Positions 1-64,000 of a stretch of DNA of 64,000 nucleotides are shown here, piece after piece. Positions within the stretch are counted from its first letter, which is position 1; every line of letters starts with the position of its first letter. The position numbers and the translations under genes were made by a program. This DNA is from Seleniivibrio woodruffii (GTDB lineage Bacteria > Chrysiogenota > Deferribacteres > Deferribacterales > Geovibrionaceae), in NCBI RefSeq assembly GCF_029267515.1, contig NZ_JAJUIS010000001.1:186001-250000 (forward strand). Direction: 5' to 3'. The notes below the pieces were generated by a model. It made no database searches. It was not told the origin of the DNA and saw only the letters and a list, made by a program, of their open reading frames with translations.

Positions 1-1215
1 AGCCGCGCCGGGAGAAGCGGGAAGACCTTTTGCGATAACGTCGTATTTAACGCTGGTATCTATCATGGGGTGCAGAAGCTGGTCAACCTGCTCCGGAGCA
101 ACACGGAGTACAGCCGTTTTTTTGTCGATAAGTCCTTCCGCAACCATGTCGAAAGCGATCTTAACAGCCGCTCTTGCGGTTCTTTTGCCTGTTCTTGTCT
201 GGAGCATGTAAAGAGTTCCCTTTTCAATGGTGAACTCAATATCCTGAACGTCTTTGTAGTGGTTTTCCAGTTTTTTATAAACTTCTTCAAGCTGTGCAAA
301 GACTTCCGGCATAGCTGTTTTCAGTTTCGCTATGGGTTCCGGGGTTCTGATACCCGCAACAACGTCCTCGCCCTGTGCGTTCACAAGGTATTCGCCGAAG
401 AACTCTTTGTCGCCTGTGGAGGGGTTACGGGTGAACGCAACACCTGTTCCGCAATCGTCGCCCATGTTTCCGAAAACCATGGACTGCACGTTTACTGCAG
501 TTCCCCAGTCGTCGGACATTTTGTTTATTTTTCTGTAGGTTTTCGCTCTCTGATTGTTCCATGAGTCAAAAACCGCATCGATAGCATATCTGAGCTGCTC
601 TTTGGGATCCTGTGGAAATTCCTTTCCGATCTCCTCAACAACAAGAGCCTTATACTTTTTAACAAGTTCTTTGAGATCTTCTGCGCTGAGTTCCGTATCC
701 TCTTTAACACCTCTGGTGTTCTTCATATCCTTGAGAATATGTTCAAACTGGTGGTGTCCTATGCCGAGAACAACGTCGGAGAACATCTGGATAAATCTTC
801 TGTAGCTGTCGTAGGCAAATCTGGCATTGCCGGAGGACTTCTCAAGTCCCTTCACAGATTCGTCTGTCAGACCGAGGTTAAGAACCGTGTCCATCATGCC
901 GGGCATGGACACTCTTGCGCCGGAACGCACGGAAACAAGGAGAGGATTGTTTATATCCCCGAATTTTTTGCCCATAGCAGTTTCAAGCTCCGCAAGAGCA
1001 GAAAGAACCTGATCCCAGAGTCCTGCGGGATAGCTTTTGCTGTCTTTGTAAAACTGCACACACGCTTCTGTAGTGATGGTAAAACCGGGAGGAACAGGTA
1101 TGCCTATGCTGGTCATTTCTGCCAGCCCCGCCCCCTTTCCGCCGAGAAGGTTTTTGTTCTTGCCGTCTCCTTCCGTGCGACCTTTACCGAAAAAGTAAAC
1201 CCATTTGGTGCTCAT
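1..1215 (-). CDS. ppdK: Pyruvate, phosphate dikinase, N-terminal part (cut by window edge)
   Basis: Read on the minus strand from an ATG at 1215; it has no line in the ORF track because it runs off the left edge. The protein begins MSTKWVYFFGKGRTEG and continues through LLGGKGAGLAEM and SMPGMMDTVLNLGL, the nucleotide-binding N-terminal domain of PPDK. This enzyme interconverts pyruvate, ATP and phosphate with PEP, AMP and pyrophosphate in the cytosol. About 405 of the usual 870-900 residues are present; the phosphohistidine and PEP-binding domains lie outside the window. It starts 16 bases after the glyS stop, so the two are probably co-transcribed. The N-terminal sequence is characteristic, so the identification is firm. 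Confidence 0.95.
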   Translation of the reverse strand, partial: MSTKWVYFFGKGRTEGDGKNKNLLGGKGAGLAEMTSIGIPVPPGFTITTEACVQFYKDSKSYPAGLWDQVLSALAELETAMGKKFGDINNPLLVSVRSGARVSMPGMMDTVLNLGLTDESVKGLEKSSGNARFAYDSYRRFIQMFSDVVLGIGHHQFEHILKDMKNTRGVKEDTELSAEDLKELVKKYKALVVEEIGKEFPQDPKEQLRYAIDAVFDSWNNQRAKTYRKINKMSDDWGTAVNVQSMVFGNMGDDCGTGVAFTRNPSTGDKEFFGEYLVNAQGEDVVAGIRTPEPIAKLKTAMPEVFAQLEEVYKKLENHYKDVQDIEFTIEKGTLYMLQTRTGKRTARAAVKIAFDMVAEGLIDKKTAVLRVAPEQVDQLLHPMIDTSVKYDVIAKGLPASPGAA

Positions 1216-1231
1216 TGCGATAAACCCCCTG

Positions 1232-3295
1232 TTATATGATTTTTGTCAGATCGCCCAGCAGATTGAACAGACCTATCAAACGGTTCAGCAAACTTAATCT
1301 GTTCTCTTTCACTTTCTCGTCCTTCGCCATTACCATAACGTTTTCGAAAAAGCGGTCAACAGGACCGCTGAAAGTCAGAAGCTGGGTCATCGCCTCAGTG
1401 AAGTTCTCTTCACACACCTCTCTATTAATACCGGCGGACTTGGTGTCTATCAGCCCTGCCAGTTCCCTCTCGAAATCTGACTCAAAAAGTGCCGGATCAT
1501 ACTCTGTTCCGGTATGTTCGCTCTTTTTGAGGATATTATTGATGCGTTTGTATCCTGCGGCAATGCTTGCAAACTCCGCTGTCTCTCTGTATTGCGCAAG
1601 AGCCTTTGCCGCTTTCTCTATTTTGATTATATCACCCGAAATGCCTGCTGCACAGTCAACACAGTCCGCTGTCAGCCCCTCGGAAGTGAGCATCTGACGG
1701 AAACGCTGAATTATGAAGTCGTTAACGGCATCCACAGTTTTCTGTTTATCGAATTTTATAAAATCCGTAAGAATTTCCGCACTTTTTTCCACCATAACAG
1801 CAATATCGGTGCGAAGTCCTTTCTGGCGGATGATGTTCAGTATGCCGATGGCATTTCTGCGGAGCGCGTAGGGATCCTGATTTCCCGTTGGGATAAGCTC
1901 AACTGCGAAACAGCCCACGATTGTGTCCAGTTTGTCCGCCATTGAAACAAAAGCACCCGCCTCTGTGACAGGCAGGTCGTCCCCTGCGAATCTGGGCATA
2001 TAATGTTCGTCTATGGCAGCCGCCACAGTATCATTTTCGCCCTGAAGTTTCGCATAGGTCTTACCCATAATACCTTGCAGTTCGGGGAACTCATATACCA
2101 TTGAACTGAGCAGGTCAGCCTTGCAGAGGAATGCTGCGCGGTCCGTATCCGCCTTTGCTGCGGGAGCAAACTGCTCCGCGAAATAGACTGCCAGCCTGCG
2201 GAAACGCTCCATCTTCGCATATGAAGTGCCGAGTTTTTCCTGATATGTAACCTTTTTGAGCTCTTCAACGTGCTTCTCAAGGGGATAAGCCTTGTCGTTC
2301 TCCCAGAAGAAAGCCGCGTCGGCAAGTCTTGCGCGCAGAACCCTTGCATAGCCCGCCTTAACAACAGACGGGTCTTTGGGTTCAGTGTTTGAAACGCCGA
2401 TAAACCTGTTTACAAGTTTGCCTGATTTATCCGTTACATAGAAATATTTCTGGTGATTTTTCATAGAGGTGATGAGAACTTCGGCGGGCAGAGACAGATA
2501 TTTTTCCTCGAACTCGCCCATGAGCGAAACGGGGTATTCCACGAGTCCCGCAACGGTGTCCAGCAGACCTTCATCAAGGTCAACCCTGTATCCCGTCTCC
2601 TTTTCAATATCCGCGACCTGTTTTTTAACAAGATCTTTGCGCGCCTGAGTGGAAACGATTACACGGGCTTTTTCAAGCACTGACAGGTAGTCCGCGAAAT
2701 CCTTAACGGGAAACTCCGTATTGAAATGTATGCGGTGTCCCATGGTGGTGTTGCCGCTTTTTGTGCCGTCTATTTCAAAGTTGATGACCTTTCCGCCGAA
2801 AATGGCAAGGAACCAGTGAACAGGTCTTGCATAGCGGAAGGTACCGTCGCCCCATTTCATTGATTTTTTGAAGGGGATACCCTTTATTACGGCAGGCACA
2901 AGAGTTTCAAAAAGCTCTGTTGTGTCAACGCCTTTAGTCTTTTTAACACCGCTGAGGTATTCACCCTTTTCCGTGGTCTCTTTTTTCAGGGTGGCAAAAT
3001 CGAGTCCTTTTGACTTCGCAAAGCCTTCGCCGGCTTTTGTGAGCTTGCCCTCTCCGTCAAAAGCTACGGAAGATGGAGGACCCATAATGACCTCTTCACG
3101 GTCGGGCTGTTTTTCGCTCAGTCCCGTGATGTGTATATAGCTTCTTCTGGGTGTTCCGTCGGACTCCACAGATGTGAACGGAACCCCTTCCTCTGTAAGT
3201 TTTTTTGTAAATTCTTTGACAAGGTATTCGCTGGTTCCCTGAATGAACCCCGCAGGTATCTCTTCGCTACCTATTTCAAGCAGAAAGTCGGGCAT
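1232..3295 (-). CDS. glyS: Glycine--tRNA ligase beta subunit
   Basis: The 687-residue protein opens with MPDFLLEIGSEEIPAGFI, the signature of the beta subunit of the alpha2beta2 bacterial glycyl-tRNA synthetase, and has the family's usual length. The beta subunit binds and positions tRNA-Gly, while the alpha subunit (GlyQ) carries the aminoacylation site. The C-terminal anticodon-binding region is intact. glyQ usually lies immediately upstream, but here the upstream neighbour is leuD in the same orientation, separated by about 250 bp that hold a repeat. glyQ must therefore be encoded elsewhere. ppdK follows after 16 bases. Confidence 0.97.
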   Translation of the reverse strand: MPDFLLEIGSEEIPAGFIQGTSEYLVKEFTKKLTEEGVPFTSVESDGTPRRSYIHITGLSEKQPDREEVIMGPPSSVAFDGEGKLTKAGEGFAKSKGLDFATLKKETTEKGEYLSGVKKTKGVDTTELFETLVPAVIKGIPFKKSMKWGDGTFRYARPVHWFLAIFGGKVINFEIDGTKSGNTTMGHRIHFNTEFPVKDFADYLSVLEKARVIVSTQARKDLVKKQVADIEKETGYRVDLDEGLLDTVAGLVEYPVSLMGEFEEKYLSLPAEVLITSMKNHQKYFYVTDKSGKLVNRFIGVSNTEPKDPSVVKAGYARVLRARLADAAFFWENDKAYPLEKHVEELKKVTYQEKLGTSYAKMERFRRLAVYFAEQFAPAAKADTDRAAFLCKADLLSSMVYEFPELQGIMGKTYAKLQGENDTVAAAIDEHYMPRFAGDDLPVTEAGAFVSMADKLDTIVGCFAVELIPTGNQDPYALRRNAIGILNIIRQKGLRTDIAVMVEKSAEILTDFIKFDKQKTVDAVNDFIIQRFRQMLTSEGLTADCVDCAAGISGDIIKIEKAAKALAQYRETAEFASIAAGYKRINNILKKSEHTGTEYDPALFESDFERELAGLIDTKSAGINREVCEENFTEAMTQLLTFSGPVDRFFENVMVMAKDEKVKENRLSLLNRLIGLFNLLGDLTKII

Positions 3296-3329
3296 AGTAA
3301 CACCTAAAGATGATTATTTTAGTCCTAGC

Positions 3330-3357
3330 ATCCTACAATAGATTCAGATAATTTCAA
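3330..3357 (-). promoter_or_regulatory. Possible sigma-70 promoter of glyS
   Basis: On the minus strand, TTGAAA (3357-3352) and TAGGAT (3335-3330) are separated by 16 bases and lie about 35 bases ahead of the glyS start. The match is moderate, and this is a call by eye only. Confidence 0.35.
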
Positions 3358-3466
3358 GAAGTTTATACCTAACGGAAAGAAAGTTGTGAAAAAGACTGCG
3401 ACACCATGTCGCCAACGATTTAGAGGATAGGTTTTATCAATACGCGGATAGAAAAAATGAAAACAC

Positions 3467-3536
3467 AGACTGCTTCGCCTGCGGCTCGCAGAGACGAATG
3501 AACGTCTTTGCGAGGAACGCAGTGACGAAGCAATCT
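3467..3536. repeat. 70-bp palindromic intergenic repeat (GCGAGGAACG...GACGAAGCAATCT type)
   Basis: The element is bounded by AGACTGCTTCG (3467-3477) and CGAAGCAATCT (3526-3536), inverted repeats with one mismatch. Inside lies a small hairpin, AGACG-aatga-ACGTCT. The right arm belongs to a motif seen as a scattered intergenic repeat in many bacterial genomes; that is from memory, not a search. It lies 6 bases beyond the leuD stop, between leuD and glyS. Only one copy is seen in this window. It probably behaves as a REP/MITE-like element and may end leuD transcripts. Confidence 0.6.
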
Positions 3537-3542
3537 CACATA

Positions 3543-4145
3543 TTATACGAACGAATATTTCAGAGTCTTTTCAAGCTCTTTCACCTGAGGCAGACCGTTG
3601 AGAAGTTCCGCCAGAGAATCGTAGCTGCCCTCTATGAAGGCTTTTCTGGCATTGGGCTTGATTTCAACGGCGTATTCTTTGCCGTTGAACTTCACTTTGC
3701 AGCCATCAACGTCTATAACCATCTCTGCGGCGGGGTTAGCCTCAACCTCTTTCATAAGCTCGTCGCGTACAGCCTTGCCTGCCACTACGCATACGATGCC
3801 GAGGGTTGTGCAGTTGCCGAAGAATATCTCCGCATAGCTTCCCGCGATAACAGCGTTGAAGCCCGCACGTTTGATAGCCTGCGGTGCGTGTTCACGGGAT
3901 GAACCGCAGCCGAAGTTGTCACCTGATATTATTATGGATGCGCCGACAAACTGGGGTTTGTCGATGGGATGTCCGATGGATTTGCCTTCGCTGTCGAAAC
4001 GCACGTCATAAAAAAGCTGACCGCCCAGCTCGTCAAACACCACGCATTTCAGGAATCTTGCTGGTATGATGCGGTCTGTGTCTATATCGTCGCCCGGAAC
4101 GGGGACTGCTCTTCCGACTACTTGTTTGATAGGTCCGAGACTCAT
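3543..4145 (-). CDS. leuD: 3-isopropylmalate dehydratase small subunit
   Basis: This is the small, swivelling subunit of isopropylmalate isomerase, which with LeuC converts 2- to 3-isopropylmalate in leucine synthesis. It shows GDDIDTDRIIPARFL near the N-terminus and the substrate-recognition loop GDNFGCGSSREHAP. The length of about 200 residues fits the bacterial LeuD class. The track starts at 4154 (MLIM...), overlapping leuC. The ATG at 4145 (MSLGPIKQ) lies directly after the leuC stop and is preferred, although no strong Shine-Dalgarno separates the two. Translation is probably coupled to leuC. Confidence 0.95.
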   Translation of the reverse strand: MSLGPIKQVVGRAVPVPGDDIDTDRIIPARFLKCVVFDELGGQLFYDVRFDSEGKSIGHPIDKPQFVGASIIISGDNFGCGSSREHAPQAIKRAGFNAVIAGSYAEIFFGNCTTLGIVCVVAGKAVRDELMKEVEANPAAEMVIDVDGCKVKFNGKEYAVEIKPNARKAFIEGSYDSLAELLNGLPQVKELEKTLKYSFV

Positions 4146-4147
4146 GA

Positions 4148-5542
4148 TCAACATCCGATTCCGAATACTTTTCTTGCGTCTGTTATGGTGCCTGTGACAG
4201 CAGCCGCAACAGCCATTACGGGAGAGACGAGGAGTGTTCTGCCTGTGGAGGAACCCTGTCTGCCCTTAAAGTTTCTGTTGGATGTGGAAGCGCTTATCTG
4301 TCTGCCCACAAGTTTGTCGGGGTTCATTGCAAGACACATTGAACAGCCCGGCTCGCGCCATTCGAAACCTGCCTCGATGAAAATCTTGTCCAGACCTTCA
4401 GCCTCCGCCTGTTTCTTGACATTATAGGAACCGGGTACCGCCAGCGCGCGAACGCCTGCCGCAACCTTGCGACCTTTGGCATATTTCGCAGCCTCGCGGA
4501 AATCTTCGATTCTGCCGTTTGTACAGCTTCCGATGAATACAACGTCGACTTTCTTTCCGTCCATCTTATCGCCTGCGGCAAAGCCTGTATACTCAAGCGC
4601 CTCAGCCATAACCTCGTTGGTAACAGCGGGAATGCTCTGTGAAATGCCTATCGCCTGTTCGGGTGTGATGCCCCATGTCACCATTGGTTCGATGTCTTCG
4701 CCTTTGAAGGTAACAACGTCATCGTATACCGCGTCGGCATCTGACTTCATACTGTTCCAGTATGCAACCGCCTTGTCCCAGTCTTTGGGCGCGTAGGGTT
4801 TGCCTTTCAGGTATGCGTAGGTGGTTTCGTCGGGGTTGATGTAACCCACTCGTGCGCCGCCTTCGATAGCCATGTTGCAGACAGTCATTCTGCCTTCCAT
4901 GCTCATGTTTTTGATAACATCGCCGCAGAACTCGTATGCGTAGCCGATACCGCCGTTAACGCCGAGCTTGCTTATTATATAGAGGATAACGTCTTTTGCA
5001 TAAACGCCCTCGTTGAGTTTGCCTGTAATCTCCACCTTGCGCACTTTAAAGGGTGCTATGGACATTGTCTGCGTAGCCAGAACGTCGCGAACCTGTGAGG
5101 TTCCGATGCCGAACGCGATAGCGCCGAATGCACCGTGTGTCGCCGTGTGGCTGTCTCCGCAGGCTATGGTGGTTCCGGGCTGGGTAACGCCCTGTTCAGG
5201 ACCGACGATGTGCACAACGCCCTGACGCTCTGTTTCGGGGTTAAAGAAGGTTATGCCGTTCTCTTTTGTGTTGCGCTCGATAGCCTGAAACATCTCTTCA
5301 GCCATGGGGTCTGCCAGCGGTCTTTTGCGCGCATCGCCCTCTGTCGGGATGATGTGGTCAACAGTTGCGAATGTCCTTTGAGGAAATGCAACTTTGATGT
5401 TCAGCTCTCTCAGCATGGCAAAAGCCTGAGGGCTTGTTACCTCATGGATGAGGTGCATGCCTATGAAAAGCTGGGTCTGTCCGTTGGGAAGCACACGAAC
5501 TGTATGAGCATCCCAAACCTTTTGAAAAAGGTTCTTTCCCAT
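4148..5542 (-). CDS. leuC: 3-isopropylmalate dehydratase large subunit
   Basis: The 464-residue protein is an aconitase-superfamily enzyme. It shows [28 protein letters not shown] and [11 protein letters not shown], which supply the three cysteines that hold the [4Fe-4S] cluster. With LeuD it forms isopropylmalate isomerase. A ribosome-binding site (AAGGAGTG) precedes the ATG. The two-gene operon leuC-leuD ends at a palindromic repeat. No leuA, leuB or other leucine genes are adjacent, so the pathway is dispersed in this genome. Confidence 0.97.
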
Positions 5543-5568
5543 ATATACACTCCTTAATCTCTTATCTC

Positions 5569-5648
5569 CCTCTTTGGCAAAAGAGGGATTAAGGGGGATT
5601 TACATTATAAATCAAATCCACCCCGACCCTCCTTTTCTAAAGGAGGGG
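5569..5648. repeat. Pair of G/C-tract hairpins (AAATCCCCCTTAATCCC-type repeat)
   Basis: Two perfect hairpins sit in tandem ahead of leuC. The first is CCCTCTTT-GGCA-AAAGAGGG (5569-5588). The second is CCCTCCTTT-TCT-AAAGGAGGG (5628-5648). They are joined by GATTAAGGGGGATTTAC and an AT stretch. The arrangement resembles the widespread intergenic repeat whose units read AAATCCCCCTTAATCCC; that recognition is from memory. It lies between leuC and the downstream end of the 5776-6177 gene, in the region where the leuC promoter should be. No clear promoter was picked out here. Confidence 0.55.
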
Positions 5649-5775
5649 GGAATTTTGGTCTATGATTCTGTACAATACTCCCGCATATGTCAAATGTAAA
5701 TAGGAAAGTTTGATTAGCTTTAACAAAGTTAAGGGAAAATAGAAAGGGAGGCAATTTTGCTCCCCTTTATTAAGT

Positions 5776-6177
5776 TTAGGATTCCAGCCCGAATGGAATT
5801 TCTGAAACATTGACAGAATTGTCATGATCTTTTGCAGACTCGTCATTCGGAAACATGGAGTCATTTTCATCAACATACTCAACAGTGCCGATCGTACCAT
5901 CCTCGAAAACTATTTCTTTTGAAATCGTAGCGCCGTCGGAAACAGCATTATCAAAATCTATTTCTTCATCGGCAAGCTCTTCTGATTTAATCAGAGGCTC
6001 CATTCCAGTCAAATCTTCATTTTCATCTACATATTCTACTGTACCGACTGTTCCATCATCAAAAATAATGTTTTTGGATTTTATACTGGAAGTTCCATCA
6101 GATGTTGGCACCGAAGAATCACCGCATCCCAAAATTAAAAAAATTAAAAAAAAGTAAGTCACTACTATTTTTTTCAT
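5776..6177 (-). CDS. Putative lipoprotein with duplicated FxDGTxGTVEYVDEN motif
   Basis: This 133-residue protein is of unknown function. A lysine-started signal sequence ends in LIFLILGC, a typical lipobox, so the mature protein should begin at a lipidated cysteine near residue 18. The remainder is acidic and contains two copies of a 20-residue unit: IIFDDGTVGTVEYVDENEDL and IVFEDGTIGTVEYVDENDSM. No known domain was recognised. It follows the frameshifted secreted-protein gene by 10 bases in the same direction, so the two probably form an operon. Base composition is more AT-rich than in the flanking housekeeping genes, which suggests an accessory locus. Confidence 0.75.
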   Translation of the reverse strand: MKKIVVTYFFLIFLILGCGDSSVPTSDGTSSIKSKNIIFDDGTVGTVEYVDENEDLTGMEPLIKSEELADEEIDFDNAVSDGATISKEIVFEDGTIGTVEYVDENDSMFPNDESAKDHDNSVNVSEIPFGLES

Positions 6178-6187
6178 TTTGTCGTCC

Positions 6188-6632
6188 TTAGTAGTTCAAT
6201 TTAAAATTATAGTTGTAAGTGTACCCGTTATATTTGATTTTGACATAGTTATTCCCACTTGTGTATTTGCCTTTAGGAATCATCCATTGATGAATCCTTC
6301 CTGCCCTGAGGTTGCCACAATACATGACCCCAGGTGTTTTCCATGTAAGCAGATTATAGTTGTTCGCAGTAAATGTAATGGATGGCGTATCTGGCGCTCC
6401 TACTACAAGGGTATAAAAAACAGCATAGCCATTTTTATCAATCACAAAATTATCCTCTGATAAATAAGTCTTTCCATCTGAAAATGGTGAAATTAAGCGG
6501 TGAATTTTTGTATTGTTTGCCGATGTTATACCAGAACAATAAGAAGTTAAATCCCCTTGCCAACGGCTCGCAGAGTGTGCCGAAAAACTAGCCATAAGAC
6601 AGACAGTCAAAAACAAAATAATTTTTTTTCAT
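6188..6632 (-). pseudogene. Secreted protein gene with a one-base frameshift in an A8 tract after the start codon
   Basis: The track lists a 142-residue ORF from a TTG at 6616, but the real start is plainly the ATG at 6632, which follows GGAGG with good spacing. From that ATG, eight A residues lead to MKKNYFVFDCLSYG and a stop. With seven A's the reading would be MKKIILFLTVCLMASFSAHS, a textbook signal peptide joined to the long ORF. The mature part has two cysteines (SYCSG, MYCGN) that could pair, and a Tyr/Asn-rich C-terminus. No family was recognised. The frameshift may be a sequencing error, a real mutation, or a slippage switch. Confidence 0.75.
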
Positions 6633-6753
6633 ACAAAACCTCCAATAATTGATAAAGAAAAATACAACTAAATTAGCATATACACAATTACTGTGATCTC
6701 ATCTTCGTGAACTTTTATCCGATACTGTTTATATTAACAAATGAGGTTTTTTT

Positions 6754-7746
6754 ATGGAAATTTCCGGCAGTAATTATGCATCTTCATACATATATTCCAA
6801 CACTGCATACAAAGCGGAAAGTGTAGTACCTCCTCAAACAGAGGACGGCAAGACCGTTGTAATCATGACACAGCAGACGGAACAATCAGGCAATCAGTCA
6901 ATTGCAAACCGTCTTGAAGAGATAATAAACCAGAAAGAACAGGAACCGGATCAGCCACAAGAGATAGAAAAACAATTATCAGATACACTTAAAGCTGAAA
7001 TGACCGACGAAGAATACATCGCATCACTTGAAAAAAAGATGGAAGAAGCAAAAACACAATCACTTGATAAGCTCGCCGAACTACTCCAGCTTCCGGATAA
7101 AAACATGATAGATCAGGTTGATACTGACGATGTGGAAGATTTCATCTCCATGTTCAAGATAAAATATATCGAAACAGGAGATGCGAGACCTGTTTTCAAC
7201 AAAACTTTCGATAATGTGGAAGACTTCTGGAACTACAAGCTCAAAGGCAGTTCCGCAGAAAATCCGCAGGCAAACGGCACAAACAGTCTGCGAGGCAAGG
7301 ATCAGCTATATATGGACGGTCATCTTTACAAAGTAACCTACGTTGACGAATCTAACACCCCTGACGGAAACAAGTTGCTGAAAGATGCAAATCCGGCTGC
7401 ATTGCAACAGCTTGTAAAATATTGGGATGAAGGAAGTGTTGGACAGTTAAATGAATCTTTAATAATGACAAAAGCAATGAAACCATATTCTGGTGTTTAT
7501 GATGCCTCACAAGATACAAGTGCAAAAGACGCGTTTTGGAACAGAATAGGCAAAACTTTCACTACCTCTGCATACGGAACTTACGGTAACTCTTTTTTTG
7601 ACCTTATGAATGAGTCATACATGGCATCGCACACCGAACTTATTACAAATGATTTTGCGTTCCTTGAATTTGACATGAACGACTTTACTCAAAACTCCGG
7701 TGAAAAAATGCATCTCTTTCAAGGTAAAAGAGCCGTCAGAATATAA
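6754..7746 (+). CDS. Hypothetical protein, 330 aa
   Basis: GAGG seven bases before the ATG supports the start. The N-terminus MEISGSNYASSYIYS is polar and has no signal peptide. Residues about 50-120 are rich in Glu, Gln and Lys and look helical or coiled-coil. A more globular part follows, containing DNVEDFWNYKLKG and ending HLFQGKRAVRI. No transmembrane segment or catalytic motif was recognised. It is transcribed divergently from the secreted-protein/lipoprotein pair across a gap of about 120 bp, and lies upstream of CIRCE-groES, which has its own promoter. Function unknown; codon use is typical of a real gene. Confidence 0.75.
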   Translation: MEISGSNYASSYIYSNTAYKAESVVPPQTEDGKTVVIMTQQTEQSGNQSIANRLEEIINQKEQEPDQPQEIEKQLSDTLKAEMTDEEYIASLEKKMEEAKTQSLDKLAELLQLPDKNMIDQVDTDDVEDFISMFKIKYIETGDARPVFNKTFDNVEDFWNYKLKGSSAENPQANGTNSLRGKDQLYMDGHLYKVTYVDESNTPDGNKLLKDANPAALQQLVKYWDEGSVGQLNESLIMTKAMKPYSGVYDASQDTSAKDAFWNRIGKTFTTSAYGTYGNSFFDLMNESYMASHTELITNDFAFLEFDMNDFTQNSGEKMHLFQGKRAVRI

Positions 7747-7798
7747 CACCAACGCAAGAAATTCCTTTCAAAACATCATTCAGATATTCATTTTTCTC

Positions 7799-7827
7799 TT
7801 GATTTTTAACCGTGGCGATTATATATA
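7799..7827 (+). promoter_or_regulatory. Probable sigma-70 promoter of groESL
   Basis: TTGATT (7799-7804) and TATATA (7822-7827) are separated by exactly 17 bases. The CIRCE operator starts nine bases downstream, at the expected transcription start. This is the classical arrangement for HrcA-repressed chaperonin operons. Confidence 0.7.
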
Positions 7828-7835
7828 TTTTCCTG

Positions 7836-7862
7836 TTAGCACTCTGCCTTATTGAGTGCTAA
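7836..7862 (+). promoter_or_regulatory. CIRCE operator (HrcA binding site)
   Basis: TTAGCACTC, nine bases, then GAGTGCTAA is a perfect match to the CIRCE inverted repeat. It lies 53 bases before groES and just after the predicted -10 box, so HrcA bound here should block transcription until heat stress. hrcA itself is not in the window. Confidence 0.97.
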
Positions 7863-7915
7863 CAAAACTACAAAGACTTCTTATAAAACTAATATAAGGT
7901 AATGGAGGAAAACAA

Positions 7916-8209
7916 ATGGCATCAATCAAACCTCTTCAGGACAGGATTATTGTCAAACGCTTCGAATCTGAAGAAAAAACAGCTTCGGGCATCATCATCC
8001 CCGACAGTGCAAAGGAAAAACCAATGGAAGGCGAAGTTATCGCCGTAGGTCCCGGACGCACATATGACAACGGCAACAAAATGGAAATGACCGTTAAAGT
8101 CGGCGACAGAGTTCTGTTTGCAAAGTATGCAGGTACAGAGATCAAATTTGACGGTCAGGAATTTCTCATTATGAGAGAAGACGATATTCTCGGCGTCATT
8201 GCCAAGTAA
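7916..8209 (+). CDS. groES: Co-chaperonin GroES
   Basis: The 97-residue protein starts [15 protein letters not shown] and carries the mobile loop region [18 protein letters not shown]. It forms the heptameric lid of the GroEL folding chamber. A strong Shine-Dalgarno (GGAGG) precedes the ATG. It is the first gene of a two-gene operon with groEL (29-base gap) and is controlled by the CIRCE element upstream. Confidence 0.98.
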
Positions 8210-8226
8210 TTCATCCATTAAGTTAA

Positions 8227-9876
<1,650 letters not shown>

Positions 9877-9913
9877 TCATCATCCCGACTTGCTTAGATT
9901 AACTAATCAATCA

Positions 9914-9950
9914 GAGGCTGAAGCTCAAAAGGGTTTCAGCCTCTTTTTTT
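9914..9950 (+). terminator. Rho-independent terminator of groESL
   Basis: GAGGCTGAA pairs with TTCAGCCTC (nine perfect base pairs) and is followed by seven T's, 38 bases after the groEL stop. Confidence 0.93.
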
Positions 9951-9987
9951 ATTGATTAAAGGTCATAAAATAAATATTGTTTAAAAA

Positions 9988-10605
9988 ATGAGTACATATC
10001 TTATTACCATCACAATCTTAACCATGGTGCCGGGTGCCGATACTATGATTACTCTCAGAAATACTCTGAGAGGCGGACTTAAAGACGGTCTGGTGTCGGA
10101 CATTGGAATCAGCGCCGGTCTGTTCCTCCATGCGCTCCTCTCTGCTGTGGGGATGTCGGCTATTCTTCTCTATTCATCAGCAGCATTTACCCTGCTCAAA
10201 ACACTTGGCGCTGTTTATCTTCTGTGGCTGGGCATCTCAAATATCAGAACATACATGCAGTCAAAAAACAAAAAAGAAAACATAGATGCAAAAGCATCTG
10301 CGTTCGTCTCTACCCGTTCAATCAAAGAGGGATTTCTCTCAAATGCGCTTAATCCCAAAATTGTAATATTTTACATGGCATTTTTGCCTCAATTTGTAAG
10401 TAAAGACGGCTCAGTAATATTTCAATCGCTCTTTCTGGCATTCATACATGCCAGCATCTCATTCATATGGTTAGGTATAATCTCGTATACCACAGTATCC
10501 GCCAGCGGCTTTATAATAAAGCCGAAAGTTCGTGAAAATCTGGAACTTGTTTCCGGTTTCATAATGATAATTCTTGGATTCAGACTTTTACTTGAGAAAA
10601 GATAA
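9988..10605 (+). CDS. LysE/RhtB-family amino-acid exporter
   Basis: The 205-residue protein is very hydrophobic, with about six predicted membrane segments. The N-terminal signature LTMVPGADTMITLRNTLRGG matches the conserved PGPxxxxxxxxxxxxG region of LysE/RhtB efflux proteins, with Ala in place of the second Pro. NPKIVIFYMAFLPQFV is the second family signature. Such proteins export amino acids or similar small molecules; the substrate cannot be told from sequence. A possible promoter, TTGATT-17 bp-TATTGT, ends only seven bases before the ATG and no Shine-Dalgarno is visible, so the mRNA may be leaderless. A terminator follows the gene. Confidence 0.9.
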   Translation: MSTYLITITILTMVPGADTMITLRNTLRGGLKDGLVSDIGISAGLFLHALLSAVGMSAILLYSSAAFTLLKTLGAVYLLWLGISNIRTYMQSKNKKENIDAKASAFVSTRSIKEGFLSNALNPKIVIFYMAFLPQFVSKDGSVIFQSLFLAFIHASISFIWLGIISYTTVSASGFIIKPKVRENLELVSGFIMIILGFRLLLEKR

Positions 10606-10633
10606 AAAGCCGTAAAATACATCGCCAGTCTCA

Positions 10634-10660
10634 AAACCCAGTCGAAAGGCTGGTTTTTTT
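10634..10660 (+). terminator. Rho-independent terminator after the LysE-family gene
   Basis: CCAGTC-GAAA-GGCTGG forms a GNRA-capped stem flanked by A's and followed by seven T's. Confidence 0.85.
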
Positions 10661-10777
10661 CATTCTCCTACCAAATTTGGTGAGTAAAATCATTTACAAT
10701 AACTTAACATTTTTATTGCTTATCATTCCCTGTTTTGTAAAAATAGATAAATATAGCTATCCGCATAGAGGCAAAAA

Positions 10778-12325
10778 ATGAACAAGCTGACACTCAAAGA
10801 AAAATTTATGATTCTGGGGGCAATCTATATTATTTCCATGCTTTTCTGTTTTTTTATGACATGGCGCATATCGGAGGCTGAAGGTTCTCACGACGTTGCT
10901 TTCAGGCTTTATATGATAATATCAGCTGTGACCTGCGCAATCTTCTTTGTGATAATATACAAAGTCTTCAAAGAGATAGTAACGCCTCTTCGTGTTATGC
11001 GCGTTGTTCTTGATGAGCTTTCGAAAGGAACAAAGGATCTTACTAAGCGTCTTGAGGACAACGGCGGGGACGACATACGCGGTATGCTCCCGACAATGGT
11101 TCGCAATTTTAACAAATATCTTGATTCTCTGAATAAAGACTATGCAGATACTCTTCTTCTGGTGGGCGACGCCGGGGAACATATCATGCCTGTTTCAACA
11201 GCGATTGTTAAGGTTCGTGATTCTGTTGAGCAGAACGCAGAGATGGCAACTCAGGTTGCCGCCGCAGGCGAGGAAATGGGTGCCACCATAGGGGAGATAT
11301 CAGCATCCGCCGAAGAATCTGCCGACAAGGCGAAAGCGACTGTTGAGCTTGCCAAAGAGGGCGGTCATTCTATAAATCTGGCAAAGGAATCGTCAGAGAA
11401 CATGGCGGTCATAATAGCCAAACTGGAAAGAGAGATTACCACACTGACGGAAAAAGCATCACAGATAGGGGGAGTTATCTCCGTTATCAACGATATATCG
11501 GAACAAACAAACCTGCTTGCTCTCAATGCCGCCATAGAAGCAGCAAGAGCGGGCGAAGCGGGACGCGGATTTGCCGTTGTTGCGGACGAAGTGCGCAAAC
11601 TGGCGGAGAAAACACAGTCCTCCACAAAAGAGATAGAGGTTATGGTCAGCGCCATGACAGGCAGCATTAAAGAGGTGTCCATGGGTGCTGCGGAGGTCGT
11701 TTCAGCGCTGGACGGACAAAAGGATGCCACAGAGAACGCTTACAGCAATTTCCAGACTATCCTGAGCGCCATAGAAGAGCTGGACAGCCTTGTATCCGGT
11801 ATCTCGGCGGCTGTGAGCCAGCAGTCGGCAGCAACAGCACAGATAATGCAGAACGTCACCACTGTTGCCCACAACTCCGACATGACAAAAGAGGTCGTGC
11901 TTGCTCTTGTTAACGATACCGACATGCTTCTTAACAGCATAAAGAGTATATCCGACAAATACTCCAGCTATTCTCTCACCAGCAGGGCATACTATTTCGC
12001 GGCGGCGAAGATTGCCCATATCAACCTTATGAAAGGGCTTTTCGACTGCTACTCCAAAAACCAGTGCAACATAAACCTGCCTACGCATACGACCTGCACC
12101 TTCGGTCAGTTTTACTATGGCAAGGGAATGGAGATTTTCAGAGGAGACCATGATTACACGGCAATGGAAGGACCGCATAAGGATGTGCACTCCATGGCGC
12201 ACAGGATAATGGATCTGATAAAATCCGGCAAAAAGCACGAGGCGGAACATTATCTTCCGGAGATGGAATCCATGGTGAGGAACTTTATCGCCATGCTTGA
12301 AAGACTGATAAGCAAATACAAATAG
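10778..12325 (+). CDS. Methyl-accepting chemotaxis protein with C-terminal CZB zinc-binding domain
   Basis: 515 residues. Two membrane helices lie at about 10-29 and 43-63 with almost no periplasmic loop, followed by a HAMP-like stretch. The signalling domain contains the hairpin-tip sequence [20 protein letters not shown]. The C-terminal 110 residues fit the CZB (chemoreceptor zinc-binding) family: [21 protein letters not shown] and [12 protein letters not shown] give the conserved His/Cys/His/His ligands. With no ligand-binding periplasmic domain, sensing is probably cytoplasmic, through zinc or oxidants such as hypochlorous acid as described for other CZB receptors. It is a single-gene unit far from the che cluster in this window. 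Confidence 0.93.
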
Positions 12326-12347
12326 GGAGCTGCAAGGCTCCCTTTTT
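12325..12347 (+). terminator. Terminator between convergent mcp and diguanylate cyclase genes
   Basis: GGGAGC-TGCAAG-GCTCCC followed by five T's immediately after the mcp stop. It overlaps the end of the opposing gene. Confidence 0.8.
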
Positions 12348-13128
12348 AGTCCAAAGGGCTTGCCACCCTGTTTCTTCCCTTCTGCTTGGCGAGATACAGA
12401 TATTTATCCGCCTGCTCCACCAGTTTTTCAACGCTGTCAATACCGGCATCCGCAGGCATCATAACAGCACCTATGCTGAGAGTAACGCTGAACCTGCTGC
12501 GCACCGGACCGAACATCATGCGGGCTACGTTCTCGCGTATTTTTTCCGCGACCAGAACACCGCGTTTCAAATCGGTATAAGGCAGGATAACACCGAACTC
12601 GTCTCCGCCGAAACGTCCGCATACATCAGTCTTACGGATTGTGGCAGTCACTGTTTTAGCGGTTTCGCGAAGCACAGTGTCCCCTGTCGTATGACCATAT
12701 CCATCGTTAATGCCTTTAAAGTTGTCTATATCGAAAAGCAGCAGACAGAATATCCCGTCTGGAAAACGCATATTCTTGTTGAACTCCATCTCTAGCAGTT
12801 CAATAAGAGCGCGTCTGTTGTACACTTCGGTAAGAAAATCCATTCGGGACATATCCATTGCGTCTTTGAAAAAACGGCGCATCTCCATAAGCCTTTTAAC
12901 CGTGAAGTAAGAAACAACGGCAAAAAAAGAAAACAGAAAACCGGTGGCGATGTCAACGACATAGCTCTCATTTTCTGTCATCTGATAAAGCCTGCTCACC
13001 GGCTGGAAATACATAAACGCCGCAAAAAGCATAAGACCGGACGCAATGGCGGCAGCCATATCCTTTTTGAGCGCAAGTTTCATTTCACATACGATGTTTA
13101 AAGTTGATTTGGTCATATCGGTATTCAT
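12346..13128 (-). CDS. Membrane-bound diguanylate cyclase (GGDEF)
   Basis: The track start at 13167 is replaced by the ATG at 13128 (MNTDMTKSTL), which is preceded by AAGGTG. That gives 260 residues. Two membrane helices in the first third are followed by a short helical linker and a GGDEF domain. The active-site motif is intact (RFGGDEFGVILP), and the product-inhibition I-site RKTD sits five residues before it. It should therefore make cyclic di-GMP under feedback control. No sensory domain is apparent. It is transcribed away from the heme-motif kinase gene and converges with the CZB receptor. Confidence 0.93.
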   Translation of the reverse strand: MNTDMTKSTLNIVCEMKLALKKDMAAAIASGLMLFAAFMYFQPVSRLYQMTENESYVVDIATGFLFSFFAVVSYFTVKRLMEMRRFFKDAMDMSRMDFLTEVYNRRALIELLEMEFNKNMRFPDGIFCLLLFDIDNFKGINDGYGHTTGDTVLRETAKTVTATIRKTDVCGRFGGDEFGVILPYTDLKRGVLVAEKIRENVARMMFGPVRSRFSVTLSIGAVMMPADAGIDSVEKLVEQADKYLYLAKQKGRNRVASPLD

Positions 13129-13249
13129 AAAAGGCACCTTTTTTGTGTGGTATAAATTATAAGACAATAATTAATAAAATGTGACTCCCATTAATAGGAG
13201 GTCGAAAAATATATTTGCCTTAATCAGCCTATTTTGTCAAAATGTCCGT

Positions 13250-14737
13250 ATGAACATAAAACCTGCTTTCAGACGTTTTTTGAGCCTGCAGATAAAGATA
13301 ACATCAATCATATTTCTGATTATGATGAGCTTCAGCTACGTTGTTGCCCACAAAATGAGTGAAAACGTTAAGCAGCAGACCTTTCAGATAACAAAAAACT
13401 ATATCGAAAGTATTCCTTCGCTTATTTATAACTCCATGTACAACTTTATGCTGAACGGAGACAGGCAGTCCATAAACCGCCTTGTGCAGCACCTTGAAAA
13501 AGACAACAACATAATGGGCGTACATATTTTCAACAACAAATGGAAGCTCACCGAGTCGCTGCCGGAACTGGTGCACAAATATGACAAATCGTATATAGAC
13601 ACAATAGTTAAAAATCACACAAATGAAGGCTTCAAAGAAACGGTTATAAACGGAACGCGGGTGATGTCCTATTATACCCCGATACCTAACGCGCCGGAGT
13701 GCCATCTCTGCCATCTTCAGGAGGAAGGGGAGATACTGGGCCACCTTAACATTAACATCAACCTGACCTATCTCACGGAGATACTTGAGCGTGACGCAAC
13801 GAACATCAAGGCGATTCTGATCATCTCAAACATCGTGCTTTTCGTCGTGCTGACAGTGCTTATAAACCTGATGGTAATCAGCCCTGTAAAGAGGATTGAA
13901 CATGCAATGCAGGAGGTCGCCAACAACAACCTTGAGGTGCGGCTCGACGCTGATTCCGAAGACGAGTTCGGGAGGATGTCACGCCTGTTCAATTATATGG
14001 TATACTCCCTGCGCAAATCGTTCCGCACGGTTTCCGGCATCCATAAAAGTATGCTCCACAACGACAGGCTCATGACCATCGGAACTCTTGCCGCCGCTGT
14101 CAGCCACGAGATAAAGAACCCTCTTAACTCCATAATGCTTACATCTGACATACTTTCCATGCGCTGCAGGGAACAGCAGGAACTGACAAACCGCATAGCC
14201 TCCGATGCGGAGCGTATAAAAGATATAATAGACAACACACTGAATTTCTCCCGTATCGATGATGAACGTCACAACAGCATAATAAATATGAACAAGTTTG
14301 TTGACGACCTTTGCCACTATGCCGACAGAACTCTTTTCAAATGGACGGAGATACCCTTCCGCACAGACGTGGCAAAAAATCTCGGATACATATACGCAAA
14401 CCCCGTGCATCTTGAGCAGATATTCCTGAACATTCTCCGCAACGCGTCGGAAGCTGTGGAAAACAACGACAGCCCCGTCATAACACTTACGGCGTACCGC
14501 AGAAACAACGAAACGGTTATCTCTGTCAGAGACAACGGAGCGGGGATTCCTGCCGGAATGAAAGACATGATCTTCAACGAATTTTATACCACAAAGCAGA
14601 ACGGTACAGGCATAGGGCTTTACATTGTCAAGGAACTGACCGACAGATACAAAGGAAAGGTAAATTTTGAATCGGAACAGGGAAGAGGAACCGTATTTTC
14701 GGTTGTTCTCCCCACAAACAGAGAACCGGAGATGTAA
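13250..14737 (+). CDS. Sensor histidine kinase with periplasmic CxxCH motif
   Basis: From the ATG at 13250 (MNIKPAFRRF) the protein has 495 residues; the track begins at a GTG 69 bases earlier. Neither start has a good Shine-Dalgarno. An isolated AGGAGG at 13196 leads only to a non-standard ATA codon. Topology: membrane helix at about 13-33, periplasmic domain to 186, second helix 187-210, HAMP, HisKA (SHEIKNPLNS, His about 286), and HATPase with NILRNASEA, DNGAGIPAG and GTGIGLYIVKEL. Just before the second helix lies CHLCH, a CxxCH motif that could bind c-type heme covalently and give a redox or gas sensor. No response regulator is adjacent. Confidence 0.9.
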   Translation: MNIKPAFRRFLSLQIKITSIIFLIMMSFSYVVAHKMSENVKQQTFQITKNYIESIPSLIYNSMYNFMLNGDRQSINRLVQHLEKDNNIMGVHIFNNKWKLTESLPELVHKYDKSYIDTIVKNHTNEGFKETVINGTRVMSYYTPIPNAPECHLCHLQEEGEILGHLNININLTYLTEILERDATNIKAILIISNIVLFVVLTVLINLMVISPVKRIEHAMQEVANNNLEVRLDADSEDEFGRMSRLFNYMVYSLRKSFRTVSGIHKSMLHNDRLMTIGTLAAAVSHEIKNPLNSIMLTSDILSMRCREQQELTNRIASDAERIKDIIDNTLNFSRIDDERHNSIINMNKFVDDLCHYADRTLFKWTEIPFRTDVAKNLGYIYANPVHLEQIFLNILRNASEAVENNDSPVITLTAYRRNNETVISVRDNGAGIPAGMKDMIFNEFYTTKQNGTGIGLYIVKELTDRYKGKVNFESEQGRGTVFSVVLPTNREPEM

Positions 14738-14756
14738 TTTCCACCTATCCTCGGTA

Positions 14757-14785
14757 TTGATAAACAGACCTCAACCTGATATAAG
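14757..14785 (+). promoter_or_regulatory. Probable sigma-70 promoter of the HIT-lapA-lapB-mutS gene run
   Basis: TTGATA (14757-14762), a 17-base spacer and TATAAG (14780-14785), about 42 bases before the HIT gene. A good match by eye. Confidence 0.6.
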
Positions 14786-14827
14786 ATACAGATAGGGTTT
14801 TATTCAAACCCATGGCACGGAGATATT

Positions 14828-15337
14828 ATGCAGACAGGTATCAAAAAGCTCTGGGCGCCGTGGCGCATGTCATATATCAGCAAACTGGGCGGAAAGGACG
14901 AAGGATGTATCTTCTGCTCAAAGCCGAAACAACAGAACGACCGGGATAATCTTATCCTTTACCGGGGAAAGACAGCGTTCATTATAATGAACCTGTACCC
15001 ATACAATAACGGTCATTGCATGGTGATACCCTACAAACACACGTCGGATTTCACCGAACTCACAGATGAAGAGATGCTTGAGCTGATGCAGCTTACCAGG
15101 CTGACCATAAAAGTGTTCAAGAAAGTGTTCAACCCCGAAGGATTTAACACGGGATTCAACCTCGGCAGAGCCGCAGGAGCAGGCATAAGCCAGCACATCC
15201 ACCTGCACGTGCTTCCGAGATGGGTCGGCGATACGAACTTTATGCCCGTTCTTGGCGAAACAAGGGTCATCGGCGAACATATCTTCGATACCTACGACAA
15301 ACTGAAAAAAGTATTCGACGAGGAGACAAAAGCATGA
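14828..15337 (+). CDS. HIT-family nucleotide hydrolase/transferase
   Basis: This 169-residue protein has the histidine-triad motif QHIHLHVLPRW and an N-terminal zinc-type pair, EGCIFCSKP. The start WAPWRMSYIS is typical of the bacterial Ap4A-phosphorylase-like HIT group. The likely role is hydrolysis or phosphorolysis of dinucleoside polyphosphates or nucleotide adducts; the substrate cannot be fixed from sequence. A CGGAGA Shine-Dalgarno precedes the ATG. The stop overlaps the lapA start (ATGA), so translation is coupled. Confidence 0.92.
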   Translation: MQTGIKKLWAPWRMSYISKLGGKDEGCIFCSKPKQQNDRDNLILYRGKTAFIIMNLYPYNNGHCMVIPYKHTSDFTELTDEEMLELMQLTRLTIKVFKKVFNPEGFNTGFNLGRAAGAGISQHIHLHVLPRWVGDTNFMPVLGETRVIGEHIFDTYDKLKKVFDEETKA

Positions 15338-15633
15338 GAGCCATAGCAGGACTTATTAAAATAGCCGTTACACTGGTTATAATCGTTTTTGCAATTATGA
15401 ACGTTGACAACGTTGAGGTTAAATATTTCTTCGGTCAGCCGACGCTTAAAATGCCGCTGTTCATAGTCATTCTCGGCTCTATGCTCTTCGGCATCGTGCT
15501 TGCCACGCTGATGTATTATCTCGACAGATTTAAAATGTCGCACCAGATAAGCAGTCTGAAAAAGCAGGTTAAAAAGCAGGATGACGAGCTTGAACGCCTG
15601 CGCAACATCCCCTTTATGGACAAAATGGACTAA
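15334..15633 (+). CDS. lapA: LapA-domain (DUF1049) inner-membrane protein
   Basis: The track extends this frame back to 15220, inside the HIT gene. The ATG at 15334, overlapping the HIT stop, is the real start and gives 99 residues. Two membrane helices are visible (IKIAVTLVIIVFAIM and FIVILGSMLFGIVLATLMYY), separated by NVDNVEVKYFFGQ, the conserved LapA pattern. A cytoplasmic coiled coil follows. In E. coli LapA works with LapB in the assembly and regulation of lipopolysaccharide. Here lapB lies 12 bases downstream, supporting the assignment. Confidence 0.88.
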   Translation: MRAIAGLIKIAVTLVIIVFAIMNVDNVEVKYFFGQPTLKMPLFIVILGSMLFGIVLATLMYYLDRFKMSHQISSLKKQVKKQDDELERLRNIPFMDKMD

Positions 15634-15645
15634 TCAGAGGACTGC

Positions 15646-16635
15646 ATGAAATACAGCACCGATTTTTTAAAAGGACTTTCCGCTCTCACAGAGGGCAACT
15701 ATGAAAAAGCAGCGTCTTTCCTTAAAAACGCGGCTATGGATAACAAAGAACGCATCGAGGCGTACTACACAGCCGGACTTGTCTTCAAAAAGCTCGGACA
15801 ATACGACAAGGCTGCGTATGTTATTGAGACCATACTCAGAAGCGACGACGTTGACAGCCACACAAAGCGTACTCTTAACGTTGAACTTGGCAAGATAATG
15901 TTTGCCGCAGGCAACTTTAAACAGGCAGCAAAACAGCTTGAAATGACCTCCGACCCCGACGGTATCATGCTTAAAGCGAAGGCGCTCCGCGAAACAGGAC
16001 AGTTTGACGAAGCCGCGAACACATATAAATCCCTTGCCCGCATGACAGGCATGAACCTGGACAACGAAATAGGATACTGTTACTACCGCTGTGTCGTCAC
16101 AGACAAACAGGAAGGCTACACCAAGTGTTTTGCTCAGGCACTTAAATACATACCCAAATCAAGGGTTCTCCGCATGGCGCTCATCGACCAGCATCTGCTG
16201 GAGGGCAGAGGCGCAAAGGCCGTTGAAGAGATAGAGAGCTTCATTCAGGACGGGCTGACAGCAACCCATCACGACATGATGAAGTTTCAGACCATCTTCT
16301 TTGACGAAGGCAAGTTCGAATGGCTTGTCCGCCACTGTCTTAAACGCATAAACGCGGGTTCCGACAATCCGTTCAACTATACGTATGTAATCTCCCGATA
16401 TCTTTCCACAGGCAACAAGGACAAGGCGGAGGCGTTCATCGACAGATATGTGAAAAACTTCGGTCCCACCAACATTATAGCCCGCGCGTCGCTCTCCATT
16501 GAGCATAACGCTATGCTGGCTCTGGTGCTGGAACACGCGGATTTTTATAAATGCACCGCGTGCGGCTCCACAGCGAAGGACTACTCCGACACTTGCAAGG
16601 CATGTCACTCGTTTGAAACCTTAAAACCTATGTAA
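15646..16635 (+). CDS. lapB: LapB-like TPR protein with C-terminal zinc ribbon
   Basis: 329 residues of tandem TPR-like helices (for example EGNYEKAASFLKNAA and GQFDEAANTYKSLA) end in a four-cysteine ribbon, YKCTACGSTAKDYSDTCKAC. TPR plus a C-terminal rubredoxin-like metal site is the architecture of LapB (YciM), which controls LpxC turnover through FtsH in E. coli. The E. coli protein has an N-terminal membrane anchor; this one lacks an obvious one and may rely on LapA. The start is supported by AGAGGA. The lapA-lapB order matches that in proteobacteria. Confidence 0.85.
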   Translation: MKYSTDFLKGLSALTEGNYEKAASFLKNAAMDNKERIEAYYTAGLVFKKLGQYDKAAYVIETILRSDDVDSHTKRTLNVELGKIMFAAGNFKQAAKQLEMTSDPDGIMLKAKALRETGQFDEAANTYKSLARMTGMNLDNEIGYCYYRCVVTDKQEGYTKCFAQALKYIPKSRVLRMALIDQHLLEGRGAKAVEEIESFIQDGLTATHHDMMKFQTIFFDEGKFEWLVRHCLKRINAGSDNPFNYTYVISRYLSTGNKDKAEAFIDRYVKNFGPTNIIARASLSIEHNAMLALVLEHADFYKCTACGSTAKDYSDTCKACHSFETLKPM

Positions 16636-16648
16636 GCGGGGTCTTTCT

Positions 16649-19207
16649 GTGAGCAAACCGGAAAAGATCACTCCCATGATGCAGCAGTTTTATGAAATGA
16701 AAGAGAAGCATCAGGGTTCCCTTCTGTTCTTCCGCATGGGGGATTTTTATGAGATGTTCGGCGAAGACGCCGTCACCGCATCAAAAATCCTCGGAATTGC
16801 CCTCACCTCGCGGGAAAAGGACAAAGAGAACGGTATGCCCATGTGCGGCGTACCCCACCACAGCTATCAGGCATACCTTGTGAAACTCCTGAAAGCAGGA
16901 CTTAACGTCGCCATATGCGACCAGCTCGAAGATCCTGCGCAGGCGAAAGGTATTGTGAAACGCGGCGTAACGAAGGTTATGACCCCGGGTACCGTTGTTG
17001 ATGAAGCGGCTCTCCCTGCATCTGACAATAACTTCTTTGCCTGTATATACAAATCCGACAAAAACTACCGCCTGGCATTCGCGGACTCATCCACCGGCGA
17101 GATATACCTCGAACCCGCTACCGAAGAAACCGTAAAGGACATAATAGCCAGATACAGCCCCAAAGAGACCGTGCGCAATTTCAAAGTCACCGACGAAGCA
17201 GATTTCAGCTTTTTCGGCACTTTTTCTGAAAGCCTCGCCCAGCGCGAAGTGGCTGAATATTACAGCGTTGCGGCACTGAAATCTCTTGGAATAGACGATA
17301 ATTTGTTCGCCTGTCCCGTATACATGGCTATCCGGCACCTGCAGCGTGTAATGCTTGACGTTAAACTTCTCAAACCCCGCCTGGTAACTGACGACGAAAG
17401 GGTTTATCTGGACAGCGTGGCTTCCTCCACTCTTGAACTGGTGAAAAACAGCAGGGACGGCGGCGAGGAGAACACCCTTTTCTCCGTTCTGAACCATACA
17501 CAGACCACTATGGGGTCGCGGCTTCTGAAAAAATGGCTGCTGAACCCGCTGCGCAATGTGGAAAATATCCGCAGACGGCAGGAGATAACTGAATTTTTCA
17601 TCAACAGACAGGACACTGCGGACGGGCTTAGAAACCAGCTCTCCGAAGTTTACGACGTTGAACGTATCGCCACCAGAATAGGTGCCAACAGATGCAATGC
17701 GAAAGATCTCGTATGGCTTAAAAACTCAACCAAGACCTTCCCCATCATAAAATACATGCTGGAAAGCTGCGACAATCCGCTCATAGCCGAAATGGCTGCG
17801 GGATTTGACGCTCTGGACGACCTTACAGGACTTATCGACGGCGCCATAGACGACAATCCGCCCATGACTCTTATGGATGGAGGATTAATCCGCGCCGGAT
17901 ATAACGCCGAAGTGGACGAGCTGCGCGACATAAAGGACAACAGCAAAAACATCCTCATGAAAATTGAGGCGCGGGAAAAAAGCGCCACAGGTATCAGCAC
18001 CCTCAGGGTGAAATACAACAAAGTTTTCGGATATTACATCGAAGTTTCAAAGGGTGCTCTGGACAAGGTGCCATACCACTACGTCCGTAAGCAGACAATA
18101 GTAAACGGTGAAAGATACATAATCCCAGAGCTTAAAGAGCTGGAAGACAAGATTCTCAATGCCGATTCCAGACTTTTTGCACTGGAATATGAGATTTTCA
18201 CTGAAATCAGACTGAAAATAGCGGAAAACGCACAGCGCATCAGAAATTCGGCATCCGTTGCGGCGGAACTGGACGTACTCCTGTCGTTTGCAAAAGCCGC
18301 TGTGAAAAACAACTACGTCAAACCGCACGTCACTGACAGCGACGCCATAATCATAAAAGACGGCAGACACCCAGTTGTCGAGCGGAACATCAGAAACGGC
18401 TACGTTCCCAACGATGTAGAGATGAACACGGCGGACAGCCGACTTTCCATCATCACAGGTCCCAACATGGCGGGTAAATCAACCTATCTGCGAATGTGCG
18501 CGCTCATTACGATGATGGCGCATACAGGTTCCTTCGTTCCGGCAGCCTCAGCGGAGATAGGACTTGTGGACAGGATATTCACCCGTGTGGGCGCAAGCGA
18601 CAACCTCGCCGGTGGAGAATCGACTTTCATGGTGGAGATGGTGGAAACTTCCAACATTCTCAATAATGCCACTGAAAAGTCACTGCTTATCCTTGACGAG
18701 ATAGGCAGGGGTACATCTACCTTCGACGGCGTTTCAATAGCGTGGTCAATAGCCGAATACATCGCCGACAAAGTAAAAGCAAAAACTCTCTTTGCAACCC
18801 ATTACCACGAAATGACAGACATAGCCATGACCAATGCAGGCGTTAAGAACCTTGCAACTCAGGTACTTGAGCACAAGGGCGAGCTTATCTTCATGCGCAA
18901 GGTTATAGAGGGCACCGCAGACAAGAGCTACGGAATACACGTTGCGGAGCTTGCGGGACTGCCCAAAAAAGTGGTCAAGCGGTCTTACGAAATATTAAAA
19001 AACCTTGAAAAGAATGAGCTTTCTCCTCATGGTATAGTGAATACCCCCAGGAGCGGGAAGGATACGGGCGGAGTTGTGCAGACTATGCTGGTGTTCGACG
19101 ACCACCCTGTTGTGGATGAGCTTAGAAAACTCGACCTTAACAGCATCACCCCCCTCATGGCGCTGAATGTACTTGCAGCCATGAAGGAAAAGGCGGACAA
19201 GGAATGA
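16649..19207 (+). CDS. mutS: DNA mismatch repair protein MutS
   Basis: 852 residues, starting with GTG. The mismatch-binding motif is FFRMGDFYEMFGEDA (Phe-x-Glu at its core). The ATPase domain shows GPNMAGKSTYLRM (Walker A), LDEIGRGTSTFDG (Walker B/signature) and ATHYHEMT. The C-terminal helix-turn-helix is present. Length is normal for MutS1. It recognises mispaired bases and recruits MutL. Its stop overlaps the start of the next membrane-protein gene. Confidence 0.98.
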   Translation: MSKPEKITPMMQQFYEMKEKHQGSLLFFRMGDFYEMFGEDAVTASKILGIALTSREKDKENGMPMCGVPHHSYQAYLVKLLKAGLNVAICDQLEDPAQAKGIVKRGVTKVMTPGTVVDEAALPASDNNFFACIYKSDKNYRLAFADSSTGEIYLEPATEETVKDIIARYSPKETVRNFKVTDEADFSFFGTFSESLAQREVAEYYSVAALKSLGIDDNLFACPVYMAIRHLQRVMLDVKLLKPRLVTDDERVYLDSVASSTLELVKNSRDGGEENTLFSVLNHTQTTMGSRLLKKWLLNPLRNVENIRRRQEITEFFINRQDTADGLRNQLSEVYDVERIATRIGANRCNAKDLVWLKNSTKTFPIIKYMLESCDNPLIAEMAAGFDALDDLTGLIDGAIDDNPPMTLMDGGLIRAGYNAEVDELRDIKDNSKNILMKIEAREKSATGISTLRVKYNKVFGYYIEVSKGALDKVPYHYVRKQTIVNGERYIIPELKELEDKILNADSRLFALEYEIFTEIRLKIAENAQRIRNSASVAAELDVLLSFAKAAVKNNYVKPHVTDSDAIIIKDGRHPVVERNIRNGYVPNDVEMNTADSRLSIITGPNMAGKSTYLRMCALITMMAHTGSFVPAASAEIGLVDRIFTRVGASDNLAGGESTFMVEMVETSNILNNATEKSLLILDEIGRGTSTFDGVSIAWSIAEYIADKVKAKTLFATHYHEMTDIAMTNAGVKNLATQVLEHKGELIFMRKVIEGTADKSYGIHVAELAGLPKKVVKRSYEILKNLEKNELSPHGIVNTPRSGKDTGGVVQTMLVFDDHPVVDELRKLDLNSITPLMALNVLAAMKEKADKE

Positions 19208-19716
19208 CGCTTGCAGGTTTCCTGTCGTTCTATTCAAATCTGACGCTCACAGTTTGCGTTGCATTCGCCGCAATCCCTTTCTGGGTACCTGTCGGCGCGG
19301 CGTTGATGCAGGATGCCGATCTAACCCTTATGCTTCTTGTGACAGCCGCATCCGTCGCATCGAAAATATACGCAAAAAGCGCTGTTAAAGCGCATCTCTT
19401 CACCTCTGAAACCTCTTTTTCAACTGCTTTTCTGATTATAACCGGCATAGGCATGATGGCTGTTCTGATGGTTTACGGCGCGTCCGGCACAGAGGGCGAC
19501 ATAGGTATTGCCGCCATATGCGTTACTCTCATCATAATGTTCTTTTTCCGGCAGTTCAGAGAGTCTGTTCAGTGGACAAGAACAATGATTCATCTGCTCA
19601 TCTTTTTTCTCTGGTTCGGTTTTCTCAACTCAGGCGAACCCGTATACGCCTATGGGGCAATATCCCTCTATTTTATACAGTTCTACCGCAGATTCAACAG
19701 AGCGGCAGCGGTATGA
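19204..19716 (+). CDS. Hypothetical multi-pass membrane protein
   Basis: This 170-residue, strongly hydrophobic protein has five or six predicted helices and no recognised family. It overlaps mutS by four bases and the following hydrolase gene by four bases (ATGA), so it is translated from the same message. Conservation cannot be judged here. The clean overlaps and coding character argue that it is real. Confidence 0.75.
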   Translation: MTLAGFLSFYSNLTLTVCVAFAAIPFWVPVGAALMQDADLTLMLLVTAASVASKIYAKSAVKAHLFTSETSFSTAFLIITGIGMMAVLMVYGASGTEGDIGIAAICVTLIIMFFFRQFRESVQWTRTMIHLLIFFLWFGFLNSGEPVYAYGAISLYFIQFYRRFNRAAAV

Positions 19717-20474
19717 CTTTTAACTGCGTATCTTCCGGCAGTTCCGGCAACTGCTATTTCCTTGAACTTGACGACAGAGTTGTATTCGTAGACTGCGGCG
19801 TCACCATGAAGAGCATCCTATCAGCAATCGACATAACCCGTTTTCAGGGTAAAGAGATACAGCTCTTCATAACCCACGAGCACCACGACCATGTGAGCGG
19901 TCTGAAGCCTTTCATAAACAGATTTTCACCTAAAATATTCGCAAGCGAAGGCACGGCGTCCGCACTTTACGGCACGGTCGGAACCACATCCCACATTTAC
20001 GTTCTCGACGGCGGCTGCGAATATGACATAGACGGGGTTTCGGTTATTCCATTCGACATAAACCACGACAGCAACGAGCCTTTCGGCTATCGCATAAACC
20101 TCGGAGAAAAGGTTGTCACCTTCGCAACAGACCTTGGAATTGTATCGAAAGAAGTGGAAAAATTTCTGTGCTGCACAGACGTGCTGGTTCTGGAATCGAA
20201 TTATGAACCGAAACTGCTGGAAGCGGGCAAATATCCCGCATATCTGAAAAAAAGGATAGCGTCACAAAAGGGGCATCTGTCAAACAAGGATGCGGTGAAA
20301 CTTCTCAGCACCATTTGCGATACAGGGCTCGGTAAGGTCTTTCTCGCACATGTCAGCGAGGAGAACAACGACTACGAGCTCCTTGAAAACTATGCGAAAT
20401 ACTGCCGTAAAAACTTCAACATAGAGACCAGCGTCCTGCGCAAAGAGACCCCGCGAACCGGAATACTATTTTAA
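19713..20474 (+). CDS. Metallo-beta-lactamase-fold hydrolase (YycJ/WalJ-like)
   Basis: The ATG at 19713 (MTFNCVSSGSSGNCYFLE) is chosen over the long upstream extension in the track, because that extension lies wholly inside the membrane-protein gene. The 253-residue product has the two-metal motif THEHHDHVSG, then FDINHDSNEPFGY and a later His (LAHVSEENND). The SSGSSGNCY N-terminus is typical of the WalJ/YycJ subgroup, linked to DNA repair and cell-wall control in Firmicutes. Nuclease activity is possible and its pairing with mutS is suggestive. It converges with the CorC-like gene, overlapping by four bases. Confidence 0.88.
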   Translation: MTFNCVSSGSSGNCYFLELDDRVVFVDCGVTMKSILSAIDITRFQGKEIQLFITHEHHDHVSGLKPFINRFSPKIFASEGTASALYGTVGTTSHIYVLDGGCEYDIDGVSVIPFDINHDSNEPFGYRINLGEKVVTFATDLGIVSKEVEKFLCCTDVLVLESNYEPKLLEAGKYPAYLKKRIASQKGHLSNKDAVKLLSTICDTGLGKVFLAHVSEENNDYELLENYAKYCRKNFNIETSVLRKETPRTGILF

Positions 20475-21790
20475 ACGATGTCCTCTTCGTCCTCTGTCTT
20501 AACCTGCACGCGTACCTTTGTAATACGTTTATCCTGCACCTCTTCCGCTGTGAATACAAAATTGTTCCACTCCGCGGTGTCACCCGTAACGGGTATCCTG
20601 TCCAGAAGCCCTGTGACAAAGCCGCCCACTGTGTCAAACTCGTCCACAGGAAATTCAGCCAGAAAGAAGTCACGCAGACGGAACAGATTAAGAGTGCCGT
20701 CCACAACGAATATGTTTCCCCCGCTCTCGGTTATCTCAAGCTCTTCCTCATCATATTCGTCAACTATGCTACCCACTATCTCTTCGAGAAGATCTTCCAC
20801 CGTAACAATACCAGCTGTGCCTCCGTATTCGTCTATTGCGACTGCCATCTGACGTTTGTTTGCCTGCATATCGGTGAAAAGAAGATCCAGCCGTTTCGTC
20901 TCCGGCACAAACATAGGCTCACGCATCATCTCTGACAGCGTGAATCCTGCACCTGTCGGGTTATCCGCAAGGAAGCTGAGTACGTCCTTAGACTGCAAAA
21001 TACCGACAATGTTGTCTATGTTCTCTTTATATATGGGGATACGTGAGTACTGCTCGGTTTTCAGAACCTTTATGGTCTCTTCGAATCCGGCGTCCAATGG
21101 CAGTGCGCATATTTTTATGCGGTGCGTCATGATATCTGCCACGTTCTTGTTGTTGAAATCGAAGATGTTGTTGATCATCTGTTTTTCGCTTTCGTGGATG
21201 GTTCCGCGCTCCTCGCCGACGTCCACCATCATTCTAATCTCCTCTTCAGTGACGTTTTCGTCCTCCTCTTCTGGGTTAACCCCCGCAAGACGTACAAAAA
21301 AATTCGTCGAAAGAGAGAGTAGTTTTACAAAAGGAGCCGTGCTGACATAAAGTACATGCAGAGGTTTCGCAGTCAGCCTGGCTATATATTCCGCCTTTTT
21401 CATGGCAAGGCGCTTAGGCACCAGTTCGCCAAGAACAAGTGTGAAATAGGAAAGAATAAGTGTAATAAATACCATTGAAATGGTTTTCAGCCATTGTTCG
21501 GGTATAGCCGGAAACGTGCTTGCAAAGTAACGCGCCGACCTGTCAGCAAAAGTTTCCGAAGCATAGGCACTGGCAAGAAACCCCGCCAGGGTGATGCCTA
21601 TCTGTATGGTTGCAAGGAACCTGCCCGGTTCTTTCAGAAGCGACTGTATCAATATCGCTTTTTTGTCCCCGCTCTCAGCCTGAATCCTCAGTTTGTTGTC
21701 GTTCAGAGAAATGAGCGCTATTTCCGATGCCGCAAAAAATGCGTTCAGAAGTATAAGAAACACAAGAAAGGTCAGTTCCGTTATCAACAC
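20471..21790 (-). CDS. CNNM/CorC-type membrane protein (DUF21-CBS-CBS-CorC_HlyC)
   Basis: 439 residues. The DUF21/CNNM membrane region comprises four helices and starts LVFLILLNAFFAASEIALIS. Two CBS domains follow (about 200-330; MTHRIKICALPLD and MREPMFVPETKRLD). The C-terminal CorC_HlyC domain contains AIDEYGGTAGIVTVEDLLEE. Proteins of this class are implicated in magnesium or cobalt efflux and are often mislabelled hemolysins. The gene lies beyond a terminator that ends glmS, so it should have its own promoter. Confidence 0.93.
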   Translation of the reverse strand: MLITELTFLVFLILLNAFFAASEIALISLNDNKLRIQAESGDKKAILIQSLLKEPGRFLATIQIGITLAGFLASAYASETFADRSARYFASTFPAIPEQWLKTISMVFITLILSYFTLVLGELVPKRLAMKKAEYIARLTAKPLHVLYVSTAPFVKLLSLSTNFFVRLAGVNPEEEDENVTEEEIRMMVDVGEERGTIHESEKQMINNIFDFNNKNVADIMTHRIKICALPLDAGFEETIKVLKTEQYSRIPIYKENIDNIVGILQSKDVLSFLADNPTGAGFTLSEMMREPMFVPETKRLDLLFTDMQANKRQMAVAIDEYGGTAGIVTVEDLLEEIVGSIVDEYDEEELEITESGGNIFVVDGTLNLFRLRDFFLAEFPVDEFDTVGGFVTGLLDRIPVTGDTAEWNNFVFTAEEVQDKRITKVRVQVKTEDEEDIV

Positions 21791-21806
21791 TGTCTCCTTT
21801 TATTAT

Positions 21807-21832
21807 TAAAAAGAAGGCGGCACAGAGCCGCC
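21807..21832 (-). terminator. Rho-independent terminator of glmS
   Basis: Read on the minus strand: GGCGGC-TCTGT-GCCGCC followed by TTCTTTTT, eight bases after the glmS stop. Confidence 0.88.
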
Positions 21833-21839
21833 CCGTAAA

Positions 21840-23663
21840 CTATTCTACTGTAACCGATTTCGCGAGGTTCCGCGGCTGGTCAACGTCAAGTCCCAGAAGA
21901 CTCGCCACATAATACGAGAATATCTGTGTAACGACAACCGCTGGGAAAACGGAGAGTTCATCCGCAATAGCGGGTATCTCTATCTTGTGGTCAGCCAGCT
22001 TATCAAGTCCCGTATCGCCCTCTGTCACAACGGCGATAACGATTCCATCTCTGGATTTAACCTCCTGAACGTTAGACGCTATCTTTTCGTAAACTGCTGA
22101 CTGAGGGCATATCATAAACACAGGAAGATTTTCGTCTATCAGTGCTATGGGACCGTGTTTCATCTCGCCCGCCGGATAACCTTCCGCGTGGATATAGGAT
22201 ATCTCTTTGAGTTTCAGAGCACCCTCAAGGGCTATGGGATAGTTAACGTTTCTGCCCAGATAGAGAAAATCTTTGGCATCCTTAAACTTTTTGGCAAGAG
22301 ACAGAATATAGTCTTCCTGTTTCAGCACCTTTTCTATGGTTTCGGGAACTCTCACAAGCTCCTGAAGATAATGTCTTATCTGCTCCGGCGTAAGCGTCTT
22401 TTTGGTCTGTGCAAGCTGGAGCGCGAACAGAAAGAGGCTCGCCACCTGAGTTGTGAACGCTTTTGTCGATGCTACGCCTATTTCCGGTCCCGCATGGGTG
22501 TAAACAGTGCTGTCCGCCTCGCGGGAAACGGTTGAACCCACCACGTTGCAAACCGCCGCCACAGCAGCCCCCATTTTCTTTGCTATGCGCATGGCGGAAA
22601 GTGTATCCGCTGTTTCTCCGGACTGGGTTATGGCGACGAAGAGTGTCTTGTCGTCAATCACGAGATCCCTGTAGCGGAACTCTGAAGCTATATCCACCTC
22701 GACTGGTATCTTCGCGAACTTCTCTATATAGAACTTGCCGATAAGACCTGCGTGCCAGCTTGTTCCGCACGCAACTATCACTATTCGGTTGAAGCTGTTT
22801 ATCCTGTCCTGTATCCCCTCAAGCAGTTCGTTTCCGATGGTTCCGCTTTCAAGGCTGAACTTACCCCGTATGGTGTCTATGATGGCTCTGGGCTGTTCGT
22901 GTATCTCTTTCTGCATAAAGTGGCTGTATCCGGCCTTCTCTGCCATCACAGGGTTCCAGTCAATAACCTTTATCTCTCTTGTTACAGGGTTGTCGTTACT
23001 GTCGTAAATCCGGTATCCGTCCTTTTTCAGACAGGCAACATCTCCGTCCTCCATGAATATGAAGCGGCGGGTATGTGACAGCACGGCAGGGATATCGCTT
23101 GCGGCGAACATCTCACCGTCGCCAACGCCTATTACAAGTGGGCTGTCCTTCCTTGCGATGATTATTTTGTCAGGTTCCTTCTCGCTGATTATAGCGAGAC
23201 CGTAAGAGCCGTGCACCTGTTTCAGTGTTTTCTGAACACTTTTCAGCAAATTGCCTTCATAGTTGTCATGAATCAGGTGGGCAACCACCTCCGTATCGGT
23301 TTCGGATGCGAATGAATATCCTTTATCCAACAGAAACTTTTTTAGTTCCAGATAGTTTTCAATGATACCGTTGTGGACAACAGTAAGCTCGTTTGACCTG
23401 TGGGGATGGGCGTTCTCAAAAGAGGGTTTGCCGTGTGTAGCCCAGCGGGTGTGACCTATGCCGAGTTTAGCCGTAAAACGTTTTTCAGCTATCTGATTTT
23501 TCAGGTTTATCAGCTTGCCGACACTGCGCTCGATCTCAATGCCTTCTGCTTCCATCAGGGCAAGCCCTGCGGAGTCGTATCCTCTGTATTCCAGCTTTGT
23601 GAGACCTTCGACAAGTATATGTGATGCTGTCTGTTCGCCTATATATCCGACAATTCCGCACAT
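21840..23663 (-). CDS. glmS: Glutamine--fructose-6-phosphate aminotransferase (isomerizing)
   Basis: The start is moved from the TTG at 23672 to the ATG at 23663 so that Met is followed by the catalytic cysteine (MCGIVGYIGE), as needed for an N-terminal Ntn hydrolase. The 607-residue protein has the glutaminase domain (GHTRWATHGKPS, VVHNGIIENY) and two SIS domains (ACGTSWHAG, TQSGETADT, and the C-terminal DQPRNLAKSVTVE). It makes glucosamine-6-phosphate, the first step to UDP-GlcNAc. glmU lies immediately upstream with one base between stop and start, so the two are translationally linked. Confidence 0.98.
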   Translation of the reverse strand: MCGIVGYIGEQTASHILVEGLTKLEYRGYDSAGLALMEAEGIEIERSVGKLINLKNQIAEKRFTAKLGIGHTRWATHGKPSFENAHPHRSNELTVVHNGIIENYLELKKFLLDKGYSFASETDTEVVAHLIHDNYEGNLLKSVQKTLKQVHGSYGLAIISEKEPDKIIIARKDSPLVIGVGDGEMFAASDIPAVLSHTRRFIFMEDGDVACLKKDGYRIYDSNDNPVTREIKVIDWNPVMAEKAGYSHFMQKEIHEQPRAIIDTIRGKFSLESGTIGNELLEGIQDRINSFNRIVIVACGTSWHAGLIGKFYIEKFAKIPVEVDIASEFRYRDLVIDDKTLFVAITQSGETADTLSAMRIAKKMGAAVAAVCNVVGSTVSREADSTVYTHAGPEIGVASTKAFTTQVASLFLFALQLAQTKKTLTPEQIRHYLQELVRVPETIEKVLKQEDYILSLAKKFKDAKDFLYLGRNVNYPIALEGALKLKEISYIHAEGYPAGEMKHGPIALIDENLPVFMICPQSAVYEKIASNVQEVKSRDGIVIAVVTEGDTGLDKLADHKIEIPAIADELSVFPAVVVTQIFSYYVASLLGLDVDQPRNLAKSVTVE

Positions 23664-23664
23664 A

Positions 23665-25023
23665 TCATTCAACCCCTTTTTTCTTTTTCCATGCAGAGAC
23701 CCAGCCCTCCATGTTCTGCTGTTTCGCGCGGGTGATGCCCAGCGCGTCGGCGGGAACGTCTTTTGTGATAGTGGAGCCTGCGGCTATGAGCGCGCCCTTG
23801 CCCACCTTAACAGGAGCCACGAGCTGAACGTCGCTCCCCACGAAAACCCCGTCCTCAATTATAGTTTTATATTTACTGTATCCGTCATAGTTGCATGTGA
23901 TGGTTCCGCAGCCGATATTAACGTCTTTTCCTATCTCTGCGTCACCGAGATACGTAAGATGGCTCGACTTGGAACCGATACCCATCTTAGCTTTTTTAAG
24001 CTCTACAAAGTTACCCACCTTATTATCACCTTCAAGCACGCTTCCGGGGCGGAGATGCGCCATGGGTCCGATATGGCTTTCCGCGCCGACGTGGCTTTCA
24101 GTTATGAGGCAGTTCTCTTTGATCTCACAGTTTTCGGCGATAACACTGTCCTTAATGCGTGTTCCGGAATATATCACGCTGCCCCTGCCTATTTTTGTGT
24201 CCCCCTCAAGGAAAACGTTGGGATAGATAACGACGTCGTTGTCTATCTCCACCGTACCGTCACAGTAGAAGGTTTTGGGGTCGAGCAGGGAAACGCCGTT
24301 CATCATATGCTTTTCCGCCAGCCTGTCCCAGAGAACGCGGGATGCTTCCGCAAGCTGAACGCGGTTGTTCACCCCCAGAAACTCGGTCTCGTCCTTGCAA
24401 AGGTGCGCGTATGAACCCTTTTTAACAATATCCGTCAGGTAGTATTCTCCCTGAGCGTTGTTGCAGTCCATCCCCTCAAGCCTCGCCATAAGCTCTTTGC
24501 TGTCGCAGAGATAGATGCCGGTATTTATTTCGTCCTCGCGTTTTTCGTCTTCCGTCGCGTCCTTTTCCTCAACAATCTTTATTACAGAACCGTCGATTCC
24601 GCGGATAACCCTTCCGTATCCGAAAGGATTTTTCACCTTAACGGACATGAACGATATAGGATGTTTTTCCGCCGCTTCAATGAAGTTTTTCAGTGTTTCC
24701 GGTTTAACAAGGGGCATATCACCGCAGAGGATGAGTACCTTTCCGTTAAAACCGCTTATGCTGTCCGCCGCCGCCATCACCGCGTCGCCGGTTCCCCGCT
24801 GTGCTGTCTGAACTGAAAATTCAGCCTTTCCGGCAAGGTGTTTCTGAACAAGTTCCGCCCCGTTGCCGATGACAACGTTGATACGCTCCGCTCCAAGCCC
24901 GGAAGCAGCATCAACAACATAGTCTACCATGGGCTTTCCGGCTGCTTTGAATAGTACCTTCGGCGTATCGGACTTCATGCGCGTCCCTTTGCCCGCCGCA
25001 AGGATAAGCACCATAAGATTCAT
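23665..25023 (-). CDS. glmU: Bifunctional UDP-GlcNAc pyrophosphorylase / GlcN-1-P acetyltransferase
   Basis: The 452-residue protein has an N-terminal nucleotidyltransferase (LILAAGKGTRMKSDTPKVL) and a C-terminal left-handed beta-helix of hexapeptide repeats with the acetyltransferase signature (HLTYLGDAEIGKDVNIGCGT). It makes UDP-N-acetylglucosamine for peptidoglycan and lipopolysaccharide. The start could be MNLMVLI or the Met four codons in. The glmU-glmS pair supplies two steps of one pathway. Confidence 0.98.
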   Translation of the reverse strand: MNLMVLILAAGKGTRMKSDTPKVLFKAAGKPMVDYVVDAASGLGAERINVVIGNGAELVQKHLAGKAEFSVQTAQRGTGDAVMAAADSISGFNGKVLILCGDMPLVKPETLKNFIEAAEKHPISFMSVKVKNPFGYGRVIRGIDGSVIKIVEEKDATEDEKREDEINTGIYLCDSKELMARLEGMDCNNAQGEYYLTDIVKKGSYAHLCKDETEFLGVNNRVQLAEASRVLWDRLAEKHMMNGVSLLDPKTFYCDGTVEIDNDVVIYPNVFLEGDTKIGRGSVIYSGTRIKDSVIAENCEIKENCLITESHVGAESHIGPMAHLRPGSVLEGDNKVGNFVELKKAKMGIGSKSSHLTYLGDAEIGKDVNIGCGTITCNYDGYSKYKTIIEDGVFVGSDVQLVAPVKVGKGALIAAGSTITKDVPADALGITRAKQQNMEGWVSAWKKKKGVE

Positions 25024-25049
25024 AACGTCTCCGATTAAAAAAGTAATCT

Positions 25050-26843
25050 TTAATTACCGTTAAATTGTTTAATGTAAGAGGTTATACCCTGATATATACC
25101 TTTTGCAATCTCTTTTCTGTAGCTGTCTTTGGTAAGATTGTCAGCCTCATCCTGGTTCGAAACGAAACCGCATTCAACCAGTATCGAGGGCATCATCGCA
25201 CCCACAAGAACATAGAACGGAGCCTGCTTGACGCCGAGGTTATATCGGCTGTCGGTATAAAGACCGGTATGAAGATTTTTCTGAACGAAAGACGCAAGCT
25301 GGAGCGATTCCTCCAGTTTGGAGTTCATCATCAGATCTTTCAGGATACCCTGAAGATCCGACATGGACTTCTGTGTCGTCTGGTTTTCCAGAGCGGCAAC
25401 AGCAAGCGCCCTCTTGTCGTTTGTTACGTTCAGAACGTAGGTTTCAACGCCTCTCGCGGTTTTGTTCGGTGCAGCGTTGATGTGGACTGAAACGAAGAGA
25501 TCCGCCTTTTTCCTGTTGGCGAAAGCCGTTCTCTCTTCAAGGGGGATGAAAACGTCGGTGTTTCTCGTCATGTATACGTCAATATTCGGATAAGACTCTT
25601 TGATAAGAGCATAAAGCTCTTTTCCTATGTCAAGGACGACATCTTTCTCTTTAACCCCGTAATAACTGGCGCCGGGGTCTTTCCCTCCGTGTCCGGGGTC
25701 GATAACGATACTTCTGATTTTAAGCCCGAAAACGCTGGCAAGTGTCGCGGAACTGCCTGTTCCCTTGATTGAAGGAACAGGGGACGATGAAGCCACCTCC
25801 GTTTTAACAGGGGCTTTGGGTTCCTGCTGATGTTTCGGGCTGCCGACTGCGTTGCTCACATCGATAACAAGTCTGTCAGGATCAGGCATGGCAAAAACTG
25901 TGAAGTCCTGAACGTTGTCGCTGTCCAGAACAACCCTTGCAACGCCTGGTCTGTTGTATGCCCAGCGGAGCGAGCGCAGAAGACCGTCTTTTATCTCTAT
26001 GTCCTGCGGTATCTCCGGAGATACCACAACGTTATTAAGGTCTATGAAAAGCCGCGGAGGTTTCTGTATGGACGGGTCAGCTTTCAGCCAGTGCTGGTCG
26101 TAGTCTATCTTTCCCGAAAGATCCATAACGACGCGGGTATAATCGGGCGTTGTGAAATATCTTATACGTTTTATGGCAATTCTGCCGTCGATGGATTTAA
26201 CAGATGAATTTGGGTCTCCGAAGCTGGTCTGCCTGTTTGATGCCTGCGCCTTATCCGCCGTGTCCTCTTCTGCTTTAGGCTGATAGGCAACAGTTTCCGT
26301 TCTTACAGGTGCTTTGGGTTTAAGCTCCGGTCTCTTGGGTTTGTCGGAAGGAGTTCTGGATGCGAACAGGCTGTCTATCTCGCCCAGCTTCGATCTCGCC
26401 TCTGCCGCATCTTCGGATTTAGGGAATTTCGCAACCAGTTTGCGCAGCATATATTGTGACGAAGGATAATCTTTCTGCTGTTCGTAAATTTTTGCTGATT
26501 GAAGATACGCTTTTGATGCCAGCGGGGTGTCGTAGTTGCCTGAAAGTATCCTGAAATATCGCAGAGCCTTGAGCAGGTCGTCCCTTGAACCGAATCTTGT
26601 ATAGCTGCGGTAATAGGTCTGGGCTGCGTAATTCAGCGAATCATCACCCAGTTCCGCCTTTGGCGCAGATGCGTACAGCTTATAAAACTTATCGGCTACA
26701 ATGAGATAGGAACGCCTTGTAACTTTGTCGGAGTGCTCAATATAGTCAAAATCTCTTTTCGCAGAGTTATATTCATCGATGTCGCCCGCAAAAAGGGAGA
26801 GGCATGTCACAGCAAGCAGAAGCGCAATTAACAGTTTTTTCAT
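25050..26843 (-). CDS. N-acetylmuramoyl-L-alanine amidase with AMIN domain
   Basis: 597 residues. A signal peptide (about 1-19, ending LSLFAGD) is followed by a TPR-like helical region (20-155), a Pro/Lys-rich linker and an AMIN domain (about 220-335, with DYTRVVMDLSG and GVARVVLDSDN). The C-terminal Amidase_3 catalytic domain carries VIDPGHGGKDPGA, VHINAA and ILVECGFVSN, the zinc ligands and catalytic Glu. It should cut septal peptidoglycan in the periplasm, like AmiC. The N-terminal TPR-like extension is longer than in E. coli AmiC. It abuts uvrA with no gap. Confidence 0.94.
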   Translation of the reverse strand: MKKLLIALLLAVTCLSLFAGDIDEYNSAKRDFDYIEHSDKVTRRSYLIVADKFYKLYASAPKAELGDDSLNYAAQTYYRSYTRFGSRDDLLKALRYFRILSGNYDTPLASKAYLQSAKIYEQQKDYPSSQYMLRKLVAKFPKSEDAAEARSKLGEIDSLFASRTPSDKPKRPELKPKAPVRTETVAYQPKAEEDTADKAQASNRQTSFGDPNSSVKSIDGRIAIKRIRYFTTPDYTRVVMDLSGKIDYDQHWLKADPSIQKPPRLFIDLNNVVVSPEIPQDIEIKDGLLRSLRWAYNRPGVARVVLDSDNVQDFTVFAMPDPDRLVIDVSNAVGSPKHQQEPKAPVKTEVASSSPVPSIKGTGSSATLASVFGLKIRSIVIDPGHGGKDPGASYYGVKEKDVVLDIGKELYALIKESYPNIDVYMTRNTDVFIPLEERTAFANRKKADLFVSVHINAAPNKTARGVETYVLNVTNDKRALAVAALENQTTQKSMSDLQGILKDLMMNSKLEESLQLASFVQKNLHTGLYTDSRYNLGVKQAPFYVLVGAMMPSILVECGFVSNQDEADNLTKDSYRKEIAKGIYQGITSYIKQFNGN

Positions 26844-29651
26844 TTACAACAGTTTTCCCTTCAGATATTTGCCCGTGTAGGACTGTTTACATTTGACACA
26901 GTCTTCCGGTGTCCCCTCGAAGATGATCTCGCCCCCGCCTACCCCGCCTTCGGGACCGAGGTCGATTATATGGTCGGCACATTTTATGACGTCGAGGTTA
27001 TGCTCAATAATTATAACAGTGTTGCCGCTCTCCGTAAGCCTTCTGAAAATACCGATAAGTTTGTTTATATCGTCGAAATGAAGCCCTGTGGTGGGTTCGT
27101 CGAAAATATAGACAGTTTTACCGGTCGGTTTTTTCATAAGCTCCTTAGAGAGCTTAACCCGCTGCGCCTCGCCCCCTGAAAGGGTGGTCGCGGGCTGTCC
27201 GAGTTTAATATAGCCCAGACCGACGTCTTTTAAAACCGAAAGTTTATTACATAACTTCGGAATATTTTCGAAAAACTCAAATGCCTGATTGACGGTCATG
27301 TCCAGAACGTCGGCAATACTCTTGCCTTTATACTTTATATCCAGCGTATCGCGGTTGTATCTAGCTCCGTGGCAGGAATCGCATTTTACGTACATATCCG
27401 GCAGAAAGTGCATCTCTATTTTGATGTATCCCTCGCCCTGACAGGTTTCGCAGCGTCCCGATTTAACGTTGAAGCTGAAACGCCCTATTTTATATCCGCG
27501 CAGTTTCGCGTCCGGAGTCATGGCAAACAGCTCGCGGATATCGGAAAAAAGACTTGTATACGTGGACGGGTTCGATCTCGGTGTTCTGCCTATGGGAGAC
27601 TGGTCTATATCTATAACCTTATCAAGATGCTCAGTGCCTGTGATGCTGCCGAAAGCTCCGGTCTTCATGTTCGTTCCGAGCAGGCTTTTTTTCAGTGCCG
27701 CCTGAAGAGTATCCATTATCAGCGTTGATTTGCCTGAACCGGAAACACCCGTAACACAGACCATAAGTCCCAGCGGGATCTTAACGCTGACGTCCCGGAG
27801 GTTGTGTTCTGTGGCGTTTTTAAGCTCTATATATCTTCCGTCGGACTTTTTGCGCACAGCCGGAACCTCTATGACTCTGCGTCCGGACATATACATGCCA
27901 GTCAGCGATGTCTCGCTGTGCCTCAGCAGTTCGGGATGACCGATAAAAACCACCTCGCCGCCCTTTCTTCCGGCACCGGGTCCCATATCTATAACGAAAT
28001 CGCTGGCGTTTATAGTGTCTTCGTCATGCTCGACGACGATAACCGAGTTGCCTATGTCGCGCAGGTTTTTCAGGGTTTCTATAAGCATATCGTTATCTCG
28101 CTGGTGCAGACCGATGCTCGGTTCGTCAAGGACGTAAAGCACCCCCGTAAGCCCCGAACCTATCTGGGTTGCGAGCCTGATACGCTGCGCCTCTCCGCCG
28201 GAAAGGGTGGCTGACTTTCGCTCAATGGTTATATAGTTCAGACCGACATCGTTAAGAAACGCCAGTCTGCGTTTTATCTCCGTGATTATCTTATCCGCAA
28301 CTTCTTTTATAAAGCCGTCAAACTCAAGAACGGAGAAGAAATCCAGAGCCTCTTTAACGTTCATTGCGGAGACTTCGGCAATGTTCAACCCGCCGATTCG
28401 AACCGCAAGGCTTGTTTTTTTAAGCCTGCTGCCGTGACAGGAAGGACACTCCTGTGCCGACATGAACTGCTTGGCGAATTCCTTGTCTGCCATGGTTCCG
28501 GTATACAGCTTCTCTTTAAGATAGCCGAATACCCCTGTAAAACGTTTTTCATAGGGAATTTTTTTATCACCCTTAAAGGTGTACAGTTTGACAGGCTCCT
28601 CCATACCGTTCAGAAGGATATCCTGATGTTTCCTGTCGAGTGTGCCGAAAGGCTTGTTCATATCTATCCCGAACTGTTCGGAAAGCGCCACAAGCGTATT
28701 GTAATAATGGAAGTTATCGAACTGTTCCCATGGTTTCAGAGCGCCTTCGCGGACACTGAGTTTCGGGTCGGGAACTATGGCGTCGGTATCGAAAACCTGC
28801 ATTTCCCCCAGTCCCTCACATTCGGGGCAGGCACCGAAAGGGTTGTTGAACGAGAAACTTCTCGGTTCCACTTCTTCGATGCTTATGTCGCAGTCGGGAC
28901 AGGTGAAATTCTGTGAATAAAGGGTCACGCCGTCTTCTTCGGCAACTTCGCAGAGCCCTTCGCCAAGACGGAGCGCCGTCTCCACAGAGTCCGTGAGCCT
29001 GCGCTTTATGCCCTCTTTTATTTTGAGCCTGTCTATGACAACGGAGATGCTGTGCTTAACGTTCCTGTCCAGTTCGATAGGCTCTTCCAGCCTTTTCATC
29101 TCACCGTCAACGTATGCGCGGACATAACCGTCTTTCAGCAGTTTTTCGAAGAGTTTTTTGTATTCGCCCTTTTTCCCACGGACAACGGGTGCCATAAGCT
29201 CCGCCTTCGCGTCCTCGCCGAGAGCCATTATCCTGTCCACTATCTGCTGTACGGAATAGCTTGCAACCTCACGTCCGCAGCTATAGCAGTGCACCTTGCC
29301 CGCCCTTGCCCAGAGCAGACGCATGTAGTCGTAAATTTCCGTTATGGTGCCGACAGTTGAGCGCGGGTTGCGGCTGATGGATTTCTGTTCGATACTGATT
29401 GCGGGCGACAGGAAATCAATTGAATCCACATCCGGTTTTTCCATAAGTTCCAGAAACTGGCGGGCGTATGCGGAAAGAGATTCCACATAGCGTCTCTGAC
29501 CCTCTGCGTATAGAGTGTCAAAGGCGAGAGTGGATTTTCCGGAACCGGAAACACCCGTTATAACCACCAGCCTGTTTTTCGGAATATTCAGATTGATATT
29601 CTTTAGATTATGCTGCCTTGCACCTTTGATAATTATATGGTCATTCATCAT
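26844..29651 (-). CDS. uvrA: Excinuclease ABC subunit A
   Basis: 935 residues, the usual UvrA length. Two ABC ATPase halves each have a Walker A (GVSGSGKSTLAFDTL and GVSGSGKSTLIMDTL) and signature (LSGGEAQRIRLAT and LSGGEAQRVKLSK). Zinc modules CPDCDISIEE...CPEC and CETCQGEGYI...CDSC are complete. It detects DNA lesions and loads UvrB in nucleotide excision repair. The start overlaps the end of the FapA-like gene by 11 bases. uvrB and uvrC are not in the window. Confidence 0.98.
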   Translation of the reverse strand: MMNDHIIIKGARQHNLKNINLNIPKNRLVVITGVSGSGKSTLAFDTLYAEGQRRYVESLSAYARQFLELMEKPDVDSIDFLSPAISIEQKSISRNPRSTVGTITEIYDYMRLLWARAGKVHCYSCGREVASYSVQQIVDRIMALGEDAKAELMAPVVRGKKGEYKKLFEKLLKDGYVRAYVDGEMKRLEEPIELDRNVKHSISVVIDRLKIKEGIKRRLTDSVETALRLGEGLCEVAEEDGVTLYSQNFTCPDCDISIEEVEPRSFSFNNPFGACPECEGLGEMQVFDTDAIVPDPKLSVREGALKPWEQFDNFHYYNTLVALSEQFGIDMNKPFGTLDRKHQDILLNGMEEPVKLYTFKGDKKIPYEKRFTGVFGYLKEKLYTGTMADKEFAKQFMSAQECPSCHGSRLKKTSLAVRIGGLNIAEVSAMNVKEALDFFSVLEFDGFIKEVADKIITEIKRRLAFLNDVGLNYITIERKSATLSGGEAQRIRLATQIGSGLTGVLYVLDEPSIGLHQRDNDMLIETLKNLRDIGNSVIVVEHDEDTINASDFVIDMGPGAGRKGGEVVFIGHPELLRHSETSLTGMYMSGRRVIEVPAVRKKSDGRYIELKNATEHNLRDVSVKIPLGLMVCVTGVSGSGKSTLIMDTLQAALKKSLLGTNMKTGAFGSITGTEHLDKVIDIDQSPIGRTPRSNPSTYTSLFSDIRELFAMTPDAKLRGYKIGRFSFNVKSGRCETCQGEGYIKIEMHFLPDMYVKCDSCHGARYNRDTLDIKYKGKSIADVLDMTVNQAFEFFENIPKLCNKLSVLKDVGLGYIKLGQPATTLSGGEAQRVKLSKELMKKPTGKTVYIFDEPTTGLHFDDINKLIGIFRRLTESGNTVIIIEHNLDVIKCADHIIDLGPEGGVGGGEIIFEGTPEDCVKCKQSYTGKYLKGKLL

Positions 29652-31185
29652 TCCAGTCTTTGTCTTCCAGTGAAATCGCCGTTATCTTCTGATATTTATC
29701 ATCGAAGTAGTAGACCATGTTCCTCTGGTTCTCCCTGATTGATACACGTTCTCTGTATACCTGAACGTCAAGTCCGCCGTAAAGTTCACCAAGCACCTTC
29801 AGTTTAGGTCTGGGGTGATGAGCTTCCCTTATCAGCTTTTTCATGGCGGCATCCGCCAGCGCTATCTTTCCGTCCAACTGCTTTCTAAGCGCGATGAGCT
29901 GCCGTACTTTAGGATTTTCAAGCACCTCTTTCTTTTTAAGGTTAACCCCTCCGAGAAACTCATCTATTTTCGCTTTGTTTTCAACATATTTATCTTTATT
30001 TGTTTTAAGTTCTTCCAGTTCTCTTTCAAAATAAAACTTTGTGCCGACGCTCATGGTAAATTTTGAATTGCCAACTGTTCCCGCCTGAAGTATGCGGATT
30101 TCTTCGAAAGCCGTAACTTCGCCTCCCGCCACTATGCCGGGGTCTTTGACAGCCTCTATCCTTCCACCTGACCGCAGACGGCAGTTGTATGCGTATTTCA
30201 GCACCTCGATATTTCCGCGCGCCTCAATGTGGGCGTTTTCGGCATATCCGAAGAAAACATCTCCCTTCGCTTTTATAACGCTTCTGCCCTCTCCGCGGAT
30301 ACCCAGCTTAACAATGATATTGCTGCCGCTTATAAGCTCCGCATCCTGAACGACCCCTTCGACATAGATATCTTTCTCCGCCTTAACGGAGAAATTTGCC
30401 AGCACGTCATTCTTTATATATACGCTGCCGTTAAATACTATATTTCCTGTGCCGTAGTCAACATCCCCTCTGACGGTGTATACGGGGCTGACTTCCAGCG
30501 TGTTGCGTGTGAAAGTCACGCATCCGTCGGTCATAGAGTAAAATTCGGTTTTGTTGTTTTCCACACGCACGCCTTCACCGGCGTAAATTTCCGTGTCAAC
30601 GCCCGCCTCTGCGGGAATCTCCTCGTTACGAACAGTCAGACCTCTGACCCCGGCAGTGGCCGGCTTTTTGGTCAAAAGCAGGTCGCCTTCGTTAACAACC
30701 CTTATGTTATCAACATTTTTATAGTCCACCCTGCCGTTTTTAAGTATCCTTGGGGTGTTTTTTATGGGTTCAAAATTCAAAACAACCTGCGAATTCTTGC
30801 CTGAAATGGGCTCAACACCCTCGGCAATGAGAACCTTTTCGGATATGCCGCCCTCTCCGGCGAGTCTGACCACATTGTTTATCGCCTCGCGGTTGATATT
30901 TACTGTAATTTTTTCGTGCTGGAACAGCACCATGATGTCGTCGGTTGTCACCTTGCTTTCGGTGTTTATTCCGGGATAAACGTCAAGATATGCGCGCAAA
31001 CCATCCGGCGTGACCCTGACATCCAGGGCAGGAGACACAACCTTATCACTGACAACCTTTACGATTATCCTTCCGTGCTCATCCCGCGAAGTAATAAAAT
31101 CAGCACCCTCAAGACCGTATCTTTCAGACATGAGCCTTACGAGTTCTTTTTCATCCCTGCCTGTGTAATTCTTTAAAAGATTCAT
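29641..31185 (-). CDS. FapA/DUF342 domain protein
   Basis: 514 residues. An N-terminal mixed region (to about 190) is followed by a glycine-rich parallel beta-helix (about 220-390, with repeated V/I-x-G patterns such as GNIVFNGSVYIKNDV and KGDVFFGYAENAHIEARG). A C-terminal coiled coil follows (KFYFERELEELKTNKDKYV). This is the FapA architecture (PF03961). The founding member, Vibrio FapA, affects glucose-dependent flagellation. DUF342 proteins are usually cytosolic and often lie near signalling or motility genes. The start overlaps the GAF kinase gene by 35 bases and the stop overlaps uvrA, so the three are co-translated. Confidence 0.85.
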   Translation of the reverse strand: MNLLKNYTGRDEKELVRLMSERYGLEGADFITSRDEHGRIIVKVVSDKVVSPALDVRVTPDGLRAYLDVYPGINTESKVTTDDIMVLFQHEKITVNINREAINNVVRLAGEGGISEKVLIAEGVEPISGKNSQVVLNFEPIKNTPRILKNGRVDYKNVDNIRVVNEGDLLLTKKPATAGVRGLTVRNEEIPAEAGVDTEIYAGEGVRVENNKTEFYSMTDGCVTFTRNTLEVSPVYTVRGDVDYGTGNIVFNGSVYIKNDVLANFSVKAEKDIYVEGVVQDAELISGSNIIVKLGIRGEGRSVIKAKGDVFFGYAENAHIEARGNIEVLKYAYNCRLRSGGRIEAVKDPGIVAGGEVTAFEEIRILQAGTVGNSKFTMSVGTKFYFERELEELKTNKDKYVENKAKIDEFLGGVNLKKKEVLENPKVRQLIALRKQLDGKIALADAAMKKLIREAHHPRPKLKVLGELYGGLDVQVYRERVSIRENQRNMVYYFDDKYQKITAISLEDKDWNDE

Positions 31186-32281
31186 AATTAAATGGTATCC
31201 TCACGGTAAATTCGGTGTACACCCCTTCTTCCGAATCCACATCGATTGTACCGCAGTGAGCTTCAACTATCATCTTAACAATGGCAAGCCCCAGTCCGGT
31301 TCCTTTGGTTTTGCCGGAGGTGAAAAAGGGCAGAAACAGCTTTTTTATATTTTCGCTACATATCCCTTTTCCGGTATCTCTCACTTTGATGACACAAATG
31401 TCTCCATCTTTTCCGGCGGTGAGTCTCACAGTACCCGTACCGGGCAGAGCATCTATGGCGTTCGAGACAAGATTGAAAATCACCCTGAAAATCTTGCCCC
31501 TGTCCACCTTCATTATAATATCGTCCAAAACCTTGACATCTACATGAATGTCAGTATCTCTGGTCATTATATTAGCATGTTTTCTGATTTCATCAAACAG
31601 CTCGGATATGCGGAAGGTTTCTATTGATATCGAAACCCTCTGTCTGGAGAAATCCAGAATATCCATTGTAAGCCCGTGAATCCGCTTAACCTCGGAGTGG
31701 ATTGCATCAATATATTCCTGCATCTCCGGTTTGATATCTTTTTCCAGAGCCATAAGTTCCAGATAAGACTGAACAATATTCAGCAGATTCTTTATATCGT
31801 GGGCAATGGCGGAATTAAGCGTTCCTATCACCCTGAGATTTTCACTTTTTCGCATGTCGCTGTACATGTTAAATCTGTCAACCCCCAGTGCACACTGAGA
31901 GGCGATATAACGTGCAATTTTCACATCGTCTTCGGTGAAAAAATCGTCCTCTTTATCTGTAAGATTGAGCACGCCGAGGATTTTGTCACCCTTTTTCAGC
32001 GGAACGGACATAAAAGAAGATGTCTGATAACCGAGAACGTCGTTTTCGGTATCTGTTTTGTTTGACATCACCTCTATTCCGGTCTTGGCAACCTTTCCGG
32101 CTATTCCGTCGCCGAGCCGGATGTGTACCGACGAGTGATCCACCTCAAATCCTGCGTGGGCGTACATCTTCAGATACTCATCTTCTATGAGCATCAGGGA
32201 GATACGCTTTACCCCCAGATATTCCTTCGCTATGTTTATGATAGCTGGAAGGAGGTTGTGCAGTTCGAACATGCTGTTCAT
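31151..32281 (-). CDS. Cytosolic GAF-domain histidine kinase
   Basis: 376 residues with no membrane helix. A GAF domain (about 1-140; RLGDGIAGKVAKTGIEVM and SVPLKKGDKILGVLNL) is followed by HisKA (NSAIAHDIKNLLNIV) and HATPase_c (NLVSNAIDALPG, DTGKGICSE, KGTGLGLAIVKMI). Asn-Leu replaces the common Asn-Pro after the phospho-His. The coding frame appears to extend upstream of the ATG at 32281: a helix continuous with the GAF domain (EFLEVLVEISEK) reads back to a CTG preceded by GAGG, overlapping the mqnC stop. No standard start codon lies in that extension. No cognate receiver is next to it. Confidence 0.88.
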   Translation of the reverse strand: MNSMFELHNLLPAIINIAKEYLGVKRISLMLIEDEYLKMYAHAGFEVDHSSVHIRLGDGIAGKVAKTGIEVMSNKTDTENDVLGYQTSSFMSVPLKKGDKILGVLNLTDKEDDFFTEDDVKIARYIASQCALGVDRFNMYSDMRKSENLRVIGTLNSAIAHDIKNLLNIVQSYLELMALEKDIKPEMQEYIDAIHSEVKRIHGLTMDILDFSRQRVSISIETFRISELFDEIRKHANIMTRDTDIHVDVKVLDDIIMKVDRGKIFRVIFNLVSNAIDALPGTGTVRLTAGKDGDICVIKVRDTGKGICSENIKKLFLPFFTSGKTKGTGLGLAIVKMIVEAHCGTIDVDSEEGVYTEFTVRIPFNYESFKELHRQG

Positions 32282-32322
32282 TTTTTCGGAGATCTCAACG
32301 AGAACCTCCAGAAACTCTCTTT

Positions 32323-33351
32323 TCAGTCGAAATACCTCAGAATGTTATATTGCATATCCCGCTGGGCGGGGATGAATCCCGCTTTGCGGATATTGTTGTT
32401 TATCTCTTCGATGCTCATGCGGAAACCCACGCCGCACGCAGCCACCACATTCTCCTCTATCATAAGGCTGCCAAAGTCGTTTCCGCCGAAACGAAGCGCA
32501 GTCTGTCCGATTTTGGGACCCTGAGTGACCCACGATACCTGAATGTTCGGCACGTTGTCCAGATAGATACGCGCCATCGCAAGCAGCCTCAGATATTCCA
32601 CAGCGGAGACGTTCTCGCCCCCCAGTTCAGTGTTCGCAGGCTGATAAGGCCACGGGATAAAAGCCGTAAAGCCCCCCGTTCTGTCCTGTACACTCCTTAT
32701 CTTATCAAAATGTTCGATGATATGCTCAACTTTATCCGTTTTTTTGAACATCATTGTTGCCGTGGTCTTCAAACCGAGTCCGTGCGCCGTTTCCATCACC
32801 CCAAGCCATTTATCGGAAGATATCTTATTAGGGCTTACCAGCTGCCTTTCTGAATCCACCAGCAGCTCCGCACCCGCTCCGGGAATGGAATCCAGCCCGG
32901 CGGCGACCAGTCTTTTTATGGTGTCCTCAACGGAAATTCCTTCAAGTTTTGCGATGTGGCTTATCTCCGGTGCAGAAAGTCCGTGTATCCAGACCCCCTG
33001 TTCCTTTATGAAGCGCATCATATCCTCATAGAAACCTATGCCCAGTTCGGGATGCAGACCGCCCTGTAAAAGTATCTGTGTACCGCCCAGCGCCTTTGTC
33101 TCGTCTATTTTGGATCTGAGCAGTTCATGGCTTATGACATATCCGCCCTCGTCCTTTATATCTTTATAAAAGGCACAGAACGAACATTTGCAGGTGCAGA
33201 TGTTCGTATAGTTTATGTTGCGGTCTATAACATACGCAACTACGCCTTCGGGGTGCATCCGTTTTCTTGTTTCGTCCGCAAGGGTCGCCAGCTCGAAAAA
33301 ATCGGCATCGGCAAGCATCCTGCATCCGTCTTCAAAACTTATTCTGGACAA
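32323..33351 (-). CDS. mqnC: Cyclic dehypoxanthine futalosine synthase (radical SAM)
   Basis: 342 residues. The radical-SAM CxxxCxxC motif is in RNINYTNICTCKCSFCAFY, and GGLHPELGIGFYEDM and GFTAFIPWPYQPANTELG are typical of MqnC. It closes dehypoxanthine futalosine to the cyclic form in the futalosine route to menaquinone, implying menaquinone-based respiration without the classical men pathway. The start is a TTG at 33351 supported by GAGG seven bases upstream. It is divergent from fliR. The related MqnE has a different motif context, so MqnC is preferred. Confidence 0.93.
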   Translation of the reverse strand: MSRISFEDGCRMLADADFFELATLADETRKRMHPEGVVAYVIDRNINYTNICTCKCSFCAFYKDIKDEGGYVISHELLRSKIDETKALGGTQILLQGGLHPELGIGFYEDMMRFIKEQGVWIHGLSAPEISHIAKLEGISVEDTIKRLVAAGLDSIPGAGAELLVDSERQLVSPNKISSDKWLGVMETAHGLGLKTTATMMFKKTDKVEHIIEHFDKIRSVQDRTGGFTAFIPWPYQPANTELGGENVSAVEYLRLLAMARIYLDNVPNIQVSWVTQGPKIGQTALRFGGNDFGSLMIEENVVAACGVGFRMSIEEINNNIRKAGFIPAQRDMQYNILRYFD

Positions 33352-33466
33352 TTAAAAACCTCGATAAAATCTTTCCCATCTATAATTTTACATAACGGCG
33401 GCACAAATGAAAGTGTTTTTTCCTGAAATCCGTTGTAATTCTCTGTGACTGGCAATAGAATGTGTC

Positions 33467-34240
33467 ATGTTCGACTTTTTATACGACACATCCCTTTTTG
33501 TCACGTTTCTTATGGTTATGATACGCACGGCGGCGATAATGTTCACCGCTCCGGTTTTCGGCAGCAACGTCATCAAACCGCATATCCGTATGCTTTTCTC
33601 ACTGGTTTTTGCCATGATAATATATACTTCCGTAAAAAAGCTGGACATGCCCGACCCTTCGGGACCCATGCTCATCCTTATGATAGGCAGAGAAGTTATC
33701 CTCGGCGCGTGCATAGGGATGCTCTCCCAGATGCTGTTCATAGGGGTACAGCTCGGCGGACAGATAATAGGTACGCAGATGGGCTTTGGTGTGGTCAACG
33801 TTTTCGACCCGCAGGCGAACATCTCAATATCCATCATTTCCCAATTCATGAACATTGCTATGATACTTATCTTCATAGCAGTAGGCGGGCACCTTCTGCT
33901 TATTCAGGCGATACGGGCATCCTTTGACACGATACCGGTCGGCATACACGCCATCAATCCGGACTCTTTTCTTTATATAACGAAGATGTTCTCCACCATT
34001 TTCATAACGGCGCTTAAAATAACCGCGCCTGTCTTCATAACGCTTCTTATACTCCAGCTTGTGCTGGGGATCATGGGACGTATGGTACCGCAGCTAAACC
34101 TCATGATTGTAGGATTTCCCATACAGATTTCCGTCGGCATGACGGTTCTCGCCATAGGGATGAGCTATTTTTACATAGTCTTTGAAAAGCTCCTGCACAG
34201 ATATTTTGAAGAGGTTGCAAACCTCATAAGGTATTTCTGA
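33467..34240 (+). CDS. fliR: Flagellar export apparatus protein FliR
   Basis: 257 residues with about six membrane helices. Family features include REVILGACIGMLSQMLFIGVQ and the C-terminal MVPQLNLMIVGFPIQISVG. FliR belongs to the export gate of the flagellar type III system (FliPQR-FlhAB). It is the first gene of the large plus-strand flagellar/chemotaxis run; fliP and fliQ are not in the window. flhB begins one base after its stop. Confidence 0.96.
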   Translation: MFDFLYDTSLFVTFLMVMIRTAAIMFTAPVFGSNVIKPHIRMLFSLVFAMIIYTSVKKLDMPDPSGPMLILMIGREVILGACIGMLSQMLFIGVQLGGQIIGTQMGFGVVNVFDPQANISISIISQFMNIAMILIFIAVGGHLLLIQAIRASFDTIPVGIHAINPDSFLYITKMFSTIFITALKITAPVFITLLILQLVLGIMGRMVPQLNLMIVGFPIQISVGMTVLAIGMSYFYIVFEKLLHRYFEEVANLIRYF

Positions 34241-34241
34241 T

Positions 34242-35291
34242 ATGGCCGACGAAAGCAAAACCGAAGACCCAACGGGGAAGCGGCTTTCAGACGCCGCCAA
34301 AGAAGGAAACATACCCAAGAGCCGCGAGCTTTCCACCGCTCTCATACTCCTTTCCAGCGCCGTGTTTCTGCACTTTTATGCACCGTATTTCATGCGGGGA
34401 TTCGGCAGACTCATGCGTGAACTGCTTACTATTGAGGACCACAACATTTCCGTAGACAGTCTTATGGGGCTTCTGGTTTTCTGCACCAAAGAGGCGGGAC
34501 TCATTGTCGCACCCTTTATGGGACTGCTGCTGTTCATATCCGTTGCAGCCAACATAATGCAGGTGGGCTTCGTGTTCACGCCCAAGGCTCTGGAACTTAA
34601 ACTGGACAGGATAAACCCTTTCACCGGTTTCGGACGATTCTTTTCAAAAAGAAGTCTCGTTGAGCTTATCAAATCTGTTTTTAAGATTTTCGTGGTAGGC
34701 TGGTTTGCATATTTCATAGTTAAGGGCAAAATTGAAACGATAGTCACCCTTGCCGATGCGGATATTCAGGATATTATCGAATATTTCGGTTCGCTCATGT
34801 ATGAGCTTGTATGGAAAATAAGCCTTCTGGCTCTGGTTATGGCGCTTATAGATTATGCCTACGTGCGTTATCAGCACAAGCAGGATCTGAAAATGACCAA
34901 GCAGGAGGTCAAGGATGAGCACAAGCAGATGGAGGGAGATCCGCAGATAAAAGGGCGTATACGCAAGGCACAGAGAGAACTGGCGCGTCAGAGGATGATG
35001 GAGGATGTGCCGAAGGCTGACGTTGTCGTAACAAACCCCACCCACTATGCCGTTGCCCTGCGTTACAACATCGGACAGGACAGAGCACCGGTATGCCTTG
35101 CAAAAGGTCAAAGACTTATGGCGCTCAGAATACGAGAAGTTGCAAAGGAAAACGGCATCCTCGTGCACGAGGATCCGCCCATCGCCCGCTCTCTCTTCAA
35201 AACGGTTGACATAGGGGATGAAATACCTGAAAATCTGTACAAAGCCGTGGCGGAAATTCTTGCACTTGTGGATAAATTTAAGAAGAAATAG
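34242..35291 (+). CDS. flhB: Flagellar export apparatus protein FlhB
   Basis: 349 residues. The N-terminus SKTEDPTGKRLSDAAKEGNIPKSREL is diagnostic. Four membrane helices are followed by a cytosolic domain with the autocleavage motif NPTH (VVTNPTHYAVALRYN), which switches export specificity from rod/hook to filament substrates. It lies in an operon with fliR. Confidence 0.97.
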   Translation: MADESKTEDPTGKRLSDAAKEGNIPKSRELSTALILLSSAVFLHFYAPYFMRGFGRLMRELLTIEDHNISVDSLMGLLVFCTKEAGLIVAPFMGLLLFISVAANIMQVGFVFTPKALELKLDRINPFTGFGRFFSKRSLVELIKSVFKIFVVGWFAYFIVKGKIETIVTLADADIQDIIEYFGSLMYELVWKISLLALVMALIDYAYVRYQHKQDLKMTKQEVKDEHKQMEGDPQIKGRIRKAQRELARQRMMEDVPKADVVVTNPTHYAVALRYNIGQDRAPVCLAKGQRLMALRIREVAKENGILVHEDPPIARSLFKTVDIGDEIPENLYKAVAEILALVDKFKKK

Positions 35292-35313
35292 CAGACGACC
35301 TTATCTTATAAAT

Positions 35314-35436
35314 TTGCTGTTTAGATGCAAGCTATACAAGGAAAATTTCGTGAGACGAGCAAAAGCATACGTACTCTGTATGTGTTGCGAGCGAACGGAA
35401 TATGACGACGTAGAGCGACGCATATAAACGGCAAAA
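35314..35436. repeat. 123-bp imperfect palindromic element between flhB and flhA
   Basis: TTTGCTGTTTAGATGC (35314-35329) pairs with GCATATAAACGGCAAA (35421-35436), 14 of 16 positions. Further in, GCAAAAGCATAC and GTATGTGTTGC form a central dyad around GTACTCT. Almost the whole flhB-flhA gap is therefore one long potential hairpin ending about 10 bases before the flhA start. The interior contains GTGAGACGAGC and GACGACGTAGAGCGACG, which resemble a repeat class scattered between genes in several bacterial phyla (from memory). Only one copy was seen in this window. Transposase-free MITE/REP-like origin is likely. Confidence 0.65.
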
Positions 35437-35446
35437 AAGGTGATAG

Positions 35447-37531
35447 ATGGCTGACGCCAAAGAATACTTGAACATACTAAAGCAGAAGGAGATTTCATTC
35501 TCAGTCTTTTTCATGGCTATTATCGCCGTGATGGTACTGCCGGTACCTGCTATTCTGCTCGACCTGTTGCTCACCGCCAGCGTTGCGTTCTCTATCATCA
35601 TACTTATGGTGGCGATACACTCCGACCAGCCGCTGAAATTTTCCACATTTCCCACAGTGCTTCTGATCGTCACACTGTTCAGACTCTCTCTGAACGTTGC
35701 GACCACCAGAGTTATCCTTCTCCACGGCTACGAGGGAGAGGATGCTGCGGGTGAAGTTATACGTGCTTTCGGACAGTTTGTTGTCGGCGGTAACTATGCC
35801 GTCGGTATTATAGTGTTCCTTATCCTCATTATCATCAACTTTATGGTTATCACCAAAGGTTCAACCCGTATCGCGGAAGTTGCAGCCAGATTCACACTGG
35901 ATGCAATGCCCGGCAAGCAGATGTCAATCGATGCCGACCTTAACGCCGGGATGATAAACGAGGATGAGGCAAGACAGAAGCGTATCGACATACAGAGGGA
36001 GGCGGACTACTACGGTTCTATGGATGGTGCCAGTAAGTTCGTTCGCGGAGACGCCGTAGCGGGTCTCATCATCACAGTTATCAACATTCTGGGCGGTCTG
36101 GTGATAGGCGTTGTTCAGGGCGGAATGGAGGTTCTTGAAGCAGCGCAGAGATACACCATCCTGACCATCGGCGACGGTCTTGTCTCGCAGATACCCTCAC
36201 TGATTATATCCACCGCGGCGGGTCTTATTGTTTCCCGTGCAGGTTCCGGAGGCGACCTTTCAAGTCAGCTTGTCGGTCAGCTTTTCAACAGCACCAAGGT
36301 TATGGGCATAACAGGCGGCATACTTCTGTTCTTCGCCATAATCCCAGGTATGCCTAAACTTTCGTTCATCCTTCTGGGTGCTCTGTTCATATATCTTTCA
36401 AGGCTGACCAAAACCTCAGGGAAAGAGAAGGAAAAAGAACTGGAAAAGGCGGAAACGGAAAAAGCGAAAGCACCCGTTCCGGAAGAGGACGAGGTGAAAA
36501 GCCTGCTGGAGATGGACATACTCGAACTGGAGATAGGTTTTGCACTCATCCCTCTCGTTGATGCCAACCAGGGCGGAACACTGCTCAACCGCATAAAGGC
36601 TATCCGTCGTCAGCTCGCACTTGAAATGGGCTTCATAGTGCCTCCTGTGCGCATACGCGACAATTTACAGCTTGACGCAAACGGATATGCCGTTATGCTG
36701 AAAGGCGTAAGGATAAATACAGGCTCAATATTTCCTGATAAGTTCCTTATAATGAACCCCGAAGGCACAGTCGCCAATTTCGACGGAATACCCACAAAGG
36801 AACCGGCATACGGACTTGAGGCCAAATGGGTTGACGAGGCTGTCAAAGAAATGGCGGAGATTGAAGGCTGCACCATAGTTGACCCGTCAACCGTAATTGC
36901 GACGCACCTCACGGAGATAATCAAATCCAACGCCCACGAACTTCTGGGCAGACAGGAGACTCAGGAGCTTCTGGACAAGCTCAAGGAGAAATATCCCAAG
37001 CTGGTGGACGACGTTATTCCGGCGATACTCGACCTCGGCACTGTAAACCGGGTTCTGCAGGCTCTGCTGAAAGAGCGCGTCTCCATAAGAAACCTACAGA
37101 CGATTCTGGAGATACTGGCAACCTACGGTATGCAGAACAAACACCCCGATTTCCTGACGGAACGGGTGCGCGCCGTATTAAAACGCCAGATAACCGAAAG
37201 TTTCCTCGCCGCGGACGGAAAACTTTATGTTTTCACCCTCCCATCAAAGGTGGAACAGTTCATAGCGACAAACATACAGAAAGGGGACGACGGACAGGAA
37301 ATAGTCATAGACCCTTCCGTTGCACAGAAGATTCTCTCTGCTATAATACAAAAGAGCGACCAGTGCATCGCAAAGAGCCTGCCGCCTGTGCTTATTGTTT
37401 CGCCGCCTATCAGGCTGCCAATGCGGAGATTTGTTGAAAAATTCGTTCACAACATCAATATTATGTCCCATAATGAGATAAGCGACAGCGTAAGGATTGA
37501 AAGCCTCGGTATGCTGGAGATTAATATATGA
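35447..37531 (+). CDS. flhA: Flagellar export gate protein FlhA
   Basis: 694 residues. The N-terminal half has about eight membrane helices with the FHIPEP-family block (TFPTVLLIVTLFRLSLNVATTR) and the cytosolic loop FTLDAMPGKQMSIDADLNAG. The C-terminal cytosolic domain binds chaperone-substrate complexes. A Shine-Dalgarno AAGGTGATAG lies at the end of the palindromic element. The stop overlaps the flhF start by four bases. Confidence 0.98.
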   Translation: MADAKEYLNILKQKEISFSVFFMAIIAVMVLPVPAILLDLLLTASVAFSIIILMVAIHSDQPLKFSTFPTVLLIVTLFRLSLNVATTRVILLHGYEGEDAAGEVIRAFGQFVVGGNYAVGIIVFLILIIINFMVITKGSTRIAEVAARFTLDAMPGKQMSIDADLNAGMINEDEARQKRIDIQREADYYGSMDGASKFVRGDAVAGLIITVINILGGLVIGVVQGGMEVLEAAQRYTILTIGDGLVSQIPSLIISTAAGLIVSRAGSGGDLSSQLVGQLFNSTKVMGITGGILLFFAIIPGMPKLSFILLGALFIYLSRLTKTSGKEKEKELEKAETEKAKAPVPEEDEVKSLLEMDILELEIGFALIPLVDANQGGTLLNRIKAIRRQLALEMGFIVPPVRIRDNLQLDANGYAVMLKGVRINTGSIFPDKFLIMNPEGTVANFDGIPTKEPAYGLEAKWVDEAVKEMAEIEGCTIVDPSTVIATHLTEIIKSNAHELLGRQETQELLDKLKEKYPKLVDDVIPAILDLGTVNRVLQALLKERVSIRNLQTILEILATYGMQNKHPDFLTERVRAVLKRQITESFLAADGKLYVFTLPSKVEQFIATNIQKGDDGQEIVIDPSVAQKILSAIIQKSDQCIAKSLPPVLIVSPPIRLPMRRFVEKFVHNINIMSHNEISDSVRIESLGMLEINI

Positions 37532-38751
37532 GAATCAAGAAGTACGAAGTCTTCGATATGAAGGAGGCCATGAAGCTCATAAAGGAGGAGCTTGGTCCGG
37601 AAGCTATGATTCTCTCCACCCGCAAGGTGGTTAAGAACAACAGCTTCGGTCTATTTTCGCGCCCTATCATAGAGGTGACTGTCGGAATTGAAGACGACGA
37701 GCGGGTAATAAACGCAAAAAAAACAGGCGTTAAAACAACCGCCCCCGCCGCTGCAAACCCATACGCAAATACTTATAAGCCCCAGCAGTTCAAGCCGTCC
37801 GTGCCGGAGAAATCAGAATCGGACAAGATAACGGAAATAATAAACACCCTCGGACTCAACAAGTTTGAAGGGCTTGTCAGCGATATAGCGGAAATCAAGC
37901 GTCAGATGATGGAAATAAAGTCCGGCATGAAGGACAGCTTTGTGGTGGATCTGTCCCAGCCTGTGCTTGAGTTTTACAATATCCTCCTCAAAAACGGCGT
38001 TGATGATGACATCGCATACAAGTTTCTGAAAAAAATAGAGAAACGTGCGGCGACGGGACTGACCCGGAATCAGGTGAAAAACCTTTCCGTGCAGCTTCTC
38101 GGCGACCTGATACCCATGGAAAAGGACTACTTCTCCATGATAAAACAGAAGGTGCTGGCGCTTGTTGGTCCAACAGGAGTTGGCAAGACCACAACGATAG
38201 CGAAAATAGCGGCGAACCTGAGTCTTCAGCTCAAAAAATCCGTTGCACTGATAACCATCGACAATTTCCGCATAGGTGCGGTGGAACAGCTTAAAAATTA
38301 TGCCGAGATTGTCAGCATACCACTGCGCGTTGCATCTTCCCCTGCGGAGCTTGAAAAAACGATTTACGAACTCAAAGATTATGAGTACGTGTTCATAGAC
38401 TCCATGGGGCGAAGCCAGTTCGACAACGAACAGATAGGCGACCTGAGAAAATTTCTTGAAGTCAGCCCCCTCATAAAAGTGGCTCTGGTGCTCTCAATGA
38501 GCTGCAACCATGCGGAGCTTGCCGATACATATGACAGATATTCTAAGCTCATGCCGGAATACATGATCTTCACAAAGCTGGACGAAACAAAATTTTTCGG
38601 TCCGCTGATAAATCTGCCGATAAAGAAAAAAACACCTGTTATGCTTTTATCAAAAGGACAAAATGTACCGGACGATATGGAGTTACCTGATGGCAGAAAA
38701 ATTGCTACTCAGGTGCTCAGAGAGATACCGTCCCTATGGAGCGATAAATGA
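37528..38751 (+). CDS. flhF: Flagellar SRP-type GTPase FlhF
   Basis: 407 residues. The N-terminal region MRIKKYEVFDMKEAMKLIKEELG and a Pro/Lys-rich linker precede the NG GTPase domain (LVGPTGVGKTTTIAKIAANL, FIDSMGRS, TKLDE). FlhF sets the position and early assembly of polar flagella. Its neighbour FlhG counteracts it, so a polar or otherwise numbered flagellum is likely. It overlaps flhA and flhG by four bases on each side. Confidence 0.96.
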   Translation: MRIKKYEVFDMKEAMKLIKEELGPEAMILSTRKVVKNNSFGLFSRPIIEVTVGIEDDERVINAKKTGVKTTAPAAANPYANTYKPQQFKPSVPEKSESDKITEIINTLGLNKFEGLVSDIAEIKRQMMEIKSGMKDSFVVDLSQPVLEFYNILLKNGVDDDIAYKFLKKIEKRAATGLTRNQVKNLSVQLLGDLIPMEKDYFSMIKQKVLALVGPTGVGKTTTIAKIAANLSLQLKKSVALITIDNFRIGAVEQLKNYAEIVSIPLRVASSPAELEKTIYELKDYEYVFIDSMGRSQFDNEQIGDLRKFLEVSPLIKVALVLSMSCNHAELADTYDRYSKLMPEYMIFTKLDETKFFGPLINLPIKKKTPVMLLSKGQNVPDDMELPDGRKIATQVLREIPSLWSDK

Positions 38752-39593
38752 CGGATCAGGCACACAGCCTGCGAAAGAAAGCATGGGAGCAGAACAGAAA
38801 GGCGACTTACCTTTCTATTTCCAGCGGTAAAGGCGGTGTCGGCAAGACAAATTTTGCCGTTAACCTCGCATGTCTGCTGGCACAGCTAGGCAAAAAAGTC
38901 CTCGTCTTCGACGCAGACCTAGGACTTGCCAACGTTGACATTCTGCTCAACATCAGCGTTTCCGCCTCTATCAGAAAATATCTGACGGGGGAGGCAACCC
39001 TTAATGACATCATAAAACGCAACGTTTACGGCGTTGATGTCATCCCAGCCTCAAGCGGCTTCGTTGAGCTTTCAAATCTGTCTGAACAGGAGCATGAAAA
39101 GCTGCTGGACATCTTCGTTCTGCTGGACGGACAGTATGATTTCATACTGTTCGACACGGGCGCGGGAATCTCGGAAAACGTGATACGGTTCACTTCCGTC
39201 GCGGATATGGTTATTGTGCTCACAGTGCCGGAACCTACCGCGATAACCGACGCATACGCTTTTATGAAGGTCGTGCATTTCCAGTACGGCATTCAGGAGA
39301 TTCACTTTGTGCTCAACAGGGTGGACGACGTTGCGGGTGTTAAGGGTATTTTTGAAAGCATGAAAAACGTTGCTCAGAAATTCCTTAACGTTGAGCTTTC
39401 GCTTCTGGGCTATCTGCGCGAGGACAAAACGCTGATAAAATCCGTTAAAAGCCAAAAACCCGTCTGTATACTCGCTCCGACGTCGCCATATGTTAAAGAC
39501 CTTCTGCCCATCGCAAAAAAGATAACGGGGCAGCTTGAGAATGAGCAGAAAAAACAGAATCTTTATGAAAAGCTGAGGGGAGTCTTCAAGTGA
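38748..39593 (+). CDS. flhG: MinD-like ATPase FlhG (flagellar number regulator)
   Basis: 281 residues with the deviant Walker A SSGKGGVGKTNFAVNLA and DADLGLANVDILL. FlhG limits flagellar number by acting on FlhF and, in polar-flagellated species, on the master regulator. The N-terminal segment before the Walker motif is 28 residues long and contains the FlhF-stimulating type of motif (SLRKKAWEQ; compare DQAxxLR). Confidence 0.93.
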   Translation: MTDQAHSLRKKAWEQNRKATYLSISSGKGGVGKTNFAVNLACLLAQLGKKVLVFDADLGLANVDILLNISVSASIRKYLTGEATLNDIIKRNVYGVDVIPASSGFVELSNLSEQEHEKLLDIFVLLDGQYDFILFDTGAGISENVIRFTSVADMVIVLTVPEPTAITDAYAFMKVVHFQYGIQEIHFVLNRVDDVAGVKGIFESMKNVAQKFLNVELSLLGYLREDKTLIKSVKSQKPVCILAPTSPYVKDLLPIAKKITGQLENEQKKQNLYEKLRGVFK

Positions 39594-39615
39594 ACCAGTT
39601 TCGCAGGAGGACGGT

Positions 39616-39819
39616 ATGAATCTTTCTTACAGGGAAATGGCGCTCCTGTTGTCTTCAACGGTGTTCATGATCTCATTTGTGGTGAAATTCATAATTTTTG
39701 ATGTAAAATTGACTTATATGATCAGGGACATTATAATGTTCTTTGCGATTTATATGATCGCGAAAAGTCTGTTTTTTATGATAGACCGTATTTTAATTAA
39801 CTTCAGGAAAATAATGTGA
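39616..39819 (+). CDS. Small hydrophobic membrane protein, 67 aa
   Basis: Two predicted membrane helices (ALLLSSTVFMISFVVKFIIF and IIMFFAIYMIAKSLFFMID) with a short loop between them. A strong AGGAGGACGGT Shine-Dalgarno and an overlap with the fliA start (ATGTGA) show that it is translated. No family was recognised. The position between flhG and fliA is often occupied by a small membrane protein in flagellar clusters. Confidence 0.75.
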   Translation: MNLSYREMALLLSSTVFMISFVVKFIIFDVKLTYMIRDIIMFFAIYMIAKSLFFMIDRILINFRKIM

Positions 39820-40553
39820 CGCCATACGAGTCTGCATCCGGCAACAAATTCAGCAGGGAAGAGAAAGACCAGATCATTACGGAGTTCATGCCGAAGATCA
39901 AGTCATGGGTTCTGCGCATCAGCACCACTCTGCCCGACAGCGTGGATGTGGACGACCTCTACTCCTCCGCCTGTCTGGGACTTATAGAGTCTCTGGAAAG
40001 GTTTGACAAAGACAGAAACGTAAATTTCTATACATACGGCGAAAGACGTATCAAAGGCGCCATACTGGACACTCTGCGCAACCTGGACTTTCTCCCGCGC
40101 AACGTCCGCACAAGGCTGAAACAGCTTGAAAGACACATGGAAACACACTACCGCAAGGAGGGAGTTAAGCCCAGTGTCGAAGAGATTGTCAGCAACAGCG
40201 ATTTCACCGAAACAGAGGTGCACAGGCTTCAGGAGCTTATGGAAAACGATAAGGTGCTCAGCCTTGACGAGACCATAGGTCCCGACGGAGAAACCACTCT
40301 TGTGGATTTCATCAAGTTCAACGGGCTCACCCCCGAAGATGAAACCGTGAGGAACATGCTTGTGGAAAAACTCGCAGAGGAAATAGACGCGCTGGGAGAA
40401 AAAGAGAAATACGTCGTTTCGCTCTATTATTACGAAGAGCTTACTATGAAGGAGATCGCCGAGGTTCTGGGCATAACCGAATCCAGAGTTTCACAGATAC
40501 ACTCCGCTGCCGCGGCGAAGCTCCAGAAGAGACTGAGGGAGTTTTATGAATAA
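39816..40553 (+). CDS. fliA: Flagellar sigma factor FliA (sigma-28)
   Basis: 245 residues from a GTG start overlapping the previous stop. Region 2 contains VDVDDLYSSACLGLIESLERFD, and region 4 ends EELTMKEIAEVLGITESRVSQIHSAA, the FliA/WhiG signature. It directs late flagellar and chemotaxis transcription; FlgM was not seen. It overlaps cheB by eight bases. Confidence 0.97.
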   Translation: MTPYESASGNKFSREEKDQIITEFMPKIKSWVLRISTTLPDSVDVDDLYSSACLGLIESLERFDKDRNVNFYTYGERRIKGAILDTLRNLDFLPRNVRTRLKQLERHMETHYRKEGVKPSVEEIVSNSDFTETEVHRLQELMENDKVLSLDETIGPDGETTLVDFIKFNGLTPEDETVRNMLVEKLAEEIDALGEKEKYVVSLYYYEELTMKEIAEVLGITESRVSQIHSAAAAKLQKRLREFYE

Positions 40554-41616
40554 GATAACCGTGCTTGTTGTTGATGATTCCGCCTTCATGCGTAAGGCAA
40601 TTGAAGGTATGCTTGCCAAAGATCCGGATATCCAGGTCATTGGCACAGCCAGCAACGGCATTGAAGCTATTGACAAGGTAAAGACACTGAAACCGGACGT
40701 TGTCACACTGGACATAGAGATGCCCAGAATGGACGGACTGACGGCTCTGGAAAAAATAATGGCGGAAAACCCGCTGCCCGTCATCATGGTCAGCTCGCTC
40801 ACCACAGAGGGAGCTGAGGCTACGCTCAAGGCACTGGATCTCGGCGCCGTGGATTTCATCCCGAAAGATAAATCCTTCGCCAGTTTCGGCGTGCTCAAAA
40901 TTGAGGACGACCTGCGCGAAAAAGTGAAAAACTTCGGAAGACGCAAGGCTTTCTTCGCAAGAACCATGAGAAAGCCGATGGCTCCGTCCGGCATGACGGC
41001 TCCCGCGGCTCCCATGATAACCAAAGCTGCTCCCAAGATAACATCGAAAAAGAAACTGGTGATAATAGGCACCTCCACAGGCGGTCCCCAGTCACTCCAG
41101 AAAGTTATACCCATGCTGCCCGCAGACCTCGGCGTTCCGGTGCTGGTGGTTCAGCATATGCCTCCGAATTTCACAAAATCCCTCGCACAGAGACTCGATT
41201 CTCTCAGCAAGGTGCACGTTGTCGAAGCGCAGGGCAAAGAACAGCTTGAGCCCAACACCGTCTACATCGCAAAGGGCGGCATACACATGAAACTGAAAAA
41301 AGTGGGTCCCCACTATTATACGGAACTCAGCCCCGAACCTTCGAACTCGCTGCACATCCCCAGCGTTGACGTTACAGCCGCCTCCGTGGCTGAAAGCATC
41401 GGACGAGATGCCCTCGGCGTTATCATGACGGGCATGGGCTCCGACGGGATGAAAGGTCTCCAGCTTCTCAAGCTGAAAGGCGGAAACGTGATTGCCCAGA
41501 ATGAAGCGTCCTGCGTTGTGTACGGTATGCCCAGAGCTGTTGTTGAGGCGAACATACACGACGAAGTCGTTCCTCTGGACGAGATATACCAGCGAATCGT
41601 TGCATACTGCAAATAA
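40546..41616 (+). CDS. cheB: Chemotaxis protein-glutamate methylesterase CheB
   Basis: 356 residues. The N-terminal receiver (DD at 10-11, phospho-acceptor D56 in VVTLDIEMPRMDG) is joined by an Ala/Pro/Lys-rich linker to the methylesterase domain with catalytic Ser (GTSTGGPQSL), His (VVQHMPPNFT) and Asp (GMGSDGMKG). It removes methyl groups from chemoreceptors, opposing CheR at 52220. Confidence 0.97.
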   Translation: MNKITVLVVDDSAFMRKAIEGMLAKDPDIQVIGTASNGIEAIDKVKTLKPDVVTLDIEMPRMDGLTALEKIMAENPLPVIMVSSLTTEGAEATLKALDLGAVDFIPKDKSFASFGVLKIEDDLREKVKNFGRRKAFFARTMRKPMAPSGMTAPAAPMITKAAPKITSKKKLVIIGTSTGGPQSLQKVIPMLPADLGVPVLVVQHMPPNFTKSLAQRLDSLSKVHVVEAQGKEQLEPNTVYIAKGGIHMKLKKVGPHYYTELSPEPSNSLHIPSVDVTAASVAESIGRDALGVIMTGMGSDGMKGLQLLKLKGGNVIAQNEASCVVYGMPRAVVEANIHDEVVPLDEIYQRIVAYCK

Positions 41617-41626
41617 CGGGTGATAA

Positions 41627-42637
41627 ATGGCGGATATTCTTAGTCAGGAGGAGATTGATGCCCTGCTGTCCACTGTCTCGACAGATGACGAGATGTCGGA
41701 TGATACTGTCGAACAATTGGATTTCGTCCCCAAGAAGATTTCCGTCTACGATTTTCGCAGACCCGACCGTGTCAGCAAGGAACAGCTTCGCTCCATACGC
41801 AACCTCCACGACAAGTTTGCGAGAAACTTCTCGTCCACACTGTCGAATTATCTGAGAACCATCACGGACATTACCCTTACGTCCGTTGACCAGATGACAT
41901 ACGGCGAGTTCCTCATGTCACTGCCCGACCCCACAAGTTTTAACATCATAAGCATGATACCCATGGAGGGGAACACAGTCCTTGAGATAAACCCCTCACT
42001 GGTTTTCCCCATAGTTGACAAACTCCTCGGAGGTATGGGCAAGCCCCTTTTCAACACGCGGGAGCTCACCACCCTTGAGCAGCATATCATGGACGGTATT
42101 CTGAGCCTTATTCTCAAAGACCTTGAGGAAGTGTGGCGCCAGATAATACCAAACATACGCATGAAAAAGGAGCTGTCGGAAAACAGCCCCCATATCATAC
42201 AGATAGTTTCCCAGAACGAGGTCGTGATTCTTGTTGTTTTCGAGGTAAAGTTCGGCGAGGTTCTTGGCATGATGAACCTTTGTATCCCGGCTATAGTCCT
42301 TGAACCGGTTCTTGGCAAGATAAGTTCAACAGACTGGCTCATCGGCGCCAAAAAGGGAGCCGTCGGCGACAACGAACAGGAGATTTTAAGCATCCTCAAC
42401 GAAACTGAAGTGTTCACAAACGTTTATATGGGGCACAGCAAACTCAGCATTGAGGAGATACTTGAGCTTTCAAAGGGCGATCTTGTCATGTTCAAGGTGA
42501 AAAGCGACAGACCTTCCGAGATATTCCTCAACAACAAAAAGAAATTCCTCGGCACCGTGGGCACGCTCGGAGTTAAGAAAGCTGTGAAAATTACCGAATT
42601 TTTAACGGAGAACAACGATGAAAACACCGCTGAGTGA
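41627..42637 (+). CDS. fliM: Flagellar motor switch protein FliM
   Basis: 336 residues. The N-terminal CheY-P-binding peptide ILSQEEIDALLS is present, followed by the CheC-like middle domain and a C-terminal SpoA domain. FliM is part of the C-ring and reverses rotation when CheY-P binds. A GGTGATA Shine-Dalgarno precedes the ATG. Its last 20 bases overlap fliN. Confidence 0.97.
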   Translation: MADILSQEEIDALLSTVSTDDEMSDDTVEQLDFVPKKISVYDFRRPDRVSKEQLRSIRNLHDKFARNFSSTLSNYLRTITDITLTSVDQMTYGEFLMSLPDPTSFNIISMIPMEGNTVLEINPSLVFPIVDKLLGGMGKPLFNTRELTTLEQHIMDGILSLILKDLEEVWRQIIPNIRMKKELSENSPHIIQIVSQNEVVILVVFEVKFGEVLGMMNLCIPAIVLEPVLGKISSTDWLIGAKKGAVGDNEQEILSILNETEVFTNVYMGHSKLSIEEILELSKGDLVMFKVKSDRPSEIFLNNKKKFLGTVGTLGVKKAVKITEFLTENNDENTAE

Positions 42638-43538
42638 CAGCAGACATACACCCCTGACAAATGTCCTTCAGGATGTGTTCAAAAGCACCATCTCCAGCAT
42701 GTCCATTGATAAAGACGTAAGCCTCTCCTTTGCACAGGTCAGCTCCGCAGGACCCGATGAGCTTACTTCCGGCTATGAGGAACAGACCCTTATCCTTATT
42801 ACGGAAGAAAACTCCGGAGCGGAAGCAGGTCTTATGTTCAACACTGCTGACATAACATACATGACAAATCTCATGATGATGATGGATGAACCCGGCAAGG
42901 AACAGCTTGAACCGGACGACAAGGATGCAATAAAAGAGTACGCATCTCAGCTTATGGCGGCATGTGGAGAACCTGTTAAAGATAAGACCGGAATTAAGGT
43001 TTCCTTCAGAATAGACGATGTAATGATTAATGATGCGCCTGCGCTTTTTCAGGCGGATGAATATATGATAGTGGACGCTTCCCTGGGCATAGGTTCAGTT
43101 AAGACCACTTTCCGCTTTTATACCGATATAACGCTTTTGAACGAGTTCGGCGGCGGCAGTTCTGCCGGTGCTGCGCTCAGCGAGGAACCGGATTTCGGAG
43201 CCGCTTTCAAGTTTCCCGACGATGAAGCGGGGATGCATATACCCGACATCGGCGGGGGCGGACACGGACACACTCCGGGCAACCTTGATCTGCTTCTTGA
43301 TATTGACGTTCCTGTAAGTGTAAAAATGGGTTCGACAAATATGTTTTTAAAGGATATTCTCACAATGGGATCGGGAAATATCATTGAACTGGACGAATCC
43401 GCAGACGAACCGGTTGAACTCGTGATTAACAATAAGGTCATCGCCAGAGGCGAGGTTGTTATTGTGGACGGCTATTTCGGTTTCCGTATAAAGGAAATTG
43501 TCAGCCGTGCCGAAAGGATTAAAAAATTAAAAGATTGA
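42618..43538 (+). CDS. fliN: Flagellar motor switch protein FliN with long N-terminal domain (FliY-like)
   Basis: 306 residues, more than twice the length of a minimal FliN. The C-terminal 85 residues are a SpoA/FliN domain (NLDLLLDIDVPVSVKMGSTN, GSGNIIELDESADEPVELVI). The first 170 residues resemble a CheC/CheX-type fold (DDKDAIKEYASQLMAACGEPV, then a strand-rich part), as in FliY. The classic CheC Glu-Asn phosphatase pair is not evident. A Gly/His-rich linker (GGGGHGHTPG) joins the domains. Confidence 0.88.
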   Translation: MKTPLSDSRHTPLTNVLQDVFKSTISSMSIDKDVSLSFAQVSSAGPDELTSGYEEQTLILITEENSGAEAGLMFNTADITYMTNLMMMMDEPGKEQLEPDDKDAIKEYASQLMAACGEPVKDKTGIKVSFRIDDVMINDAPALFQADEYMIVDASLGIGSVKTTFRFYTDITLLNEFGGGSSAGAALSEEPDFGAAFKFPDDEAGMHIPDIGGGGHGHTPGNLDLLLDIDVPVSVKMGSTNMFLKDILTMGSGNIIELDESADEPVELVINNKVIARGEVVIVDGYFGFRIKEIVSRAERIKKLKD

Positions 43539-43563
43539 CAGTCACAACTGTTTTGGAAATAAT
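43535..43563 (+). promoter_or_regulatory. Probable internal promoter before cheY
   Basis: TTGACA (43535-43540, overlapping the fliN stop), a 17-base spacer, and AATAAT (43558-43563), 32 bases before the cheY start. The -35 box is a perfect match. A short stem ACAGT-CACA-ACTGT lies in the spacer. Confidence 0.55.
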
Positions 43564-43595
43564 ATATTGTATATAAACAGGTGGAGGACCCGATA

Positions 43596-43973
43596 ATGGC
43601 TTATGACCATGTGATTATAACAGTTGACGATTCTTCAACGATGCGAAGAATCATCAAGAATACCCTCACCAAACTTGGTTTCACAAACGTTCTGGAAGCA
43701 GGTAACGGTGTGGAAGGTCTTGATGTTCTGGCAAAAAATGAAGTTGATTTGATAATCACCGACTGGAACATGCCTGAAATGGACGGTCTCACATTCGTTA
43801 AAACACTCAGAGCTAAGGACGAATACAAAGAGACCCCCATCCTTATGGTGACCACTGAGGCCGCCAAAGAAGATATCCTTACTGCGCTGCGCAGCGGAGT
43901 TAACAACTATGTTGTTAAACCGTTTACACCGGATACGCTTCAGGAGAAGGTTAACAAACTTCTGGGACTGTGA
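43596..43973 (+). CDS. cheY: Chemotaxis response regulator CheY
   Basis: The track starts at a GTG (43581), but that codon is part of the Shine-Dalgarno GGTGGAGG serving the ATG at 43596. The 125-residue receiver has DD at 11-12, phospho-acceptor D56 (IITDWNMPEMDG), a conserved Thr (LMVTTEA) and Lys (VVKPF). WNMPxMDGL is typical of chemotaxis CheY proteins that bind FliM. cheZ begins one base after its stop. Confidence 0.96.
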   Translation: MAYDHVIITVDDSSTMRRIIKNTLTKLGFTNVLEAGNGVEGLDVLAKNEVDLIITDWNMPEMDGLTFVKTLRAKDEYKETPILMVTTEAAKEDILTALRSGVNNYVVKPFTPDTLQEKVNKLLGL

Positions 43974-43974
43974 T

Positions 43975-44607
43975 ATGTCTGATTATAAAGACATAAACGA
44001 ACTTCTGGACATAGCCAGAAACATCAACGAAGGAAATTATGACGTTGCAGGCGTTGACGTTAACGCTGAAAACGAGCTTTATCATATCGCACAGTATTTC
44101 AGCGAAGCCATAAACAAGCTGAAAGCCGTGTACGATACAGTGGAAGACAGCTATGAAGACCTTCCCGGTTTCGAAGACACTCTGAAAGCAATCATCGCAG
44201 ACTCAAAAACCGCCTCTGAAAACGTTCTCACATGCGTTGACAAGATAAATTTCATCACAGACGACATCAGGGAAAACATACAAACAATAAAAAATCAGGT
44301 CGCTGCCGGACAATACGGGCAGGCAGGCGGAATCATCGACAGACTCCGCGACAAAGCCCTCGGCGGACAGGACACCTGTTTTGATATCATAGCATCTCTG
44401 GAATTTCAGGATATCACCAAGCAAAAAATAGATAAACTTGTTAAAATAATCTATGATCTTCAGGAAAGACTGGCTCACCTTGTTCTTATGTTCGGAATCA
44501 AAGAGAACAGGATAGACGTTCAGATGCTTGACAAGATAAAAGACAAAAAAGACCTTTTAAAAGACCAGAATCTTGTTGACGAACTCCTTAAAGAGTTCGG
44601 TCAGTAA
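43975..44607 (+). CDS. cheZ: CheY-P phosphatase CheZ
   Basis: The track begins inside cheY (43909); the ATG at 43975 follows the cheY stop directly and gives 210 residues. The protein is nearly all helical. LEFQDITKQKIDKLV at about 142-156 matches the CheZ active-site segment (DFQDLTGQ in E. coli), with the catalytic Asp/Gln pair as D146 and Q150. The extreme C-terminus (LLKDQNLVDELLKEFGQ) has the form of the CheY-docking helix. Its place between cheY and cheA agrees. Confidence 0.9.
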   Translation: MSDYKDINELLDIARNINEGNYDVAGVDVNAENELYHIAQYFSEAINKLKAVYDTVEDSYEDLPGFEDTLKAIIADSKTASENVLTCVDKINFITDDIRENIQTIKNQVAAGQYGQAGGIIDRLRDKALGGQDTCFDIIASLEFQDITKQKIDKLVKIIYDLQERLAHLVLMFGIKENRIDVQMLDKIKDKKDLLKDQNLVDELLKEFGQ

Positions 44608-44622
44608 GGTCCGGAGGACGCA

Positions 44623-46698
44623 ATGAACAACGAAATGCAGGACCTTGTACAGGACTTTATTCTTGAAACCGACGAAATAATCGAAAGTCTCGATCAGGAT
44701 CTTATCGAGCTTGAAAACAGAAAAAACGACTTTGATCTTCTGAATAAAATATTCAGGGCAGCGCATACCATGAAGGGCGCCTCCTCATTCCTCGGCTTCG
44801 ACAAAATGAGCAGCGTTACCCACCATGCCGAAGAGATTCTCAACAAGCTGAGAAAGAACGAAATGCAGGTAACACCCGAAATAATGGACGTTCTGCTTGA
44901 ATTCGTTGACGTTACAAAGACAATTCTTTCGGATATCAAAAACGGCACCAATACCGCAGTGACAGACGAAATAGTTGCGAAACTCAAACTTGCCAACGAA
45001 GGCAGACTCGGAATGGGCGGCGGCGGCGCATCCGCTTCGTCCAACGCAAAAAAAGAGAGCGTCGAGCAGGTGAAAAAAGCCGCTGTTGCCGTTGAGCAGA
45101 CCATACGCGTGGACGTATCCCGCCTCGACTCGCTCATGAACCTTGTTGGAGAGCTTGTTCTCAGCCGTAACCGTATCGGTCAGATTTCCGGCGAGCTTGA
45201 AAAGAAATTCGAAGGTGAATATCTGGTCGAACAGCTTATGGAGACCACATCACAGATAGGTCTCATCTCCACAGAGCTTCAGCTTGCGGTGATGAAAACA
45301 AGAATGGTTCCCATCGGCAAAGTTTTCAACAAATTCCCCCGCATGGTTCGCGACCTCTGCCGCGACATGCAGAAAGATATAGACCTTGTCATAACAGGTG
45401 AAGAAACCGAACTTGATAAATCCGTTGTGGAAGAGATCGGCGACCCGCTTATGCACATGATAAGAAACGCTGTTGACCACGGTGTCGAAATTCCAGCGGA
45501 AAGACGCAAAAAAGGCAAACCCGACAAAGGTATCGTTAACCTCTCCGCTTATCACGAAGGCAACCACATCGTCGTTGAGATTAAAGACGACGGTAAGGGT
45601 CTCGACCCCGACATGCTTAAAAAGAAAGCTGTTGAAAAGAACGTCATTTCTCAGGAAGAGGCAAAAAACATGGATAACGAGACCGCATACGGTCTTATCT
45701 TCCGCCCCGGCTTCTCAACTGCGGCTCAGATAACCGACGTTTCAGGACGCGGCGTCGGCATGGACGTTGTTAAGACAAACATTGAAAAACTGAACGGTAT
45801 CATAAATATAGAATCAGAGATCGGACACGGTACACGCTTCAAGATGAAGCTGCCCCTTACACTCGCCATCATTCAGGCACTCCTTGTGGAAGTGTCCGGC
45901 GAAGTACTCGCAATCCCGCTTGTTTCCGTTATAGAGACTGTGCGTATAAACGAAAAACAGATACACAGCTTTGAAGGACGCGAAGTTCTTAAACTCCGCG
46001 ATTCCGTACTCAGCCTTATCCGTCTGAACGAGATTTACGAGTTTCAGGAATCCTATGACGAGGATATATACGTCGTCGTCGTCGGTATAGCTGAAAAGCG
46101 TCTCGGTTTCATAGTAAACAAACTTGTCGGACAGGAAGAGATTGTTATCAAATCTCTCGGCGAATACCTCAGTGGAAATGAAGGCATCGCAGGTGCCACA
46201 ATCATGGGTGACGGCCGCGTAAGGCTCATCATAGACGTTGCAGGCGTAATGGAGATAGCCTCCAAAATGCCCAGAAGGTTCAGACAAAAGAAGAAAGCCG
46301 ACTCCGGCAGAAAGAGCAACAACAAGATAACAGTTATGATAATCGACGATTCCGCCACCGACCGCAAGATAATCAGCAGGCTGCTCACATCCACCGGCTG
46401 GATGGAGACCAAAGAGGTTACAAGCGGTAAGGACGCCATAAAAGTCATAGACAAGGTTGACCCCGATATCGTCATTACGGACATCATGATGCCCGATATG
46501 GACGGTTACGAGGTAGCCCGCAGCCTCAGAGAAAAAGGCTACGACAAGCCCATTATCGCAGCATCAGGCAGGTCGGAGATTTCCGAGCGCAAAAAGATTT
46601 CGGCGGCAGGCATCGACGCTTTCCTCCTGAAGCCTCTGAACATGCAGATGCTGATGGATAAGATCGATGAGCTTATGGCGAACTCTTCTAACTCTTAG
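44623..46698 (+). CDS. cheA: Chemotaxis histidine kinase CheA with C-terminal receiver domain
   Basis: 691 residues. Domains: P1/Hpt (phospho-His H48 in RAAHTMKGASSFLGF), a short low-complexity linker (GMGGGGASASSNAKK) in place of a recognisable P2, dimerisation helices, HATPase (DPLMHMIRNAVDHGVE, GRGVGMDVVKTNIEKL), a CheW-like P5 (about 410-545) and a receiver (about 565-685; MIIDDSATDRK, VITDIMMPDMDG). The extra receiver makes it a hybrid CheA that may act as a phosphate sink. Shine-Dalgarno CGGAGGACGCA. The final 32 bases overlap the next gene. Confidence 0.96.
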   Translation: MNNEMQDLVQDFILETDEIIESLDQDLIELENRKNDFDLLNKIFRAAHTMKGASSFLGFDKMSSVTHHAEEILNKLRKNEMQVTPEIMDVLLEFVDVTKTILSDIKNGTNTAVTDEIVAKLKLANEGRLGMGGGGASASSNAKKESVEQVKKAAVAVEQTIRVDVSRLDSLMNLVGELVLSRNRIGQISGELEKKFEGEYLVEQLMETTSQIGLISTELQLAVMKTRMVPIGKVFNKFPRMVRDLCRDMQKDIDLVITGEETELDKSVVEEIGDPLMHMIRNAVDHGVEIPAERRKKGKPDKGIVNLSAYHEGNHIVVEIKDDGKGLDPDMLKKKAVEKNVISQEEAKNMDNETAYGLIFRPGFSTAAQITDVSGRGVGMDVVKTNIEKLNGIINIESEIGHGTRFKMKLPLTLAIIQALLVEVSGEVLAIPLVSVIETVRINEKQIHSFEGREVLKLRDSVLSLIRLNEIYEFQESYDEDIYVVVVGIAEKRLGFIVNKLVGQEEIVIKSLGEYLSGNEGIAGATIMGDGRVRLIIDVAGVMEIASKMPRRFRQKKKADSGRKSNNKITVMIIDDSATDRKIISRLLTSTGWMETKEVTSGKDAIKVIDKVDPDIVITDIMMPDMDGYEVARSLREKGYDKPIIAASGRSEISERKKISAAGIDAFLLKPLNMQMLMDKIDELMANSSNS

Positions 46699-46987
46699 TT
46701 TAGTATTAATATTTTGCCGTACAGCAACGGCTAAAATTTATATTTACGAGGTGGTCACGGAAACACGGCGTTTCCAGACCGCCTCGAAACTCCAACCCAC
46801 CGCATTTTTGCACTATTACGGCGGAAAAGATATTATTTACGAACTGACCGTCGTTGACGTCGTAAAAGGTGACGATTTTGAAGCAGCAGCAAAACAATTT
46901 AAACTTGATGAAAACAATTACCGTGACCTTTCTCCGAAGCATTCTAAGCCTAATTCTGATTTCCGTCGTTTTATCTGGTGGAGATAG
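46667..46987 (+). CDS. Small secreted protein overlapping cheA and the OmpA-family gene
   Basis: 106 residues. MSLWRTLLTLSLVLIFCRTATA is a convincing signal peptide, with mature start near KIYIYEV. No family was recognised. It overlaps the end of cheA by 32 bases and the next gene by 80 bases, in a different frame from each. The N-terminal two thirds look like ordinary protein (YGGKDIIYELTVVDVV, DDFEAAAKQFKLD). The last 27 residues share DNA with the signal peptide of the OmpA-family protein and are odd in composition, so a natural truncation is possible. Confidence 0.6.
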   Translation: MSLWRTLLTLSLVLIFCRTATAKIYIYEVVTETRRFQTASKLQPTAFLHYYGGKDIIYELTVVDVVKGDDFEAAAKQFKLDENNYRDLSPKHSKPNSDFRRFIWWR

Positions 46988-47807
46988 TTTCGCAAACGAA
47001 CGCAAATTTTACCGCGTTATTATTTCCCGCCCGGATTCGAACATGACGACACAAATGCGTGTATGGGCGGAATCTGAAGAGGAAGCCAGAGAGAACGTAG
47101 CTCTCAACGGATGGCAGATACTCTCCATTGAAGAATCCGCTCCGGGGGCACCCTATAACCCCAACATAAATACATCAAGAGGAACGGATGCCGCACAGAC
47201 GGCGCCTTCCGACCACGAAGTAAATGTTACGAAACTGGGCGAAGGCGACATTCAGCCCATAGGCAAACTGTCTGTCAAAGACGGTTCCGACGTGGATTTC
47301 AAACTTAAACCCGGTCCCTGCCAGACCCTTGTCAAACTGGTGGTAAACGGTGAACAGGTGGATGTTTCCGACAGCTATTCACTTAAAAACATCAAAAAAG
47401 ACACCTATGTTGTGGCTGTTTTTGAAAAGAACGGTAAAGAATGCGACTCCAACGGGATCAGGGACAAAGACCTGAAAGAGGTCGGCATAATCTATTTCGA
47501 CCTTGGCAAGTTCAATACTAAACTGACACAGGACAACATCAATACCATCAGATCTCTGAACAAAAATAAAAAATATGTCATCATCGGTCACACAGACGAT
47601 GTGAGAGTTATACCCAACGTAGAATACAAAGACAACATAGAGCTTTCCAATAAAAGAGCCGCCTTTGTTAAAGCAAAAATACTCCAAAACGGACTGCCAG
47701 GATCAACAATAAAAATGATGGGAATGGGTCCGGCATATCCCGTCGCACCCAACAGACCACAAGGACAGCCGTTAAACAGGCGCGCAGTGATATATGAGCG
47801 AAGATAA
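46908..47807 (+). CDS. OmpA-family protein with N-terminal signal peptide
   Basis: The track start (46869) is moved to the ATG at 46908, which gives a normal signal peptide (MKTITVTFLRSILSLILISV, cleavage near SFANE) and 299 residues. An early region (MRVWAESEEEARENVALNGW) resembles a small alpha-beta unit seen at the N-terminus of GspF-like proteins. The C-terminal 110 residues are an OmpA/MotB peptidoglycan-binding domain (IYFDLGKFNTKLTQDN, VIIGHTDDVRV, SNKRAAFVKAKI, GPAYPVAPN...NRRAVIYE). It lacks a motor-type membrane helix, so it is not MotB. A role in anchoring an envelope structure to peptidoglycan is inferred. Confidence 0.82.
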   Translation: MKTITVTFLRSILSLILISVVLSGGDSFANERKFYRVIISRPDSNMTTQMRVWAESEEEARENVALNGWQILSIEESAPGAPYNPNINTSRGTDAAQTAPSDHEVNVTKLGEGDIQPIGKLSVKDGSDVDFKLKPGPCQTLVKLVVNGEQVDVSDSYSLKNIKKDTYVVAVFEKNGKECDSNGIRDKDLKEVGIIYFDLGKFNTKLTQDNINTIRSLNKNKKYVIIGHTDDVRVIPNVEYKDNIELSNKRAAFVKAKILQNGLPGSTIKMMGMGPAYPVAPNRPQGQPLNRRAVIYERR

Positions 47808-48777
47808 CGGCGAACAGAAAATAACCTATCAGGACTTCTTTAACATAAAACTTAACAAGTTTTATGAATATGTTACAGAAGTCATGCATGATTTTACCTT
47901 CACAGTCCACAGAAGTATCAAGGACGAGGAGAGTAAACGCAGAATAGAGCTCTGGCGGTCGTCTAAAAGCGAAGAATCAGCAATGGTCTGGATTGAGATA
48001 GCCAGAAACGGTGAGGAAATTGACAGATTCGTATCCTCAGACGTTCTTAGAACCATGAACGAAGAGGGACTTACAAAACTCTTTTTCTTCACAAATTCAA
48101 ACCTCGACGACGACACAAGGGATATACTTGACGGAAAAAACCACTACATCTTCACACCCGCTGACATTATAGAGACCCTTGAAGCGCTTGATATGAAGCG
48201 TGTGCCCACAAAAGCTGTTAAGAGACGGAAAACCGTAAAAATAGCTTCAGGTTTTTTCCAGATACGCAACTATCTGAAACAAAACCCGCCGAAAGGCAAA
48301 AAGGTATTCGTGAACACCAGTACCCTTTCCGATATGTGCGACCATTACGTGGTGATGTCACGACAGATTCTTAACGATATAGATCGCATCGACGATATTA
48401 ATAACATGAGTCCGGAGCTGAAGGACAGATTTAAACGTGTTCAGGCAAAGCTGCTTCCGGAGCTTCGCAAAACACTCTTCTATAAGTTCACAGACAGATT
48501 TGAATACCTCGCTCAGACCATTTATAACGTACAGGAGAGCCTGATAATCTATATCGGTGCGCTCATAGAGATGGAATCCGAAGATGAACTTAACAACTCC
48601 CGCGAGAGGATAGAAAGGGAGCTTGGCGTCCTTAAAGAGATCGACGCGAAACTGGAGGAGTTTTACAACGAACAGATGAGCAAGGCGGAAAGCCTCAGCT
48701 ACAGACTGCTTTACACCTCCATAGGTATTATAGTTTTCATGGCGGCGTTTTTCGGCATTATGATGTTAAAAAAGTAA
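47794..48777 (+). CDS. C-terminally membrane-anchored hypothetical protein
   Basis: 327 residues. A single hydrophobic helix (LYTSIGIIVFMAAFFGIMML) ends the chain, so the bulk is cytosolic and tail-anchored. Residues 25-120 (RRIELWRSSKSEESAMVWIEI, LTKLFFFTNSNLDDDTRDIL) have the strand-helix pattern of restriction-endonuclease-like folds, but the catalytic residues are not convincingly in place. Residues 150-300 are helical and coiled-coil-like. The start overlaps the OmpA-family gene by 14 bases, so the pair is coupled. No family was recognised. Confidence 0.78.
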   Translation: MSEDNGEQKITYQDFFNIKLNKFYEYVTEVMHDFTFTVHRSIKDEESKRRIELWRSSKSEESAMVWIEIARNGEEIDRFVSSDVLRTMNEEGLTKLFFFTNSNLDDDTRDILDGKNHYIFTPADIIETLEALDMKRVPTKAVKRRKTVKIASGFFQIRNYLKQNPPKGKKVFVNTSTLSDMCDHYVVMSRQILNDIDRIDDINNMSPELKDRFKRVQAKLLPELRKTLFYKFTDRFEYLAQTIYNVQESLIIYIGALIEMESEDELNNSRERIERELGVLKEIDAKLEEFYNEQMSKAESLSYRLLYTSIGIIVFMAAFFGIMMLKK

Positions 48778-48816
48778 AATATACCCGAAAGGTATGTTTA
48801 TATAAATGCAAATAGT

Positions 48817-48845
48817 TTGATTTTTTAAAGATTATAATTTAAAAT
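48817..48845 (+). promoter_or_regulatory. Possible promoter of the PP2C-STAS gene set
   Basis: TTGATT (48817-48822), a 17-base spacer and TAAAAT (48840-48845). The -10 box lies inside the perfect palindrome at 48835-48862. Confidence 0.5.
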
Positions 48846-48862
48846 TACATAATTTTAAATTA
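48835..48862. promoter_or_regulatory. Perfect 28-bp palindrome, putative operator
   Basis: TAATTTAAAATTA is followed by CA and then its exact inverse TAATTTTAAATTA. The 13-bp arms have no mismatch and the site overlaps the predicted -10 box of the PP2C phosphatase gene. There is no T-tract, so a terminator is unlikely. A dimeric repressor or other DNA-binding protein is the natural reading. AT-only composition makes chance somewhat more likely than for a mixed sequence. Confidence 0.55.
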
Positions 48863-48894
48863 CTTAGCTCGAAAAGAACGCACCGTAGGGCAAA

Positions 48895-50469
48895 ATGGAA
48901 TACATCAAAGAGATATTAAACTACATCAGCGAAGTGGTGTTTGTCGTAAACGACAAATATCAGATACAGTATTGCAGCCCGCAGGTGAAAAACCTCACAG
49001 GCAAGCCGCCGGAGAAGATGAACGGCAAGAAATGCCATATGGTTCTTTTCAACAAAATGGAACCCTGCAAAGACTGCCAGCTCCAAAAGCTGCGTGAAAA
49101 CAGGATTCCGATTGATATCGAACACGATACCATAACACACAGAGGATTCCGCAAACTCCTTTCGGCAAAGTTCATCACTCTGCCCAACGGCACCTATGCG
49201 GAGATACTGACGGATATCACCAGCACAAAAAAGCTGATAGACAAGCTGACACGCCATTCAAAAGAGCTGAAGGCGTCCAACGTTATCCTTAACCTTAAAA
49301 GAAAGGAAACAGAGAAGGAGCACCGCTTCATTCTTAAAACCATAAACTCTCTGAACGACGGCGTTATGGTTGTTAATCCAGACCTCTCCATCAACATGTC
49401 CAACACGGCGCTTCAGGAAATATGCGGACTTTTCCATGTAAGCATGTCCACCATAAAGTGCTACGAAGTTTACGGCTATACAGAACAATGCAAAGACTGC
49501 CCCCTGCTGGATCCGAAAAACGTCCGGTCATTCCGTGAGGCAGGCGGTAAGAAACTGACCGTAACCATGAACCACTTCGACAAATACATTGTCGAATCAT
49601 TAAGGGACACAACAAAAGAACTGAAACTTATTGAAGAGATAAAGACCCAGCAGAGCGTTCTGCAGGAGAAACAGCGGCAGATGGCGCTTCTGAACGAAGA
49701 CCTGCTGCGGATGAACGATAAACTTAAAACAGCCCATAAGATAATAGATGAAGAGCTTATGCAGGTGGGGCAGATTCAGGCGAGTCTGCTTCCGGAAAAG
49801 CTGCCCGAAATACCCGGATATGATTTCGGCGCTTTTTATACCCCTGCGGAACATGCAGGCGGCGATTATTACGACTGTATCGAGATGAGCAACGGCTACT
49901 GGGGTCTGGGCGTGGCGGACGTTTCCGGTCACGGCATCCCCGCATCCGTTATCATGGCGATAACACGCGCCATAATGCGTTCCTACACATATGACATCAT
50001 CTCCTCGTCGGAGGCTGTTGCCATGGTGAACGAGATCCTCTGCGACAACATCCATACCAACGATTTTGTCACAATGTTCTATCTTGTTCTTGATTCTGCT
50101 AAAGGCGTTTGCAATTTTGCAAGCGCGGGACACAACCCTTTGCTGCTGTATGACAAGTCTGAAATGCTGGTTAAAAAAGTTTCTGCCCACGGAATGTTCC
50201 TCGGAGCGTTTGATATGGTAGAATATGAAGAGGGCACACTGACGCTGGACAGCGGAGACATAGTTTTCATGTACACAGACGGTCTGAACGAAGCTATGAA
50301 CAGAAACCGCGAACAGTACGGCTATGACCAGCTTATTTCAAAAATCATGATGTTTTCGGCGCTCCCTGTAAGCGAGATGATCGACAACATCATGGAGGAT
50401 GTCAGAGCATTTACACAGGGTCACCCCTTTGAAGATGATATCACGATACTGGCTTTTAAAAAACTTTAG
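48895..50469 (+). CDS. PAS-PAS-PP2C (SpoIIE-type) serine phosphatase, RsbU-like
   Basis: 524 residues, no membrane helix. Two PAS domains (about 5-120 and 145-240) each carry a cysteine cluster: KKCHMVLF...EPCKDCQL and IKCYEVYG...EQCKDCPL. A coiled coil (about 245-305) leads to a SpoIIE/PP2C domain with AGGDYYDCIEM, VADVSGHGIPASV, ASAGHNPLLL, YTDGLNEAM and EDDITILAF, the metal-binding Asp residues being present. It should dephosphorylate a STAS antagonist such as the next gene product, in response to a PAS signal. An anti-sigma-type kinase is not adjacent. Confidence 0.92.
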   Translation: MEYIKEILNYISEVVFVVNDKYQIQYCSPQVKNLTGKPPEKMNGKKCHMVLFNKMEPCKDCQLQKLRENRIPIDIEHDTITHRGFRKLLSAKFITLPNGTYAEILTDITSTKKLIDKLTRHSKELKASNVILNLKRKETEKEHRFILKTINSLNDGVMVVNPDLSINMSNTALQEICGLFHVSMSTIKCYEVYGYTEQCKDCPLLDPKNVRSFREAGGKKLTVTMNHFDKYIVESLRDTTKELKLIEEIKTQQSVLQEKQRQMALLNEDLLRMNDKLKTAHKIIDEELMQVGQIQASLLPEKLPEIPGYDFGAFYTPAEHAGGDYYDCIEMSNGYWGLGVADVSGHGIPASVIMAITRAIMRSYTYDIISSSEAVAMVNEILCDNIHTNDFVTMFYLVLDSAKGVCNFASAGHNPLLLYDKSEMLVKKVSAHGMFLGAFDMVEYEEGTLTLDSGDIVFMYTDGLNEAMNRNREQYGYDQLISKIMMFSALPVSEMIDNIMEDVRAFTQGHPFEDDITILAFKKL

Positions 50470-50480
50470 GAGGATCTTAG

Positions 50481-50801
50481 ATGTTTGATGTACAGGATAA
50501 CGGCGGAAAAAAAGTTGTTTTTGTTAAAGGCGAAGTGAACGCACAGACGGGAAGCGAGCTGAAAAAAGGCATACTGGACCTCTATAACTCCGCTTCATCA
50601 GTAGTAATCTCTTTCAAAGGCGTTGTATATATGAACAGCTCCGGTCTCAGAGAGATAATCGACCTGCTGAAAAGCGTTAACAAACTTAAAAAAGAGCTGA
50701 AACTCTGCGAAATGTCAGCTGATATCCGCGAAATGTTCACCTTCACAGGTCTGGACAAAGTTTTCAAGATATACGATACGCAAGCTCAAGCACTGGGGTA
50801 A
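50481..50801 (+). CDS. STAS-domain anti-sigma-factor antagonist
   Basis: 106 residues. The conserved phospho-acceptor segment is VVYMNSSGLREII (Ser 53/54). It is a stand-alone STAS protein of the SpoIIAA/RsbV type and the likely substrate of the phosphatase encoded 11 bases upstream. An AGGAGG Shine-Dalgarno precedes the ATG. The target need not be a sigma factor; in this context it may control chemotaxis or motility. Confidence 0.93.
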   Translation: MFDVQDNGGKKVVFVKGEVNAQTGSELKKGILDLYNSASSVVISFKGVVYMNSSGLREIIDLLKSVNKLKKELKLCEMSADIREMFTFTGLDKVFKIYDTQAQALG

Positions 50802-50804
50802 TAT

Positions 50805-52223
50805 ATGTCTTATAAATTCACCCGATACGGTGATTTCCTCAAGATAATGGTGGAACAGGATGCCCCTTTCAAAGACCTTGAAGATGCCGCGCGCGAAATC
50901 GTGAACCTTAAAGATCTCAGGCGTATCAGTCTTGATCTGAAAAACTGCTACTACATCCAGAGTAAGGCACTCGCGGCGCTCATAGCCATGAAAAAGAACT
51001 CTGTCAAAATCGGTGCAGAGTTCATCATTTCAAACGTTTGCGATAACGTTTATCAGGTCATGGAAATGGCGAACCTTACGTCTTATTTCACCATAGAAGA
51101 GGACTTCTCCTCATACACACCCGATGAGCTGATGGAAAAATTCTTTCAGCCTGATTATGCAGACAGAGTTTCGGACTTTATAGCCGGTTCGTATTCCGAT
51201 GAATTCCGCGCAAAGCTCCTTGAAATACTGGAAATGCCCGAACCCGAACTCAAATTTTACGCTATCCTTACAATGGGAAAGGCTCACGACTACAGCGCAG
51301 AGGAACGCATCAAACAGGAGTTGGACAGCGATATCCCGCTTATCGTCAAGGCTTCGGTTCTTGTTCTCGGCTGGTTTGGGGATTCAGGAAGCAAACAGAA
51401 GATTTATCAGGTACTTGAAACCGGAAACGAAGAGGTTGCTGAGGCTGCTGCGGCTTCAATTTCGCTGCTCAGCGACGAATCTGACGCCGAGAGACTCGGC
51501 AGGCTGCTCTCCAGCCACAGCAAGGTCATCCGCATAGCCGCTATTCAGGCTATGACGCTGATAAACGACGACAACTGTTTCGGGCTGCTTAAAGAAGCCC
51601 TGGACAATGAACAGGATGACGATGTTAAGGCAGTGCTCATCCGCGCCGTTTCATCCTTCAACAAAAGCGGAGTATCCGACATCCTCATAAAGGGGCTGGA
51701 CAGCAAATCCATAAAAATACGCGAGGCTTCTGCCGGCGGACTTGCAAAAATAAGAGCCAAGGACAAACTTGAAGATATAATTTCGCGAATCACCGATACA
51801 GACGCATGGGTCGGCTATTTTGCTGTTAAAGCGTGCGGAGATATATGTTCCGCTTCCGAAGCCGACAGGCTCATGAACAGCTACGACAAGGTTGAGGAAA
51901 ACGTAAAGCTCGCCATTGTCGAGGCGCTGGGTAAGATTCCCGGTGATTTCAGCGATTTCTATATGAGTATTCTGGACAACGGAAACGAGGATATCCGCAA
52001 GGAAGTGCTCTCCTCACTTCTCCACGACAACAGGGAGAACGCAAAGGAAGCAGCACTCAACCTTTTCGCAAACGACTCAAGCTGGATTGTGCGCTACAAA
52101 GCTCTGGAAATTCTTGAACAGCTCCGTCCGGAAGGATTCAGGGCTATGCTCACATCAAGGCTGGCTGTTGACGACAGCAAGTATGTTAAAGACAAGATAC
52201 AGGCTGTACTGGAAGAAATATGA
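50805..52223 (+). CDS. STAS-HEAT repeat fusion protein
   Basis: 472 residues. The first ~100 residues fold like a STAS domain (DLKNCYYIQSKALAALIAMK), but Gln-Ser-Lys takes the place of the usual Ser-Ser-Gly, so phosphorylation at the canonical site is doubtful. The remaining 340 residues are about ten HEAT repeats (for example IRIAAIQAMTLINDDNCFGL and VKLAIVEALGKIPGDF), a protein-binding solenoid. It starts three bases after the STAS gene stop and overlaps cheR by four bases. The arrangement suggests a scaffold linking partner switching to the chemotaxis machinery; that is inference. Confidence 0.85.
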   Translation: MSYKFTRYGDFLKIMVEQDAPFKDLEDAAREIVNLKDLRRISLDLKNCYYIQSKALAALIAMKKNSVKIGAEFIISNVCDNVYQVMEMANLTSYFTIEEDFSSYTPDELMEKFFQPDYADRVSDFIAGSYSDEFRAKLLEILEMPEPELKFYAILTMGKAHDYSAEERIKQELDSDIPLIVKASVLVLGWFGDSGSKQKIYQVLETGNEEVAEAAAASISLLSDESDAERLGRLLSSHSKVIRIAAIQAMTLINDDNCFGLLKEALDNEQDDDVKAVLIRAVSSFNKSGVSDILIKGLDSKSIKIREASAGGLAKIRAKDKLEDIISRITDTDAWVGYFAVKACGDICSASEADRLMNSYDKVEENVKLAIVEALGKIPGDFSDFYMSILDNGNEDIRKEVLSSLLHDNRENAKEAALNLFANDSSWIVRYKALEILEQLRPEGFRAMLTSRLAVDDSKYVKDKIQAVLEEI

Positions 52224-53053
52224 TAACTGCTGCAACCATAAAAATCAAAGACGACGAGTTTGTGGAACTGAAAGACATCATCTATAAGAATGCCGCAATC
52301 TCGTTTGCGGACAGCAAGAAGTATCTTCTTGAAAACAGACTGTCCAAGAGGCTACAGGAACTCAACTTCACCAGTTTTAAGGACTACATCTATTACCTTA
52401 AATACGATGCCAAGAAACGTGAGGAGATGGAGGTTCTGCTCAATCAGGTGACCATCAACGAAACATATTTCCTGCGGGAAAGAGCGCAGATGGACCACAT
52501 GATAAAAACAATAATTCCGGAACTTTTAAACTCCGGCAAAAGAAGCGTGCGCATCTGGTCTGCCGCCTGCTCCTCCGGCGAGGAACCCTATTCTCTTGCC
52601 ATCCTTCTGAACGAGGCGGGTCTTTTTGCAAAGGCAAACATAGAAATTCTGGCGACTGATATCAACACGGAAGTGCTGAACATTGCCCAGCAGGGTCTTT
52701 ACAGAACGATATCCTTCAGAGGCGTTCCGCCTATGATACAGGATAAATACTTTTCAAAAGACGGTTTCGCCTTCAAGCTGGATCCGAATATTATGAACAA
52801 GGTTAAGTTTTTTCAGGGCAACCTGCTTAACCCCATGATGAGCGTCAAGGTAGGAAGACTGGACATAATCTTTTGCAGAAACGTACTGATATATTTCGAT
52901 ATCCCTGCGAAGCAAAAGGTTATAGAGCTGTTTCATAAATCTCTCGGAATGCCCGGAACATTATATCTGGGTCACTCGGAAACACTGAACAAGATTTCCG
53001 AATCATTCAGAATGGAGAACTTCGGCGGCGGTATAATTTACAAAAAGATCTGA
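52220..53053 (+). CDS. cheR: Chemotaxis protein methyltransferase CheR
   Basis: 277 residues. The N-terminal helical domain (YLLENRLSKRLQELNFTSFKDY) and the SAM-binding core are clear: NETYFLRE, IWSAACSSGEEPYSLAI, ILATDINTEVLNIA and IIFCRNVLIYFD. It methylates receptor glutamates, opposing CheB. It is separated from the other che genes by more than 5 kb of partner-switching and envelope genes, but within the same transcriptional direction. Confidence 0.97.
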   Translation: MITAATIKIKDDEFVELKDIIYKNAAISFADSKKYLLENRLSKRLQELNFTSFKDYIYYLKYDAKKREEMEVLLNQVTINETYFLRERAQMDHMIKTIIPELLNSGKRSVRIWSAACSSGEEPYSLAILLNEAGLFAKANIEILATDINTEVLNIAQQGLYRTISFRGVPPMIQDKYFSKDGFAFKLDPNIMNKVKFFQGNLLNPMMSVKVGRLDIIFCRNVLIYFDIPAKQKVIELFHKSLGMPGTLYLGHSETLNKISESFRMENFGGGIIYKKI

Positions 53054-53063
53054 GGGTAAAATC

Positions 53064-53353
53064 ATGGGATAGGTCCCATTGAGATCCAACACACAGTCAT
53101 AGCTGAAAAGATTCAGGATGTGCAGCAGCGCAACGCTGACAACAAGGCTATGGTTGTGACCCATGAACAGCAGAATGAATTTAAGCACAAAGCCGAGTCC
53201 GTTAACCAAACCGACAAAGCGGAAGGCAAAACCATCGGTGACGAGGAAAGAAGAAAACAGGAACAGGAGCAGCGCAAAAATCATGAACGCCAAAAGCAGA
53301 TTGCGCGGCGCCTTGTTAAAGATACGGGACATATTATTGATCTGGAAGCGTAA
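53064..53353 (+). pseudogene. Small charged flagellar-cluster protein, apparent one-base frameshift at the start
   Basis: GAGGG is followed by ATG GGA TAG. One additional G in the GGG would give MGIGPIEIQHTVIAEKIQD in frame with the 77-residue track ORF that otherwise begins at a GTG (53120). The restored product would be about 96 residues, highly charged and helical (EERRKQEQEQRKNHERQKQI), ending HIIDLEA. The upstream in-frame segment is coding-like, which favours a lost base (sequence error or mutation) over a true GTG start. Small charged proteins of this kind precede PilZ-like genes in other flagellar clusters. Confidence 0.6.
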
Positions 53354-53355
53354 GA

Positions 53356-54135
53356 ATGCAACTATGTAAATTGATTGTTATAAGTTCTGAGAAAGTTCAG
53401 GTTATCCAATGCCGGAGTGAAAATCCGGCATCTTTTGTAGTGCGCCCCGCAGGACTTGCCGAAGAGGACGCCCTAAACGCTCTCTATCTCCGTCTGGAGT
53501 GGTACGACAAAGACTTGCTCCATTATGCAGTGTGCGCCGTTAAAGAATTTTCTGACGGAAGCCTTGCTCTTTCTCCCATATCTGATGTTAAAAGGGATGA
53601 ATCCGAACAGTTTCACATCATAGATACCTATGAGACAGTGGAATTCCGCCACGTTCACGAAAGCGAACTTGCGGACTATAAACAGAAGACGGACAACATA
53701 AACAGGCGTTTCCGTAACAGCCTCACTGCTCAGGTTAAAAATCTGCTTTCGGAGGAATCCGTTACCAATCAGTATATCTTTAAGCTGCTTTTGCAGATTG
53801 ACGGCAAGCTGGACGAACTGCTCGCGCATAAACTCGACAGCAGTATTGACGGGCTTTATGAATGCAGACTGCTTGCCATGAGCGGCGCCGGACTTATTTT
53901 CACAACGGACAAAGCTGTACCCGGAGACTGTTTTTTCATACAATCAACGCCAAAATATACAAGCAACTTCATCTTCGCAGCTCTTTGCAGAGCCAAAGAG
54001 GTGATAAACGCTCCGGCAGGTGTTATTGTCATCTCCGATTTTGCTCATCTTGACGAAACGTCCAGAGATTCAATCGTACATTTTGTTTTCGAAAAAGAGC
54101 GTGAAAAACTTAAAAGGATAAGAGCTAATGTCTGA
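53356..54135 (+). CDS. PilZ-like domain protein (divergent)
   Basis: 259 residues with no membrane helix. The N-terminal ~90 residues are strand-rich. A helical middle section (about 105-150) follows. The C-terminal ~100 residues have the shape of a PilZ barrel and end with SDFAHLDETSRDSIVHFVFEKEREKLKR, which resembles the terminal helix of PilZ domains. The RxxxR and D/NxSxxG c-di-GMP-binding motifs are not clearly preserved, so ligand binding is uncertain. The start has GGAAG upstream, and the stop overlaps the next gene by eight bases. Confidence 0.68.
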   Translation: MQLCKLIVISSEKVQVIQCRSENPASFVVRPAGLAEEDALNALYLRLEWYDKDLLHYAVCAVKEFSDGSLALSPISDVKRDESEQFHIIDTYETVEFRHVHESELADYKQKTDNINRRFRNSLTAQVKNLLSEESVTNQYIFKLLLQIDGKLDELLAHKLDSSIDGLYECRLLAMSGAGLIFTTDKAVPGDCFFIQSTPKYTSNFIFAALCRAKEVINAPAGVIVISDFAHLDETSRDSIVHFVFEKEREKLKRIRANV

Positions 54136-54619
54136 AGCTACATTGATAAGTCTGGCATTTTTTCTTATATGTGTCCTGTTTATAATGCTGCTCATAGCTT
54201 TCACAAAGATACACAACATACAGAAGAGCCTTGCCGACGTAAGCCCTAAAGATCTCTATCCTTTTATGGAGGAACTGCGAGAGCTTGTTATAGAATCAGA
54301 GAGAATAGCCGACAAACTTGAAGACGCCATCGCAAAAAAAGAAGAACTTCTTGAAGATATCTCAACTCTTGCCGAAGATAAATTAAAGCGGCTTGAAACA
54401 ATAAAGGTTCCGGAAGAAAAACCGGTACTGAAACAGTATTACGCCATGCAGCAGAAACCCTCTGCCGCAGCGGAATCTATTTACTCTCAGGAGCCGCTGA
54501 CAATGCGGGACAAGATCGCAGAGCTGATCCGCTCCGGTCTGCCGGATACTGAGATCGCATCAAGACTCGGAATATCCACAACAGAGGTACAGATAGTCAG
54601 AAAACTGGATATAGCCTGA
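54128..54619 (+). CDS. Membrane-anchored protein with C-terminal HTH (DUF2802/SwrB-like)
   Basis: 163 residues. One N-terminal membrane helix (TLISLAFFLICVLFIMLLIAF) is followed by a coiled coil (about 45-95), a flexible stretch and a terminal helix-turn-helix-like segment (KIAELIRSGLPDTEIASRLG). This layout is that of small membrane proteins found in flagellar operons (DUF2802/DUF6115, SwrB in Bacillus). Assignment to one of these families is by architecture only. Confidence 0.72.
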   Translation: MSEATLISLAFFLICVLFIMLLIAFTKIHNIQKSLADVSPKDLYPFMEELRELVIESERIADKLEDAIAKKEELLEDISTLAEDKLKRLETIKVPEEKPVLKQYYAMQQKPSAAAESIYSQEPLTMRDKIAELIRSGLPDTEIASRLGISTTEVQIVRKLDIA

Positions 54620-54620
54620 T

Positions 54621-56039
54621 ATGGAAATAGTTAAACAGACTGTCCCACTGCAGCAGCAGGACACACAGGGACAGGAGGTCACCCTTAAAGAGGGTGAGGA
54701 AACGAACGTTGAGGTGCTGAAACGACTTCGCGCGGGCGGATTTCTTCTGTCTGTGAAGGGAAAGATTGTGTCTGCCGAGCTGGATTTCGAACCTTCATCC
54801 AAAAACTTTCAGGCGGTTGTCACAAAAGCGCCTAACGGCACTGCACAGTTAAGATTTTTTCCGCCTCTGCCGGAAAAGGCTGCGACAGTTTTTACACAGC
54901 CCTCAGCGGCACAGCCTCAGGATACTTTCACAAAGCAGCAGCCAATCTCTCAGCAAACACAGAATCAGCAGTCTGCCGTTAAACCGGAACTCACAGACCT
55001 GACTCTGCCAAAGACAGTACCGCAGGCACCGCCCCAAAACTCTCAGCAGACCCAGGAGGTCAGACAGCAGATAGGTACCGCTGTTGTCAAAGACGTGCGC
55101 GTCCTCTCTCAAAAGACAGAAATTGTTCTTCCGCAAACAGACTCCCAGAAACAGGTTCAGAACTCTCCCACACAGACAAATATACGACCGGCAGTTGCAG
55201 TTTTAGACAACAACACTGCAACAGCTCTTAAAATTCCGCTGAACTCGCTCCCTGCGTCAGACGGAGAGCCTGTTGAAATTCATATTGTTAAAATGACTGA
55301 TAACGGAAAAACCCTTGTAAGCATAAAGGATACTCTTTTCGAAGTTAAGCTCGACCCTCAGCTTTTCAAAACACTCATAGCAGAAGCGAAGATTCAGACT
55401 GATTCCATCCTTCTGACTTTCTCAAAACTGCCGGTGGAAAATCTTAATCCGCAGTACGTTAAACAGCAGGTTTCAGGCTTTGATATTGAAAAGTTTATGC
55501 AGGCGTTCGGTAAGTTTACACGGACCGGCATGGAGGAAATGACTCCTCAGACACTGAAAGATGCTCTGAAAAACAGCGGACTCACCTTTGAAAACAAGCT
55601 GCTGAACGATCAGGATATCGCAGGAGACGAGAAATTCCGTGCACTGCTCACCGGGGACAGTCAGGCCAAAGACGGTATAACAAAGATGCAGCTCACCAAC
55701 CTTGTGATTGCAGACGGGGTTATGTCGTTTCTTAAAACAAAGGACGAAAATGTCGGGGATACTCTTTTTAAGCTGAAACGCGGCGCCGACGGCTCAAACA
55801 CTGTCTACGTTTCCACAAACTTTACAGAACTTGGGGAAACACTTATCGTCATCAAACAGGTTCAGAAAAATTTCACCGTATCAGTTAAAACTGAAAAAGA
55901 TATTTCGGAATACATGGACGATATCCATGTTGATAACGGCACGGTACGGTGGTTCAAATTCAGTAAACAGGATCTGCATGTAATGAACCCTTCCAAAGAG
56001 TTTACTGCGGATATGGGTAATTTTGAGGTGATTATTTAA
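54621..56039 (+). CDS. FliK-like flagellar hook-length control protein (putative)
   Basis: 472 residues. A small N-terminal globular part, then a long Gln/Pro/Thr-rich disordered region (about 85-200; QQPISQQTQNQQSAV), then a folded C-terminal half. The last ~110 residues (YVSTNFTELGETLIVIKQ, FTVSVKTEKDISEYMDD) resemble the FliK C-terminal (Flg_hook) pattern. Low-complexity middle plus folded C-terminus is the FliK plan, and the position in a flagellar cluster agrees. Sequence similarity is weak. It overlaps the MscS gene at TAATG. Confidence 0.6.
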   Translation: MEIVKQTVPLQQQDTQGQEVTLKEGEETNVEVLKRLRAGGFLLSVKGKIVSAELDFEPSSKNFQAVVTKAPNGTAQLRFFPPLPEKAATVFTQPSAAQPQDTFTKQQPISQQTQNQQSAVKPELTDLTLPKTVPQAPPQNSQQTQEVRQQIGTAVVKDVRVLSQKTEIVLPQTDSQKQVQNSPTQTNIRPAVAVLDNNTATALKIPLNSLPASDGEPVEIHIVKMTDNGKTLVSIKDTLFEVKLDPQLFKTLIAEAKIQTDSILLTFSKLPVENLNPQYVKQQVSGFDIEKFMQAFGKFTRTGMEEMTPQTLKDALKNSGLTFENKLLNDQDIAGDEKFRALLTGDSQAKDGITKMQLTNLVIADGVMSFLKTKDENVGDTLFKLKRGADGSNTVYVSTNFTELGETLIVIKQVQKNFTVSVKTEKDISEYMDDIHVDNGTVRWFKFSKQDLHVMNPSKEFTADMGNFEVII

Positions 56040-57205
56040 TGAATCCGTATATTAAAAGTCTCATGGATTTCTTTGTTGAATCATCAGAATATTTCGCCGT
56101 GGGCGCAATAGCCTTTCTAAGCTATTTTATTATCAAAAAGGTGATGGTTCGCTATCTGCATAAACTATTTGAGAAAACCGAAAATAATTATGATGACATT
56201 CTTCTTGAATCCAACGTTTTCTCACAGCTCGCTTTTATAGCACCTGCACTGGTAATTATCTACTCTTCCGACATAATCAGCCTCCCCAAACACGTTACTC
56301 AGATTTTTTCAGCGTATATTGCTGCAAACATAACTATTTTCATAGTCAGGCTGCTCTCTGTACTTATAAAAATATATAATACGTTTGATATTTCAGCCCG
56401 CAGACCCATCAAAGGATACGTTCAGATGATTCAGGTGGTTGTGGGTTTCCTTGGCATAATCATCACTGTCTGCATGATCCTCGGTAAATCTCCTCTGGGT
56501 ATACTGAGCGGTCTTGGTGCAATGACCGCCGTTCTTATGTTAATTTTCAAAGATACGATAATGTCTTTCATTGCAGGTGTTCAGATAATGTTCAACGATT
56601 CCGTGCACAAAGGCGACTGGATAGAAATGCCTGCTTTCGGCGTTGATGGTGTTGTAACAGATATTGCTCTTTACACCATAAAAGTGGAAAACTTTGATAA
56701 AACCATCGTAACGGTCCCGACAAGCAAACTTATAGATAACTCATTTAAAAACTGGCGCGGAATGCAGGAATCCGGCGGACGGCGAATAAAACGCACAATC
56801 GTTATAGACCAGTCCAGCATCAGGTTCCTGAAATCTGATGATATAGAACGTCTCAGTTCTTTCGAAATTATTAAGGACTATCTGGCAAATAAACTGCAGG
56901 ATGACATAGATCCCACGGGAACTGATATTAACAGACGAAGGCTTACCAATATCGGTACTTTCAGAGCCTATGTTAAGCGCTATCTGGAAACCAATAGGAA
57001 TATCCACAAGGAAATGACCCTTATCGTGCGCCAGATGGCGCCCTCGCCCGACGGACTCCCCATTGAAATTTACGCTTTCGTATGTGATACTGACTGGAGT
57101 TTCTATGAGGACGTGCAGGCAGATATTTTCGACCATCTGACCGCTATAATTACTGAGTTTGATCTCAGGATTTATCAGCATATTTCTGATAAAATTAGAG
57201 TTTGA
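56039..57205 (+). CDS. MscS-family mechanosensitive ion channel
   Basis: 388 residues. Four or five N-terminal membrane helices end in the pore-lining helix (SPLGILSGLGAMTAVLMLIFKDTIMSFIAG), followed by the MscS beta domain (GDWIEMPAFGVDGVVTDIAL, TVPTSKLIDNSFKNW) and a long C-terminal cytosolic part. The shape is closest to the YbdG/MscM subgroup, which responds to mild osmotic stress. It is translationally coupled to the FliK-like gene, an unusual neighbour. Confidence 0.93.
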   Translation: MNPYIKSLMDFFVESSEYFAVGAIAFLSYFIIKKVMVRYLHKLFEKTENNYDDILLESNVFSQLAFIAPALVIIYSSDIISLPKHVTQIFSAYIAANITIFIVRLLSVLIKIYNTFDISARRPIKGYVQMIQVVVGFLGIIITVCMILGKSPLGILSGLGAMTAVLMLIFKDTIMSFIAGVQIMFNDSVHKGDWIEMPAFGVDGVVTDIALYTIKVENFDKTIVTVPTSKLIDNSFKNWRGMQESGGRRIKRTIVIDQSSIRFLKSDDIERLSSFEIIKDYLANKLQDDIDPTGTDINRRRLTNIGTFRAYVKRYLETNRNIHKEMTLIVRQMAPSPDGLPIEIYAFVCDTDWSFYEDVQADIFDHLTAIITEFDLRIYQHISDKIRV

Positions 57206-57258
57206 GTGTTCAGGACTCTGCTTTTCTTCCGATTTAGTTTATACATCCGGGGGTTTAT

Positions 57259-59025
57259 ATGTTTTTTACCAGCAAGTATAAAGTGACAATAGCCAATAAA
57301 AACATAGTTCTTGAGGTAAAGCACGGCTCAAATCTTTATAAGGTTCTGCGCGAACACGACCTTATCGAAAGGATGCTCTGTGACGGCAGCAGCCAGTGCG
57401 GAAAATGCAAAGTAAAGATAACCGGTCCCGATGTCAATAAACCTACAAAAAAAGAACGTCTTGTTCTTGCTGAAACAAGTCTGGACGCCGGCATCCGTCT
57501 CGCATGTCAATACTCAATCAAATCAGCCATAACTGTAGACACTCAGGAACCCACTAAACGCGAAAACGTTAATCCCGGCATAATCAGCATGAAAATTGTT
57601 AAAAAATCAGGTGAGGTTGAGGAGAACGAATTCAAGCCTTTCCTCAATTCAGATCTTTTTGTGAGCCAGAGCGAAACCTCTGCCACGGAGCCTGTAAAAG
57701 TTCCTGAAAACTATGAGCCGGAGCTTATAGTTGACGATTTAATTGATGAACCGCTCGACGAATATGTTCCTGAAGAACGTGTTTCACATGAAACATTTGC
57801 TTTCACACCACAACCCGAAAAAGTTGCAGCTCCCGTTGCCGAAGAAGCTCCTGAACAGTCCTCCAGGCAGGAGGATACTATAAAGATAATTTCCCATATA
57901 AACGGAAATCTTGTTCAGGATGATTCGTATTCCAACGACGGACTGCTGCTTATCCAGCTTCCTGACGGCATACAGTATTATCATTACAGTGCCGGAATTG
58001 GAAATATAGCTTCAAAAGGGATGATAAAGTCAAATGAGCGGCTTGAAACACTCCTTGAAAAACAGCTTGTTTCAGATTTCATTTACAACAACATAAACAT
58101 AAAAGATGTTGAGCGCGTAATCATAATGCTGGACGATTGTTATTTTGAAGGCAAAGAGCTCTTCAATCTTGTCATATACACGTCAATCCATATTGGGACT
58201 TTTCTCATAGAGGTACTCCAGCCAATACAGAACCACAGGGATATGGTGCGTTTCATGCGGTTTGTAAACCAAACACCCGGTAAGCGCCTGCTTATCCCGC
58301 TTGATTCCATGGAGAAGGCTTATTTCATGGACGAAGGCAACCTTTTTGAATTGGAATCCACTAACACAGGGTACGACGGGCTGCTCTCAATGAGCGAGTT
58401 TAACGGCAAAAACCCTGTGATAGGTCTAAGCGACGATCTTCTTGAAACAACTATTAAAGATAATTTTCATCAGCCGGATTCAATATCTTTTACAGTTTTT
58501 TTCCACACTGCGGTAATATTCATGAAAACCGGTCTCGCAGACAAACGTCTCCAACTTAGGGAACGTTCGGATGTTATGGATCTGATGCCCCTTGAGATTA
58601 CTGTTAAGCTCGGCAAACATGACGGACTCAAGCGTTTCAACATATACCGCAAGCAGGGATGCGACCTTTATATTGACCAGAACGCACTTAACAGTCTAAA
58701 CCGATTCCGCCTTTTTATAAGATCTGTGATAGGCTATGCGGAAAAACGCTTCAGCACCATAGACAACATAGTTTTTTATACACTGACAGACAGCGCCACA
58801 CTTGCAGACGACCTGCAGTCGTTGTCCGCGGTTCCGAAGAAGTATGAAAAACGTATAAAAACGTTCTCAGGTGATCCGTCAATATATGCTGTACAATTCT
58901 TTCAGGAGAAAGATATACAGGTATATTTCTCAAAAAGATTCGGCACCCACGAAGTTATTAACCTTGACGAGGATGCCGCGTTTATTGATATGCAGAAAGA
59001 GTGCGAGCAGAAGATTATTTCCTGA
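57259..59025 (+). CDS. [2Fe-2S] ferredoxin domain fused to a large unrecognised domain
   Basis: 588 residues. Residues 8-95 are a [2Fe-2S] ferredoxin-like domain with C41, C47, C50 and C83 (MLCDGSSQCGKCKV, LACQYSI), the spacing of the N-terminal domain of RACo-type and adrenodoxin-like ferredoxins. Residues 110-205 are an acidic/Pro-rich linker. Residues 205-588 form a folded domain matching nothing recognised. The ASKHA (DUF4445) domain that follows this ferredoxin in corrinoid-protein activators is not evident. A GGGGG Shine-Dalgarno precedes the ATG. It closes the plus-strand run and overlaps the opposing receiver gene by 11 bases. Cytosolic; function unknown. Confidence 0.82.
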   Translation: MFFTSKYKVTIANKNIVLEVKHGSNLYKVLREHDLIERMLCDGSSQCGKCKVKITGPDVNKPTKKERLVLAETSLDAGIRLACQYSIKSAITVDTQEPTKRENVNPGIISMKIVKKSGEVEENEFKPFLNSDLFVSQSETSATEPVKVPENYEPELIVDDLIDEPLDEYVPEERVSHETFAFTPQPEKVAAPVAEEAPEQSSRQEDTIKIISHINGNLVQDDSYSNDGLLLIQLPDGIQYYHYSAGIGNIASKGMIKSNERLETLLEKQLVSDFIYNNINIKDVERVIIMLDDCYFEGKELFNLVIYTSIHIGTFLIEVLQPIQNHRDMVRFMRFVNQTPGKRLLIPLDSMEKAYFMDEGNLFELESTNTGYDGLLSMSEFNGKNPVIGLSDDLLETTIKDNFHQPDSISFTVFFHTAVIFMKTGLADKRLQLRERSDVMDLMPLEITVKLGKHDGLKRFNIYRKQGCDLYIDQNALNSLNRFRLFIRSVIGYAEKRFSTIDNIVFYTLTDSATLADDLQSLSAVPKKYEKRIKTFSGDPSIYAVQFFQEKDIQVYFSKRFGTHEVINLDEDAAFIDMQKECEQKIIS

Positions 59026-59380
59026 AAAGCTCACTGATAGCCGCATCGAGGTCAGCGGCGCGAACAGGTTTGTTCAGATATATGCAGGCTCCAAGATTTT
59101 CGGAGTCCTTGAAGGATTTATACGAACCGAAAGCCGTTATCACTATCACTTTCGCAACGATCCCCCTTTCCTGCATCTTTTCCATAAACTCAAGCCCGTT
59201 GAGCTTGGGCATACGCAAGTCAGTCACAATTAGATCATAGCCGCCTTTCTCAGCCTTAAACAGTCCGTCCAGACCGTCCACAGCCATATCAACCTCATAA
59301 CCGCCCATTTTAAGTATCTCGGCATAACCGAGTCTGGTGTGTTCTTCGTCATCAACAACAAGAATTTTCAGATTTTCCAT
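59015..59380 (-). CDS. Stand-alone receiver-domain response regulator
   Basis: 121 residues, a single CheY-like domain: DD(E) at 10-12, phospho-acceptor D54 (LIVTDLRMPKLNG), T82 (IVITAFGS) and K104 (YLNKPV). No output domain. The ATG overlaps the stop of the tandem-Hfq gene (TAATG), so the two are made from one message. The sequence (VTDLRMPKLNGLEFM) is closer to NtrC-type receivers than to CheY at 43596. The cognate kinase is not adjacent; the orphan kinases at 13250 and 31151 are candidates. Confidence 0.93.
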   Translation of the reverse strand: MENLKILVVDDEEHTRLGYAEILKMGGYEVDMAVDGLDGLFKAEKGGYDLIVTDLRMPKLNGLEFMEKMQERGIVAKVIVITAFGSYKSFKDSENLGACIYLNKPVRAADLDAAISELFRK

Positions 59381-59904
59381 TATCTCTCGCCGTCATATTT
59401 AATAATTTCCCCTGTCTGATATATGGGGTATATGGTAGAAATCGTGTTTTTATATACGAGCTGCTGGCGACCTTCAAATGATGTCAGCAGAGTGTAGTTA
59501 TCGAAACCGATAAGGCTTCCGCGTATTTTAACTCCGTTAATCAGAAAGCTGACTATCGGAGAGCGGGATTTACGAACTTCGTTCAGAAAGATATCCTGCA
59601 TAGGCGGACGCGTGTGTTTTGGGTGTCTGCCCTGATGCGCGCTGTAATAGATTTTAGATATAAAGTCGATATCAACAACCGTCTTTGCAGCGGCAACTGT
59701 TGCAATGTCGTTTTTCGAAAGCAGAATCTTAATTTCAGCATCGTCCAGAAGGATATGGTATGGATCGAAATCCATCACTCTGCCTCTGAATCTTTCCTTG
59801 TTCTTCATTATAAACATGAGCGGTATCTTGCGCGTTCTTGCATTGTGCATAAACACAAATTCTATCTGCGCATGGAATGACGCTCCCGAAGCGGAATTAT
59901 CCAT
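59380..59904 (-). CDS. Tandem Hfq (double Sm-fold) protein
   Basis: 174 residues. The second half (about 102-160) is unmistakably Hfq: MQDIFLNEVRKSRSPIVSFL then INGVKIRGSLIGFDNYTLLT and LVYKNTISTIYP. It retains E. coli Q8, D9, R16, R19, G29, K31, G34 and K56; H57 is replaced by Asn. The first half (about 13-72) is a diverged second copy: ARTRKIPLMFIMKNKERFRG, VMDFDPYHILL and LLSKNDIATV. A basic/His-rich linker (HQGRHPKHTRPP) joins them. A GGGGAG Shine-Dalgarno supports the start. It is translationally coupled to a receiver gene. RNA binding as a pseudo-hexamer of three chains is inferred. Confidence 0.88.
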   Translation of the reverse strand: MDNSASGASFHAQIEFVFMHNARTRKIPLMFIMKNKERFRGRVMDFDPYHILLDDAEIKILLSKNDIATVAAAKTVVDIDFISKIYYSAHQGRHPKHTRPPMQDIFLNEVRKSRSPIVSFLINGVKIRGSLIGFDNYTLLTSFEGRQQLVYKNTISTIYPIYQTGEIIKYDGER

Positions 59905-60171
59905 GGAAACTCTCCCCTTTGATTGTATCTTAGCAGATTATAAATTGTTTATCCGTGTTTACAAGTTTTAATTTAATCCACATTGTTTATTTATGAAAAT
60001 TACGCCTTTTCTTTTAATGTTTATCCGGTTGAAAGTCACTGTCATGTTTTCAACATTTCTGTACAAGCAAAAATCCTTGACAAATTTGGCGTAAATCGCT
60101 TGTCAACAATTTCCAAATAGCTTATTATTACTACGACTAAATAAAAAAATATAAGAATAAGAGGAATGAGT
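59905..60171. other. Divergent intergenic region upstream of dnaN with DnaA-box-like sites
   Basis: This AT-rich gap between the tandem-Hfq gene and dnaN holds TAATCCACA (59974-59982; one mismatch to TTATCCACA). It also has two TGTTTATCCG sequences (near 59946 and 60018) and a TGTTTATTTATG (near 59984). An inverted repeat TTGACAA...TTGTCAA (60077-60106) precedes dnaN. The repeated TGTTTAT motif could be DnaA sites for dnaN control or part of an origin, but no dnaA gene is adjacent. The evidence is weak. Confidence 0.35.
60100..60128 (+). promoter_or_regulatory. Probable sigma-70 promoter of dnaN-recF-gyrB
   Basis: TTGTCA (60100-60105), a 17-base spacer and TATTAT (60123-60128), 44 bases before the dnaN ATG. 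The -35 box is within the right arm of the TTGACAA/TTGTCAA inverted repeat, a possible operator. Confidence 0.65.
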
Positions 60172-61277
60172 ATGCGTTTTAAGGCGGTTAAAGATGAAAT
60201 ATATCCTTTCATCCAATATGCTAACAACTTTACAAGCCCCAAAAACCTCAATACTATTCTGCAAAACATATATATAGAAGCAGAAGCGGACGGAGTTACA
60301 CTGCGCGCAACAGATATGCAGGTCGGTTTCTCCGGAAAACTTGACGTAAGCGTCGAAACCACCGGCATAGCTACTGTATCCGGCAAAAAACTTCTTGATA
60401 TCGTAAAAGAGATTCCAGACGGTTCTGTTATAGATTTCTTTTTCGACGGCTCAAAAATCAATATCAGTGCCGGAAGATCAAATTTCAAGCTCTCAACTAT
60501 AAGCCATGAAATTTTCCCGACAATGGCTGAAATAACTCCTGAGTACAGCCTCAAAATCAAAAGCGCTCTTCTTCTGGACCTTATAAAGAAAACCAGCTTC
60601 TGCATCTCTACAGACGCTTCAAAAATTGAATATACAGGTGCTCATCTTGCAGTTTACGGAAACAAGCTGGAAGTATCTGCAGCGGACTTCCAGAGAATAG
60701 CAACCAGCAGCATCACTTTTGACGATGAATACGCTAATGAATTCATCATCAATATACCCAGAAAAACTGTTATAGAACTTATTAAAATACTTGAACACGA
60801 TGAATATGTCGAAATTGACACAGACAGAAAGCAGATTATCTTCAAAATAGGAACGATACAGATTTATTCCAAGCTGATAGAAAAATACATTAAGAGTATT
60901 ACAAAACTGTTCTCCAATGAATTTCCTTTAGAGGCAAGACTCAAACGTTCCGAATTTCTCGATGTTATTAAACGTGTTTCAGCCATCACCAGCGAAATAA
61001 CTCACGGTGTGGTTCTGTCTTTCAAAGAAGACAGCCTCACTCTTTACAGCCTTGAAACTGAATACGGCGCAGGCAACGAAACGGTTGAAGACTATGAATA
61101 CAAAGGAAATCCCATTGATATAATTTTCAACTCAAAGCATATGGTCGAAATGATAAATAACATCGATACAGATTATTTTATCCTGAAAATGATTGCGGAT
61201 AGAAACCCTGCAGTCCTGCTTCCTGATACAGGAGAATATAAATATCTTGTGGTTCCTATTTCCATCAACAGGTTCTG

Positions 61278-61278
<1 letters not shown>
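60172..61278 (+). CDS. dnaN: DNA polymerase III sliding clamp (beta subunit)
   Basis: The ATG at 60172 (MRFKAVKDEIYPFIQ) is preferred to the one at 60166, because AGAGGA is then eight bases rather than two bases away. The 368-residue protein has three repeated clamp domains and ends VVPISINRF, close to the usual LMPMRL-type C-terminus. It tethers the polymerase to DNA. recF follows, sharing one base (TGATG). Confidence 0.97.

Positions 61279-64000
<2,722 letters not shown>

Follow-up and report, generated by a model that had tools for sequence, protein, structure and literature searches.

A tandem Hfq paired with a CheY-like receiver in the Deferribacterales, possibly a second Hfq under receiver control

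A gene in the Seleniivibrio woodruffii window (the whole stretch of DNA that was analysed, 64,000 nucleotides) encodes a chain in which two Hfq domains are joined, and this raises the questions of whether such a protein replaces a normal Hfq or supplements it, and what it could do in the cell. The original prediction for this locus, a 174-residue product encoded at 59380-59904, had both the coordinates and the length right. The open reading frame is located on the minus strand, where it runs from 59904 to 59380, and the plus-strand reading of the same segment has stops. The ATG at 59904 is preceded by a Shine-Dalgarno-like element, AAGGGGAG (59912..59919, minus strand), that was read from the sequence and has counterparts of the same kind in close relatives. 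A possible sigma-70 promoter, TTGTAA-16-TATAAT (59937..59964, minus strand), has 10/12 matches, in a region where promoter-like matches are no commoner than in shuffled sequences.

Two Hfq domains in one chain

The protein consists of an N-terminal Hfq copy (residues 12-76, 59677..59871), a conserved linker (residues 77-101, 59602..59676), a C-terminal Hfq copy (residues 102-161, 59422..59601) and a C-terminal tail, IYQTGEIIKYDGER (residues 162-174, starting from Y, 59383..59421), all on the minus strand. The Pfam Hfq profile (PF17209, cut-off 27 bits) matched it twice. The whole protein scored 115 bits, the C half alone 85.4 bits (E=2e-24) and the N half alone 34.5 bits (E=1.5e-8), all above the cut-off. 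When the profile of the N half was compared with that of the phylum's single-domain Hfqs, the probability was 96% (E=1.3e-9, 72 columns). When TIGR02383, the canonical Hfq equivalog (cut-off 61.7), was used, the whole protein and the C half passed with 91.4 and 71.2 bits, and the N half alone fell below with 24.5 bits. Nearly all PDB sequence matches were Hfq structures aligned to the C half, the best one being that of Caulobacter (3e-16).

In AlphaFold2 models of low confidence (mean pLDDT 59 and 54), run with ten sequences, each half was predicted to have a helix and five strands; the model of the chain, with a pLDDT of 59 and a pTM of 0.38, is too poor to place the domains relative to each other. 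In Foldseek searches with these low-confidence models, Hfq structures came first for both queries. With the whole chain, 60 residues aligned at about 1 Å, and the N half by itself gave about 2.3 Å with a TM on target of about 0.7-0.8. No departure from an Sm fold was seen at residues 13-72, where the low-confidence models have the same helix and five strands. The profiles, the predicted secondary structure and the fold searches support the earlier proposal of two Hfq/Sm domains in a single chain, a diverged one at the N-terminus and a better-kept one at the C-terminus.

The ratio dN/dS was at or near zero in the N, linker and C segments. Within genera, where synonymous sites are often saturated, dN was 0-0.08 in the three segments. 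All segments of the tandem Hfq are under strong purifying selection, and this holds for the linker and for the C-terminal tail with its EIIKY motif as well. Since the gene has 25 orthologs in the phylum and dN/dS is at or near zero, it is neither a chance open reading frame nor a pseudogene.

The tandem gene, the canonical hfq and the receiver gene

The survey included 51 genomes of the phylum Deferribacterota. The tandem gene was found in 25 of them, belonging to six families (f1-f5 and f8), and a MAG of Seleniivibrio, a genus of the Deferribacterales, encodes a protein identical to that of the window. All 25 genomes also have a single-domain hfq, and the tandem gene is therefore an extra gene and not a replacement. 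The genome of the window is no exception: its canonical copy is found on another contig, downstream of mutL-miaA, which is compatible with the earlier remark that the window holds no single-domain hfq and answers the question of replacing or supplementing in favor of the latter. The same position after mutL and miaA was found in most genomes inspected (gene names read from sequence).

No Hfq match, tandem or canonical, was obtained in families f6 and f7 (20/20 genomes, G029-G048), and these genomes have no ortholog of the receiver described below, an apparent joint loss of the Hfqs and the receiver. Genome G008, a draft with 92% completeness, has the canonical hfq without the tandem gene or the receiver, unlike its three congeners; these two genes either lie on a contig that is missing from the draft or were lost together. 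Family f10 has a single Hfq only. Family f9 has a single Hfq and a diverged 151-amino acid Hfq-like protein, which was considered as an ancestral tandem; it has a diverged C-terminal Hfq match only, and its N half looks Sm-like by eye, with no profile support. The genes for these 151-amino acid proteins (L072:5357-5812, minus strand, and L071:4398-4853, plus strand) adjoin an htpG-like gene and have no receiver gene adjacent. In plasmid and phage collections there was no tandem-Hfq ortholog among the matches listed, which were single Hfqs or the Sphingomonas tandem.

Directly downstream of the tandem gene is a gene for a CheY-like single-domain response regulator of 121 amino acids (59015..59380, minus strand; Pfam Response_reg, 5e-24), the ATG of which overlaps the tandem-Hfq stop codon (TAATG). 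In all 25 genomes the orthologous receiver gene comes next, with a spacing of -29 to +6 nucleotides from the stop. The acidic pair, the phospho-Asp (in the context TDLRMP here), the Thr and the Lys are kept in all 25 orthologs, and helix 1 opens with an invariant DDEEHTR.GY. A search of the 51 genomes at E<=1e-25 returned one match in each of the same 25 genomes that have the tandem gene and none elsewhere. Receiver orthologs from other families are 48-61% identical to that of the window, and the next-best receiver in the window's genome, which is rich in receivers (22 matches), is 36% identical. Because the two genes occur in the same 25 genomes and are always adjacent, they are inherited as a pair.

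Most other neighbours of the pair change between families in the ten genomes that were inspected, with gene names read from sequence. The upstream flank varies by family and includes dnaN, an ArsR-like regulator, lipid-synthesis genes, a pseudouridine synthase, pheT and others. The window itself has a run with dnaN and recF (60166-62309, plus strand) opening divergently beside the tandem gene, with gyrB next in close relatives. DnaA-box-like sequences (TTWTNCACA) number 15 in the window, versus 5.4 expected, and are scattered. A link with dnaN/recF or with a replication origin was rejected, this neighbourhood being confined to family f1. On the other side, at 57259-59025 on the plus strand, a convergent gene encodes a 588-amino acid protein with an N-terminal 2Fe-2S (Fer2) domain, weakly like corrinoid activation proteins. 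It was considered as a third member and rejected as part of the unit because it has orthologs in 46 of the 51 genomes; these include most genomes of the families that lack any Hfq, and in f2 and f3 the gene is not adjacent to the pair. Farther along, at 54621-56039 (plus strand), is a gene for a 472-amino acid protein with no Pfam match, with a mechanosensitive channel gene directly after it.

The tandem chain could act by joining mixed rings with canonical Hfq and tuning the specificity or amount of the latter, with a minor or unrelated role for the receiver. This is in keeping with the presence of canonical hfq in every genome that has the tandem gene and the absence of both from the 20 f6/f7 genomes. 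However, that joint absence may represent one or two events, and the invariant pairing with the receiver is left unaccounted for. We regard mixed rings as quite improbable.

Relation to known Hfq systems

Fused Hfqs are not without precedent, a point that the original prediction did not mention, nor did it mention the receiver gene. Zymomonas and six more species of the Sphingomonadales are reported to have a tandem Hfq, and a ring of three chains was already suggested for it (PMC2877685). This family (NCBIfam NF010691/PRK14091; Zymomonas mobilis ZMO0347) likewise has two Hfq domains per chain and a length of about 170-200 amino acids. Membership of the window's protein in it is ruled out by score and by tree. 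At a cut-off of 270 bits a Sphingomonas tandem protein passed NF010691 with 287.4 bits, while the window's protein reached 82.4 bits, its best stretch matching the first half of the model only. In the domain tree (63 rows and only 92 columns, too few for deep order), the Sphingomonas copies group with Caulobacter Hfq (96/76 and 98/85), apart from the Deferribacterales N copies (93/79) and C copies (92/88), which form groups of their own. In addition, both copies of the Sphingomonas protein (L073) keep KH at positions 56-57, unlike the Deferribacterales copies. The retention of KH and the grouping with Caulobacter Hfq point to an independent duplication. The Sphingomonas gene also differs in having no stand-alone receiver gene adjacent; it sits between a sigma-54 regulator gene and hflX and, judged from this locus alone, looks like an ordinary hfq for that reason. 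It is found in Sphingomonas parapaucimobilis on an 880-kb plasmid (L073:2860-3462, plus strand), and the same two flanking genes indicate that this replicon carries a normally chromosomal segment.

Within the phylum, a 2020 article drew attention to four Deferribacteraceae genomes with two Hfq-like proteins, commenting that these proteins may be paralogs (PMC7074383). The second of these proteins is very probably the product of the tandem gene; the passages found in that article do not describe a tandem structure, a residue loss or a receiver partner for it. According to the same article, Burkholderia Hfq2 is likewise a second, longer Hfq (175-216 amino acids) beside a canonical one (PMC7074383). 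However, Hfq2 has one Sm domain and an unstructured C-terminal extension, whereas the tandem Hfq has two Sm domains. The canonical Hfq of the window's genome (TIGR02383) has a homologous domain and shares Q8, D9, R16 and K56 with the C copy, but it is a single domain with H57 in place, its gene follows mutL-miaA, and it evolves more slowly from family to family than the tandem Hfq.

RNA contacts, ring architecture and a possible receiver output

Residue positions are numbered after E. coli Hfq on an alignment of the 25 orthologs. The C copy of the window has Q8, D9, N13, R16, K17, K31 and K56, and N in place of H57. The assignments made for this copy in the original prediction proved accurate throughout, corresponding to Q103 (Q8), D104 (D9), R111 (R16), R114 (R19), K126 (K31) and K152 (K56), with Asn at the position of H57 (N153). 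Across the orthologs, Q8, D9, N13, R16, F39, D40, Y55 and K56 are retained in 25/25, R17 is replaced by K in 25/25, and K31 and T61 are found in 22/25 and 23/25, respectively. Position 57 is N, S or T in every ortholog (H57 in 0/25), in contrast to the 17 single-domain Hfqs of the phylum in the same alignment, all of which retain H57.

The N copy of the window has Q8 changed to E, D9 to F, Y25 to I, G29 to K, I30 to E and H57 to N. Among the orthologs, E at 8 and F at 9 are invariant (25/25), and I at 25, K at 29, E at 30 and R at 31 are each found in 23/25. The motif NKERFRG, on what was once the distal face, is shared by 23/25, and K56 and F39/D40 are present in 25/25. By this alignment, the N copy has lost most of the RNA-contact residues of both faces, with K56 kept. 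From established Hfq structures, the changes should abolish the canonical A-rich and U-rich contacts. With respect to the proximal uridine pocket (Q8, F42, K56, H57), the C copy has Q8 and K56 in 25/25 and an aromatic residue at 42, without H57, and the N copy has only K56 plus Tyr at 42, short of a full pocket. The uridine pocket of the tandem Hfq is altered, not absent, which bears on function and not on homology.

Conservation in the linker and the tail is no lower than in the Sm strands: the mean entropies over the 25 orthologs are 0.72 bits for the linker, 0.56 for the tail and 0.75-0.99 for the strands. The C-copy helix is nearly invariant (0.17 bits). The linker, VDIDFISKIYY...H..RPP, partly predicted as a helix at 79-89 (AlphaFold2, low confidence), is invariant at 9 of its 25 positions, and EIIKY in the tail is invariant in 25/25.

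These features could be read in more than one way. The tandem Hfq could be mainly a protein scaffold instead of an sRNA chaperone, with a ring that docks on another machine and a receiver that controls the docking. The strong conservation of linker and tail, an N copy without RNA contacts on both faces and a C copy without H57 agree with this idea, and a precedent is found in Synechocystis, where pili require Hfq, which attaches to the PilB1 C-terminus (PMC4390875). That Hfq-type ring acts through a protein partner, but it is made of a single-domain Hfq and its partner is a pilus ATPase and not a receiver. Moreover, Q8, K56, the rim arginine/lysine and the residues of the distal site are kept in the C copy of almost every ortholog, which an RNA-free scaffold would not require, and a role mainly as a scaffold is unlikely. 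Alternatively, the protein could be a second Hfq of the usual kind, in which the fused dimer serves as a normal sRNA chaperone when conditions differ, while the co-transcribed receiver has its task elsewhere, perhaps in chemotaxis. The C copy is a good Hfq by profile and the genome is rich in receivers, but the strict one-to-one pairing with one receiver ortholog through six families, while most other flanks change, and the loss of H57 from all orthologs make this explanation improbable as well.

We propose, as a tentative reading with slightly less than an even chance of being right, that the tandem Hfq is an order-wide second Hfq of the Deferribacterales that forms a pseudo-hexameric ring of three chains and is gated by its dedicated receiver. 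A ring of three chains with two kinds of site, already put forward in the original prediction, is plausible, and N and C copies would alternate side by side in it. The C copies would provide three good sites for rim and A-rich (distal) RNA contacts and three altered uridine pockets (K56 kept, H57 changed to N, S or T), and the N copies, together with the conserved linker and the tail, would form a protein-binding surface. A different geometry, in which six chains stack one C-copy ring on one N-copy ring, giving a double ring of 12 domains whose N-copy layer docks proteins, is somewhat unlikely. The separate clades of N and C copies are what would be expected if each contacts its own kind, and the linker, at about 25 residues, appears to have the length for both arrangements; yet the predicted structure, with its pTM of 0.38, favors neither. 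As far as the sequences go, they would fit stacked or mixed rings equally well.

Gating in the three-chain ring would begin with a histidine kinase phosphorylating the co-made receiver. The phosphorylated receiver would then bind the tandem Hfq and change how this protein binds RNA or gains access to it, and a two-component signal would be converted into post-transcriptional control without a transcription factor. That a phosphorylated receiver switches RNA binding by a pseudo-hexameric tandem Hfq in this manner, giving two-component systems a direct post-transcriptional output across the Deferribacterales, is possible, with the weight of probability against it. The ring architecture, the RNA binding, the physical contact with the receiver and the gating are what we infer from the two domains, their residue losses and the invariant gene pair. 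Even this invariant adjacency may mean co-expression only.

The fusion itself has precedent, and gating by a receiver is a proposal. Full-text searches, which covered few subscription journals, found no receiver-Hfq pair in the literature, and we know of no case in which the activity of an Hfq is gated directly by a dedicated two-component receiver. The receiver partner makes the tandem Hfq more interesting than first thought: more than the fusion by itself, it is the invariant pairing that hints most strongly at its function. The two genes stay together in all six families, and in the genomes searched they were never found apart. Such a chain would form a natural asymmetric Hfq ring and offer a way of asking which hexamer sites have to stay intact, because half of them were altered by evolution and not by mutagenesis, and the canonical Hfq in the same cell offers an internal control.
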